The notes under the pieces: generated by a model
The model's database searches: none
What the model was told of the DNA's origin: nothing
Seen by the model: the letters and a program-made list of their open reading frames with translations, nothing else
Position numbers and translations under genes: made by a program
In this document: positions 1 through 64,000 of the stretch, piece after piece
Numbering within the stretch: the stretch's first letter is position 1
How the letters are laid out: each line of letters starts with the position of its first letter
Assembly (NCBI RefSeq): GCF_039555335.1
Contig: NC_092635.1
Span: 51,356,052-51,420,051 of the forward strand
Source of the DNA: Amphiura filiformis
Lineage: Eukaryota; Echinodermata; Ophiuroidea; Amphilepidida; Amphiuridae
Direction of reading: 5' to 3'
DNA: 64,000 bases

Positions 1-592
1 CCTCTGTTAGCCGTATGATGCCTCCGGTTATCTCAATCAAACTAGAGACTGTAAGATCTTGAAGTGCCGTAAGACAATTCACAAGTAAGTTGTAGTCCTT
101 TGCAGATAGTTTAAGCGAGTACCAGATATTGGTGATACTTGTGGCTATATCAGCTTCATCTTGGTGTATGACCATCATGTAGAGTTGCAACACGTTTCGG
201 GCTTGCACAAATGGATCAAAATCATTGAGAAAGGTGTGCAGCTTGCCTGAAAACTCTGCTGGTAGAGACGCTACCGTATGGATCCAATTTCGTAAATTAC
301 CACAACCGGCTGATAAAATGAAGTAGTCGCTTTTCAGAGGATCTTTGTCATCTGGTTCCTGCTTACTACTGCACTCATTTGCCTGAACGTTAAGCATGTC
401 GACTGCTAGGGTATTACCGAAGTAATATGGAACACCTAAAGGAGTACCACGCCGCTGTTGAAAATAGCTCTGTAGGGCTGCACCTTTGGTGCGTACTTCT
501 TGGGTGCGTTCCCGACACTTGTGTTTGTGGTCTTTCCAGTGTGTCTTTTGGCAAACTTTACCGCAGTATGAAGCTTCGTTGCAAGAGGAACA
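1..592 (-). CDS. MYND/DUF4470-like protein, second coding exon (partial, runs off left edge)
   Basis: Open on the minus strand from a clean 3' splice acceptor (pyrimidine-rich ...ctcttgcag) to the window edge, with no stop. The first residues, CSSCNEASYCGKVCQ, then H and C, form the second half of a MYND zinc finger (C-x2-C-x4-YC-x3-C-x7-H-x3-C). A region with 'SAGCGNLRNW' and 'LNDFDPFVQARNVLQLYMM' follows, typical of the DUF4470 domain often paired with MYND fingers. It is closely similar, residue for residue, to the exon at 40837-42687, so the two are paralogues. The missing 3' part should lie to the left of the window. MYND domains bind zinc and usually mediate protein contacts; the function of DUF4470 proteins is unknown. 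Domain assignment is from memory of the families. Confidence 0.85.
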
Positions 593-848
593 CTGCAAGA
601 GATAAAGAATAATAAATATCAGAATATAATCAAAGGATATTCAACATCCAAAAATGTATGAATCTTTCTTGAAAACTACATTTCAGTGTGGCCTTCAAAT
701 TGATGATTCATTAATCGCATATTGGGAAGATATTTTCTGATTTGTTTTATCTTCCATTTTTTTACGTTCTTCGTGATCATCAACATAAGAAAAGGAGCAT
801 AATACTTACACAGCATATCAGTTATACAAAGATTGATGCGTCTCTTAC

Positions 849-1055
849 CTCTTTCAATGCCTGACGAGAATCGCTGGTACATGTTGGATTACTGCATCGT
901 TTTGGTCTCCATTCCTCACACTCTGGCTGATGCCTGTATTGATCTCGACGACAACATGTATCTGAACAATACTTGGCTACACCACATTGACGACAATTCA
1001 CTTCTCGTGCGATGGCATTCTCACATCGCCAACAATGACCAATTACAACGTCCAT
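849..1055 (-). CDS. MYND protein, first coding exon (complete first MYND finger)
   Basis: The exon starts at ATG (1055-1053) and ends at a GAG|gtaaga donor, phase 0, matching the phase-0 acceptor at 592 after a 256-bp intron. Residues 8-46 are a full MYND finger (CWRC, then CRQCGVAKYCSDTC, H and C). A second pair, CSNPTC, follows. Joined to the next exon it completes a second MYND finger, so the protein has two tandem MYND fingers with an intron inside the second. A possible acceptor (ctgcag) sits about 12 bp upstream of the ATG, so a 5' UTR exon may lie further right. Start choice is moderately certain. Confidence 0.75.
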
Positions 1056-1416
1056 GTTGGCTCTGCAGACTGGTATCTAGCTCAACTATCACATATCTGG
1101 AGTAAAAATATGCATATCGATTTGTTACAGATAAAGCTGAGTTATATTCGGCTTCGGGTAACTTTAGCAGAAATGCGGGGTAATTGTGCAAGGAGAAATA
1201 TTTGAAGATCATTGTGCAGGCTTCTGTTAAATTCGATACTTTTTCTGCGTACATGCATTGTACAAGACGTCTCTTACAGAACTGTAACGTCGTTATTGAG
1301 GAATAAAGCAGCCACCACATACTAGTAGTTTGAATTTCGAAAACTGACCTCTCTGCTCTTGAATTATGACAATTTGAAAATCGCACCTATTCCACCATGT
1401 CCATGTGTAAAAAAAC

Positions 1417-2300
1417 TAGAGCGATAACCGCACCATAGCTGAACCATGTGGCTTTGGCAGTATATTGTGGTAGGCCTATACCACTGTCATCATTGCATTT
1501 AAATTTCAGCTCAATTGAAGCATTTTGAAACTTGACATTTGACACCTCTATTGCCCTTAATGACCTAAAATGAATTTTAAAATATTTTAAACATGTTAAG
1601 AATGTCATAACGATCATTGCGTTTAAATTTCAGCTCAATCGGAGCATTTTGGAAAGCTTGACCTTTGACCCATTTATGACCCCTTAGTGACCTTAAATGA
1701 ATCTTAAAATGTTTTTAAAATGTTTAGAATGTCATAAAGATCATTGCATATAAATTTCAGCTCAATTGGAGCATTTCGAAACACTTGACCTTTGACCCCT
1801 TTATGACCCCTTAATGACCTTAAATGAATTTTAAAATATTTTTAAATGTTTACAATGTCATAAGGATCATTGCATTTAAATTTCAGCTCAATTGGAGCAT
1901 TTTGAAAACCTTGACCTTTGACCCCTTTATGACTCCTTAATGACCTTAAATAATTTTTTTAATGTTTTAAACATGTTTAAAATGTCATAAGGATCATTGC
2001 ATTTAAATTTAAGCTCAATCGGAGCATTTTCGGTTAAAATGCCCTTTTTTGACCCCTGTGACCCCAGGATGACCTCTGACGTTTGGAAATAGTTTTATTA
2101 TATTCTTTATGTTTTCCTCTTTCATATGACACCACCCATGGGGTCATACCTTCGTGGCATTTAGAGATATGTCCATTTCAGACCAAATGGTTAGTCAGTA
2201 AGCTAGTAAGCTAGTAAGTAAGCTAGTAAGTAAGCTAGTAAGTAAGCTAGTAACATTCACTCTTATAGGCTGATACCATTTCAAGGTTCAGCAAAAAGAA
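1417..2300. repeat. Dispersed repeat with internal ~125-bp minisatellite
   Basis: About five tandem units begin near 1491, 1614, 1743, 1868 and 1997, each opening with 'cattgcatttaaatttcag' and most containing 'tgacctttgaccc'. The flanks (ataaccgcaccatag near 1424 and ataggctgataccattt near 2266) recur at 21350-21590, where almost no tandem core is present. The array therefore appears to be expanded inside a transposon-like repeat. Confidence 0.8.
2198..2253. repeat. Microsatellite (agtaagct)n
   Basis: Repeated agtaagctagta units lie between the minisatellite and its right flank. Related short units (aagcaagcaagc) stand at the same place in the second copy near 21535. Confidence 0.9.
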
Positions 2301-3526
2301 TGTATAGTGAGCCTAGCCATACCTCATTACACACAGTGCTTGATAATTCAGGTACAGAGTCAATGACTGATTCCGTGTAGGATTCAAAATGAACTGCCAT
2401 CATTCAAGAACGAAGTCATTCAATTTTCAAAATTCAAAAATTCGAAAAGTATATGAAAGCTAATATACAATAATAATCCTAGTTGTTAAACTTCCCCATT
2501 CATTATTACTTTCCTTTGTTTCATTTCGGAGATAATTAATGGCATTTTAGAATGATGTTGCTTCTGTTCCAATGTTGTTGGAAGTTCGAAGAGCTCAAAG
2601 ACGTCCGTTTCCACTCAAGTTTAAGGGTTACCTCTGTATTACACGCTTGACAAATTTTGGAGGGGGTAAACCTCTTTGGTAAACCCCCTGTAAACCCTGA
2701 GGGGGTAAACCCCCTGTGTTATTCTCTGTGGTATCGGTGGATAGCTGTAATGGGTCTCATCATACCGAAATATTAAAAGTACCAACATGGGGGGGGGGGG
2801 GTAAGTCAATTTTTTTGCATGCAAGCGATTCTTGACCCAGATTTTTAAAATTACGCACCCCTCCCAAACAATTCCTGAGTAGTGAGTACGGGCCTGAGCG
2901 GGGTTTAAATATTTATGTTTAAAGGGCATATCTATTGCAAAAACAAGTTTGAATCCATTCGAAGAGAATAATTATTACATTACAAGTTGACACTCGTTGC
3001 AATTTTTATGCGTATTTCTCCTGAAAAAAGAGAAACTGTGTTGGTAAAATTCGGGCTCGTACGGGTCCTTCCCCCCGTTCGAAGCGAAATTAATTTTCAA
3101 GGCAGCGGGTTGAATGACGTAAGTAAATGAAGCGGGCACTATAGGGGAGAGTGGGGTAATCCCGAACACCTTTTCATTTAAGCCTATTACTACACATTAT
3201 AACAACGTAAGATATAATAAACCATACCAATATCAAGAGTGGGATTACCCGTCGTTCTCCTATGTTCACGATAACGCATGAGCCTTGAGCTCTTTTCATT
3301 TTCATTCATGTATAATGAGCGACCTTCAATGGTCAACAAAAGGTTAGCTACTGGCCCATTGAAATTGTTTATTTGTATAATAAATACAATATTGATCACG
3401 CTGAAATTCTAAGCTCAAAATATTGTTTTCATTTTTTAGTCCAAATATTTCTCATAATGTTGATATACATATGCATTGTAATATCATAATTTACTAATAT
3501 AATAAAGAAGCGGCTGGTTTTATCCA
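2301..3526. other. Gene-free stretch, low-complexity G/C tracts
   Basis: No supported gene. It holds repeated 'gggggtaaaccccct' motifs (2660-2720) and a 12-base G run near 2790. Short ORFs here lack codon structure or homology that I can recognise. Confidence 0.6.
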
Positions 3527-4374
3527 TACAGGCTGAGTCAAAAAGAAGTAAACTCATGTTTGAGGGGCTGTAACTCGAGATCGGCAAGGAATCTGCTAAA
3601 AACAAAAATACCACTGGAAAGAGCAAATTCTACACGTCTAAATAAAAACAAGAATTGTTGCAATTGCTTACAGCAAACTAAAGTTATACTAATTTTAATA
3701 CAACTACCCAAATAGGGAAGGCTTTTATTTCAAATCGGCCATGGCCAAAAGGTGTTCCACTTGACCCCACTTGAACAAATATGCACTTTAAAAATAATTG
3801 AAGTGGGTCTTCAGACCCCACCACCACCCTTATTCCCCTATTATACTGAAATATGCACATTTTGTCAGACATTCAAAGAACAGATACATAATGAGAGGAT
3901 ATGTTGCTTCAAAACGTACATTTATCCACCCAGAAGCACTTTTCAAAGAAAATAGTCTTTATACAATACTTTTCTCTGAATTTTATAACACTTTGTATGC
4001 TAAGATGTCCAATATTCACCAATATCACATAAATATTACACATACAAAACTGGTAACTTCTAATAACATAGCCATAACAAAATTAGGTTGCTGTATTATT
4101 ACAGGACTTGTTAAAAAAGGAATTAAATGAATCTGTAGCTGTTTATGATTATGTGACCCATCATGACAAAACCTGTCATACGTCGCCACTTTTGAAGATA
4201 CATCCCAATAAACATCATCATGCTCATATTAGCGGTTTACTGTTTACCTTCAGGAAATCAAAAGTCTTTTCAACCATTTTTGTGTATATATACTGGACCT
4301 TATAAATCATCCTTGTATATTTACCTTTCAACACATTTAATGTCACTGGTGATGCAAATTATTGTCACCTGACA

Positions 4375-5480
4375 CTACACTTGAAAGTCTTTCTTTGATT
4401 CAAATACTGGCATTAAGGCACGTGATCGGCAGATTTGACGAATGTAACCATCCATTGCCTTCTGCCCATATACCTTCTCACTGGCTTCAGACACCAACTT
4501 CATCGCTCTTTCCACTGATTGTGTGTGGCATGGATATTTGGGTACATTTAGTGGGACATTTACTATATCTTTAACCTGCTCATCAGTTAGGTGACAGGCT
4601 CTTTGCGCTAATCTATCATTTTGCTGTTTACAAGCCGATGCTCCAAACTTGATCTGAGGGACTTTGAAAAAGCATACTGTCTCATCTGTTGGGTAGTCTT
4701 CATCAGGAAACGTGAAGCCTTCTGCTTCATCATCACTATATCCCTCTACTTCTACATTGGCAAGCTCGTCTTGTACATCTTCACCTGTGCCGTCAAAATG
4801 CTCTGCAACATTGACCACGTGTTTCCGTGCAGAAAGTATCCATTTAACAGCCTCTTCACGAATGATTTGAGTCAGTGCTGTCAGCTGCCATTGCAAGGAG
4901 GAGGTTTTCTGGGTGAGCAGAAAAGGCATTTCTTTGCATTGACTTCTTGGCTATGTTGCTCAGTGGTTGTCAAGTGTCGCAAAAGTTTTATCATCTTGAA
5001 GAAGTTTCTAGGTGCATCTGTGATAGAAGGATTGCTTTTGATTGTGAACCACATACAATGTAGGGGCGTAGAATTTAACAACAATATTTGCTAATCTTTC
5101 TTGTCAGTCCAACAGAAGGCTCAGGTGTTCTGATATACAAGCATAGAATTCGTTCTGCAGTTGTTAGCCAAAGTGAATGATTGAGACCACCTGGTTCATT
5201 GAGTAGATCTTCTGGCCAGTTACCTGAGATCACAGCCATACAAAACGTGTACAAGTGTTTTTGATCCCACCTTAGATCTTCAACTACTTCATCAGAAAGA
5301 ATGGGGAAGATATGTGCTCTTTGAGTTGACTACCGATTTTTCCACCAAATGAGGTTGGGCCTGTGGTAGGCCCATCATAGTGAGTAAACAACGCTCTGAA
5401 TGGTAACTCATTGCCATGCAAAAGACAAATTTGCCATTGGAATGGTCTACCAAAGACTTTCAAGTGTAGTGTCAGGTGAC
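4375..5480 (-). pseudogene. Transposon-encoded protein, broken
   Basis: Read on the minus strand from about 5470, the translation contains 'WQICLLHGNELPFRALF', 'DGPTTGPTSFGGKIG' and 'WLTTAERILCLYIRTPEPS', then meets a stop near 5095. The downstream open stretch (4929-4375) has 'CHTQSVERAMKLVSEASEK' and ends 'FESKKDF'. These motifs belong to a family of uncharacterised proteins abundant in invertebrate genomes that behaves like a transposon product; I cannot name the family with confidence. A stop and at least one frame change make it a pseudogene. Its position between the inverted arms suggests it was the protein of this element. Confidence 0.6.
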
Positions 5481-5551
5481 AATAATTTTCATCACCAGTG
5501 ACATTAAACGTGTTGAAAGGTAAATATACAAGGATGATTTACAAGGTAGCC

Positions 5552-6050
5552 AAAACGGCTACATCAGTAAAACTCTTTAGGTCACAAATTAAAACAAACT
5601 TTAAAACAAAATGTACACTTAATACCTCTTAGTTTGAGTTACTTCTTAATTTTTTTTGTTTTTTCTCCCTTTTAAAAAAATCGCTTCAAATTAACTGATC
5701 TCTTAGCATTTATACTATATTCACAAAATGTCAGCTTTCTTGTGCGATATACGTGAGTATATGTTATGAAATCTTAATTTGTCTTATACTTATATTCTAC
5801 ATGTTCTTTATTCATCTTTTTTGTTTCTGCTTAGTTCTACATGAATGTATGAAAGAGGGTAGGAGGGTGGGGGATTGTTTATATTTATGTAATTGTTTTT
5901 TATTAGATAAATTAGGAAACTTAGGCTAAGGTTAAGGGGGTGTTTGTTCAGGCCTTTTTGGCCTTCTGAGCATCTCCTCATTCAAATGTGTATGTTTTTG
6001 CTGTTATTTTGTTGTAATTTTGAATGAAATAAAGATTGAAATAGAACACT
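5552..6050 (+). mobile_element. Insertion resembling a LINE 3' UTR
   Basis: This segment interrupts the right arm of the foldback element; the left arm is continuous at the matching place. It contains a hairpin, 'aggcctttttggcct', near 5950 and ends 'gaatgaaataaagattgaaat', as non-LTR retrotransposon tails often do. No coding part is present, as expected for a 5'-truncated insert. Confidence 0.5.
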
Positions 6051-6891
6051 CGGTCCAGTATATATGGTAGGTATATATACACAAAAATGGTTGAAAAAAC
6101 TTTTGATTTCCTGAAGGTAAACAGTAAATCGCTAATATGAGTGGAATATCATTTGTCATATTTGCTAAATTTTTTGTCCATGAAAATATAAAATTTTCCC
6201 GTCAAAATTCCTTTTTTTAATGTAATATGTTTATTGGGATGTATCTTAAAAAGTGTCGACGTATGACGGGTTTTGTCATGATGGGTCACATATAAACAGC
6301 TACAGATTCATTTAATTCCTTTTTAAGTAAGTCCGGTTATAATACATCAACCTAATTTTGTCATGGCTATGTTATTAGAAGTTGCCCAGTTTTGTATGTG
6401 TAATATTTATGCGATATTGGTGAATATTGGACATCTTAGCATACAAAGTGTTATGAAATTCAGAGAAAAGTATTGTATAAAGACTATTTTCTACAGTAGA
6501 TGATTAATTTGTGTTTGAAAAGTGCTTCTAGTTGGATAAAATGTACGTTTTGAAGCAACATGTCCTCTCATTATGTATCTGTTCTTTGAATATCTGACAA
6601 AATGTGCGTATTTCAGTATATAGGGGAATAAGGGCGGTGGTGGGGTCTGAAGACCCACTTCAATTATTTTTTAAAGTGCATATTTGTTCAAGTGGGGTCA
6701 AGTGGAACACCTTTTGGCCATGGCCGATTTGAAATAAAAACCTTCCCTATTTATGACCCGCCCTACTGCACACGGCTGATTGATTTTCATCCATTTCAAT
6801 TTCGACAAATTAGCAAAGTGCTAACAGGATTTATTGTTGAAAAGACAACATTAATTGCTTTTAATTAATATTCAACAAGTCCATGACGGTA

Positions 6892-7251
6892 CTATAGTTT
6901 GTAGGGATACCAATTCAAGGTTTTACGAACGACCCGGCAGAAGCTTGATGGGGAATGTTGGGTAAAGGATTGAGCTGATCTTTGGTCTCGCTGTAACGCA
7001 TGTCTAACTCTAGCAATGTTCACTTGTGATCTAGCAGTTCTTGGTCTGCCTAAATCTGCCGGCTGTCTGTTCCTTAGTGTCCCATGCACATTGAGCTTGT
7101 TCACATTCTTATATACTGCTCCCTTACATGAAACCCGGTTAGCTGTAGGAAATTGGAGACGAAAAAGACGCTGAATTTCAGTGGGACTCTTAGTTTCGTG
7201 ATACGTCGTCGACAGAAACGTGCGCTCCCGTGCGGTAAATTGTGGTGCCAT
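6892..7251 (-). pseudogene. Transposase N-terminal helix-turn-helix (DUF4817-like) fragment
   Basis: This 119-residue ORF opens MAPQFTARERTFLSTTYHE and contains 'IQRLFRLQFP', 'LGRPRTARSQVNIARV' and ends 'LNWYPYKL'. That arrangement (HTH, then RPRTAR linker, then a W-x-PYK end) is characteristic of the N-terminal DNA-binding region of mariner-like transposases of invertebrates. The catalytic DDE domain is absent, so this is a deletion remnant of the element at 3529-9100. Confidence 0.8.
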
Positions 7252-7394
7252 GTTGTCATTCGGCCCGTTTTATTATAGTGTAGTGCAATGAGGTAAAATT
7301 GATATTGAAAAGAGGAATTATTGATCGAAACCACACCTGCCACAGAACTTTATTTGCATTTGAATATCGCGCCTTATCAATACAATAGGTACTA

Positions 7395-8439
7395 CAGCGT
7401 GTCCCAAAAGTAACTTAACATTGTGAATTGGCTATATCTCAAATATTTCCTACTTCATACCAAAATGGAGAACATATTCATATAGATTGATCTTTTAGAA
7501 TTATTTTGATACCAAAAACAGCATTATTGATGACCCTTTGACCTTACTGTGCGACTGTACATATGTGTGTATCAAACCCACAAAAGCAAACTCATGTGTT
7601 CTTTGTTCAAGAACATGAATGATGTGCTTCCCTGAACAATAGAGTTGGTTCACTCACTGTGCACGCTACATTTAGGTATGAACATTCATGGATTACATGG
7701 CTTAGCGTAAGCGTGACCGCTGTTTTAGATTATAATTAGGATATATTGACAATATTAAACTTTACTTTAAAACAGTTGAAGTGAAGATGAATTTCCTATA
7801 GATCAACGGATTCAGGTCGTATGGTTCTTTGCCGAGACAAAGTCGGACAAACTCACTGAAGCAATGTTTAGGGAACAGTTTAATGTAAATTATGCACTAC
7901 CCAGCCGAAATACAATCCAGCAACTAGTGCTGAAATTCCCATCAACTGGATCTGTTCATGATCTACTTCGGGCAGGACGCGGAAGAACAGATCGGCTACA
8001 AACATTGATGTCATACGAAGAGCGGTGGCGAAAAGCCCAAGGCGTACAACTGTTCATCGAATCCTCAGAAAATATCTTAAGTAGTTTCCATATAAAACCC
8101 AGATAAAACAGAAAATGAAGATTACGCATTGAAAACAAACAAACAAACAATCAAACAAACACAGCCAAATTAAACAAAACAGATTTTAAAATGATAACAC
8201 GTTATATCGTGTTCACGTCTCAAATGACGAGACTTATTTTGCGTTTATAAAAGTGGGTTTTACGGTACGGTAGATATCCATTAATTTCATGCCAAAGGGT
8301 CATGAGCACATAGGCATGTTTGGTATCATAACATTTCTAAAAGAATTATCTACATACTGTGCAATTTTTGTAACAACACTATTAACCCAGCGCAAGTTAT
8401 GGCAAATTCACAATGTTAAGGGACTTTTGGGACACCCGG
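7395..8439. mobile_element. Nonautonomous Tc1/mariner-like element, TA target duplication
   Basis: The termini, cagcgtgtcccaaaagt and its inverted partner acttttgggacacccgg, extend to about 33 bp of inverted repeat ('cttaacattgtgaatt'). TA duplications are at 7393-7394 and 8440-8441. It carries a transposase HTH fragment and no DDE domain. It is nested in the 3529-9100 element. Confidence 0.85.
7789..8120 (+). pseudogene. Transposase HTH fragment, frameshifted
   Basis: Reading from 'FPIDQRIQVVWFFAETKS' through 'FREQFNVNYALPSRNTIQQL' and 'GSVHDLLRAGRGRTDR', this is the typical HTH of mariner-like transposases. Near 8050 the frame shifts: the expected 'TVHRILRK' and 'FPYKTQ' continue in another frame and are cut by a stop. 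Same family type as 6892-7251 but a distinct copy. Confidence 0.75.
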
Positions 8440-9102
8440 TACTAGGTAGGCCCCTTCTTCAGTCCAAGAGAACGCCAAATATGGATCAGGAGTATTACAT
8501 AATAATACCCTGCTATGACAATAGCTGCACTAGGTTAATCGTATAATCTCCTTATGTGGTTAGCATGGCTGGGCCAGGAAATCCACAAGGTCAGCCAATG
8601 TATGTACATGTATTCGGTACATGTGCCATATCTTTTACAATGGGTGATAAATTTCTGGTTTGTTTTATTTAAAAACGCAACAGTCGATATTCTAAAGCTT
8701 GGTCCAAATCCAAGAGAAGAACCAACTCTAGTAATTTATGTGGTTTCAAATTATATCGGCCGTTGCCTTTTTGATAGAAATGGTGTTTGTTGATGTGCAC
8801 AGTTTCCCATTAGATCATAACATGATGTTGTGCACCCAAGGTCAAAGGTCTTTTAATCCATATTTGGCGTTGTTCTGGGACTGTACTTGGGAAGTGAAAC
8901 CGTGTGCAGCTACAAAAATGGGTGGTTGTATTCAAATGAGTATAACTTGAGTTTGCTGTGAGCAATTGCAACAATTCTTTTTTTTATTTAGACGTGTAGA
9001 ATTTACTCTTTCCAGTGGAATTTTCATTTTTAGCAGATACCTTACATATCCCAAGTTACAGCCCCTCAAACATGAGTTGACTTCTTTTTGACTCAGCCTG
9101 TA

Positions 9103-9963
9103 TGTTTAAAACCATTAAATTTGTAATACTTGATTAGAGTTTTTTACTGAGAACAACAACAGTAGGCCTATACGTTCTGTGCATTGGGAGTGTTTACAGT
9201 CCATTCTCTCAAAGCGGCCATATTTCATTTTATGACGTCAAACTGTTAGGTAGAAGATTATTATCCTCTTCAGCAATATGATTATTAAACAGTGTTTGAT
9301 GAGATACTTGTCGCACTGTAACTCAGAATACAATTTGCCAACTTTGCGGCCCATTCGTAGTGTCCAGTCACAAATGTGCTAACATACCTTGCCAGTGGTT
9401 AAGCCGAAAGCCGTGTATTAAAGACAAAATAAGACATTTTACATGAAATCGTAATAATATTATTTCTACTACAGTAAACAGATAAGCTACATAATGGATA
9501 TTTGATCGGGGAATTCAACTTTGTCAATACTGCTGTTTTCCTCGTTTTTGCCAAATGTTCATTTCAAAAATACCTAATGACAATTTTAATGACTTCTCCT
9601 TCGCTTTTAAACATCATTTATACATAATTTAATTTTTTTTACACTTTTTCTGGGATCACTGAATGTGCCTTTAATAATATAGACTGCTTGGATATACTCA
9701 CAATGCATCCTAACCTATTACATAATGCATTGATCCAAGATAAACAATTGGTTTCTAATCAAAATGAACTTTGACTTTGGATGACTATAAACTGTCTGCA
9801 GTGAAAACAATAAAGGTATAGGCCTAGTTTATTAATTATTGTATAGCCTGAACAAGAAAGATGAAAATTAAACGAAAATTCATCCGCTCAACATCGATTT
9901 GTCATTAGTCCGGCTACGAACTATTGTTGTATCAGGTTGGGGTTATACGGTTTTGTCAGTTAA
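9103..9963. other. Intergenic, nothing recognised
   Basis: AT-rich sequence with scattered stops. No gene, RNA or clear repeat boundary found. Confidence 0.5.
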
Positions 9964-10329
9964 TGTGGTACTACACCCTTTGATAAATTTGTGACTAATC
10001 TTGCATTTTTCTCAGAAAATAATACCACACTGGTAACAAAAGTTATGTATATTATAGGGGGAAGGAATCCAGTTACTACACTGGAATTTCAGTGACTCAA
10101 GTGACTCACGTACTCAATCGGTACGTTATTTATCATAAGAAAAGAGGTACCGCTAGAATGTACCTCATTTCTTAACATATATAATGAACCACTTGAATCA
10201 CTGAAATTGAGTGAAGTAATTGGATTCCTTGCCCCTATAATATTCATAACTTTTGTTACTAGTGTGTAGCTATTTTTAAAGAAAAATGCAAAATTAGTCA
10301 CAAAATTTATCAGGGGGTGTAGTACCACC
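9964..10329. mobile_element. TTAA-flanked MITE, 366 bp
   Basis: The inverted ends (tgtggtactacaccc and gggtgtagtaccacc) are flanked by TTAA at 9960-9963 and 10330-10333. The two halves fold back over most of their length ('ttgtgactaat' pairing with 'attagtcacaa'). TTAA duplication suggests mobilisation by a piggyBac- or Kolobok-type transposase. Confidence 0.85.
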
Positions 10330-10333
10330 TTAA

Positions 10334-12730
10334 AGTGTGTTTTTTTCTTTGCTGATTATTGTTCTTGAATTGGTCGATTCGATGCCCCCTTTAAAAAACA
10401 CGGCTCCCAGGATCTAGCCGTTTTTTTTAAACCAGCTTAAAAGCCCTGTAATTAGTAATATAACTATATATTTTGTTTTATCAAAATTACTGTCGGCTCT
10501 GTTATCTACGTGGTAGAGTCCAATGATAAAATCCCGGATATATCATCACTGGACATGCTGGACGGATCGACCATGTCGACATTGTGAACTATAATTGTAC
10601 AATACTACTGCACTTTGATAGTCATTTAATTTATATAATTTCAATTAATTTGCAATGACTGAATGTATAAATGGTTTTAAAACTATAAATGGTACTTACC
10701 CAGAGCTTCCAGACTGTTTTGATAGATATGTGCTGCAAGTTGACGCAATAATTGCTCTTTAGGTGAAGACGCAATGATATTAGAATACAAAATGGCATAC
10801 CTATAGGCCTAGTAATAAATATCTGACAGCACGAATGTTGAACTCGTGACTAATACAAACGGGAGACAGCCACGTAATTATCTGGGATATATTTCGTTGA
10901 AGCATTGAAGCTGGCTTTCCCTTTTAAAGGGAATTTTTTATTTTACTATGACTTTAACATCCATAAAAATGATTTTCATTCTGTTATCAATACACTCACA
11001 TCTCATGCTGTGTTGGTCTCCAGGAGGTCTGCAAATGTAAATCTAAAAACGCCTGATAACAAGGATACTATAATTTTCTTTTGTTGATATGCTGTGGTAA
11101 CTTTTTAAATTTTAGGCCTGGCATATAACTTTTAATGTCATATTTCCTTCAAACCATAACTCTTGAAATTCTCACTCGTTTTCATTCGTTGAAACGGCAA
11201 AACATACTTTCTTTTTCTTACAAATCAAATAGTAGGCCTTACATTATATTTTCACCATAAAAAGGTCCGCAAAGTAATTCAAACCAATGCTAGTAGGCCC
11301 CCTACCCTGTAATCTCTTTAGCAAACAGAGACGATCTCCGAATTAGATAGCCAGCTGTTAGCTGGCGACAACCTTTATAGGCCTATACTTATACTTACAT
11401 GTATACGTATAGCGATTACCATTATACATGTAGTGTAATATAGATATATGGACTGGACATGGCAGCCTTCATACATTCTAATGTGTAATCGATCACCAAG
11501 AGCATTCAATTTATTTAAATGAAACGCCTATCGTCAGGTGGGTGGTAAAGATGATTGCATCGACAGCTAAAGCCTCCTTATAGTCTTCAGACCCACACAA
11601 GCACACATTTGGGATACATGAGTACAATGGTACCACTTTACACATGACTGCCCTTACACATGACTGTAGTGTGGTCACTTATTGATACTCGCCTGTTGTG
11701 TAGAGCGTTAATATGATGCCGGATCAGTGACCAATTTAATGGCGGAACCCTTTATTCGAAACAATGGTACCACTTTTATGAATAGCCTGTCGCAACTTCT
11801 AATCGGCATCAAACGAACAAAAGATTATATAATCTATTGTGACTCTATTTCTATTTAAAAGCTCTTTGGTTCAATGCATATTCAAAATTGCACTCATCTA
11901 TTGCTATGGTAGTTAATCCGATTAATTTCGTCACTTCTACGGCGAAGTTATTAGTGTGCTATACAGAATTGTACACAACAGTGATTTTCAATACATGATC
12001 ATGAATTGATTGAACAATTTTTTCTCCCGCACTGGTACATCTGTGGTTCCGTCAGGCCCTAGGGCCAAATACAGTAAACGCTTCTCGGCAGGTTCTCGGA
12101 AATATTGATTTTGAGATATATGCATACAAAGGAAATATTTCCATTTGTTTACTGCTGTTTTGGGAATTCTTTAATTTCTTTGGAACTGGTTGTTTAATTT
12201 GAATCTGCATAATCCAGATTTGTAAATGCTTTTTACCATCCTATAGGAAACTGAAAATTTAATATTTCCGAGTTCCGACTGATTTTGCTTGATCTTTATT
12301 ATGGTAACAATTTGGTCAACACATTTGAAGATTTAGTTGTTGAATTTGAGGAGAAAATATAAGTTTTTAAAGAATGGGATTTATTTGAACTGGTTTCAGA
12401 ATTCCAAGAATATTCAGGAAGATTTTTTTACTAAAATCTCTGCTGGTCTTGTTATGTGGGTGAGGCCAAAGTTCCCAAATATGTTTACTCTATTATGAGG
12501 AAAGGCAAAAAAAGAAGAAAAAAAAAGAGAAAAAAAGAAGTCTTAATTGCCTGCCATCTCATTGCAAGATTAGATGAGTTTTAACTTAAAAGTAGTCCTT
12601 GCCATGTGGGACAGTATTAGATAAAGGCTTACAAACGAGGGTATGAGATTATTTTCTAGCCTCTTAACCACATGGTTGGTGTTCTACAAAAGCTACTCAA
12701 GACACAGGGTAAGGGAAAAACTGTGCATAA
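10334..12730. other. Intergenic region without supported gene
   Basis: No coding region recognised. It includes a purine-rich tract near 12507-12540 and, at 12050-12480, sequence partly matching 14290-14600 in inverted orientation (shared 'tttccgacttccgactgattt'-like block), so a further dispersed repeat is present. Confidence 0.5.
11882..11956. repeat. Solo end of the MITE family seen at 40262-40584
   Basis: 'catctattgctatggtagtt' and 'aatccgattaa' followed by 'cgtcacttctacggcgaa' match the right arm of the MITE ending at 40584. No opposite arm was found nearby. Confidence 0.6.
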
Positions 12731-13324
12731 GGCTGCGATCACATAGAAGTATACTATTCGGGTATACTGTGCACGTTTTGCAGGTGCACGCGTATAGCTT
12801 AAATCGAGCAAGGCAATTTCATAGTAGGCCTACCGGGTCACATAAGGCTACGATCACATCTAGGTATACTATTCGGGTATACGGTGCACGTTTTGCAGGT
12901 ACACGCGTATATAGCTTAAATCGAGCAATGTAATTTCATAGTACCGGGTCACATAAGAAAAGGCCGTATACCTGCGTATAGTACAGTATAGTATAGTGGG
13001 AATCGTGCGTGTTCGATTTTAGTGCAACGTATACCGTCCTAATTTTAAAACTAAACCATATGTGGGTAAATTCATTTATTTTAATAGATGCACTATCTAA
13101 TTCTGCACATTATGACACCCGGATTGAATGCAATGTGAGAAGTAAAGTTACAAGCATTTGATTAGACGAAGAAAATTGGTAAACTGAACTATACTCGCTA
13201 TTCGCTATACGAAATATGCTCATTCGATCAGGCTGAGTTCACATAGAATACTACTCCTATATGAACTCAGCCTGATCGAATGAGCGTATTTCCTTATACC
13301 GTATACTTCTATGTGATTGCAGCC
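12731..13324. mobile_element. PIF/Harbinger-like MITE, TAA duplication
   Basis: Inverted termini ggctgcgatcacatagaagt and acttctatgtgattgcagcc are flanked by TAA on both sides (12728-12730 and 13325-13327). A 3-bp TAA duplication is the hallmark of PIF/Harbinger insertion. Inside are two tandem units of about 120 bp ('actattcgggtatac', near 12750 and 12866) and a nested palindrome at 13206-13297. Confidence 0.8.
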
Positions 13325-14595
13325 TAAGAGCCCCTTTCAACACGGATTCACCTGGACACGTGCTATAGCATGTGTTGTAGGCCTAGCTCCCGCGATCCGG
13401 AACATTGCGTAACGCTCGAATTAATTTGCACGATTCATGTAACCCTCACAGTCGAGTATGCAGTAGAAAAGCAGTTTCTGAAACGTAAGCGACGCAAGGC
13501 AGCTCAACAAACCTTGTCTACTTTGAATTTCTCTCAAGTTCCAGGTAAGTTGCGCATATTTTATTAATAACTAATAAATTTATTAACATTCCCCTGTTCA
13601 AAGTGGCCGTCCCGTGTACTCATACTAGTAGACTAGTAGTACCGTATGGGCTTAGCTCGAGATCTAAATATCTAAATGTGTAGCGGGTATCCAGAGAAAG
13701 CTTTAATCAAATATCAGAATCCAAGAAAACATTAAGAGTGAAATTATGTATGCTATGCAGGGCTTGCAGGCCCGTAACCGGGATTTATTTGGGGAGGGGG
13801 AGGTGGGCGGATACTATGTGAATTTTCGGCTTGAAAAAAGAAGGCGATTTCTCAACGTTTTTACTGAATTTGGACAATTCCACACGAAAGTGCATGAGAA
13901 AAAAATGCTTAGAACTTTGAAATACAAATGCTACAATGACACATTAACAGATGAAAAGGTTCAACCATCGAGATAAAAATATCTCGATGGTTCAACCACA
14001 TCAAATATCTGTGGTTCAACGTGCTCATTAATTTGAGCTATCTTACAGTTACTTTAAAATATGTTTACAATGAAATTTCTTCAAAAAACCCGTTTTTGGT
14101 TAAATGTTGTGATTTTTAAAAGAAAAACTGCCTTACTTAAAATTGTTACCCTTTTTTGACCAAAAATGGGGGGGTTGGTCCATAAACGGCCAAAAATTAA
14201 ATTTTATTTTTGGCAACGCCCCTGATGTGACACTTTACTATATATTGGACTTGATATAAGATCGATGCCAGCTTGTAACAAACTATGCCTGAAAAAATTG
14301 TTTCTGACCTATGGCTGGCTGTCTGCCATATGTATATGTGGTGTGATCAAGCAAAATCAGTCTGAAGTTGGTCATATTCAATTTTCAGTTTCTTATTGGA
14401 TTGTAACAAGCACTTGCAGAGCTACATTTTGCAGTAAACCCCATTAAAATTGAACAACCAGTTCAAAAGGTATGAGCAATTTAAAGAGTTTCCAAAGCAG
14501 GAGGAAACAAAAGGAAATATTTTCTTTCTTTGGCTATATCTCAAAATCAATATTTCCGACTTCCGACTGATTTGCTTGATCACATCACATAATTT
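13325..14595. other. Intergenic; one weak exon-like stretch
   Basis: An open stretch at about 13460-13541 (+) encodes 'KQFLKRKRRKAAQQTLSTL' and ends at a good donor (ccag|gtaagt), but no acceptor or partner exon is evident, so no gene is called. A short hairpin (catcgagat/atctcgatg) lies at 13967-13989. The rest is noncoding repeat-like sequence. Confidence 0.4.
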
Positions 14596-15010
14596 GTGAC
14601 GTGTCATGTCAAAAGGAGACACTTTTGGGCAGGATCATAAATGGAGAAATAGCCAAAAATCTGCCAGGGTGTGATTTTTTCACAATTTGGGTTTGTTGCG
14701 AATTTGTGATGTTATTAATGTTTAAAAATTATTGTCTAATAGTTTCAGACCGGAATATAACTGGCATCTTGCTTGGCATCTTGTATTTTTGAGACATTTT
14801 TCAAGGTAATTCCTACTCTCAATATTGTCAATAATATTTATAAAAGCCGATATCTCAATTTCCAATTTTATAATACCATAACTTACTAACTCAATATCTT
14901 CGCTTAGGAATGTCCGATTTCATGGGGGGAAAACGGCGCTGTGGAGCAAAATATCTCAAAATTGATACTGAACCTGCCCAAAAGTGTCTCCTTTTGACAT
15001 GACACGTCAC
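14596..15010. mobile_element. MITE with perfect 38-bp inverted repeats
   Basis: 14596-14633 (gtgacgtgtcatgtcaaaag...) is exactly inverted at 14973-15010. There is no coding capacity. The target duplication is ambiguous, so the superfamily is open. Confidence 0.85.
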
Positions 15011-15379
15011 ATATGCCTGCATCGCACTACCTGGTTACCCACGGTAGGCCTATTCACTGGTATTAATGACCCATTCAGCTGAACAACTGGCAGGCTTTGT
15101 TAGCAAATCTATGACAAAGGTACCCAAATCTGAATTTTGATGATTTTTACCTGAGACGAAAAAAAAATTCGTCTCAGATTTTTACGATTGTCCGGATGAG
15201 CAAATCACTGACTGGGCCTTTAAGTACTTACTGCATGAGACACACACATTAAACAGTTAAACCCCTATTGATATGCAGATGGTGAATAACTCATCCAGAA
15301 CATCTCCTCAGATAATACATTCATCCTGATCATGTTCAAGACAGCGCGGTATTAAATTTGGTAAAATCTATACTGTTAA
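15011..15379. other. Intergenic spacer
   Basis: Nothing recognised apart from a short perfect hairpin (ctgagacgaa, 9-base A-rich loop, ttcgtctcag) near 15151-15178. Confidence 0.5.
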
Positions 15380-16041
15380 GGGATCTAAAATGAGCGTTTA
15401 TTGCGTTTCGACAGTATTTTTTGTGGGACATGAGAGCACATCAGACCTATCGAATTGCATTCTGAATACGAAGCATGTCTTTCTGATATCAAATAATTTT
15501 CATTTTTGAAAATCACAATATAATACAAATTTTATGACAAATTATAAAAATTTGATATTTTTCAAATTTTGATTTATAACAGTCCTCGAAGTAAATTTTA
15601 TAAATCTAATGACATATTCTTAAAGTGTATGTAACAGGGAGGAAAAGCCGACGGTCAATTGAAAATTTTGACCTTTCATATTGAAGATATGGATTTTTTT
15701 TCCCAAAAGACCAAATTTTTTTTGGTGTTTTGGGAAAAAATCCATATCTTCAATACGAAAGGTCAACATTTTCAATTGATCGTCGGCTTTTCATCCCACC
15801 TACATACACTTTAAGTATAAATCATCAGATTTATAAAGTTTACTTCAAGTACTGTTAAATATCAAAAATATCAATTTTTAATTTTGATTTGCCATAAAAT
15901 GTGTATTAAATTGCGAATTTCAAAAAATCAAAATTATTTGATATCAGAATGACATTCTTCGTATTCAGAACGCAATTCGATATGTCTGATGTGCTCTAAT
16001 GTCCCACAATAAATACTGTCCAAACGTTCATACCCCAGCCC
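15380..16041. mobile_element. 662-bp TTAA foldback MITE, copy A
   Basis: Both halves are inverted copies of one another along almost the whole length; the ends are gggatctaaaatgagcgttt and aacgttcataccccagccc. TTAA precedes it (15376-15379); TTTA, one change, follows. Closely related copies are at 34379-35040 and 52408-53068. Confidence 0.9.
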
Positions 16042-16277
16042 TTTATACTTCGATTGGAATTATATGATTGTATTTTTGGTGAAATTGATTTCTTAGTGGA
16101 TTGTCAAATCAGGGACGTAGCCAGCTTTCGTAGTCGGGGGGGGTAAACTGTCGTCCCGGTTTTATTAGGAAAGTGCGGATTATTAACATTTCCCGATGTG
16201 CGTCATTCTAAGTCAATATAATCAATGGGAATTAAGCTTTTTTTTCGTGGATATCTATTTAACCATCCCTAAACATG
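16042..16277. repeat. Fragment of a common 'gacgtagcc...gggggg' repeat
   Basis: The stretch 'agggacgtagccagctttcg' followed by a G run resembles SINE/LINE-like tails (compare 48895 and 49390). No boundaries were resolved. Confidence 0.35.
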
Positions 16278-16525
16278 CTAAGGGAGCAAACCAAAAGATT
16301 GATGACATCCTATAAACGAAACTAGTTTCGTTTGGGCAGGGGGTAAAAATACTCGATTACGTTTGTACAAAAACATCGGTCTGAAGAATGTGTCATTATT
16401 ATTATTATGTCAAATTTTCAACATTTCTTTATTACGTTTCTGGCAGGGAGGGCGGGGGTCGGCCGAGAAACGAAACTAGTAGTTACGTTTGTAGGACGTC
16501 ATCGATCTTTTGGTTTGTTCCCTAA
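16278..16525. repeat. Imperfect inverted repeat, probable MITE
   Basis: 'ctaagggagcaaaccaaaag' at the left pairs with 'cttttggtttgttccctaa' at the right, with about 45-bp arms. A perfect 20-bp palindrome (aaacgaaactagtttcgttt) lies at 16314-16333. Confidence 0.6.
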
Positions 16526-16566
16526 AAGAGGATGCAGAAATGTCCCCTTTAAGGGTAGATGCGGTA

Positions 16567-17455
16567 TTGTTGGTCGAAGCAGCCAAAAAATTGATTTTTA
16601 TTGTCTGAATCAATATATTAGTGAAAAATAACACTTGGATGTTTTGCAAAAGTTCATTCTACAAATCATATACTTTGAAAACTTGCTTAATTTATTGTTG
16701 TTAATGAGTTATGTACATTTTACAAAAGTGTTGTTGTTTCAGCCCTCTTTACAACATAACTCAAGAACCACAGGACCTATCAAAGCATTTCTGTGATATT
16801 TGAATTCTTCTACACGCTCGCAAGGAAATGAGCAATGCAATTTTTGCCGAAGCTCACTACCATTCGCAAGATGTTGTGAACTACCAAATCGCAACACTTT
16901 AAAATAGTGTATTACCTTAAGCTGATTTTAAAGTGTTAAACTTAATTATTTTTTTAATTAAAGAAAATAAGTAAGTAGTACACATTTTGCCAGCGAGTCT
17001 AAGTTATTATAACTGGCGACGTTTTATTCACGGCACTTTTACTTTTGTGAGATTTGATACAGCTGATAAGATTTTTCAAGGCGACGCGATCTTTTGTTGG
17101 TCGAAGCAACCAAGAAATCGATTTTCATTGTCTAAATCAATATAATATTGAAAAATAACACTTTGATGTTTTGCAAAAGTTCATTTAATATATACAAATC
17201 ATATACTTTGAAACTTGCTTGATTTATTTTTGTTAATGAGTTACTATGCACGTTTTACAAAAGTGTTGTTGTTTCAGCCCTCTTTACAACATAACTCAAG
17301 AACCACAGGACCTACAAAAATATATCTGTGATATTTGAATTCTTCGACACACTCGCTATGAAATGATCAATGCAATTTTTGCCAAAGCTCACTACCATTT
17401 GCAAGATGCTGTGAACTACCAAATCGCAACAGTTTAAAATAGTTGCTAACCTTAA
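16567..17455. repeat. Diverged direct duplication, ~360-bp units 527 bp apart
   Basis: 16567-16920 and 17094-17455 share the order 'ttgttggtcgaagca', 'ttttgcaaaagttcatt', 'gtgttgttgtttcagccctc' and 'gtgaactaccaaatcgcaac'. There is no coding frame. This is a tandem duplication of a repeat segment. Confidence 0.8.
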
Positions 17456-17534
17456 GGATACGATACACGATTTACCGACAAGTTGCTCATTTCAAAATGC
17501 GATTATGAATTTTGAAGAAAAAATATTTTCCACA

Positions 17535-17613
17535 GGCTTCGATGGGACTCAAACCAACGATTCCAAGCATCTTTGATTATCAGTCCCGGTCTTTACCGCT
17601 AGGCCACGGAGGC
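17535..17613 (-). repeat. tRNA-derived sequence (SINE head or tRNA pseudogene)
   Basis: On the minus strand the sequence starts GCCTCCGTGG, carries an A-box-like tggcctagcgg (17606-17596) and a B-box-like ggtttgagtccc (17555-17544) at tRNA spacing. The anticodon region is enlarged and the acceptor ends do not pair cleanly, so a functional tRNA is unlikely. Confidence 0.5.
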
Positions 17614-17619
17614 AGATGA

Positions 17620-19376
17620 TCAGAGGAGTGTAATAATAAAAGATAAATCTCATAATGCTATCTTTAGCTTTTTGTTTACATAAAAATGACGCATTTTGTA
17701 AAGATATAGATTGGCCGTTTTATGCATAAATAGCACGAACGTTTGGAAAAGGCCTCAAACAAGTAACAAAGACACTGATACGATGATGAAATTGCATAAG
17801 TCGGGGAATATCTGCGTCGCAATGTTTTGTTTTGATTTTAGGAATTTGACCTTAAAATTTACGACGTTAAGACATTATCATTCAAAATCAACAAAAGATA
17901 TTTCAGCAGTATATGGCCACATTCATTCTCTAGAGTGTTTTGAACATGTATGTGAAATAGCTTCAACAATGTTTCGCTGCATAATGGTAAAAACAGCCTT
18001 GACCTGAAAAGGGGCGAGAGGGCCATATTTACGGATTCAGGCTAAATTCAAAATTGGTATAAAACGTTGGTTTTTGATCGATTACAAACATTCATTTTTG
18101 TCATTAAAAGAAATTGTGTCTGGTGTAATTACACTAGAATTTTTATTCCTAGGGCTCTTTGATTTCTTCAGATATTTTTTATAATGATAGAGTGAATCCC
18201 CTGGCCCTCTATAATTACGCACAAAAGATCGCCTCCCCTTAAGTAAAGCTTTAAAATGACACCAAGTTTGTTTGGCACCATACTTTCGAAGATTATGAGA
18301 TATGGTACAATTTGACCTCCAAAGTTAATTTTCTTAAATAATTAACTAATTGTCAGATATTTAACAGTTTCTAACAGTAGGCCTATATTGGTAACCTTTG
18401 TAAGCCTATCTCAAAGGTAGGCCTGCCGACACGTTCCGGGTTTTGAGGGAACGGGTCACAAATATGGCCTATATAGAGGTCAAACAAGAACTGTCTTTAA
18501 AAATGACAACGCCATAATGAAGATCATATTTCCCCGGGGGGTCACTCTCACACAAAAGTGCTCCCCGCGTCCGACCATCTCTGAAATGCACCCTTATGGC
18601 GAATTTTCACATAACCAAATTGCACCCCTTAATGGCGAAACACATGCAAAATCCTACCCTAAATGGCGCAGCACATGCAAAAGCCAAACCCTAAATAGCG
18701 TCAACTGAGAAATATCTAATTTATACCCTAAGAGGCGTAAACAGGAAAATGAGCTAATTTGATACCAAGGTGTCTTTTTTATGTTGCAGATGTTATAGAT
18801 GCTAAAGAAAACATGCACAAAGGTTAAAAATTGCAATTAAAAAGTGGTGATTTTTATCAAATTAGTGCAAACTCACACAACAATAATATTACTAACCATA
18901 AACGTCTAAGGATTTGGCTGAAAAAGGACCCCTAAATGGCGATGCCTTCTGAAAAAGTACCCCTTTTTGCCTTTTTCAACAAGACGTCGACGACGCTGTG
19001 TGGTGAAAAACATACCCATTTAGACGCTTTTCTTGGACGCGGGTGCGTAGCAAGTCAAGTAGTGAGTGACCCCCCCCCCCCGGGCATATTTCATATTTAT
19101 CAGGTCAAATACGGTACATTGTTCTTTGCATATATGAATTATGCCCATATCATATGCTCTACACACAATGATATGAGATATTAAAGGGATACGATGCGAT
19201 TTTCCAAGGTCTTTCTTTCTTCCTTTAGATCCGTGGACAACAGTACTCCTATAGTTCGAATTAGCCATCGCCCCCTCTCATAACCGGATCGTATCTGTGA
19301 TTGGAATGCCACTTTGTCTAGTAATAATTGTAATTTAAATAGCTTGATTTTTTTTGTATTTGTTTTTCCAATCGCC
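17620..19376. other. Intergenic, upstream of AIFM2; internally repeated segment
   Basis: No gene supported. From about 18530 to 19085 repeated 'cccctaaatggcg'-like units stand between a left block with ccccgggggg and a right C-run ending cccgggc, a G/C-capped repeat of the same style as 23440-23870. Any upstream promoter or 5' UTR exon of the AIFM2 gene is not recognisable here. Confidence 0.45.
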
Positions 19377-19412
19377 AGGCCTGTTTTACGAATCCCAACA
19401 AGCCTAGCCACC

Positions 19413-19587
19413 ATGGGAAGTTGGTATTCTTCAAACCTCAAAGAAAAACACGTGGTTATCGTAGGTGGCGGGTATGGTGGTGTTGCTGCAGCCAATCATT
19501 TACGTGGAAAGTGTAAATTGACATTGATTGACCCCAAAGAATGCATGCATCATTGTGTTGCATCTCTAAGAGCTGTGGTAGAACCAG
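19413..19587 (+). CDS. AIFM2: AIFM2 exon 1
   Basis: Start codon with Kozak-like gccaccATGG; encodes the myristoylation signal and the first dinucleotide-binding motif; ends at CCAG|gtaagt, phase 1. Confidence 0.92.
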
Positions 19588-22500
19588 GTAAGTGTATGTT
19601 TATCGGTTTCAATAAAGCTTTTGATAAAGTTCACAGAGGCAAAATGATCAAAATCATGAAAGCGTATACCCCAATATAGACCCTATCGAATAAACTCAAA
19701 TGGAACGGAATAACAATTGAAATGGCAGTCATGCTGGTGGATAGATTTTGGCGATCCTTCTGCTGTTGGGAGATCACCGCTTTAGTAGTACTTTGATTGT
19801 AAAAATCAAGTATGATTATGCACATACTTGTCTCTTGCTAGTCTCAGATCTCCTGATCATATTTGGTGAATACAGTCTTCTCGATAACTCCCCAGTCTTT
19901 TAAATGTTAGACATAGTTATGGGACATTTGGAATATCATAGTACGATGTATTCTCATTCATATTCTTTACCTCACCAAGTTAAAATACAACCCATTAAAC
20001 CTACGTAAAGTTAACCGTACGCTTGTACTGCTCATATCCATAAGTAGGCCTACTACTAGTATACCAGACTTGAGTCCTGTTTATAGGGGACAGTCTGTGC
20101 AGCCGACGGTGGTTAGAGCACTCGCCCGACAAGCGAGAGGTCTGGGATCATCAAGTCCCTAGACTACTCCGTCTGGTTATTGCATTTAAGCTTAAAACTC
20201 TGATTTAATTAATTTGTGCACAATTGATAGATTTTCACAACTGATCTTTTCAGTCACCGTACCCCCTCTGTTTGTTAGCTTCGCAAGTGGACTACTGACT
20301 TTGGATTGTGGTTTGCATGCTTAACACGGCTGTCTATGGATGAGATTGTCGGATGTCTGGCCTACTAACATTGACCATGATGTAATGCATCTTTAAATGG
20401 ATCTGGCTTGTGATTGGTCGCCCATATCTCGTTATGGTTTAAATCCTCCGGGCATACCATTACCATTGATAACTACATTGTACACAACTATGCAGCGCTT
20501 TGTGTACTATGTGCATGAGCGTGTCTTGTACGTACGTGCGGTTAAATTGAATTGATAAACAAGTATGATTGACAGTGTGTGTTAGGGACTAAGTCCCCGG
20601 TCAAAGTCCTGTTAAAAATTCAATGTCCATAGTCGATTTTTAACCCGGACTTTCGCGATTAATAAACTGGTAGATTCTAAAATCAGAATTGTTCAGTATT
20701 GAAGTGCCAATATAATTATGACATTATGACATGTTGCATTCAATAATATAAGGCTACGTATACTTTACTTTTACTGTCACTAATATAATTATATAAACTT
20801 TTTCATAACCATTTTATACTAGTATTTTGATGTAATAAATATCAGTATAATATCGAGTTCAACTGAATCCTTTCATCATGATTAATGACATGTTTTATTT
20901 ATTAAAAATCGACTATGGCATAGTCTATCAAGTCCCCGGAGAGGCAGGTATGTCCGGAGTTTTTACTTGTTCGTACGCTTGTGTTATTTATTTATTTATT
21001 TGTCTTTACGATCATTTCTAAAGTTATCATTATAGGACATTGAACGTACAATTTTTAATATATTTTATGATAATTAATATAGGATACGCCAAGAAGATTT
21101 TCATTCCATACAAGCCCGCTTTTGGTGAGAGTTTCAAACGTGGCACCGTGACAGAAATCGACGTAGCAACCAAGAAGGTTGTATTAGACAACGGGGAAGC
21201 GATTCATTATGATTATCTCGTCATAGCTACCGGTACGACAGGTGGATTCCCTGGCAAACTTGGACTAGATATGAAGGATGTATCACGGGCTGTTGATATG
21301 TATAATGATATGTTGCAGAAGGTATGACAAATTGATAATATAGTAAATAAGAGCGGTTACCGCACCATAGCGGAACTTTGGGGCTTCGGCGGTATATTGT
21401 GGTATACCACTTTCACCCGGGGGTCATACCAACATGGAATTTCTGGATATAGATTTGAAAAGGATGGCATAAATAGGAATAGGAAATAGAAATCTTATGA
21501 TGAGTGCCACCCCGGGTAGGTAAATATATAGCTAAGCAAGCAAGCTACACTTATATAGGCTGATACCATTTATTTCATAGTTCAGCAATAATAATTATAT
21601 CATTCAATACTATACCGTGATCATGGTGATACTCAATGCTTTGGAACCTATAATAGCTGCATGTGCGGATATTAGGAGAACATTTTAAAATAGTTGTTGC
21701 CATCTTTAATTATGACCCTTGCCATATAACCTTATATTTTAATCTTGATCTTAACCCTAATCCCAACCCTAATACTAATTCCAATCCTAACTCTAATCCC
21801 CTTATATCCATTATAGCAGTCATGATAGTGAAGTTAGTAACAATATAAACGCTTTTCCCGAAAACCATTGAAAAGGGAATAAACCCTAAGTTACCTTCTA
21901 TTAAAACCATTCAAAATTATTTTTAAACAAAATAACACTGTGTATACTTTCAGTCATCTGGGATTTGATCAATTAGTATAGATAATTAAATCTGGTCAAC
22001 CAGAAAAACTCACTTTTGGTCAGATGGAATCACCGACTTTGGCCTTCAGCTGCAATGGGTGGATGATTTATCCGAGGTCGACCCTAAATTATCCACCCAG
22101 CCGAAGGCCAAAGGTTTTGGCCGAAACGTCGGTGATTCCATCTGACCAAAAGTGAGTTTTTCTGGTTGACCAGATTTAATTATCTACTAATTTTTAAACA
22201 AAGTTCGAAGGAAAAAAATTGAAAATCGCGCAAAGTCGTACGATTCAACTATGTTTGAACCGACGATTTTGGTCCGTTTTGAATTGTCCCCGTTTGAATT
22301 TTGGTCGCCTAATATACCTCGTGAGTTTTAATATTATTTTGTTCATCACCTTGCAGATCAAAGCTGCTGAGAGCATTGTAGTGATAGGAGGAGGACCAGT
22401 TGGCGTGGAGTTGGCGGGAGAGATCAAAACAGACTTAGCAGACAAACAAGTTACTCTCATTCATTCCAAACCTGCACTTATAGATGGTCCATTCACAGAA

Positions 22501-25500
22501 TCATTTCGTAAATCGACACATGACCAACTTGCTGCATTGGGCGTTAATGTTCTTCTAGGTAATTAGTCCAAATATTTTGTTCTATTTACTACGATCTGAA
22601 ACATATACAGAATGTATTATCCTAATTATTGGTAACCAGCCGTTTTGCCTATATGTGAAAAAAGTCTGCTTCTTCAAATTCAAAATGAAACATTGGACAT
22701 TCTTGAAATGACTTTAAAGGATGTCTCCGGCAATTTCGACATTATGCCTTATATGTTGGAAAAATAATTATAAAGCACGAATCACATATGTTTTTATTTA
22801 AAAAAAACTCATATTGACCATAAAAAACGAATAAAAAGTTAAACAGTCGTCTCTCAATACGCGATATTCAAGATTCCCGCGCCGAAATTGTCTAGGGCAA
22901 TGACGTCATGGTTATTTGTGCTCAACTATCGCCAGCATTCATTGTAATACTGGGACGTCATTGCACCAGACAATTTCGGCGCCCGGGAATTGTGAAAATC
23001 GCGTGTAGAGATACGGTTGTTTTTATTAGTTTTTATGGTCATTATGAGTTTGTTTATTAAAAACCACGTGATTCGTGCTTGATAATAACTTTCCTAAACA
23101 TATAAGGCATAATGTTTGCCGGAGAATCCCTTAGGACGTGGATGTAATTATCCTGTCCAAAACCATCAGTTGGAAACTGGCGGGTACCAATTATTTTGAT
23201 ACAGTTCGTATAATTATATAAGGCCCTAGTTCAGTCCCAATTTGCTTGAACAGTCAGAATGGCCTTTGTTGTTCACTTTCTTTAATCCATCTTCTTCCGC
23301 CTTTTCCCTCAGTCTCCTGAAAGCCCTTTCTGTCACTGACGTACTAGATACCAGGGGTCAGAAATCAGCCTATAGGCAAAGCTTTTTCCGGCCCAATCAA
23401 GTTGAATTTGAATGTATAGAGCAAAGAATCTAGGTAAAATACCGAATATTACCCCCGGGGGGGGGGCACATCAAAATATTTTGGTGGGTATGCTCCCCCA
23501 GAATTTTGAGGTGGTGGGTCTTTGGGAGCTGACGGCGTACCGGCAAAAGGGGGTCTTTCGGAGCTGTGAACCGGGCTGTGAACAAGTAAAATGGGGTCTT
23601 TTGGAGCTGCGAAAAGTCAAAATCAAGGGTCTTTCTTGGCTTTTTGGTTGAAAATCGCCTGAAAAAACAAGAAATATGAGGAATAGCCATTTTGGGTCTT
23701 TTAGAGCTGAAATTATCAAAATCAAGGGTCTTTCGGAGCTTTATTTTGGTCAAATATAGGGGGTCTTTCGGAGCTGCGAAACCCAAAAAGGGGGGTCTTT
23801 CCGGGGGAGCATACCCGTATGGTCATTTATGTTGAGTGCCCCCCCCCCCCCGGGATATTACCTGTATTTTAACAGTGAGCTTACTTAGACCGAAAACATG
23901 GGAGATGACAATATTATTGATATTGTGTATCTCATCCCAAAATGCGAAAGGGACATAACCCCACATGTCCCCAGTGTGGATTGACGCCCATGGTACCCAG
24001 GTATCTTCGTTGATTGCAAGCTAATGCGACGTTACCGTTTCGTTGAAAATCACACCCTGAATAACCCGTTAAGAAATGAAGGGACCTATAAACAGAAAAG
24101 TTCTTTTACCTCCTACCTCCATGGGACGGTCAGTATGTGTAGGCTTGTTGTGACTCAGGTGCTACCATCGTCGTTGAATACAAGTCCGGGGGGGCACTGG
24201 TCATTGACAAGGGGGTATCATGCGTTACCACGAAGTTTCAAATAGCACCCTAAACAAGTATTTACGAGGTCTGAAAATGCACCCCTAAACAAGTATGACA
24301 AGTGCAATTTCATACCCTAAATAAGTATTGACATTATTTTTTCCCCAGTTTTGCCCCCTTCATGATAACTGGGAAAAAAGTTCATAACTTTTAACCTTTA
24401 TTACATACTACATTTGTCTCAAAGGACCCTAAGCACTGATTTATTGTACAAGGTCTACCCTTTTTCTCAAATTTCCTTGTTTTAGATACCCTATTCACGA
24501 TACTTAAGTACAGTGCCTGATCATGAAAAAATACCCTTTTTACTTGAATCTTTGGCCACGCATGATACCCCCTGGTCAACGACCAGTGGCCCCCCTGGGA
24601 TACAAGTGTTCAGAAAATACATGCTTTCCATCTTGTTCCGGTTCAGTAGTGACCTTGATGTTTGGATCAATACTGTTTCTGTGTGTTGCAAAGCTATCGA
24701 TGTCATATTCGTGAATGAGAACGAAGGTATCGTCGACATAACGGAACCAAGTGGAGGGAGTTGGGGTGCCGTAGTCTTGGTGTGTACGCTGTGTCTCGTT
24801 GACTTGGGGATAATTTGAAGACCGCCATTTTAGATTGTTTGATATTTACTGCCAACAATGTGGAAAAATTTACACATGTAGCAGCCGACATACGGTACTT
24901 TTCGCTTGAACGGGTCTAAATATTGGCCCTATGATAAAGATTAATAGTTGTTAGTGTAAGAATGATGGGTTTTTCTATATTTTTATTTATATCCTACTCG
25001 AATAGGAGTTACGTGAGGATTTGTTTCACACATGTCATAAAAAAACATTAACACATTTCTCTTTATTTATTGATTAGCCTATATACTGACACCATCATTA
25101 TATTTCTTTACCCACGTATCCATCTCTTGCCTTGTGCATCCATTTTATATCTTCCAGACCAAAAGGTAACCAATTTAAAGGATCTTGAAGATGCTGGATG
25201 GGCAAGATGCACAGTAGAAACAGAGAAGAAGAATTCTATAAAGGCAGATTTGGTATTTCTGTGTGTTGGGATGAAAACCAATACAGATGCATATGAAAAC
25301 ACATTAGGTAGGAATGCAAATAAAATCTGCACAAAAAGAAACTCAGCTGTTATAAACACGACTATAGCTTCAGAACTAATAATTGTTTTCACAATATTTT
25401 AACATAGAGGGAACGATGAATTATTTACACGCATTTTGATACCACATTTGTCAAATGTTGTTCAATATTAACAACACAGTAGTGTTTTTAAAGAAAAATA

Positions 25501-27003
25501 CCCGATTTTAAAAATTGCAGTTTACAGCGATCAATGGTTATTACGCCAGCACGTTAGCACGTAAAGCCCGCCATTATCTTCACGCTCACTTCAAAATCAA
25601 TACAAATAGCTGCAACTTCTATATTCGGCTATTTTTCTTCCAAAACACTGCTGCATTGTTAATATTGAACAAAATTGGACAAATTAGGTATCAAAGTGCG
25701 CGTAAATAAACCATCCTTCTTTTTATGTTGAAATAATGTGAAAACAATTATTAGTTCCGAAGCTATAGGCGTGTTTATAACAGCTGAGTTTCTTTTTTGC
25801 AGACTTTAGATAAAGTCAAATACTGACATATTACTTGTTGTAAAAATGTGCCGTCTTACTATTCAATGTGCATGATATGTAGATGGACTTGTAGTTGACT
25901 GGACTTATATTTTATGGGTTGAGGTTTTACGTTACGATTCCGTATACGAAATATGGAGTTGAGTCTATACGTGCCATAACTTTACAACTTCATGATAATT
26001 TCCTTCTAATTTATTTTATTGCAGCTGAAAAAATGGACGACAGGGGATGTTTAATTGTTAATGAATTCTTACAAGTGAATGGACATGAAAACGTGTTTGC
26101 TATTGGGGACTGTAGTTCTGCGGACGATGAAGCCAAAATGGGCTACACCGCGTCGTTACATGCGTATACAGTAGCATGGAATATCCAGTACCTTGCCGAT
26201 GGAAAGTCTCTGACAGCGTATAGGCCGCGTACGTATCAATGTTTATCAAATCGGATTTCTTTTGGAATACCATATCCATATCACTGACATGTCAAATTCA
26301 ACTGAACAAAAATTCTAAATGGTCGCCTTGACCTGAAATTTCAAAATGGCCGATTTCATGCATTTTGGCGGTCATTTTGAAATTTCAAGGTCAAGACGAC
26401 CATATAGAATTTTTTAAGATAATCAGTTGAATTTGTCATATCAGAAAAAAATGAGAAAACATATAATTAGACACCAAAATCATTGAAATGCACCGAGCCT
26501 AAAGTGCGTTGACCTTTGTCACGTTTCTGACCATAGTTCGGGAACCAAAGGTCGCAGATAGAGCAAACTATACTTTTTTGGATTGCTTATGACCATGGGA
26601 GTAATTTGGTATACTTTTTAAAATAATTGGGAGACTTTTTCAGTTTTACCCCCTGTTTGACCTTAATTGACCCCTACCAAAAATGCCCGACACTTTGAAA
26701 AGGGCAGCCCAAGTCAGATTTGTTCAGTACCTTTCAGGCATGCCAGAAACACTTTCAAACCTTTGTTCTAAGATTTGGTCACGAAACATTAGCATTCTTC
26801 TTCTAATATACCATATCTTATTAATTTTGCCTTTTCTTGCATTTTCAGCTGGTCCGTTGATGGTACTCCCAATTGGGCGTAATGGAGGTGAAATGCAATA
26901 TGGAACATGGGTTTTAGGAAGTTTTGTAGCAAGAATGATAAAAAGTAAAGATCTTTTTACTCGAAGATTTTGGGGTGAAATGCGACAGAGCGTTCCAATG
27001 TAA
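19413..27003 (+). CDS. AIFM2: AIFM2/FSP1-like FAD-dependent NAD(P)H:quinone oxidoreductase, complete six-exon gene
   Basis: Six exons (19413-19587, 21083-21321, 22357-22558, 25158-25307, 26025-26228, 26849-27003) join to 1125 nt, 374 codons plus stop; all introns are GT-AG and phases agree (1,0,1,1,1). The length equals that of vertebrate AIFM2 (about 373). Residues 1-7 are MGSWYSS, an N-myristoylation signal after Met removal; the first Rossmann motif is VVIVGGGYGG (14-23), the second VVIGGGPVGVELAGE (146-160) including Glu156, and VFAIGDC (279-285) supplies the FAD-binding Asp284. Known role of the family: membrane-anchored reduction of coenzyme Q10 and vitamin K that suppresses lipid peroxidation and ferroptosis. 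The ATG sits in a strong context (gccaccATGG). A pyrimidine tract ending ccag at 19376-19378 suggests a spliced 5' UTR. The introns are full of MITEs. Confidence 0.93.
19596..19679 (+). pseudogene. Non-LTR reverse transcriptase fragment in AIFM2 intron 1
   Basis: Encodes 'FNKAFDKVHRGKMIKIMKAY', the recognisable 'F-x-KAFD-x-V-x-R' reverse transcriptase motif of LINEs. It is a tiny relic starting just after the exon 1 donor. Confidence 0.65.
20101..20160 (+). repeat. tRNA-like SINE head in AIFM2 intron 1
   Basis: 'gtggttagagcactcg' matches a pol III A box; the next stem ctcgc-ccgacaa-gcgag is a perfect anticodon arm with loop anticodon GAC (valine type). The B-box region is degenerate. Likely a SINE head rather than a working tRNA. 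Confidence 0.5.
20627..20918. repeat. Short inverted repeat in AIFM2 intron 1
   Basis: ccatagtcgatttttaa at 20627-20643 is exactly inverted at 20902-20918; 'aagtccccgg' occurs outside both ends in direct orientation. Possibly a degenerate MITE; the rest of the intron shows nothing clear. Confidence 0.45.
21083..21321 (+). CDS. AIFM2: AIFM2 exon 2
   Basis: Acceptor ataatatag, donor AGAAG|gtatga. Encodes 'YAKKIFIPY' through 'YDYLVIATGTTG', the ATG motif typical of the AIF/NDH-2 fold, ending phase 0. Confidence 0.92.
21346..21600. repeat. Compact copy of the 1417-2300 repeat, in AIFM2 intron 2
   Basis: 'ggttaccgcaccatagcgg' at the left and 'ataggctgataccattt' at the right match the flanks of the minisatellite repeat, without the ~125-bp tandem units. 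Confidence 0.75.
21739..21802. repeat. Degenerate interstitial telomere-like repeat
   Basis: A run of ccctaa-related hexamers (aaccctaatcccaaccctaa and variants) in AIFM2 intron 2. A similar run is at 56376-56460. Confidence 0.6.
21981..22184. mobile_element. 204-bp MITE with perfect 57-bp arms
   Basis: 21981-22037 is exactly inverted at 22128-22184 (ends gataattaaatctggtcaac). It lies in AIFM2 intron 2, about 170 bp upstream of exon 3, and is evidently young given the perfect arms. Confidence 0.85.
22357..22558 (+). CDS. AIFM2: AIFM2 exon 3
   Basis: Acceptor caccttgcag, donor CTAG|gtaatt. Encodes the second Rossmann motif (VVIGGGPVGVELAGE) and 'VTLIHSKPALIDGPF'. Confidence 0.92.
22716..23133. 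mobile_element. Foldback MITE in AIFM2 intron 3
   Basis: Ends aaggatgtctccggcaa and ttgccggagaatccctt are inverted, as are 'agcacgaatcac' and 'gtgattcgtgct' inside, and a central 'ccgaaattgtct'/'agacaatttcgg' pair. A decayed end of the same family is at 27055-27095, beyond the stop codon. Confidence 0.8.
23440..23870. repeat. G/C-capped repeat with 'gggtctttcggagctg' units
   Basis: A left cap (aatattacccccgggggg) and right cap (cccccgggatattacctg) are inverted. Between them units 'gggtcttttggagctg' recur at least six times. Lies in AIFM2 intron 3; related wording recurs at 59250-59390. Confidence 0.75.
24190..24600. repeat. G/C-capped repeat with 'ccctaaacaagtat' units
   Basis: 'gggggcactggtcattgac' near 24189 and 'ggtcaacgaccagtggcccc' near 24572 are inverted caps; the core contains 'accctaaacaagtatt' units and 'gcatgataccccct'. 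In AIFM2 intron 3. Confidence 0.65.
24785..24895. repeat. Dispersed repeat fragment, second copy at 30080-30175
   Basis: 'cgttgacttggggat' then 'gtttgatat', 'tgcca' and 'caatgtggaaaaa' occur in the same order at 30080-30160. Noncoding. Confidence 0.65.
25158..25307 (+). CDS. AIFM2: AIFM2 exon 4
   Basis: Acceptor tatcttccag, donor TTAG|gtagga. Encodes 'VTNLKDLEDAGWARCTV' and 'ADLVFLCVGMKTNTDAY'. Phase 1 at both sides. Confidence 0.9.
25326..25803. mobile_element. 478-bp foldback MITE in AIFM2 intron 4
   Basis: Outer arms (tctgcacaaaaagaaactcagc and its inverse ending ttgcaga) continue as an imperfect palindrome to the centre. Its right end supplies a pyrimidine tract plus AG (tttcttttttgcag at 25802) 220 bp before the real exon 5 acceptor. 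Confidence 0.85.
26025..26228 (+). CDS. AIFM2: AIFM2 exon 5
   Basis: Acceptor ttttattgcag, donor CCGC|gtacgt. Encodes 'LIVNEFLQVNGHENVFAIGDC' split here as the FAD-contacting GD motif, followed by 'KMGYTASLHA'. Confidence 0.9.
26282..26447. mobile_element. ~166-bp MITE in AIFM2 intron 5
   Basis: 'tgacatgtcaaattcaactg' pairs with 'cagttgaatttgtcatatca', and 'ccttgacctgaaatttcaaaatg' with its inverse across a small centre. Confidence 0.8.
26849..27003 (+). CDS. AIFM2: AIFM2 exon 6 and stop
   Basis: Acceptor gcattttcag; encodes 'LPIGRNGGEMQYG' and ends '...FWGEMRQSVPM' TAA, aligning with the C-terminal end of the family. Confidence 0.9.
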
Positions 27004-27402
27004 TTCGACATATCTAACAACGACATCGGATGCTTTTATATTGACATCTTTAAGTAACACTCCGGCAATCACAACATTATGCCTAAATATGTCAGTCTAT
27101 AATACCGAATTTATTAATTCGCTTTAAACAATTCATTGATGCTAGCACTGGTAGCATCCATTATTGCTTGTAGACAGGAATTCTAGAAAGGTGACCTCAA
27201 TGCTGTGGCTGGTCTTCCTGTGCTTTTGAATGGGACAACAGTAACCAAAATTTATATTTTCAAGATTTTTGATTTTTTTGGGGTTTTTTTTTCTAATTTC
27301 TAAGTTTGTGAGAGCATAACAAGACTTTCCGTCGATGGATTTTTGTTGCCGTTTAATTAAGTTTTTCCTAACATATTAAAAAGTAAGAGACCCCTACTGT
27401 AT

Positions 27403-27408
27403 AATAAA
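27403..27408 (+). terminator. Candidate polyadenylation signal for AIFM2
   Basis: AATAAA about 400 bp after the stop codon. No closer canonical hexamer is evident; use is inferred. Confidence 0.4.
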
Positions 27409-27828
27409 CCAACTAGGTAAGTTTTGAGTAACCTTGATGAAAATTATCAAAAAAGTGCCTATTCTTTTGTGTATGTATGATCCATCATCTGTCACTTTAT
27501 ATGATACTTCATTTGCTTATGTACAATCTCGCACACATACGAAAATATTTGGTGAAGTTGTGTACAGTTTATTTAAATCACCCTGTAAGAGTCTTTTAAT
27601 AGAAATTTTGAATTTTGAAAATAATGCGATTTGAATCAGACGATTTTTTGGCCAACTCACGGATCCAACTTTATATGTTTTCTCTTAATGTCCCAGTGAC
27701 CAAATGCCAATACTATTTGGTTGTGCCCCATCTGATCAGAACATGGGACAGCATAGGAATGGAACAATTCGCATAAATTAAATAATTGGTAAGGTCAGCC
27801 CATGGCATCTCACCTCAACCTCCACTAA

Positions 27829-29494
27829 CAGTGGACTTCGGTTGTATATATAAATGCGCATATAAATTATAAATGCGCACGTGACCAGATGGCCAGTGCC
27901 ATGTTCGTGTTACCTCACTGTCAATCACTGAAATTGCGACCACAGTTCCAGGTGGTGGCCGCATTGCATTCTCTAAATTCAGTAAATTTTCATCGTCAAC
28001 CGTGTAATTGAATGGGATTATTTTGACATTTTAAAACGCTTGAAATATCACAAAAAAATAGGCCTATGTTGATAAATAATATAAATACAAGCTAAAACCA
28101 TTGGGGTTCGATAATGAACCCCACAAAATTAACCGACTACAGCTCAACTGATCATACTTTTCCTACATTCGACCTTGCATGATTTTTGAGTTGACAGTGT
28201 CATGAAAATAACTATAGATACTTGACAGGCCATTAGTAGCCCAGTTCTGAACCTTTTCATTGATCATTCATAACAATAGGTATCTGATGGATCAGTGAAG
28301 ATAAGAAGGGATTATAATATATCCGTAACCTTGATATTATAGTACATCTCGAGGAAAAAGTGCAATGGACATGTTTTCATTTTATGTTTCAAATATCCCG
28401 CGCATGAAAATTGAGTATTTAACCCAAAATGGAAAATGGAACAATTTATTGAAATCTGTTTTAACAGATTTTTTGACATCTTTTTCTGCACTGTATTATA
28501 CCTAAATTAAGAAATTTGATAAATATTCAAAGAAAATCTAGGTCATCCAAAAAATGTTGATTTTTACACCTTTTGGGGCAAAAAAGGAAAAATAAGCAAA
28601 AATATCAAAATCTGTTTTAACAGCTTCATTCATCAAGTCATAACAAACGGCCTACATGCTTAATTTCTAATAAAATATTGAAATTGTGAAAAATATAGGT
28701 ATTTATTGATTTTCATGTTTTTTCTTGCAAATATGCTAATAATATGCAAATTATGAAATTGCAAAATAAAGTTTCTACATAGCATACATCTTTCAAGTGT
28801 GATGTTCAAAATGACAGACATCAAAAAGAGATTCGATGAAATGTAAAGGTGTAGTAATAATTTTGGCATGGACTGTCTGGTTAGGCAAAGTACGGTAAGT
28901 TGAGCTGTATATTGGAAAATGCCATACGGCCGGGCGGTTTCACAAGTTGCCGGCTCGATCATGTCATCCGCCGCCTGCACAGTCTGACCTTAAAGCCAAT
29001 CATGTCCCCTTTCATACTTTCATGCCGTTGCGACAAGAGGCATGACTTATCAGCCATTCACAAGTCTTGATTGTGTCTGTTTGTCTACAATGCGCGTGTG
29101 TCATGCCGCTCGGCGGCAAGCAGCATGATAGCATGAAACCAGCACTACGTCATAGATATGGCCAATTGGCACGCCCATTTAGCACGGAAATTATGAAATA
29201 TAAGTTTGTAAATCAGCTATATCTAGCTTTTCCGTAGTTAATTTTTTTTTTTTTTCCGTGATGGAAAACGTTAATAAAGAGTTTATCTTTCGGGTCAAGT
29301 TATTTTACCCTTTGCAATCAATGCCACTATTTTGCAAAAGCAATTTTCCTTGCGACCTGTCATTTTCCCCTACTTTTGCACGGGGAGTTTATGTACATCC
29401 GGGTACCTTATATCGTTTAATACGGTATGGCGACTTGTAGATGTCACGTGCGCATTTATATATGCGCATTTATATATACAACCGAAGTCCACTG
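27829..29494. mobile_element. 1.67-kb nonautonomous DNA transposon, 5-bp duplication ACTAA
   Basis: Inverted ends start cagtggacttcggttgtat; about 52-bp arms include 'aaatgcgca' repeats and 'gcgcacgtgac'. ACTAA flanks both ends (27824-27828, 29495-29499). No coding region inside; a 'aaatctgttttaacag' motif occurs twice (28454, 28608). CAGTG ends with 5-bp duplication would fit a hAT5-like element, but the family is inferred. Confidence 0.8.
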
Positions 29495-29499
29495 ACTAA

Positions 29500-30930
29500 T
29501 TATTGCCGTCGTGAAAAAACAAACATACCTATTTAGTTCATGATGTCGTCAATCGGCATGACATTGATATGAAAATGCCAAACACACAGGATTATCCACC
29601 ATTTGTGATAACGAAATTTTCTTTTGCCGGGAAGAATGCGTCTGGGTCCCTCTCTCTTTTCTGTAGATGGTCGGCAAATTTTTTGTTTGGTATGGACACT
29701 ATATATAATCTCGTATACCTCAAATCAAATATCGTGTTACTGAAGGGATTTTGTAAATGTGACCCGGCAGCACAAACGAGCCGTAAATTCCCTAAATTGT
29801 ATTCTGTGTTACGGTGTAAAATGTGTACGAAGGTCGTATTCATCGATTACTTAAGCTGGCCCGACTTCCGTCTTATTTTGATAGTCAAAAACTAATCAAT
29901 AATCCTATTGTTGAAGTGGATAATAAGCTTCTACCTTAGATGGCCGGCTATAGAACTTTTAATAGCTCTGGTCTTTGTTTGCTTTTTGCTAAATCCTGTT
30001 CAAGTGGTGGGTTACCAGGCATTGTATTTTGTACAGGTATGCATAACCAACAATTAACAATGAGAGAACTTTCTTACAACCTCGTTGACTTGGGGATGAT
30101 TTGAAATGACCGCCAATTATGACTGTTTGATATATATTGCCAGCAATGTGGAAAAAGAGACACAAGTAAAAATGTAAAAAGCTATAATTTTGTTGAAGGA
30201 GCAAAGTTTAATAAACCATAACCTCGCTTCTGGATATCGTTTGAAGTCAAATGATATACCATTTTTAAGTTTATGATGTTTATTTTTAAACACGAAATAA
30301 AACAAAATTGACGGGGAGGAATTTACGGCTCATTCGCCGTGGACGGTCACAAATGACCTGTAGCATACGCCCGTATCCCAGGGCCCGTATTCACACCAAT
30401 AGACAACAACGAGCCAAATAATATATTAACTTATATATTTAAGTATGTTTATGTTTAATCTTAAAATATAACACTTACAATGAACAATCAGCGACAACGA
30501 TATAATATGGCCGAAATGTCGAACAGGTGGACGGGAAAGTATAGTTAATCCCATACAAAATATGGAAAGCGAAATTTTTTCCCTTCTGCATTTTAATTCA
30601 GCAAAGTCATGACGACAAAATACATATCAGCGTATAGATGTGATAAGAAGTGCTAACACCCTGGAACAGAGACCCTGGAACAACTCCTCTTATGAAGAAA
30701 TGGTTTCATTATTAATATTAATACCACTACGTCATACATCATGTTTTAGTAGAGCAACAGCGCTAATGTTCTGTTACATTCCGTTAACAAATGTTTGAAA
30801 GTGTTTCTGACTTGCCTGAAGGATACTGAACAAAATTTCTTTGGACTGTCCTCTTCAAAGTTTTATCCCCCCCGGATCTACGACTATGCCACAAAGCCAC
30901 TAATCGTGATGATTTGTATTTCATTGTTGA
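29500..30930. other. Intergenic, no gene supported
   Basis: Contains the 30080-30175 dispersed repeat copy and otherwise AT-rich sequence without recognised coding content. Confidence 0.5.
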
Positions 30931-30933
30931 ATG

Positions 30934-30939
30934 TTTATT
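30934..30939 (-). terminator. Candidate polyadenylation signal for the RING ORF
   Basis: AATAAA on the minus strand about 125 bp after the stop of the 31065-32636 ORF; distance and lack of other genes make it plausible. Confidence 0.45.
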
Positions 30940-31064
30940 AAATCTTCATGCTTGGACAATATCAGGGTTATAGCTACCCCAAGTTGGGTGCCGGTTAATT
31001 TTATTATCCAATTAGAGCGCGGCACAATCTTTATAGCGAACGCGCGGGATTGGGGTTTTTGTTT

Positions 31065-32636
31065 TTACTTTTTTTTGTTTCTCTTTTTAAGTGCTGGGCG
31101 GCCAGCGTCAGTCCCAGGCGGGGCCGCCCGGCGCCGTCTTCTGTAGCTAGAACCAGGCTGGACAATATCAACATCCTGAACGTTTGCGCGGCAAACTGGA
31201 CATGATTGCCAGGCCTTGACATTTGGACAGTTGCAGACACAATCTTCGCACCATACTGGATGTTTACGGCACAATTCGAGGTTGTAGGCATGAGTCGGTG
31301 GCGCGCTGTAGCAAGCCAAACACATTTGTGCAGGCATTGTAGTGACGTCGGCAGTTTGGGCCATTGCGTTCATAGCCTCTGTTTGATCCGTAGCGTCGAC
31401 ACCAAAAGCAAACACAATAGCACCAAATCTCTTCTTGAAGGGTGGCTTTGTTCCCGTGTACACAAATGCACCAAAAGGTGCCCCCATCCAACGAAAAACT
31501 TCATTCTGACCATCAGGTAGAACGCGAGTCATAATGTAAACTCTCCCGCTTGGGATAGTTGCATAATTTTCAAAGCCCTTATCCAAAAGAGGGGCAATTG
31601 TGGTCTCATTACAGGCTTCAATGGGTGGAAAGGCCCCATTCGTAGGTAAAAATTCACCGCGACCAACTTGTAGACGAGAAACACCTTCGAGCGCAGGATT
31701 TCCGAGTACGCGGAAGCCACTTCTTGTTGACAAATAGCATGACGCCGTTTGCTTTTTACGTTCGGTGTATTTAAAACCTCCTTGACGGACAGCGGCGAGC
31801 ATCTTCCCAAAGACGTCGACGTAGGTATTCTTGTGGTGCATGCACGTCGCAATAGCATCGTCGATAATGCTAGCATCAATATCCAATTGGTTCAAAACGG
31901 CGTTTGAAAACCCTTTATTGTTGGCACAATAGCGATACGATTGTAAAGGTGCTGATGAATTGAAGGCTTCGGATGGAGTCAGAACACGATCTGGAATACC
32001 AAGCGCCTTGCGAACTTCATTGGGAAGGTTGACGGGTTCTCCTTTAGACGTAGAGTTGAGTCGAAATTCGGTGGGACGACACTTTGATATCGTCTTTCTG
32101 CTACCCCATCCTCCATGTGAGTCTTCGTACTTGGTTCCACCAATGTCAGTTCGTCCAATGTAGGTAACGACTCTGAGAGCCTTTTTCATGGCAATCTTCA
32201 CAGAATTGGCGACGTCTTTCAATTCGTCCATTTCGACATTATTCCAAAGCTTTTGGTCAAACACAATGCATTCGCACTCATCATGCGTAAAATACCCATT
32301 GGTCAAAATTCGACACCTGGTAACCACATGGAATGGTTCCTTTTCAGAAAAGGACCACATTTTCCCTCTCTTGGAAGCCCAAATAGGGACGGTGGCAAGG
32401 CCGATATCAGCAAGTCCCATCTTGTGGGCATCTGGAAAAACAGACGTCCATGAAGGAATGTCTTTGAATCGAATAAGTTCACCGTCGTCCAATTCAACCA
32501 TGCGTCCATCGCGGTCGGCCCATGCAATTAAGTCAGCCTCAGTGTTGATTTTGGAGGGGATTTCAATGCCTTGGAAGCGGAAACCCGCCGTGTCAAGTAG
32601 AGTTGCATGTTCATCGATGTCCATTGTTGTAGCCAT
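31065..32636 (-). CDS. Intronless orphan protein with C-terminal RING finger and basic tail (523 aa)
   Basis: One uninterrupted frame of 523 codons starts acaacaATGG. Near residues 440-490 the order CLAC, then LCRKH, CEDC and CPVC fits a canonical C3HC4 RING (C-x2-C-x11-C-x2-H-x3-C-x2-C-x12-C-x2-C), so an E3 ubiquitin ligase-type or zinc-binding role is possible. The last ~30 residues are basic (SYRRRRRAAPP and LKKRNKKK), resembling a nuclear localisation or nucleic-acid-binding tail. I recognise nothing in the first 430 residues, and see no membrane segment or signal peptide. The ORF is clearly richer in G+C than its surroundings, lacks introns in a region of intron-rich genes, and has its own TATA-like box and polyadenylation signal. 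A gene captured from a DNA virus or a large transposon is an inference; a fast-evolving host gene is the alternative. No inverted repeats flank it that I could find. Confidence 0.8.
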   Translation of the reverse strand: MATTMDIDEHATLLDTAGFRFQGIEIPSKINTEADLIAWADRDGRMVELDDGELIRFKDIPSWTSVFPDAHKMGLADIGLATVPIWASKRGKMWSFSEKEPFHVVTRCRILTNGYFTHDECECIVFDQKLWNNVEMDELKDVANSVKIAMKKALRVVTYIGRTDIGGTKYEDSHGGWGSRKTISKCRPTEFRLNSTSKGEPVNLPNEVRKALGIPDRVLTPSEAFNSSAPLQSYRYCANNKGFSNAVLNQLDIDASIIDDAIATCMHHKNTYVDVFGKMLAAVRQGGFKYTERKKQTASCYLSTRSGFRVLGNPALEGVSRLQVGRGEFLPTNGAFPPIEACNETTIAPLLDKGFENYATIPSGRVYIMTRVLPDGQNEVFRWMGAPFGAFVYTGTKPPFKKRFGAIVFAFGVDATDQTEAMNAMAQTADVTTMPAQMCLACYSAPPTHAYNLELCRKHPVWCEDCVCNCPNVKAWQSCPVCRANVQDVDIVQPGSSYRRRRRAAPPGTDAGRPALKKRNKKK

Positions 32637-32718
32637 TGTTGTAGTTTTGTTTTATGGTCGATTCATGACTGTGATTATAATAAGAAAAATACAGAGTTTT
32701 TATGTAAAACAGTGAGTG

Positions 32719-32724
32719 TATATA
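32719..32724 (-). promoter_or_regulatory. TATA-like box upstream of the RING ORF
   Basis: 'ctatatac' on the minus strand lies about 85 bp before the ATG. No other promoter element is certain. Confidence 0.4.
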
Positions 32725-32929
32725 GAATATAATTTGGGCCCATACCTATTTACCAGTGCGCAGCCTTCCCCAGCCAAGCTGCAATTTTACTGCAGCTTAA
32801 ATATAGTCAGCTATTGTTCACATGCACCCAGATGATGTATTTTTCAAACCTATTTCTTCGTAATCCTTAAAGTCCCTAGTACACACATTTTGTTGTTCCC
32901 AAAACAACATATTGGTGGGGGAAAGGTCA

Positions 32930-34300
32930 TTAAATTTTACATCGGGTCAAATTTCAAACTTCATCAAATTGTGTCGAAACGTATCTAATGTATTCCTCTG
33001 GTCATACGGATTCAGAAAATGTATAGTTTTACCTATCTAGGATGTACCGTTCTTGAGTTATTACCAAAAAGGTCAAAGGTCAAGCATTGACCTCTTAAGG
33101 GTCAAAAATTTTAAACTTGCTCCGATCTTGATGAAAATGGTGTCAAAATCTTCGTTTTGATAAATGAATGCAATATCCTAGCAATATGTAGGATGTTTCA
33201 TAACCTAGATTTCGCATCAAAATAAATCAATGACCATAGAAACCCATTGAACTTGACATGTTTTGATGTGTACATAAACATCCTCACGTGTTACTAACGA
33301 GCATTATTTAAGATCATTTATCAAAACAAGGTAACGAGGTGAGAGGTCGATCCCCTTGTGAGCTCTATTGACCTTGACATATTGTGTTACGTAACCCAGA
33401 GGATGATTTAAGGAAGCCCCCATCATGCACTGCAAAAGTGTTATCACTCGAGTTTCAACTGCCACTTTACTTCTCAAATCCCATTGAACTCTGTGCAAAA
33501 GATGTTTTTTTTAGAATTGTGCGTGTGTCATTATTACTTGGTCGATTTAATAACAAAAGTGATGTGTGTTTAAAGGATAATTCACACCTTCTGTAGATAA
33601 CATAAAATGTGAAATCGACTAGAATCTTCATAGCGTTTTTTATGTAAATATAACTGTACAAATTCAAATTAAACCATGCACGTGCAGTACGTCTATATGC
33701 AGTGGGCGAGTAGTGGTGTCATGTTCGCTCACACAGCTACGCTAACCGCAAGTAACATAGTGGAATGTTGGGAAGTGCTTATATCATCCTCTGTACGTAA
33801 CCTATGTAACAAAAAATCCCAGATGATACAAACTTGATCTGGTCCATGGGGGCCAAAGGTGGCAAATTTGAAATTGAGATAAAGGCAAAAATATGGAGTA
33901 AAAAACAATAAAATACATAAGAAAATAGACATCACGAAACTTCATAACTTTAGAACAGAGTATGCTAGACCTTTGGTGTTTTCAGTATATGATAGTCTAA
34001 TGTTTGTATAAGGTGATAGTTATAGTAACTCAATTTTCAAATATGCCTCCTTTGGCCCCCATGGACCAGATCGCGTCACATATTTTAAAATGGTTTTGCA
34101 AGAGGAACAATTTGAGCATTTTTACGATGTTGACCCCAGTTAAGGTCAAACTTTGACCTTTTTGCTAATAACTCAAGAACCGTTTATTACAGGTAGGTCA
34201 AACTATACGTTTTCTGAATCCTTATGACCAGATGAATATTTTTGTGGGAATTAAAACAAGATTTTAGCAATTTTAAAATTTGACCCCATATAACCTTTGA
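32930..34300. repeat. Inverted-repeat element interrupted by the 33397-33793 insertion
   Basis: The left arm near 32930-33090 ('tatagttttacctatct', 'ttcttgagttatta', 'ggtcaaaggtca') is inverted near 34135-34300 ('ggtcaaactttgacc', 'taataactcaagaa', 'aggtaggtcaaactata'). Ends not resolved. Confidence 0.65.
33397..33793. mobile_element. 397-bp MITE with 9-bp target duplication, copy 1
   Basis: Ends cagaggatgattta and taatatcatcctctg-like inverse are short inverted repeats; the target TACGTAACC is duplicated at 33388-33396 and 33794-33802. A second copy is at 50790-51165. Nine-bp duplications point to the Mutator-like superfamily. Confidence 0.9.
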
Positions 34301-34378
34301 AGCTATTGCCCATGACCCATAGAAAACACCTAACTCAACATGTCACTTGCTTCCAAAATATGGGAGTTGGCTCCTTAA

Positions 34379-35040
34379 GGGATGGGGTATGAACGTTTGG
34401 ATAGTATTTATTGTGGGAGATGAGAGCACCCCAGAAATATCGAATTGCATTCTGAATACGAAGAATGTCCTTCTGATATCAAATAATTTTGATTTTTTTG
34501 AAATTTGCAATGTAATATACATTAATCATGTTAATGGTAAATAATCAAAAATTGATATTTTTGATATTTAACAGTCCTCGAAGTAAATTTTATAAATCTG
34601 ATGATATGTACTTAAAGTGTATATAGCTGGGATGAAAAGCCGACGATCAATTGAAAATTTTGACCTTTCGTATTGAAGATATGGATTTTTTTTCCCCAAA
34701 ACACCAACAAAATTTAGGTCTTTTTGGGAAAAAATGTATTATCTTCAATATGAAAGGTGAAATTTTTCAATTGATCGTCGGCTTTTCTTCCCAGCTACAT
34801 ACGCTTTAAGTACATATCATTAGATTTTTAAAGCTTACTTCGAGGACTGTTATATATCAACAATTGTTAAAATATCAAATTTTAATAATTTGTCATAAAA
34901 TTTGTGTTGTATCGCGAATTTCAAAAAATGAAAATTATTTGATATCAGGACTTTCTTCGTATTCAGAATGCAGTTCGATATGTCTGATGCGCTCTCATAT
35001 CCCACAAAAAATACTGTCGAAACGCTCATTCCACATCCCT
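34379..35040. mobile_element. 662-bp TTAA foldback MITE, copy B (reverse orientation)
   Basis: TTAA at 34375-34378 and 35041-35044. Its left end (gggatggggtatgaacgttt) corresponds to the right end of copies A and C, so it is inserted in the opposite orientation. More diverged than A and C are from each other. Confidence 0.9.
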
Positions 35041-35154
35041 TTAAGTACACGGTAATTATGTAATTTTGGGGCCTGAATTCATTTTTAAAAATACCTATCT
35101 ATGCCAACCTTTTATAACATGCCATTTCGCTTCAAAGGGCTTGGCTCCCTAGGT

Positions 35155-35550
35155 ATCTTCAGTAGATCATAATAATGAATTAAATAATTACTGTCTTCAG
35201 TAGATAACAATAATAAATTACATATTACTGCTGTTTTCAGTAGACAGTAGGCCCCTACTAATCAATTACATAATTATTGTCGTCAGTAGATATCAGTAAG
35301 AAATAAATTACTGTCTTCACCAGATAGTAATAAACTAATAATACATTTTATAATTCACTGTCGCCTGTCGAGAATAATGACATAATTTAGGTCCGACAGT
35401 CTTCGGAAGATAGCATTAACTGCATAAATACTGCCCGCAGTATATAGTAATGATAAATTGAATGACAGTCTTCAGTAGATAGCAATAATAAATTACATAA
35501 TTGCTCTCTTCAGTAGATAGTAATAATACATTTTATAAATATTGCATCAA
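35155..35550. repeat. Degenerate minisatellite, 'tcttcagtagatagtaataa' units
   Basis: About ten units of 31-48 bp, each opening near 'tcttcagtagata' and running into AT-rich sequence. Confidence 0.8.
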
Positions 35551-36538
35551 ATTATGTGGCATCACAATAGTTTCAGATAATGTTTACAATACGCTCTCGC
35601 ATAATACGAAAATGCCAGCTTGTAAAATGAAATTGTAGGTAACCTAGGCAAACCTTAGTTAACACATTTACTAGTCAGCGAATTCGCCGAGACCGGGGCC
35701 CCAACACAATGCATATTTACATAGAAATTTGAATTTTTTCGAGAATAGGTGGGTGAAGGAAACCTACATAAATATGTTTTCTATACTTCACTTGACCCAA
35801 ATATATGATTTTTATGGTGATAATCAAGTCGCACATGGAATTTTAGAGGATTTTGATAGCAGTTCCATTAAAAAAAGCTGCCATCGCCATGAGACTAAGA
35901 TCTAGAAACACCCCGAAATGCCGTTTTGGGGAATTTTGCTAGCTGAATCTTTTTGATGAAAGTCAATCTTTGACAAGATGTAACTTTGCTACGGAAAGTG
36001 CTATGAAAAAAAGGTTTTCAGTTTTGGCTTAGTTTACTCAAGGGCTTTAATTTGATATATAAAACGATGCAATTTGATGGCAAATTTGAATTCACCTAGG
36101 ATACCTAGAAATTGTAATGTGCAGAAATCTGCAAGCGCAAATTGAGCAAGTGTTACATGCATGCATGAAAATCCATAGGCCCCCTACACCCACAGACAGA
36201 AACAATTCACAAAAAAATTGCTATCATAGGCCTTCATAGGCTTTATATTTCGAAGCAATATACTTACCGCATATTAAACTGACAAGGCTAACGCGAGTAT
36301 GATTACATTAATATGATGGCGTGATTGTAATTGGAGGCTTCCGTCAATACATGGAGTAAAAGACAAGAGTTCATAGGTAACTCATGTATTGCAACCGTAA
36401 AGGTACCTATGAATAATTAATCAGGTGACGTCTGTACCAACTCCAAGGATGTTTCGCCTGTTTCGAACCTTGTTTTTAATCCATATATTATTCAATTATT
36501 ATTATTTATTAAATACTACTATTATCATTCAATCATTG
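35551..36538. other. Intergenic, nothing recognised
   Basis: No coding region, RNA gene or clear inverted repeat found. Confidence 0.5.
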
Positions 36539-37686
36539 TTAAAGGTGGGTAACCTGATTGACAGCCTCATCCCCAACTTTATCAAAATGCAGATTTTGGT
36601 ATCAGGTGAAAGGTCATATATTTCTCATTAAGGCATTATGCCAAATTGGTATAATTTCCGAAGAAATAGTCAAAAAGCTGTCGAATTAGTCTCAACTGTG
36701 GTATACCACGTTTTTGACTAATTCAGCAGTTTTTTGATGATATCATCGGAAATACACCGATTTGGAACTCCTAATTTCAGTATGTTAATGAGAAAAATAG
36801 GATCGTTCATTTGATATCAATTTATTCCCGAAAATTTATTACATGATCATGATGATTATCATTAATAAAAACACTGTAGACTACCAGTTTTACGCTGTGT
36901 TAGTTGTCAGTAATTCCATAAAGAATTGGTCGCATTTACAAGGAACATTTACATGATCTTTTTGCATGAATGCTTGAGAAGGACAACATTTTATGTTATA
37001 CGTATTAGTTTTAAAGAATTTGATTTTCCAAATATATCAGATCACCTTCCTTTAAACAAAAGGGCAATGTCGGGAGGTATAATGTGCACCCCCATGACTC
37101 TACCAAACCAACTTTTTTAGCCCTAACTTACGCCAGAGTGAACACGTAAAAATACGGCCAATTCAGAAAAAAAATCTTGTCTTTCGTATATCATGTAAAT
37201 TATATAAGGCATACTTTGTACAATTACGATTTGTTGTACCAATTAACTTTTTAATGAACATGTTGTATAGTTTTAAATTGCTTATTTCTTTTTCAGGAGC
37301 ATTTTCACAATCTGAGGAGGTCAAAATCATACAGGGCTTGGAAAAACCCATCAGAAAATATATAGGGCGCGATGCTTGTTTATATGTATACATGGCGATC
37401 AAAATTTTCTTCATTGTTATATCTGATTAATTATTCAAAAATCTTAATTAATGCTAATTAGCTGCTTAAAAGTCATAAAATTACCATAACAACCCAGAAC
37501 GAGCACAATTACACAGACTAACGTCACGGCTGTGTCTTTTTTCTTACAGGTTCTTTCTTTTCTTCTTTCTTTCTTCTTCTTTCTGCCGACCACTACATTT
37601 GCTCTAGCACTTACATGCTTACACCGATTTTGACCTAGCTTGGTCACAACCATCATTGACCATGCCCCTACATGTCATATGAAACT

Positions 37687-39185
37687 CGTGGGGTCAAAGG
37701 TCACGCAGGGGTCATAGGGGTCAAAAACGTGATTTCAACTCAAAATGCTTCTTCTCTCACAGATTACATAGGACAATGACACCACTTGCACACATGCATT
37801 GTTATTATCCAGTGTCTATGGGGTCCTCACAGATTTGGGGTCAAAGGTCATTAAGGGGTCACTTCCGGTATAAAACGAAAAAACTTCAAAAATTTTTATT
37901 TGCTAAGAAAAACATAGGACAGTAACAATATGAATACCTGAGTGGAAGAAGGGCCCAACTCCATCAAAACTGTTTTTGAGATATCAAGAAAAAACTTAAT
38001 ATTTGGAAAAGTTTTATAGACAGAATGTTTTCATCTTCAGGGGACCTTAAATACATGAGCATACAATATTACGTACATTCGAAATTATATATGATGTTTT
38101 CATGGCAACGGTACAGGTCTTAATACGAGCTGGAGTTGGGCCCTTCTTCCACTAATATACTTGAAGTGCCAGTTCCGTGTTAGAAATGGCTACAGAAATT
38201 AGGTAACCACCATTAATTGCACAAATATAACTCATGTAATATGTTTAAAAGAAAGTTTATTGTAGTGAAAAGCATATTTCATGGATGAACAAAATTCCTC
38301 TTTAACCCACTATTTGTGGAAGAAGGGCCCAACTCCATGGAGTTGGGCCTTTCTTCCATGAAAATCATGATTAAGTGTATGTGGAAGACTATTTAAAGAG
38401 TGGATTTTGGCTCATCTTTCACACACAAGGAAGAACAGTCTGCTGGCAATAAAATGCTGGGTCTAACTCAATTTGGTAAAAAATTGGAGTTGGGCCCTTC
38501 TTCCACTCAGGTATTCATATGTTCACACATAAATTGATGTTACCCTGTGTATATGTGGTATTTTTTTATTTAGTGTCAAAGGTCATTAAGGGGCCACTTC
38601 CGGTATAATACGAAATACGTTTAAAATGCTTCTTCTCCCACAAATTACGTAGGACAGTGACACAACTTGCACACATGCATTGTTATTACCCAGTGTCTAT
38701 GGGGTCCTCACAGATTTGGGATCAAAGGTCATTAAAGGGTCACTTCCGGTATAAAACGAAAAACCTTCAAATTTTTTTATTTGCTAAGAAAAACATAGGA
38801 CAGTAACGGTATGTTCACACATGAATTGTGGGTACCCAATTCATATGTGGTATTTTTTTATTTGGGGTCAAATGTCATTAAGGGGTCACTTCCGGTATAA
38901 AACGAAAAACCGTCAAAATTTTTTATTTGCTAAGAAAAACATAGGACAGTAACGGTATGTTCACACATGAATTGTGGGTACCCAATTCATATGTGGTATT
39001 TTTTTTATTTAGGGTCAAATGTCATTAAGGGGTCACTTCCGGTCTGAGACGAAAAACCTTCAAAATGCCCCTTCTGCCACAAGTAACATAGCAAAGTGGT
39101 GCCACATGCACCCATGCATTGACATTAGCCAATGTCTATGGCCGTTTTCATATATTTTGGGGTCAAAGGTCATTAGGGGTAACAA
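37687..39185. repeat. ~146-bp tandem array with DR1-like motif
   Basis: Units start 'ggggtcaaaggtcattaagg' and run through 'cacttccggtataaaacg' and 'gctaagaaaaacatagga'. Starts are near 37687, 37838, 38573, 38720, 38866, 39012 and 39159, so spacing is about 146-150 bp apart from the 587-bp insertion. The first motif is a direct repeat of nuclear-receptor half sites spaced by one base. Confidence 0.85.
37931..38517. mobile_element. 587-bp TA-flanked MITE inserted in the tandem array
   Basis: Perfect inverted ends of 33 bp (tgaatacctgagtggaagaa...) with TA at 37929-37930 and 38518-38519. The motif 'ggaagaagggcccaactcca' recurs internally near 38130 and as a back-to-back palindrome at 38319-38360, so the element seems built from repeated ends. 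Confidence 0.9.
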
Positions 39186-40261
39186 CACGGCTGTGTTCGT
39201 GGGTTAGACCACAGCTTAGTCTAGTTATCTCTTTATTTGACACTTTAGGACTTTACAAGCAACGCCGAAGATCGACTGTTTTACATAGAAGTCTATGGGA
39301 AAAGACATGAAGTGGCCCATAAAGCAGCTCGTTAGTCTAATTAATGAATTGAAATTACACAAACTACTAGCTACTTAATTATTTAATTGCTATATGATTG
39401 CTAAATAATCATGGACTTCAGTGTTTTGTAAATCATCATAAAATTGAAATCAAACTTGTTATCAAACTGTGCTGGACCCTTTCCATACAGTTTGTATGGC
39501 TCCGTGTCCACACCTCCTCCAACCAAGAATCCAGACTCTAATCAACTTTGTTATCTAGAAGCTGACCTGATATATTTGGAAAATCGAATTCTTTAAAATT
39601 TACGTATAACATGAAATGTCGTTCCTTTCAAACATTCATGCAAAAAGAACACGTAAATATTCCTTGTAAATGTGACTAATTCCTTATGGAATTACTGACA
39701 TTTATACTGGTAGTCTACAGAGTTTTTATTAATGATCATGATCATGTAATGAATTGATATCAAAATGAGAGATTCTATTTTTCTAATTAACAAATTGAAA
39801 TTAGGAGTTCCAAATCGGTGTATTTCCGTTGACATCATCAAAAAACTGTTGAATTAGTCTCAAACGTGGTACACCACAGTCCAGACTAATTCGACAGTTT
39901 TTTGACGATTTCTCCGGAAATATACCAATTTGGAACGCCTTTTTTTTAAAAATATGTTAATGAGAAAAATATGAGCTCTCACCTGATACCAAAATCTACA
40001 TTTTGATGGGGTAAAGTGAAGCTGTCAATCAGATTACCCACCTTTAAACAAACAAAACAGAACATTTAATTTTCTCAAGTAAAATGTCAAAACTCCCACA
40101 TATTGGGGAACCCAGCTTCAGATGCATGGCCATTTGCTGTCATCAACATAATGTCAACATGTTTTTTAAGGCTGTAAGAACCTGATTTGCATATCGATTT
40201 ACTCCATCAGGATCCAAGTGTATTTCAAACGGAGTGGCTGATAATAACAAATTAACTTACT

Positions 40262-40584
40262 ATTCGCCGTCGAAGTGACGTCATAATCGGATTAACTACC
40301 ATAGCAATAGATGAATACAAATGTTGAATAGATCGCCCTGCACTTCAAGCAGAGCAGGTTGCACTAATCACCTGTGTATGTCAGCAAACATAGATTGAAT
40401 ACAATACCGCTCTTTTCAAAGATACTAAACTTACAGGTGCGAGTGATCAGCCTTTCTTTGACATCTATGGTTCAATGCATCGGTACCGCGTGAATGTTGT
40501 AGTGCAGGGCGGTATAGTCAAAATTGTATTCATCTATTGCTATGATAGTTAATCCGATTAACTACGTCACTTCGACGGCGAATT
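40262..40584. mobile_element. 323-bp MITE
   Basis: Left arm attcgccgtcgaagtgacgt... pairs with right arm ...cacttcgacggcgaat over about 58 bp. A related solo end is at 11882-11956. Confidence 0.85.
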
Positions 40585-40836
40585 GTATAAAATGTCTTAC
40601 GCAGTGAAATAACTTTAACCGATAATACCACAGAAATGCAATGTGCCAGCTACAACTTTCAACTAGCAAACTTGGTGATAAAGCTTCATATTTTATGACG
40701 ACAATTATTATGACTGAAATTTTACTGTAAGGGTCTGTTTTGAACAAATAACACATGTGCCCCTTTTTTTCAACTACTTTATTGAGCACGTGTACATCAA
40801 ATGAGTCAATAGCGACTCGTTGCCATTTTGAAGACG

Positions 40837-42687
40837 TCAATTGTCAAGACTTTCAGGAATATACCATTCTAGCATTCGCTCCATACCACGAAATAAGTTT
40901 ACTCGCCGGACGTTTCGCCTGTACCGGAATGGAACAACTTTGTTCGGTTCCCCGCGTCTAAAATCCCGCATTTCTAATCCCTCCCTTTGTCTCACTTTCT
41001 GAAAGGGTGGTGGCTTGGCGGTAGCTGCTTCTCCTCCAGACGTCACGGTAGGCATTTCAGCTTCAGCATCTTTCAATCCCGAAAATTCAAAAAGCCTCTG
41101 CATGTGGACGGTGTGCCATACGTCATCACTGACGCCTCCCAGAGATTGGTTGAATGCCATGAACTCGGCCCTCAAGTAGCTGACAAAGTACTTCGTGTAG
41201 TTAAAGTATTCTTGCCAGAAATATGGACCGTGTCCTGCTGTTTTCATCATTTCGAGACTCATGAACAATGGGTTATTGAAAGGTGCTTCTCCTACTATAT
41301 CAATACAGGTATCCTTGATGGCTGCAATGGAACACTCGGCAAGAATTTTAGTACGACTTGCGCGTACAGATACAGGACCTTCTATCTTCGCACATGGGAA
41401 TAGAAGATACCAATTCCAATACTGAGTAACAATCGTCGAGGATTTGTTTTCATGATTCAGGAAAGGTTTCATGACTTTGAGCAATGGTTGTGTACCCGAG
41501 TAGTCGGCAATGTTAGATGTAAAGATGCGATCACATTTGCACGATTCTTGATCAAGTCTTGCAGACAGCTCAAGGCAATTCCATACGATAAAGGAGACGG
41601 TAAGGTGACCAGCTTTCAAGCATCTCATCACTTGTTGTATCTGATCCGTGATGTATCCATGGAACATAACTATCATTGATCTGTGGTAGTGGTTCTTCTT
41701 TACTTTCAGATAATCCCATGAACCAAACGGAGTCAAATCAACACCAATGCAGTATACAAAAGTAACCTTCTTCGGAGATGCCAATATCTTCATGGCCTCA
41801 ATCGCATCATAACGGTCATAAGGAAACATATAGCCAGTTAACGTTGGATTGTCGTATTGAAGATCAACTCGTTTAGATCCAAATGGCTGGAAATTTCCAG
41901 TTGCAAGGTAATCATTGTAAGATGGAACGAAATCGCCGGGAAGCTCCTTCTTGTATACATCAATACCCTCTGCGGCATTTGGTGAGTTTCTGAACACATC
42001 CCGTCTTTGTTCTTGAAGATCAATGTAGTTGGGGTGACCTTTGCGGCATTCCAGATTGAGCCATGATTGCCATACCTCTCGCATAGGAGCCATATCTGCC
42101 TCTGTAAGTTGAATAACGCCTCCAGTGACTTCACGCAAATTACTGGATGTGAGATCTTGAAGTGTGGTAAGACAAGCCACAACCAGGTTATAGTCTTTCT
42201 CCGATATTTTCAGCGAGTACCAGATATTGGTGATACTTGTAGCTATATTAGCTTCATCTTGATAAATGACCATCATATAAAGTTGTAACACGTTTCGGGC
42301 TTGCACAAACGGATCGAAATCATTGAGAACGGTGTGCAGCTTGCCTGAAAACTCGGCCGGTAAAGACGCCACCGTATGGGCCCAATTTCGTAAATTACCA
42401 CAACCGGCGGACAAAATGGCAAAGTTGCTCTTCAAAGGATCTCTGTTTTCGGGTTTCGGCTTCATTTTGCATTCATTTGCGTGAAGGTTGAGCATGTCGA
42501 TCGCCAGCGCATTACCGAAGTAATATGGAACTAAACCAGGGAAACATTGCTGCTGGAAATAGCTCTGAAGGGCTGCTCCTTTCGTGCGTATTTCGTGGGC
42601 GCGTTCCCGACACTTGTGTTTGTGGTCTTTCCATTGTGCCTTTTGACAAACTTTACCACAGTATGAAGCTTCGTTGCACGAGGTACA
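40837..42687 (-). CDS. MYND/DUF4470-like protein, large 3' exon
   Basis: A 616-codon open exon from a phase-0 acceptor (ctcttgcag at 42690-42688) to TGA (40839-40837). Residues 1-26 are the second half of a MYND finger (CTSCNEASYCGKVCQ, H, C). Residues ~50-180 hold 'FAILSAGCGNLRNWAHTV' and 'LNDFDPFVQARNVLQLYMM', typical of DUF4470; the remainder is unassigned and ends with an arginine-rich stretch (FRYRRNVRRVNLFRG). It is closely similar to the exon at 1-592 and gives the likely length of that gene's missing part. The expected 5' exon (first MYND and the first cysteine pair of the second) was not found to the right up to 64 kb; it may lie outside the window or be lost. The exon is intact with no stop. 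Function unknown. Confidence 0.85.
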   Translation of the reverse strand, partial: CTSCNEASYCGKVCQKAQWKDHKHKCRERAHEIRTKGAALQSYFQQQCFPGLVPYYFGNALAIDMLNLHANECKMKPKPENRDPLKSNFAILSAGCGNLRNWAHTVASLPAEFSGKLHTVLNDFDPFVQARNVLQLYMMVIYQDEANIATSITNIWYSLKISEKDYNLVVACLTTLQDLTSSNLREVTGGVIQLTEADMAPMREVWQSWLNLECRKGHPNYIDLQEQRRDVFRNSPNAAEGIDVYKKELPGDFVPSYNDYLATGNFQPFGSKRVDLQYDNPTLTGYMFPYDRYDAIEAMKILASPKKVTFVYCIGVDLTPFGSWDYLKVKKNHYHRSMIVMFHGYITDQIQQVMRCLKAGHLTVSFIVWNCLELSARLDQESCKCDRIFTSNIADYSGTQPLLKVMKPFLNHENKSSTIVTQYWNWYLLFPCAKIEGPVSVRASRTKILAECSIAAIKDTCIDIVGEAPFNNPLFMSLEMMKTAGHGPYFWQEYFNYTKYFVSYLRAEFMAFNQSLGGVSDDVWHTVHMQRLFEFSGLKDAEAEMPTVTSGGEAATAKPPPFQKVRQREGLEMRDFRRGEPNKVVPFRYRRNVRRVNLFRGMERMLEWYIPESLDN

Positions 42688-43234
42688 CTGCAAGAGATTA
42701 TGAGAAATAAATACAGGAATTAGTTATGTTTCGGATATTTCATGACAAAACAAAACAAAATAATGTCGTTTTAGAAGGCGTTGTTTCTGCATTTTTTTTT
42801 TATTCTTTACGTTTACGATCATCACCAATGCTTGTAATTAACTATTAACTACTGCTAACGTCACTTCGGCCTGAAATAATACAGCCTGGATGCCACCGCA
42901 CATGCCGAAGGGGCGGGCAACACAATAGGGCACTTCCGAAAAAACACCCTTTCTTGTAAATTTTAGATACCAAATACAAAGAAACATTTCATTGCATAAT
43001 CAACAAGAACTTTAAAAAGACAACGCAGTTTATATTAAATCAAATTAATATTAAATTAAATGGCTAAGCTAAATAAGGTGTTAACTCTGTAGCTAAGAGG
43101 TTAAGTATACTAATCATAATACTAATTACGGCGTGTCCGTCCGTACGTCCGTCCGTCCGCGCGCTATCGCGTTCGCGTTCGCGCGGTGCACAATCGCGTG
43201 CGCTATCGCGTAGTATCAACGCGGAGTACCGACG
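42688..43234. other. Upstream flank or intron of the MYND gene; CpG-rich (ccgt)n patch
   Basis: 43134-43215 contains gtccgtccgtccgcgcgc and cgttcgcgttcgcgcgg, strikingly CpG-rich in AT-rich surroundings. No exon recognised. Confidence 0.5.
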
Positions 43235-45552
43235 CACAGTGGGCCAGGGCGGAATCAAAGTGTGCCAAAATTCAAAAGTGGTGAAAGTGGAATTTCCTAT
43301 TTTTTTCAGTTGTTTAAGAAAGAAAACATTCTGAAGTATATTGTTTGGCCCATAATTTATGTTTCGATGGATTCCATAAGTGTCGTTCAGTCATGAATTT
43401 GACCCAAAAGTGCCATATTTTCTCTTAAAATGGTAAAAGTGTGAATTTTGAAAACAACTATAATGTAACGTTAGTAAATGAGAAACTGTTGTCTTGCCAT
43501 TGTGCATATGTTATACCTAATAGTAGTCAAACCAGATAATTAAAGTCAAAATATAAATAATTGTAATAACCAGGAGTAATGAGGGCGCTAATTTGGTGAA
43601 ATACGGTAAAAATATGCATTTTTGGGAAAAAATAGAAATTTAGTTTGGATTCCTGTCGATTCCTGTACAAAGATTCATTTTATAATTTGCAGACAAGTCT
43701 TAGAACCATGTTGATGGCAATTTTGTTTGCAAATATTTGCCAGACTGCATTCCAGGGTCCATCCAATGTACCCTATTTGCTCACTTTTCAGCTGATTTTG
43801 ATGGATAGCGTACGGGTTTATCGTGTCATGTGCATAGCGCCCTCATATTGCTTACATACCCTGGGGAATTTGCGGTTTTCACTACAACTATGCCCTAAGA
43901 AATAGCATAAGGTCTCAATATTTTAACACATCATTATTCAAGATAATTGAAGCAAAATAATATCATCATTATCAAGGACATTATTTATGCTGCTTAAATC
44001 CATCATACCATGTATGTATGGATGTTTTGCGCATTAACCATAGAATTGAACTTCCAGATAACATTTAAATAGGCCTAGGGGGCCTATACATTCAATGTGA
44101 AAACTCTTTGCTAAAACACACACAGTTTGGATTAGTTTTGTGACTTTTTTAATCATGATAATGATATCTTAAAACAATTTTATGAAAGTAGCTCGATATC
44201 ACAGTTTCATGAAAAACCCTGAGCTCTGTGCTGTTATTAAGGACATGTGATGAAGCTGTGGTCGTTTTTTTTTTAAATAACGAATATCAGGGAATAAGTG
44301 TAGGCCTATTCTAAACTCATTAGCCTTTTGATTGAGACGTACATTCATATATTACGTGCACATTTTTATTCTGCTTTGAACATTCATACAAATTATAGAA
44401 TTTATGAAAGAAATTCAAGACACAAAAACCCCATGGTCTGCCAATTTTAAACATGACAACTAGATTTGGTATTACGTCTACTTTAAAAAAAATCAAATTA
44501 TCATTTCAGTATTGGGCATAGCGAACGACAAAATTACATGCCCTAACTGTATCATCACTGATCATTTATTTATATTGCAGAATTACAAATTGAATCAGAT
44601 TACATCATTTTAGTGTCGTTTGTTGACGTATCATTGACGTATTTGCTTGCCTTTTGGGGTGCCTTTTCGCCAATTTTGGTAAAGCGATGGATGGGTTTTT
44701 ACCACAGACGAAAGCGCCCAGTATCATTGTGTATTTTGAGAAACATATTGGTAAAAGCACCCAATTTGGGCAAAATGGGTTGCTTTTTCAAGGAAATTGG
44801 AATATTGATTGGTTGCAAATTAGGGGCAAAATTATAAGACAATGGCGACGTTTTGAAGTCCGGCAGGAAGAATGGCATGCAAATTTTGGAAGAGAAATCA
44901 ACCCCCCCATCATTTAGTTTGACTGGTTGTTTGTTTCCTTATATTAAACAATTCAAATATCAGCATTTTATTGATGTCATACGTACTAAAAAATGCTGTC
45001 AGTGAATTTTGCAGCCCGTATGATGTATAACCTTTGAATATGCTATTTGATAATACTTTTCCAATCGGACATTTGAATTCCTGTTGTAAGAGTAATAAGC
45101 CAATCAAGGCTTTGTATTTTAATGACGTCATATGCCTTGGAAAATGGCTCTATTGGATTCCGGAGTCCTTAAAACCCCTGATTTGGAAGTTTTTATAATA
45201 ATTCCTACACAGCCATTTGAATAACTGTGGGAGGAATAATTGACCAATCACATTTCAGCATATTAATGACGTCATACGCTTTCCAAAATGTCATCATTGA
45301 AAGTCGCACCCCTTGGAACCCCTATTTTGCTTTTTAAATTAAATTTTTAACATATATCATTTGAAATACTGTTGTAAAAATAATCGACCAATCACCGTTC
45401 AGCATTTTGATGACGTCATACATTTTTTAAAATGCCTCCATTGAATTCTGCAGCCTCAAAAAACCCTAAAATATTCATTTTACCGTGTTTGTAAACGTTT
45501 GATTGTCCGTTTATAATTTTGGCACACTTTGAGGCGAATCTGGCCCACTGTG
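43235..45552. mobile_element. Transib/ProtoRAG-like nonautonomous element with CACAGTG ends and 5-bp duplication
   Basis: Both ends begin CACAGTGGGCCAG, flanked by CGACG at 43230-43234 and 45553-45557. The inverted repeats have two conserved blocks: positions 1-13, then seven unlike bases, then 'tcaaagtgtgccaaaatt'. CACAGTG is exactly the heptamer of V(D)J recombination signals, and 5-bp GC-rich duplications are typical of Transib and ProtoRAG. The 2318-bp interior has no recognisable transposase, so it would be mobilised in trans. An EnSpm-like origin is the main alternative (its duplications are usually 2-4 bp). Confidence 0.75.
44972..45418. repeat. ~147-bp tandem units with CCAAT and CRE-like motifs
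   Basis: Inside the Transib-like element, units contain 'ccaatcA' followed about 20 bp later by 'tgacgtca' at 45123, 45267 and 45411 (a variant, tgatgtca, at 44972), spaced 151, 144 and 144 bp. Confidence 0.75.
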
Positions 45553-45820
45553 CGACGGGGGCAGTGCGTGCATCGGAAAGCATTAGGCCTACAGTATGAC
45601 TAACAGGTGCACCTCATCGGACCAATAGGCCTACTTTCAACACATTTCAATACAGAACGTGTGCATTGGCCTATTTCAGCAGAACATGACTATTCCCGGG
45701 GTCCTCAAGAATGGTTAACATTATGATAAAAATAATCTGTTAATAAAATAATCAGGTAAGGCCTATAACCCGTAATATTAGGCCTTATTGGGTTGAAATT
45801 TCTCCCGATTGTAAGTTTCA

Positions 45821-46315
45821 TTACTTAAGGGGTGGTGCAATAATTATGTGTACCCCGGGGTGAATTATAGGGGGGCAAAGATTTTTTGCCAGGCCAAAAG
45901 GGGGGGCAAGCATTTTTGGCAGGTCAAAGGGGGTCAAGCGATTTTGGCAGGTCAAAAGGGGGGCAAGCAATTTTGGCACAGATATTTTAGGCACTGTTTC
46001 TATATTACGCCCTAAAAGGCGTAGGAACACGTTAGGAACACGTTCAAATATGCAAAATTTCATGCTCGCTGCGCTCGCACTATATGATAAGACAATTTAA
46101 GGTTTTAAATTCGGGTTCCCCAAAATCTTGCATGTGTAAGGGGGGGCAAAGATTTTTGGCACATCAAAAGGGGGGGGGCAAAGGTTTTTTGGCACGTCGA
46201 AAGGGGGGGCAAAGATTTTTTGGCACGGCCAGAGGGGGGGGCAAGCGATTTTTGGCAGACCATTTTGAGAATTCACCCCGGGGGTACACATGATTATTGC
46301 ACCACCCCTAAGTAA
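45821..46315. mobile_element. Foldback MITE with G-rich core
   Basis: Ends ttacttaaggggtggtgcaa and ttgcaccacccctaagtaa are inverted for about 46 bp, including 'gtaccccggggtgaatt'. The core has repeated 'ggggggcaaagattttttggca' type units in both halves. Confidence 0.85.
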
Positions 46316-46647
46316 CGGCCTACATCAAATCCAGATACTAGTTTCGGGGTATTTTCGGGGACCTCCAATGTAGTAGCAGGACACTCAGAGCTTGGAAGAG
46401 GCGAACGATGGGTTTCCAGATTATGGTACCGAAGTAAGCGTCACAGCTACAAAACAGAATTGTGTCAAGTTGGATCTTGATCATTGAGAGACGGTGAGGC
46501 CGACAGTAGTTTAATAGGTCAGGGCAGGTATATGGGTAACGGGTGTTGAGCAATTAGAGATAGGCCTATTACGAGAACCTGACAACCCGAGAACCGCGAA
46601 ATCTAGTATCATATAATTATGTCTGTGGGCCAACTTTGGATCAATTG

Positions 46648-46748
46648 AGCCTATATTTATTGGTCAAGCTATGAGTTTTAAAATATTGGACGAGACGTAG
46701 TCGAGTCCAATATTTTAAAACTCATAGCGAGACCAAATAAATATCGGG
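46648..46748. repeat. ~100-bp palindrome
   Basis: gctatgagttttaaaatatt with ggac (46668-46691) is exactly inverted at 46705-46728 around gagacgtagtcga; weaker pairing extends outward (atatttattggtc/gaccaaataaatat). Confidence 0.85.
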
Positions 46749-46819
46749 CGTAAAGCATCCCATTTTATCATTATTATGTTTTATCCAATATTTTCACACA
46801 CTTGGATTCATCAAAACAT

Positions 46820-47211
46820 AAGGCGAGTGAAAGTCGATTCCGAGTTTATCGTCCCCCGCCCGCGTCACTTTTTGGTAACCAAAAACACCCGCGTCAAATT
46901 TTCAAAAATGCCAAAATAATTCATTATTTTCAAAGTATCAGTGTTTTCACCAGTTTTAGCAATTGGAAACACATAAATTCATAACTTGGAAGCAAAACGA
47001 GGCCCTTTTCTAACTTTTCTAGTCCCTACCCATATAAAAACATGTTTATAAATAACATGTATGAGTATGGCTTTAAATCAACACGCATTTTAGGTCAATA
47101 ATGAAATCTGTTGAAATAATGAAAAATGAAAAATGAAAAAGTCACCTCACCAACCTGGGAAAAAAAGGGGACGATCAACTCGGAATTAACTTTCATTGGC
47201 CTAATGATGTG
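46820..47211. mobile_element. Probable MITE
   Basis: 'gtgaaagtcgattccgag' then 'atcgtcccc' at the left pairs imperfectly with 'ggggacgatcaactcgg' then 'aactttcat' at the right. Confidence 0.6.
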
Positions 47212-48500
47212 AAAAATTGAGCGATTTTAATGAATTACATATCAATTTGTACTAAATTGATTAAAACACACACTTATGTTTATGTCAATGGAAAAGACAT
47301 TTAAGAATATTGGGACATTTTCAATGTACAGTCAAAATGCAACCAATAGGGTAAGCCATGTGGGAGTGTGGGATTACAGTTTAATAAGACCAGTTGCTTT
47401 GATGTGTTTACAATAAGTACTGGGTCAAAGCATGGTCAAAGTATGCACTTGCAAAAGCTTTTATAACAGCGTATGTTATTGGTCAGTGAACGAGGCCGGT
47501 TTATTACACAATCTTATCGTGACTATTTCGAGGAGTCCAATGTACTATTGAACTGGGTCGAAGTTTTATGGCATTTTCCCGAAATTATTCAAACCTTGTG
47601 GTGTAAACCGCCAAAAAAGTGTATTATACTGCATGTGATTCAGTATCATCTTGTAAGCTGCTGCAAATAAACCAGCACAATTTTGGTATTTCATCAGCAC
47701 TTTGTTGGACGAGATATCCCCTCTCATTGTTCTACACACAAATTGACAGTGTTTTTGTCTAATACACCTCTGGGTGCAATTGAATTACTAAATCAATGCA
47801 ATTTGTTTCAAAGTGCTTCTCATACGCAGAATAAGCAAATTGCATCATGCCATCTGTAATTGTTTATTGCAACCTCAAAAACAATTTGCTTCCTCTTACA
47901 TGATTATAATATATTTCAACATTAATGGCCACAACACGATTAATACAATGTCTGTGGTTTAACAAGCAAATAGAAAATGCGAAGTTGGCATAACATAAAA
48001 CATTCTCCTATGCTTAAAATCAAAGGTCCTACATCTGGAAAGGTTTCTATACAAAAACGATTCTCTTATAAACCATCATGCGCACAGTTTCCACCTCGAT
48101 ACACCTAGGCGCACATTTTCGTCCAAGAGCTTCCAAGCAGAGAATAAGCAGTGAATGTCTCCACCACAGTCTTTGATTACACTACACGGTTGAGTGCATA
48201 GCAAGCAATGGGAGAGCTGTGGAGCTTCTAGCTGAAAAATGGGCCTCTTTGATTGGTTTTTGTCGAAACTCAAGTGTTCCCTTCATCCAATCAGATTTTT
48301 TTATATCAAACGAAAGATAACACTTTCCCCTAAAAAACACTTTTCGTCACTAGGTCAACAGATAACACAATTCAATGTTATAACCAGGTGAATGTGGTAA
48401 ATCTGTTGAAACCTACCTATCCAAGCACATTTTTTGACCAAAATATAGGTTATAAAAGTTAAAACCTCAAGTGTTACTTACAATATTTGTCAAATTTTAT
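47212..48500. other. Intergenic, nothing recognised
   Basis: No gene or clear repeat. Short ORFs lack recognisable features. Confidence 0.5.
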
Positions 48501-48930
48501 GTCATTAAGGGCGAATTTCTCGACGGGTGGCTTAGCAATTGGCTTGTCTAGCCTCAAGGCTTAAGAGGTCGTAAGACCAGGCTTAACTGAAAACGTATTT
48601 CCCGAAGCACGGCTACCATAGCCTCGAGGCTTCGTTAGCCCGTGGGCCAGGCTTGTAGGATTAGCCCCAGGCTTCAGTAAAATTTGCATTTCTCGAAATC
48701 AGTCTTCTGTAGCCGTAGTCTACGCAAGCCTGTTAGACCAGGCTTACAGCGGCTTTTCTTGGCCCTGCCTCAGAGCAGGTCTTAGGTCGTAAGCCTTGGT
48801 CTATTTCAATTTACAAATTATTTAAATTGTAACGCAACGTTTATCTTTCATATTTTTGACGGTCTTTCAATTAACATGAGTAAGCAGTCGCGTAACTAGG
48901 GGGGGGGGGAGCTCTTGCCCCCCCCCATGA

Positions 48931-49075
48931 AAAAGGTAAATTAGGCCTACTTCTGAGAGTTATTTTAATAACTCTCAGAAGTAGGCCTAATTTACCTTTT
49001 AAAATGACCAAATTTTAAAATGACCTTTTAAAATGACCAAATATGAGGTTAATTAAAATTAACCTCATATTTGGT
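48931..49075. repeat. Two adjacent near-perfect palindromes
   Basis: 48931-49000: 34-bp perfect arms around 2 bp. 49036-49075: 19-bp perfect arms around 2 bp. Each can form a nearly loopless hairpin. Confidence 0.9.
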
Positions 49076-49580
49076 AATTTTAACCTTAAAAACTCAATTG
49101 TTATGGTTATATAAATTGCATTTATCCCACTTTTGTACCATTGGCCTATATGTCACCAGCTTTAATAGCTTAAATATGGCATTTGTACCATAATTTTTTT
49201 TTCAATCCCACGTCCCCCCCCCCCATGTCAAAAAGAAATCTACGCCAATGTTCCGGGGACACATTCCAAGCAGATCCCATAACTCCTCAGACCCACTCCA
49301 CCCCTTACAAACCCAAACAGCATGAACGATGCCTGCCCCTCATTTATTATGTTTGCCCCCCGCTTTCCCCACCCCACCCCCAAATGAAAATGTCTAGTTA
49401 CGCCACTCTGTCTAGCTACGCCACTGAACAATAATTGTTCGATTTAGTTGAACATTTCAGCATTTTATTTTAGTGTTCATTTGAGTTAGTTGATTTTTTT
49501 AAGTAGCTGTTGCTATCATAAGACCTATTCATTTTGAATGATTTTTTTAACAACGAATATAATTTTTTTTTTAAATCTTT

Positions 49581-49614
49581 CATCATCATCATGATCATGA
49601 TCATCATCATCATG

Positions 49615-49676
<62 letters not shown>

Positions 49677-49677
49677 G
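49581..49677. repeat. (cat)n microsatellite
   Basis: About 30 cat triplets with a few gat interruptions at the left end; the overlapping Met-, Asp- or Ile-only frames are artefacts. Confidence 0.95.
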
Positions 49678-50789
49678 AAGACCTATATGATACCACCTGT
49701 CCCTATCCAAGCCTACTCGTACTTTTCATAAGTAGGCCTATTACAATATTATTTTGGAGTGCCTATATTATACCAGGTTGGACATCAATTTAATACAATA
49801 GAAGAAGGACAAAATTGGTAAAGATATAGTAAATATTTGACACGAAACAATAATGCATGCAGTATTAAAACTGAATTTACGGATAAGATGCATATAATAT
49901 ATCTTCTACTTTATAATTATAAATATTGTACCAACAGATAACTACATGTGAGATCTGAGAAGACTACTGATATCAGCAGTAGATAGCACGTTGGTTGCTC
50001 TCCTTTTTAGGGGAATCACAGATTGCTTTCCATTAGGCTTACAGTTTTACCCTTTTTGGGATGCAAAGAAAAAATCACGCCGAGTATAAAGCATAGACGT
50101 ATCATTCATACAAGTTGGACACATAAAAAGTCAAGTGGAAATAAAATAATACATAAAAGACACAAAAACAGACACAATATTCTTGCATCAAGTTGTGTAC
50201 GGTATAAGCCCAAGCACAAGACCGCGGGTCCAGGCTTGTCTTTGCGCCGGGAACATTGCGATAATGAGACGGCAACCTTGTTAGTACGGTAAACCGTGAG
50301 GACCACAGCTTATGTACATATACCTCCAACAGCCTATACAATTAAGTCGCTGGTTGAAAGGGACGAGGTTGTCAAGCGTTAAGCCTGCAAGGCCACTAAG
50401 ACTAGGTTGAATTTGCGTTGAAGAAATCCGGCTAGAGTTAAGACTCGGGCTTCGGGCTAGGCTTAGTAGCCTCAAGGCCACCTTAAGACTACGGCTTAAT
50501 AAGACTCCTGTCGGGAAACTCGCCCTAAATGTCCATACACTAGCGTCACTAGAATGAGCAATGGCCAATTCTCTTTAAATTGCAAATCTTGTGCAAAAAA
50601 TACTATTTTCGCCTGTTTTGTCATACGGTTGTAAATTCAATGAACTATGACTTTCCTAAAAGAGCGCTTACAAATTGATATGATTGTAAGAACCGATGAT
50701 TCGTCTGCTAAAGATTGCTTGTTGCCGGTTGTCAATGAACTCAAAAACAACAAACATGGGAGACAACACTTTTTGTGGTGGTCATGTTC

Positions 50790-51165
50790 CAGAGGATGAT
50801 TTAAGGAAGCCCCATCATGCACTGTAAAAGTGTTATCACTAGAGTTTCAACTGCCACTTTACTTTTCAAATCCCATTGAACTCTGTGCAAAAGATGTTGT
50901 TTTAGAATTGCCCGTGTGTCATTATTACTTGGTCGATTTCAGATCTAAAGTGATGTATGTATGAAGGATAATTCACACCTTTTGTAGATAACATAAAATG
51001 TGAAATCGACCAACCTTTTAAAGGTGTTTTTATTGTAAATATATCTGTCCAAATTCAAATTTAACCATGCACGTGTGTATGCAGTGGGCGTGCAGTGGTG
51101 TCATATTCACTCACACAGCTGTGCTAACCGCAAGACTTGCTGGGAAGTGCTTAAATCATCCTCTG
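50790..51165. mobile_element. 376-bp MITE with 9-bp target duplication, copy 2
   Basis: Same family as 33397-33793 (cagaggatgatttaaggaag start). Target GTCATGTTC is duplicated at 50781-50789 and 51166-51174. Confidence 0.9.
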
Positions 51166-51174
51166 GTCATGTTC

Positions 51175-52250
51175 TATACCAACCGAGAGATCATTTGGTT
51201 TATTTATAAAGAATATCCTCTATGGGATTTCTTAAGTATCTCATACCAAAGAAAAATGCCCTGACACCAGACACAACCATAATCTGCGCGTATTTAAAGG
51301 CACATTATTTCTTATGACGTTATTAGCACTATAGTAATCTAACAACTTCTAGATTCCATGGGAAAGTGACCCATGACCCGGACAAGACCATAATCCGCAG
51401 CCATTTCCGGGCACATGTTATTCCCTATGATAAATGCCCCAAAGCCAAACATGACCATAATTTGCGCTAATTAAGGGCACAAGTTACCATATACCATTGT
51501 TCATCATCCCCGGGGTTCATCATATTTCTAATATTCGCTAATTAGCACTATATATCTTATACCATAGGCCTATAATTGAGCAAAAAAGGTCCCAAAACGC
51601 AGACAAAACTATCACGCGCTAATTGAAAGGCCATCGCCATATGGAATCATTATCGTGTGTATTTTATAACACTCAATTCAATACTTTACGCAGATTTCAA
51701 ATAATGACCATGTCATTTGCCATGATTTGTCATAAATGCATATAATTAATGCAGAATATCATTGAAAGCCGAAAAATAACTGCATGTATGCGTCTTCGTT
51801 TATGGACATGAAAAGTTTTGCTTCAATCATTTCATGTATTTATTTCCGATAGGTACAGTTAATTGGTATGTATTTACCACAATGCCTAGGAAACTGTTGA
51901 CATACATGAACCAGGCTTATGTCTTTAACAACAACCATTTTTGATTTGTTTTGTTTTTGTTTTTGATTATGCCGTAAACCTGGTAGACAGTGGTAAAGTG
52001 CTTTTTCTTTAACTTTGGCTACTTTTTGATTTTATGATAAAGTGCCTACTTGACGCCAACAGAAACATTCTTTTTTGTGGAATTATTTAGCTTACATATT
52101 TTCAGACTTTAGAATTTGCTATGAATTCAAAGTCATATCAAACTTATTTTGAACTTGTTGACTTATTACCTTGTTTCTATACGTCTGGTTCTCCTTTCCA
52201 TTGTGAACCATTTTTCTCCAGTGTTTTGCGCTGGGAGACATCTTTAGTTT
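51175..52250. other. Intergenic, weak repetition only
   Basis: 'gaccataatctgcgc'-like phrases recur near 51277, 51390 and 51450, a degenerate repeat of about 60-110 bp. No gene. Confidence 0.5.
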
Positions 52251-52269
52251 AACACGCCCGCTCTATGCA

Positions 52270-53700
52270 GTGTTTAAGGCTCAAGTCTATACAATTGAAA
52301 ACTTTTAGACTTAAACTTGAATGCAAAATTATAATCACTTGCTGACTTGCGAGTTATCTTTAGTGTCCCCACTTGTTATGATAAACATGTTTTATTAAAC
52401 ATGTTAAGGGATCTAAAATGAGCGTTTATTGCGTTTCGACAGTATTTTTGTGGGACATGAGAGCACCTCAGACCTATCGAATTGCATTCTGAATACGAAG
52501 CATGTCTTTCTGATATCAAATAATTTTCATTTTTTGAAAATTACAATATAATACAAATTTTATGACAAATTATAAAAATTTGATATTTTTCAAATTTTTG
52601 ATATATAACAGTCCTCGAAGTAAATTATATAAATCTAATGATATATTCTTAAAGTGTATGTAGCAGGAAGGAAAAGCCGACGGTCAATTGAAAATTTTGA
52701 CCTTTCATATTAAAGATATGGATTTTTCCCAAAAAGACCTAATTTTTTTTTTTGTGTTTTGGGAAAAAAAATCCATATCTTTAATACGAAAGGTCGAAAT
52801 TTTCAATTGATCGTCGGCTTTTCATCCCACCTACATACACTTTAAGTATAAATCATCAGATTTATAAAGTTTACTTCAAGTACTGTTAAATATCAAAAAT
52901 ATCAATTTTAATGATTTGCCATAAAATGTGTATTAAATTGCGAATTTCAAAAAATCAAAATTATTTGATATCAGAATGACATTCTTCGTATTCAGAATGC
53001 AATTCGATATGTCTGATGTGCTCTAATGTCCCAAAATAAATACTGTCCAAACGTTCATACCCCAGCCCTTAAGCCATTCCATTAATTTCAATTAAGCCTG
53101 CAAGGCTTGATAATCTTTACTTCAATTCTTATGTTATGCATGAATTCGAAGTTACCTCATTTCGTGAACATTTTGACATTTATTGTGATATTTCTGTATA
53201 CACAATTGTAAGCTTTTAGACTTAAACTTGGAATTCACAATTATAATCACTTGCTGACTTGCGAGTTATTATCTTATCCATGTCCCCATTTGTTATGATA
53301 AACATGTTTTATTAAACATGTTAAGCCATTAAATTAAGTTCAATTAAGCCTGCAAGGCTTGATAATATTTACTTCAATTCTTATGTTATGCATGAATTCG
53401 AAGTTACCTCATTTTGTGAACATTTGACATTTATTGTGATATTTCTGTACATACGATTGAAAGTTTTTATGGACTTAAACTTGAGTTCACATTTATAATC
53501 ACTTGCTGACTTGCGAGTTATTATCTTATCCGTGTACCCACTTGTTATGATAAACATGTTTTATTAAACATGTTAAGCCATTAAATTCAATTCAATTAAG
53601 CCTGCAAGGCTTGATTATATTTACTTCAATTCTTATATTGTTATGCATGAATTCGAAGTGAACATTTGACATTTATTATGATATTTCTGTTTCAAATGAT
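52270..53700. repeat. ~252-bp satellite interrupted by MITE copy C
   Basis: Units begin 'aagccatt' at 53071, 53323 and 53575 (period 252) and contain 'caattaagcctgcaaggctt' and 'cttgctgacttgcgagttat'. A partial unit precedes the MITE (52280-52407), so the MITE landed at its 'atgttaa' boundary. The third unit decays after about 120 bp. Confidence 0.9.
52408..53068. mobile_element. 661-bp TTAA foldback MITE, copy C
   Basis: TTAA duplicated at 52404-52407 and 53069-53072. Close to copy A in sequence and orientation. Confidence 0.9.
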
Positions 53701-54429
53701 TAACTTGAAAACGTTTAACGCTCTGATAAAACATTTAATGTTTGTGTTAATTTAACCCGCATAATTTAGCATTAAACATGGTTTCAAAGTTACGTAAAAC
53801 TTATAACCAATTGATTATTCTTACTTTCCACTAAAACCTGTAAACTTATACATGACTCACTGTTACTTTACTTTCACTTAACATGTACATTTATTGGGCT
53901 TGGAGGGTGGGTTTTTCAATAGAAGTTGATCTCTCGATGATAAAACATGATATGAATGAGTCAAAAAACCCACTTGCCTTTGACCAGCTACAATTATGCC
54001 AAGTGATTGGTTGTATCATAGCAACAACAAAACCCTTTAACAAAACCATTATGATTGCATCAAAACCCTGCACCTGTTTTTACATGGGTGAACGCATATC
54101 TGAAATCACTGATGTGCGTAACTCCCAAGTGGATCAACGGCTTAACCCATATTATACACAAGGGTAAAAAACCCATTTATACGCCTGGCCAAAAATTTTC
54201 TCCCCATTGACAATCTGGTTTTAATTCGACTTCGCTTAATTAAACGCCATTCGTTATAAATTAAACCCTGAATTACCCGATGAAATAACACACAAATCTT
54301 ACCAAGAGATCTACTCTTTTGTGTAAATATAGACGAGCTGTGATTTAATTTGAAACTTCACGTAACTCGTTATTTTCCCCAGATTTGGAAGATGTAGGTT
54401 GTTTGGCTTTATATACAGGTATGATTATT
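53700..54429. other. Intergenic, nothing recognised
   Basis: AT-rich; 'acttcacgtaactcgttat' at 54356 resembles 58526 ('acttcatataactcgttat'), so a dispersed repeat may be involved. Confidence 0.4.
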
Positions 54430-54455
54430 TAGCTGGGGGTTTACACCCCCAGCTA
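54430..54455. repeat. Perfect palindrome followed by short tandem motif
   Basis: tagctgggggt-ttac-accccagcta type hairpin (11-bp arms). 'ttccgctggcaacaaa' occurs twice just after it (54478, 54517). Confidence 0.75.
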
Positions 54456-54539
54456 GGTATTGTAATCGTTCGGGTTCTTCCGCTGGCAACAAACCACTGT
54501 AATCTTCCCGTTTTCTTCCGCTGGCAACAAAGTGAAAAT

Positions 54540-56365
54540 GCACATGTTTTTTTTTTTGTTACCCTTTGAGTATGAAACCCTGACTTGATGCTATGTAAGA
54601 ATTATTTGACTAGTGAAGATATGGTTTGGTCTTTTTGAATCATTGTTTTTCTAAAGGAATGAATGTGTTTGTTAGTTTGTTACTGTAATTTGTTATTTAA
54701 CCTAAGGCACTTAATTAGTTGAAAAGGTAATTAATGACCTGTTGTTTCTGCAAGCCCAGAGAATGTATGTGTGCGAGGATTGATGGCTAATATGATTTTG
54801 GATGCAGTTAGTTGGAATTGAAAGGTTGTTGCAGAAAACTTGGATAATAGTGACAGTAGTTTGTGTAGGAAGCAATAGTTGAAATAATGGCATATGGGCA
54901 CATGAACAAAGTGAATAACTTTAGGTGATTGCAAAGCCAAAGGTTTTCTTTAAGGTTGAATGTCAATGCAGTGGAAATAAGCAGTAATGGCATATTTATA
55001 TAGGTTTTTTTAATAGAAATGTGATTTTTGATATGAACCATGCAGGTGTGTTAAAGGCACTCCTTAACAGTAATTGTAGTATAAATTTATGGGTTTAATA
55101 TTATGTTTACTATTAAAAGTACTAGTATTAGGCTCTGGCTTATCTTTTGATTTTGATTTTGCACCCGTATTTTACAGACTTTGGTGGTATGTTTGGAAAC
55201 AGGGGATTAATGAGCCAGGCTTTAAAATGTTTAGCATTTATTTCTGTATGGTTATGTCCGACCTCTTTCTTTGTATTAATGAAAGTGTTCTCTGGCCTCT
55301 TTCTTTGTAATGAACATTCATGTTTTTGGCTTGATTAGTAATTCCAATGTTAGTACCGGTATATGAAACTATCAGATGTGTTTCCTTTGCAGTAGGAACT
55401 TTAATTCTTTCAGTGCCATTATCATGGCAGTTAATATCAAACTCTAGCTAGCATTTGTTTACAGGCTCTATGTTTTGCTTAAGTAAATGATTGTTGGGGA
55501 TTTTCTTGTCTTCTGATGTTAGGGTTTTTTGTTTTATACTTATATCTTAGAGTATGTATCTTATTTTGTTTGATTAAAAACATCTTGCATTAATATATAT
55601 TTGAATCCCAGTTCCTAGATCCTAATTTGTGTGGTTTAAAACATTAACAATTGGTGTTCTTGTATTTTACAGGGAAATTAAACATGGTTTAAGATTATGC
55701 GCAACACAAAAATAGCTTGCAAATGGAATAGACCTACATGAATGCGGGACATGAATTCATTTGTTTTCCCTACCTTTTTTTGTTTGTTTATGAAGTTGGG
55801 GAAAATAGTATAAAAGCCTTTAAAAGTCTAGAAATTGGTAACTGTAAAAGAAGTGCATGAACCCTTCATGATACCTCCCGAGTCCACTGGGTATTATACT
55901 GTGCGTGCGCGGCAGCACTATTGTGGTGCCACATTACATTTGATGTAGTATATATGTCATGGACTGTAACATTTGAGCTGTCTAAGGGGTCAATTGGTCA
56001 GGGTACTATACAAGTAATATTGTAAATAATTTTTATTGCACAACCTTATGCCCTACAACAAGTTAAAACTGCATTTCTAAAAGGTTTCAGTGTTAGATGA
56101 AAATTGGTCAGTGCATCGTGGTATGATAAAATTCCTTCTATAATCTGTGGATAAATGTTTATAATCTGTGAGTTAATGGTACCAGTGTATTTTATTGTTA
56201 TCATGGTTATCACCCATTTGCTGTTTTCTGTAATCATGGTGATCTTGAATGAGAAATACTAGCTAGTACTAACAAGGTAAGACTGATCATAGTTTAATTA
56301 ATTTAATTCTATTTAGTGATAGTTACAGGACTATTCATGGGTATTGGAATAATTCTGGTAGACCC
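54540..56365. other. Intergenic, no gene supported
   Basis: T-rich, few structures. Several short ORFs with no recognisable similarity and no splice context. Confidence 0.5.
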
Positions 56366-56375
56366 TGCGCACAAG

Positions 56376-56460
56376 TATAACCCTAACCCTAAGCAACCCC
56401 AATTATAACCCTAACCCTAATCCTCACCGTTTATAAACCTAACCTAATCCTAACCCTAAT
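56376..56460. repeat. Interstitial telomere-like (ccctaa)n
   Basis: Runs of 'aaccctaaccctaa' with degenerate units. Too short and internal to be a telomere. Confidence 0.75.
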
Positions 56461-56469
56461 TTAAATTTA

Positions 56470-56940
56470 AATTATAAGGGGGCTGTAATTTTTTTTGGAA
56501 GGGGGTTCATGAATATAATGGGGAGTGGGGGTCATAGAATTTTAGACCAATTATAGGGGTTATAATTTTTCAACACCCAAAATAGGGGGTATAGAATTAT
56601 TAAGGGCTGGTGACTCAAACTTTTCGCGCGCTGTGCATGTATTCTTGCACACAATCTTTCATTATATAATGCAGATATTTTGCGCATATAGCGCGCCTTC
56701 TTTACACACACAATTAAATTTTAACGCACTCCACACACTTTCTTTGCTCTAAAGTTTTGATGCGCTCCTCGCCTTTGTTCCGGCAATGAATAATTTGTCT
56801 TGAGTCTGCGTAGGTGGAAGTGGGTGGGGGGGGTCATAAAATTTTCGACCCAACATGGGGGGGTCTGAAAAATTGTGCCCGCAATAGGAGGGTCATAAAA
56901 TTTTTACTCCGGTCACCGACCCCCCCGACGAAGAAAATGA
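56470..56940. repeat. Repeat with 'ggggtcataaaatttt' units
   Basis: 'gggggtcatagaattttaga' and variants recur near 56523, 56845 and 56885 between G-rich and C-rich edges; same style as the other G/C-capped repeats. Confidence 0.6.
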
Positions 56941-57044
56941 CATCCCTCTAACCAAACCCTAAAACACAGGGTGCACAGGGTAAACCAGAATTATACCTGG
57001 GTAATAATAATAATTTCTATTCATGTTTTAGTCCAAGACACAAT

Positions 57045-57647
57045 CCCAGCAAACACAAAACGTTTTCGACATCATTCGCAAAAGGTTATAAAAGGTTGTC
57101 AGAAAACGTTTAAATGTCGGGTTATATAAAGGGTATATTAAGGTTATAAAACGTTTTCATAACCTTAAAAACATTTTATGATATTCTACTGCTCAGCAAA
57201 CAAAAATGTTTTACAAAAACATTTAAATGTCGGGTTATATAAAGGGTATAAAAACATTTTAATAACATTCCAAAAACATTCTTGAAAACTTGATACAAAA
57301 CATTCTAAACAGAATGTTATTTTAGTTGAAAAAATATTTTGCGAAAAATGTTTGCCCAAAATATTTTCAAAAACGTTTTAAAAACATTTTCATGACCTTT
57401 ATATAACCCGACATTTAAATGTTATTGAAAGGTTTTGAAAAAAACATTTGAAGAACATTTTTGTGTTTCCTGGGTTCAAATATTTTAACATAATGTTATT
57501 TTAGTATTGACACAATATTTGGCAAAATGTTTGCCAAAAATAGTTTACAATAACATTTTTTGATGTTATTAAAACGTTTTTACCTAAACCAAAAGCCAAA
57601 ATATAACTTATTTAAAACGTTTTTAAAACGTTTTTGTGTTTGCTGGG
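57045..57647. mobile_element. Foldback element rich in aaacgttt motifs
   Basis: Ends cccagcaaacacaaaacgtt and aacgtttttgtgtttgctggg are inverted. 'gtcgggttatataaagggta' occurs twice on the plus strand and once inverted ('tatataacccgacattta', 57400). No coding region. Confidence 0.85.
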
Positions 57648-57891
57648 ATGTTTATCATCACCGTTCAACATCTTTATTAACCACTCCCGTTTACTAACTG
57701 CTCCTGTTTACTCTATCGCTCCCGCTAGTGTTGAATAAAATAAACACACTATCTGTGGTCATCTTGTGACTCCTACATTTTGGTCATCAAAAGTATTATG
57801 CCCCCCGTATTTTTCTTTTCCGAAAATTTATGACCCCTGTATATTTGGGATCCTCCTTCCAAAGAAAATAATAGCCCCCAAGGGGTATTTA

Positions 57892-58480
57892 TGGGGCTCA
57901 AACTCAGTGACAACAAACCTCACAACCAGGGGGACATTTTGCAGGGGTCATGTCAAATCTTAGAATTGCTGCATTTTCTGGCAATATGTAGGGGTACGGA
58001 GCTCAAACTCAGTGACAATAAACTTGATGAGAAGAGTAACATTTTGGAATATTTTGCATGGATCAGGTCAAAGGTCAGCTGGGGTCAAATCTTCGAATTT
58101 CAATATCTGGACATCTGTGAGGGGTACGGGGCTCAATCTCGGTGACAACCTCATGACCTGGGGAACATATTGGAACATTTTGCACGAGTCAGCTCAAAAG
58201 ACATCATTCTGGGGCCAAATCTTAGAATTGCGTTATCTGGACATCTGTAAGAGGTACAGGGCTCAAACTCGGTGACAACTCATGACCAGGGGTGAATTAT
58301 GGAACATCTTGCAGGTGTCTGGTCAAAGGTCATCTGGGTCAAATCTTAGAATTGCATTTTCTGGACATCTGTGAGGAGTACAGGACTCAAAACTCGGTGA
58401 CAACAAACCTCATCACAGGGGAACATTTTTGGAACATTTTGCAGGGGTCAGATACCTCCACAACACCAACATGCCCCAGC
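57892..58480. repeat. Tandem array, ~105-130-bp units
   Basis: Five units starting 'ggggctcaaactcggtgac' near 57892, 57996, 58126, 58256 and 58379, each with 'ggaacattttgcaggggtca' and 'tcttagaattgc'. Two units carry 'ggtcaaaggtca'. Confidence 0.85.
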
Positions 58481-58499
58481 TAGGTTTGTGGTCTATGAC

Positions 58500-59500
58500 C
58501 ACCATTTGCCTCTAGTTCGTTTTAAACTTCATATAACTCGTTATTTTTCTTAGATCCTGTTAACACGCGCACCGCGTCTTCTAGGTCTATCAAATACCAT
58601 GCATGATTTCATTTTAAACTTCATAATAAACTTCATATAAATCATTATTTTGCCTGTATGATGTGCGCACCGTCTACGAATACCGGTAGGTCTTCCCTAT
58701 CTATAGGTTTATCTAACACCCAGATTTGGAAGCTCGGATTACTCGGATGTCGTTTGCATGATTAGGCTGGGCATACACACAATTAACACTTGTCTAAAAT
58801 AATTCCTTCCTTGTTTCTATTAGGGGGCCTACATGTATTATAATTATTATCTTTCTTTCCTTTATCATGTGTATACCTTCTTGTATATTATACATATGTA
58901 CAATTGTACATCATATTTCTTTACTGATTTCTAACAAACACCACCGTCACACAAAAACAAAAAATTCAAATTCGGATTTATGCGCGCAAAAGTAACATTT
59001 TCAATTTCCGCGCTTGATTCTTCGAGATGTGTTCAGGAAGGGGTGTGTATGGAGTGTTAGGTGGGGTGTGTATGCGGGAGTGGACGTAGAGAGAACAAAT
59101 AAACAAACCAAAGTCATTATAGAATTATAGGAGAAAGAAAACAAAACACAGATTCCAGATTCAGTTTTATGCGCGCAAAAGTAACATTTTTCATTTTCGC
59201 GCTCATGAGGTATTTCGGGGGTAAAATTGTGCAATAAAGAGGAGTAGGATCCAAAAAAAGAGGTCTTTCGAGGGCAGTTGCTAACAAGTGAGGCCTTTCG
59301 AGGGAAAACCCCCAAAAAAAAAAAAAAAAAAGAGTTCTTTCTGGGCCATATTCTAAAACTTAGGACTTTTCCACAAAATGGTCTTGGGAGCTGGCCTTTT
59401 GCATGAAAACAATAAGAAAATGATGGGTCTTTGGATGTGTAGGCCTATAATAAGGGAGCACGTTAATACTAATAATATTTGACAAAGAATAACCCCAAAT
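58500..59500. other. Intergenic; short direct repeat
   Basis: 'ttatgcgcgcaaaagtaaca' occurs at 58978 and 59167 followed each time by a C/G-rich 'cgcgct'. A stretch at 59250-59390 resembles the 'gtctttcggagct' repeat. No gene. Confidence 0.5.
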
Positions 59501-59511
59501 TAAAATTTTAC

Positions 59512-59695
59512 CGAAATCGTATTTAGTATTAACCAGTTTTGCAAACATTTGCAACTTTTTCTTCTTCGCGTGCAAACTGAGAGCATACTTGACCCGGGAC
59601 TTGTCAAGCAATCTATCGTACATCAGTGTGTATGGCATGCGGCCGCGCGCGGGGCCCGGCCTTGTCAAGGAAGGTACATCGGTGTATTCTGGCAT
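59512..59695 (-). CDS. Candidate first coding exon, unknown protein
   Basis: ATG (59695-59693) opens 61 codons, including 'MPYTLMYDRLLDKSRVKYAL' and 'HAKKKKLQMFAKLVNTKY', and ends TTTCG|gtaaaa, a fair donor, phase 1. GC content is raised (gcggccgcgcgc at 59640). No partner exon was identified to the left and I do not recognise the protein, so it may be spurious. Confidence 0.25.
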
Positions 59696-59719
59696 TTTGC
59701 GTGCTTGGATCACGGTACC

Positions 59720-60850
59720 ATTGATTGAACATAATCACACCCGGCGTTTTCGTGTAAGTGGTAGCTAATATCCGCCGTTAACACGCGGTGCAAAAATGGG
59801 GCATAAGTCACTGCACAGCACCCCACAAAATATCTGAAAGCTGCATGCTGCTGGCGTTTGTTTTGCTAGTTGTGCGCATTTGTTTTTTGAAAAAATATTT
59901 TTTTCCCTAAATTGTTTCATTAGGCTATGTCAAAGAAGATCTTCTCTGATTTAATATCTTTTATAGGACTGCAAGTTTTAAAAGTTTTGAACATCTCAAA
60001 CTTTATTTTAAGTGAGTTTGAGCCGGTAAAATGAATGATTCGGTTAATTAAATAAAAATACACAAAACTCGCAAGCGCTTTTTTTGGCCACATTATATAA
60101 ATTATTAGGCCATACTGGCCATAATTAATTTAACACTAAAAAGTATGAACTTATATGAAGTAAGTAAACATAATTTGTAAAATAAAATAACACATATAAT
60201 AGGGCCTAATTGATTATTTTGTTCATGAAAACATACCTGTAAAAATAAAATACATAGGCCTAAGGATTTAACATAAAAAAAAAAACACACGAAGTTATCA
60301 AATTATTAAAATGCATGTTGAAAAAATGCATACACATATTTAAAAATATTGTTATATAAATCACATCAGCACGGTGTGTTAAAAACCGAACCGTAACCTC
60401 TGATCTACACACCGGGACGCGAACGGTAGGGGCCTCAATTTATAAAACGCACACACATAGCAATATACCCCCCCCCACACACACACACACATTTGTTGAA
60501 TATTCCCGTGCATTCATTGGAACGAATCCTTGATCGTACAGTCTGCTACCAACACAGGAACACACGACCCTTCCGGTCACATTGATCGTCATGATACATC
60601 CACAACCGCCATTGCAATGCATTGCATTGCATAGGGGGCGAGATGGCACGTAGGCGAGATGCCGTGTAGGCGAAGTTGCGTGTGGGCGAGGTGTCCTGTT
60701 TCCTTATGGACATGGTGTCATCAGCCAAAAAAAGTTTCCTGCTATTGAAACCTAACTTTGTATACATTTTATAGACCTAATGGTAATAAACTAATGACGG
60801 GACACGCCGTGATATTTTGTCGGCGTCCGTTTCACTTTTTTTTTTTTTTT
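59720..60850. other. Intergenic, simple repeats
   Basis: Poly-A/T runs, a C run followed by (ac)n near 60470-60492, and 'attgcattgcatt' near 60615. No gene supported. Confidence 0.5.
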
Positions 60851-60854
60851 AAAA

Positions 60855-61349
60855 TGAAATGTAAACACAATCTCTTACACAGATGTTCTGCATCGCTCCG
60901 TAACTGCATCACTCGTGTATTCAATAATTGCATAATTAGTAACATCGATGGCCTTTACGATAATCAGCATATATGGAATCAGAAATTATGTTATTATCGC
61001 TAAAAGATCTTCAAGGGCTGCATTCTGTAAATTAAGAATAAGCGCTCATAATCTCATGATCGAAAAGGGGCGTCACTTCTCTCCAAAAATTAATCCAGAG
61101 AATAGAATTTGTACACTTTGTAATTTAAATAAGGTGGAGGATGAATTTCATTTTGTAATGATATGTCCTTTCTATACCATCCCTCGCCAAGATTTATTAT
61201 ATACAATTCATGAAATGTATGATATAGATGGTATGGTAGACACTGACATTTTCAAACTTATAATGAGTGCAAGTGATTTTGACAGTATTACTCCAATAAC
61301 CAAATTCGTCAAATCAGCTTTTGATTTACGAACGAACATGGACTTATAG
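60855..61349 (+). pseudogene. LINE ORF2 C-terminal zinc-binding region, frameshifted
   Basis: The frame ending at 61349 has 'KLRISAHNLMIEKGRHFSP' and 'CTLCNLNKVEDEFHFVMICP', a C-x2-C ... H-x4-C motif characteristic of the end of many invertebrate LINE proteins. 'DNQHIWNQKLCYYR' just upstream lies in another frame, so a frameshift occurred near 60995. Confidence 0.75.
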
Positions 61350-61597
61350 ATAATTATAGATAATAACAAAGTCCCCATAAGTTGGGCTTAATGCAGCGTG
61401 GACTTGAGCGCCACTATTAATATTGTCTATTATTATTAAGACTAATTTATATTTCTTTTATAATTGTAAATATTTGTACTTGTAACTTTAATATTACAAT
61501 TTCAATTGTAAATATTTGTATTTGACTATTTGTAAATATTAACTATACCAGTTTGTTTGGTGAATGTTAATAAAATATTGATTGATTGATAATCAGT
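60855..61597 (+). mobile_element. 5'-truncated non-LTR retrotransposon (LINE) 3' end
   Basis: Contains the C-terminal part of the LINE protein, a 3' UTR of about 250 bp, and a tail aataaaatattgattgattg with repeated gatt units, as in CR1/L2-like elements. 5' truncation is usual for such inserts. Confidence 0.75.
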
Positions 61598-63390
61598 CGT
61601 CACTACGAAGCATACACAGTACATGCGAAGTGTAGACGGCTGATTGGAATTAGTCTATGCTGTAAAATTAGTCTATGCTGTATTAAGACAAAATAATTGC
61701 AAAGGTATGGCAAAGACCATCGGATGCACACGATCTATGAGGTTGATGAACTACGTCATACCCCCCCTGGAATAGTGCATTGTGGGATAGAGGGAAAAAG
61801 GTCTATAGCAGACGACGTCTATATGACGTAAACATAAACAATGACGTTGATAAACATTGATCGCCGAGGCACAGTGTCTTCGACCCTATATCTTCATGGC
61901 AGGAATCGCCATGGTAGGTTAAATCCACAGCCACGATTAGCCATTTGGTTCAAACCTTTAAAGCTCTTTTAAACTAATAATTAGTCGAGGGACATAACTA
62001 AGGCTACTCACAATAGCCGGGTAATCGATCTTGGTTGTGCGTGATTAAGCTTGTATACCCCATTGAGGTCAATGGTCATCGACTTTTATACTGCCTACAG
62101 TGAGTGCAGCTGTACTACACAGCGGTTTTCCACTTTTTAAGCCCAGTACTGGGCCAGTGTTGGGCAAGATCTAGCGGCACGGATTGAGCTATAAAAAAAG
62201 CCCCAATACTAGGCCGGCAAATGTGACACTTTTATTGGGCCAATTCTAGCGTACTCGCAATTGCCCAGTTCAAGCCACAAGTACTGGCCCAGTTCTAGTA
62301 GTACCACGGGCTGTCCCTAAAGTTGCCTGAAATTAAAATTATTTTCATGGGACGCCGGGGTTTGGTAAACTTTGGTTATAATCATGTTTATTGGATTTAT
62401 TCTCGGAACCAGTAATATTTACCCAAAAAGCTAACATTTAGCAGTATGAAGAAGCAGTATTATAGACGTGTGAACTGGTTTGTGAGTTTGGCACAGCTTA
62501 ACTACTGAGTGAAGTTCAACACACCGTGGTGTTTTATACGGTAAGTAAATCATGTCATCATGATGACATGAAATGAGTATGATAAGCCTCAGTATGCATG
62601 TCATTGTATGCATGTATCAATACTATCATTGTATCTAGTACAAGGAACTTATACGATGTCCTCATTCACAAACTGATACTATCTGTCCATGGCGAGCGGT
62701 CCGAATTTTGAGCCATACAAGTTTACGTGGTGAACTACATTGTATCAATGTATGCATGCATAGCCATAGTAAATTAGTCACTGTAGTATAGCAATGGCTA
62801 AGCCTAGCGCTTTTTGATTGTTTTATTTTTGTTTCAATTTCTCTGACCAGTTGGGTATGTCACCGTATAAATATCATCATGATCATTAAGCTTAATAATT
62901 GTCAGGTAGGCCTAAAGTAGGCATGTTCATAAAATTTTGAAATTTAATAAATTCATCTAAAATTGCTTTCATTAAAAAGAGAATCGTTTAACTTAAAAAA
63001 TGAGTGGTCAATTATGTATGTAGGCCTATAATTGGCAATGTTATGAGGAAAAGTATGCTCGCCTGAATGTCCCAAAATGGGCCAAATTGTGTGTCCCAGC
63101 ATTATCAATGGCTTCCTATGTCTTAACATGTGTGTACGTATTTTATGGCTAAAATTTTAAGCATGAAGGGCCATTTTACAAAAATGTGCTAATGTTTCAT
63201 GAAATGTAGCTTTCAGTTTCAGTACTTGATAGCATCAAATATTATTCAAATGCAGATTTTTTTTAAATCATGCTAGGTTGGAGTTTTGATGGTCAAAATC
63301 AAAATTTTCTTAATTTTCCTATTGGATTACACAGTTAAGACAGGATCTTGGTGCACAAGTAAGCTTAATGAAGCCCGCCCTCACATGTTC
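61589..63390. other. Intergenic; starts with a 22-bp motif repeated at 63958
   Basis: gataatcagtcgtcactacg(aa) at 61588-61609 recurs at 63959-63980. A perfect 20-bp palindrome (catgtcatcatgatgacatg) is at 62551-62570, and 'gcccagtactgggcc' phrases at 62140-62290. No gene. Confidence 0.5.
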
Positions 63391-63409
63391 AAAATGTGAT
63401 CATGTCTAC

Positions 63410-63574
63410 CTAAAGTATTATTCAGATTTCCTTTTACAAATTTGCGTACTGCTAGCTGTCCAGCGCATCTTATTTTGCACATGGTCCAATGCACAAGCTT
63501 GACGTCGCGCACATACATGTATATGCGATGGTTAATTTCAAAACTTGTAAAAGGAAATCTGAATATTACTTTAG
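63410..63574. mobile_element. 165-bp MITE
   Basis: 'ctaaagtattattcagattt' then 'ccttttacaa' is inverted at the right end with one mismatch over 30 bp. Confidence 0.8.
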
Positions 63575-63701
63575 TGATCATGGTGGCGCGCAAAGAAGGG
63601 GGTTGGGGGCCATGCCCCCCACTTTTGTTGGTCATTCGGGGGAAAATGTTAAAAACATCAAAATTTGCTGCTAATCAGACTCCATTCGGAAAAAGTGGGT
63701 G

Positions 63702-63776
63702 CTGGCGACCTTCGACTCGACAGTCGCCAGCTAGACTACTGCCCTCAGTCGTCAACCGTCTGGATTGACGACTGAG
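63702..63776. repeat. Pair of perfect hairpins
   Basis: Stem ctggcgac/gtcgccag (63702-63730, 13-base loop) and stem ctcagtcgtcaa/ttgacgactgag (63744-63776 region, 9-base loop). The second shares 'cagtcgtca' with the direct repeat at 61593 and 63964. Confidence 0.8.
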
Positions 63777-64000
63777 AAAACTATGTGTAAAAAAAGTGAC
63801 AGATTTTGCAACAGGATTCCTGTGGCATAGAGCATTGCCAGTTGTGTCCAAATTGACCTTTTGACCGGTACACGGGTGCCGCTAGTCAGTCACGCTATGG
63901 CGCACCACCAAAGTTGCATTGAATATTTTTCAGAAGTCCGTCATGATATGGACTGGAAGATAATCAGTCGTCACTACGAACTGAAGCATGTACACAGACA
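63777..64000. other. Right edge of window, unassigned
   Basis: No gene. Ends inside the second copy of the 22-bp direct repeat. Confidence 0.5.

Follow-up and report, generated by a model that had tools for sequence, protein, structure and literature searches.

The segment at positions 43235–45552 of the window, the 64,000-nucleotide stretch of Amphiura filiformis DNA analyzed here, raises the question of what kind of mobile element it represents and which type of enzyme would move it. The original prediction had placed a non-autonomous, Transib/ProtoRAG-like element at these coordinates, and this extent proved exact (2,318 bp, no strand assigned, delimited by terminal inverted repeats and a flanking duplication). 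The left terminal inverted repeat (43235–43272, plus strand) and the right one (45515–45552, minus strand) are each conserved over 38 bp, not the 45 bp proposed earlier, and share one layout: a 13-nt block that contains the heptamer CACAGTG, a 7-nt variable spacer, and an 18-nt block. Read inward, the left end is CACAGTGGGCCAG GGCGGAA TCAAAGTGTGCCAAAATT, and the right end, as its reverse complement, is CACAGTGGGCCAG ATTCGCC TCAAAGTGTGCCAAAATT. The two ends are identical at 32 of 38 positions; the 13-nt block CACAGTGGGCCAG and the 18-nt block TCAAAGTGTGCCAAAATT match perfectly, and all six mismatches fall inside the spacer (hypergeometric P = 2.5e-6). The predicted arrangement of two conserved blocks around seven variable bases was thus recovered as 13 + 7 + 18 nt. 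CACAGTG opens both ends, as had also been claimed, giving CAC...GTG termini; it is identical to the heptamer of V(D)J recombination signal sequences (RSS) at 7/7 positions and appears as the RSS heptamer in the Transib literature (PMC8289069). When compared in direct orientation, the spacers themselves (43248–43254 and 45533–45539) resemble each other as GGCGGAA and GGCGAAT (5/7, against 1/7 inverted), the pattern expected if one of them had been inverted; this likeness is weak and was judged by eye.

Each end is bordered by the pentamer CGACG (43230–43234 on the left and 45553–45557 on the right, neither assigned to a strand), in agreement with the predicted duplication. When the flanks were compared over k = 1–12, they matched only at k = 2 (CG) and k = 5 (CGACG), the former because CGACG both begins and ends in CG; target duplications of 3 or 4 bp were rejected, as the flanks mismatch at these lengths. 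Between the two 120-bp flanks, 15 of 13,456 5-mer pairs are identical (1.1e-3). If only CG had been duplicated, the 5-bp identity would be fortuitous, while CGACG implies CG, and a duplication length of 5 bp is therefore strongly preferred.

These comparisons bear on whether the locus could instead be a non-autonomous EnSpm/CACTA (CMC) element with a 2-bp CG duplication and an accidental 5-bp identity. The match at k = 2 would suit such an element; CAC...GTG ends with 2-bp duplications are described for CMC elements, one of them from a tunicate (PMC6004678), and animal CACTA-related elements with CCC ends are reported to have 2-bp repeats (7/14 Schistosoma copies; PMC1636069). However, the 5-bp identity, with other bases in another register, would then have to arise independently by chance, with a probability of about 1e-3, and also happen to hit CGNCG, and the flanks provide no match for a 3- or 4-bp duplication. 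In a survey of Helicoverpa MITEs, CACTA elements are listed with duplications of 2–4 bp and Transib elements with 5 bp (PMC9033116), a length also described elsewhere as typical for Transibs (PMC4411706). We consider an EnSpm/CACTA origin distinctly unlikely.

A length of 5 bp alone is not diagnostic, because the window contains an element of another type with a duplication of the same length. This 1,666-bp element (27829–29494) has 36-bp perfect inverted repeats (CAGTGGACTTCGG...), CAGTG ends, and the 5-bp duplication ACTAA, and is possibly a non-autonomous transposon of the hAT5 type. The ends of hAT elements usually start with CAG. Families of hAT elements with 5-bp duplications exist (PMC12730594), and together with the possible hAT5-type neighbor they raise the prospect that the element at 43235–45552 is also hAT5-type, which its CAC...GTG ends and CGNCG target make very improbable.

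The target CGACG fits the CGNCG type, in the one insertion available. CGNCG is given as an insertion preference for a moth Transib (PMC4735498), and a table row on CGNCG in another article (PMC5704228) cites the same work, leaving one source only. It is a preference and not a strict rule, since Hztransib carries the duplication GCTCG (PMC1852546) and TransibSU-2_PM carries CCAGG (PMC4411706). The motif occurs 82 times in the window and twice in 43001–43234, one of the two being the duplication itself. A CpG-dense stretch adjoins the insertion (observed/expected 2.38 at 43001–43200).

That only a single copy is visible could suggest a chance inverted repeat and not a mobile element. The window was scanned for CAC...GTG pairs 60–8000 bp apart; among the 69,220 pairs, 95 had identical 5-bp flanks, one of the 95 being of the CGNCG type, and the top inner match, 32/38, was that of this element. 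By comparison, none of 40 first-order Markov windows exceeded an inner match of 23/38, and they contained on average 0.03 CGNCG-flanked pairs each. In a second scan of CAC...GTG pairs, combining identical 5-bp flanks with 13/20 matching end positions, the element was the sole hit in the window. The ends and the duplication lie far beyond chance, and a fortuitous origin is scarcely credible. With up to 2 mismatches allowed, the window has no occurrence of the outer 13-mer beyond the two ends, and the hits from blastn of the element against the window (E up to 1e-3) were confined to the element: the full copy, the internal repeats, and the terminal sequences. Exact end patterns gave 0 matches in viral, bacterial, and archaeal contig collections, which is little informative.

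Inside the ends, the interior (43273–44940, no strand assigned) contains no recognizable transposase, and the GC content of the element interior is 0.336 vs 0.369 for the window. The right quarter is occupied by degenerate direct repeats (44941–45468, no strand assigned), with 3–4 units at a spacing of ~144 bp and 61–74% identity to the reference unit; TGACGTCA is present in three of the units (45123, 45267, and 45411). A possible nested small element was also noted at 43579–43846, where a 12-bp perfect inverted repeat (ATGAGGGCGCTA) spans 268 bp. Among the 52 ORFs of at least 30 aa that overlap the element, the 10 longest stop-to-stop ORFs lying wholly inside it were scanned against Pfam (up to E 1) and showed no transposase or RAG1 family, which supports the prediction that the element is non-autonomous. 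Internal ORFs gave hits to AC_N (E 0.0035), PMEI (0.19), and BAP (0.11) that were below the Pfam cut-offs and were taken as chance. For the window, the 100 longest of 143 ORFs (at least 70 aa) gave matches to 24 families at E values of 0.1 or less, with no RAG1, RAG-like, or Transib family on the list, in a scan that shorter or spliced fragments would escape.

We propose that the element belongs to the Transib superfamily as a non-autonomous cut-and-paste DNA transposon mobilized in trans, a provisional assignment with a probability of roughly 0.8. The Transib part of the predicted label agrees with the CAC...GTG ends, the RSS heptamer, the CGNCG-type 5-bp duplication, and the scanned ORFs without transposase, and the element would be an ordinary member of the known Transib family, which is related to the enzyme that rearranges antibody genes. 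Against the assignment stands that only one copy was seen, and no transposase, empty site, or related copy. CA...TG ends are described as common to most of the EnSpm-Mirage-Chapaev-Transib group, and a ProtoRAG-like label drawn from the heptamer alone was dropped, since this motif cannot tell the members of the CAC...GTG group apart. By a 5-bp duplication of the CGNCG type, CACTA can be set apart from Transib/RAG, whereas Transib and RAG-like elements cannot be distinguished from each other; GC-rich 5-bp targets are reported to be favored by RAG and ProtoRAG too (PMC8289069), and both target features separate Transib from RAG-like enzymes poorly.

A non-autonomous RAG-like (ProtoRAG/TransibSU) element, mobilized by a RAG1L–RAG2L pair, would accordingly share the exact RSS heptamer, the GC-rich 5-bp duplication, and the bipartite ends. 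Non-autonomous RAGL elements are reported from several deuterostomes (PMC7204232), and heptamer-like ends and 5-bp duplications are found across TransibSU, ProtoRAG, and RAGL elements (CCAGG in the case of TransibSU-2_PM). The starfish TransibSU-1 is described with 13-bp identical terminal inverted repeats (PMC4411706), so that a 13-bp outer block is common to our element, TransibSU-1_PM, and AanRAGL. The ends of AanRAGL are likewise bipartite, with 13-bp and 10-bp elements separated by 4/13-bp spacers (PMC9435367), compared with 13 + 7 + 18 here. The details of the ends, however, point away from this group. RAG-like ends are described as having an A-rich stretch at positions 8–10 (PMC7204232), whereas both ends read GGC there, and either end fits the protostome RAGL consensus at 7/17 positions. 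ProtoRAG ends consist of CACTATG followed by TR5 27/31 bp further in (PMC8289069); the outer 7-mer of the element agrees with this TR1 heptamer at 5/7 positions, and neither CACTATG nor the 27/31 asymmetry is seen. The TR5 sequence GCCATCTTG is matched at 0/9 positions at spacer 27 and at 3/9 and 2/9 at spacer 31, its best matches being off-spacing (5/9 at spacer 22 in the left end and 6/9 at spacer 1 in the right). TransibSU, ProtoRAG, and RAGL elements also encode RAG1L and RAG2L, and no RAG family appeared among the 100 longest window ORFs, although a non-autonomous copy would lack such genes. The RAG-like part of the original label is thus not borne out, and we regard an origin from this group as quite unlikely.

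The symmetry of the ends was compared with published Transibs. Symmetric ends are stated for most Transib families (PMC8289069), and Transib ends aligned in a published figure have, according to its legend, heptamer-like and nonamer-like parts set 20–22 bp apart in a symmetric arrangement (PMC8355894). In a division of Transibs into two subgroups, all Subgroup I ends are asymmetric and Subgroup II includes both kinds (PMC9435367); the symmetric ends of the element would therefore fit Subgroup II. Symmetry is also shared by some RAGL elements, as symmetric RAG-like ends from two protostomes are given in a legend (PMC8355894). An RSS pair of the 12/23 type was ruled out, as both ends are alike and the nonamer is weak: the RSS nonamer ACAAAAACC is matched at 6/9 (left) and 5/9 (right) positions at spacer 23 and at 4/9 and 3/9 at spacer 12, and the right end also reaches 5/9 at five other spacers. 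At spacer 22, both ends carry GCCAAAATT, a weak 5/9 match to the RSS nonamer; the heptamer, 22 bp, and GCCAAAATT add up to 38 bp, equal to the conserved end length. Low nonamer similarity has a precedent in Hztransib, which is said to lack it (PMC8289069).

In each end, the outer 11-mer has an imperfect repeat at +21 (CACAGTGGGCC/CAAAGTGTGCC), with 9/11 identities (0.0065 when multiplied by 27 for the number of offsets). This repetition and the confinement of the mismatches to the spacer suggest, at the sequence level, two contact sites per end. Under the Transib assignment, both 38-bp ends would be recognized, through their conserved blocks, by a DDE transposase of the RAG1-core type whose gene would lie elsewhere, the outer block providing CACAGTG as the cleavage heptamer and the inner block, ending in AAAATT, lying two helical turns further in. 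The enzyme would cut at the CAC ends, probably with hairpin-type excision chemistry, and the 3' ends would then be joined to a CGNCG target, with a stagger of 5 bp between its two strands; repair of the gaps would leave CGACG on each side. Other copies with these ends would be expected to exist. A search of literature full text for CACAGTGGGCC gave no transposon paper among the matches, as judged by title and the start of the abstract.

The closest counterparts are non-autonomous Transib members, namely the Helicoverpa MITEs and Anopheles Transib-N1 to N3, which share the 5-bp duplication, inverted repeats, heptamer-like ends, and lack of a transposase. They differ in that the Helicoverpa Transib MITEs are listed at 75–564 bp, in a survey limited to 800 bp (PMC9033116), compared with 2,318 bp here, and the ends of Transib-N1 to N3 are listed as 12/23-asymmetric (PMC8355894) and those of the element are symmetric. 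Hztransib from Helicoverpa zea shares the 5-bp duplication, the inverted repeats, and insertion in the 5' flank of a gene, but is 3518 bp long, encodes a 489-aa protein, and is flanked by GCTCG instead of CGACG (PMC1852546).

The gene next to the element is represented by an exon encoding a MYND finger and DUF4470 (40837–42723, minus strand; Pfam PF14737, E 2.3e-16, and PF01753, E 1e-7), and the element sits ~0.5 kb to its 5' side. Location of Hztransib in the CYP6B8 promoter region offers a precedent for such 5'-flank insertion (PMC1852546). A pyrimidine-rich stretch and AG, read by eye, precede the exon, and a simple pattern search yielded no upstream exon. A paralogue lies at 2–640 (minus strand) with 78% protein identity and 82.7% identity over a 618-column DNA alignment; the likeness ends near the exon start. 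The paralogue yields no empty site, because the alignment is restricted to 42099–42713 of the 40837–42723 gene.

The element adds one well-preserved Transib-type insertion, with a target of the CGNCG type and a heptamer identical to that of the RSS, and can serve to probe its genome for the corresponding transposase. Alone, it leaves the picture of RAG origins unchanged. The exact vertebrate RSS heptamer and the two-site layout, with the 11-mer repeated at 21 bp, raise the unlikely prospect that the ends are substrates of a living Transib/RAG1-like enzyme and may also be cut by vertebrate RAG at the heptamer; if so, these would be naturally occurring ends, from a source other than the immune system, open to cleavage by vertebrate RAG.

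The window contains further repeats. An element of ~3.5 kb at 36539–40047, with long imperfect inverted arms (~460–500 bp) and ends that begin with TTAA, is possibly a TTAA-targeting transposon. Three related palindromic repeats of 527–565 bp (TTCTGAATACGAAG...) with long inverted arms lie at 15433–15997, 34446–34972, and 52475–53009. Nested long inverted arms at 3525–9104 (for example, 72 nt exact at 3723–3794) possibly represent a rearranged transposon cluster, and the hexamer GGCCTA occurs 35 times in the whole window, compared with 7.4 expected from base composition.
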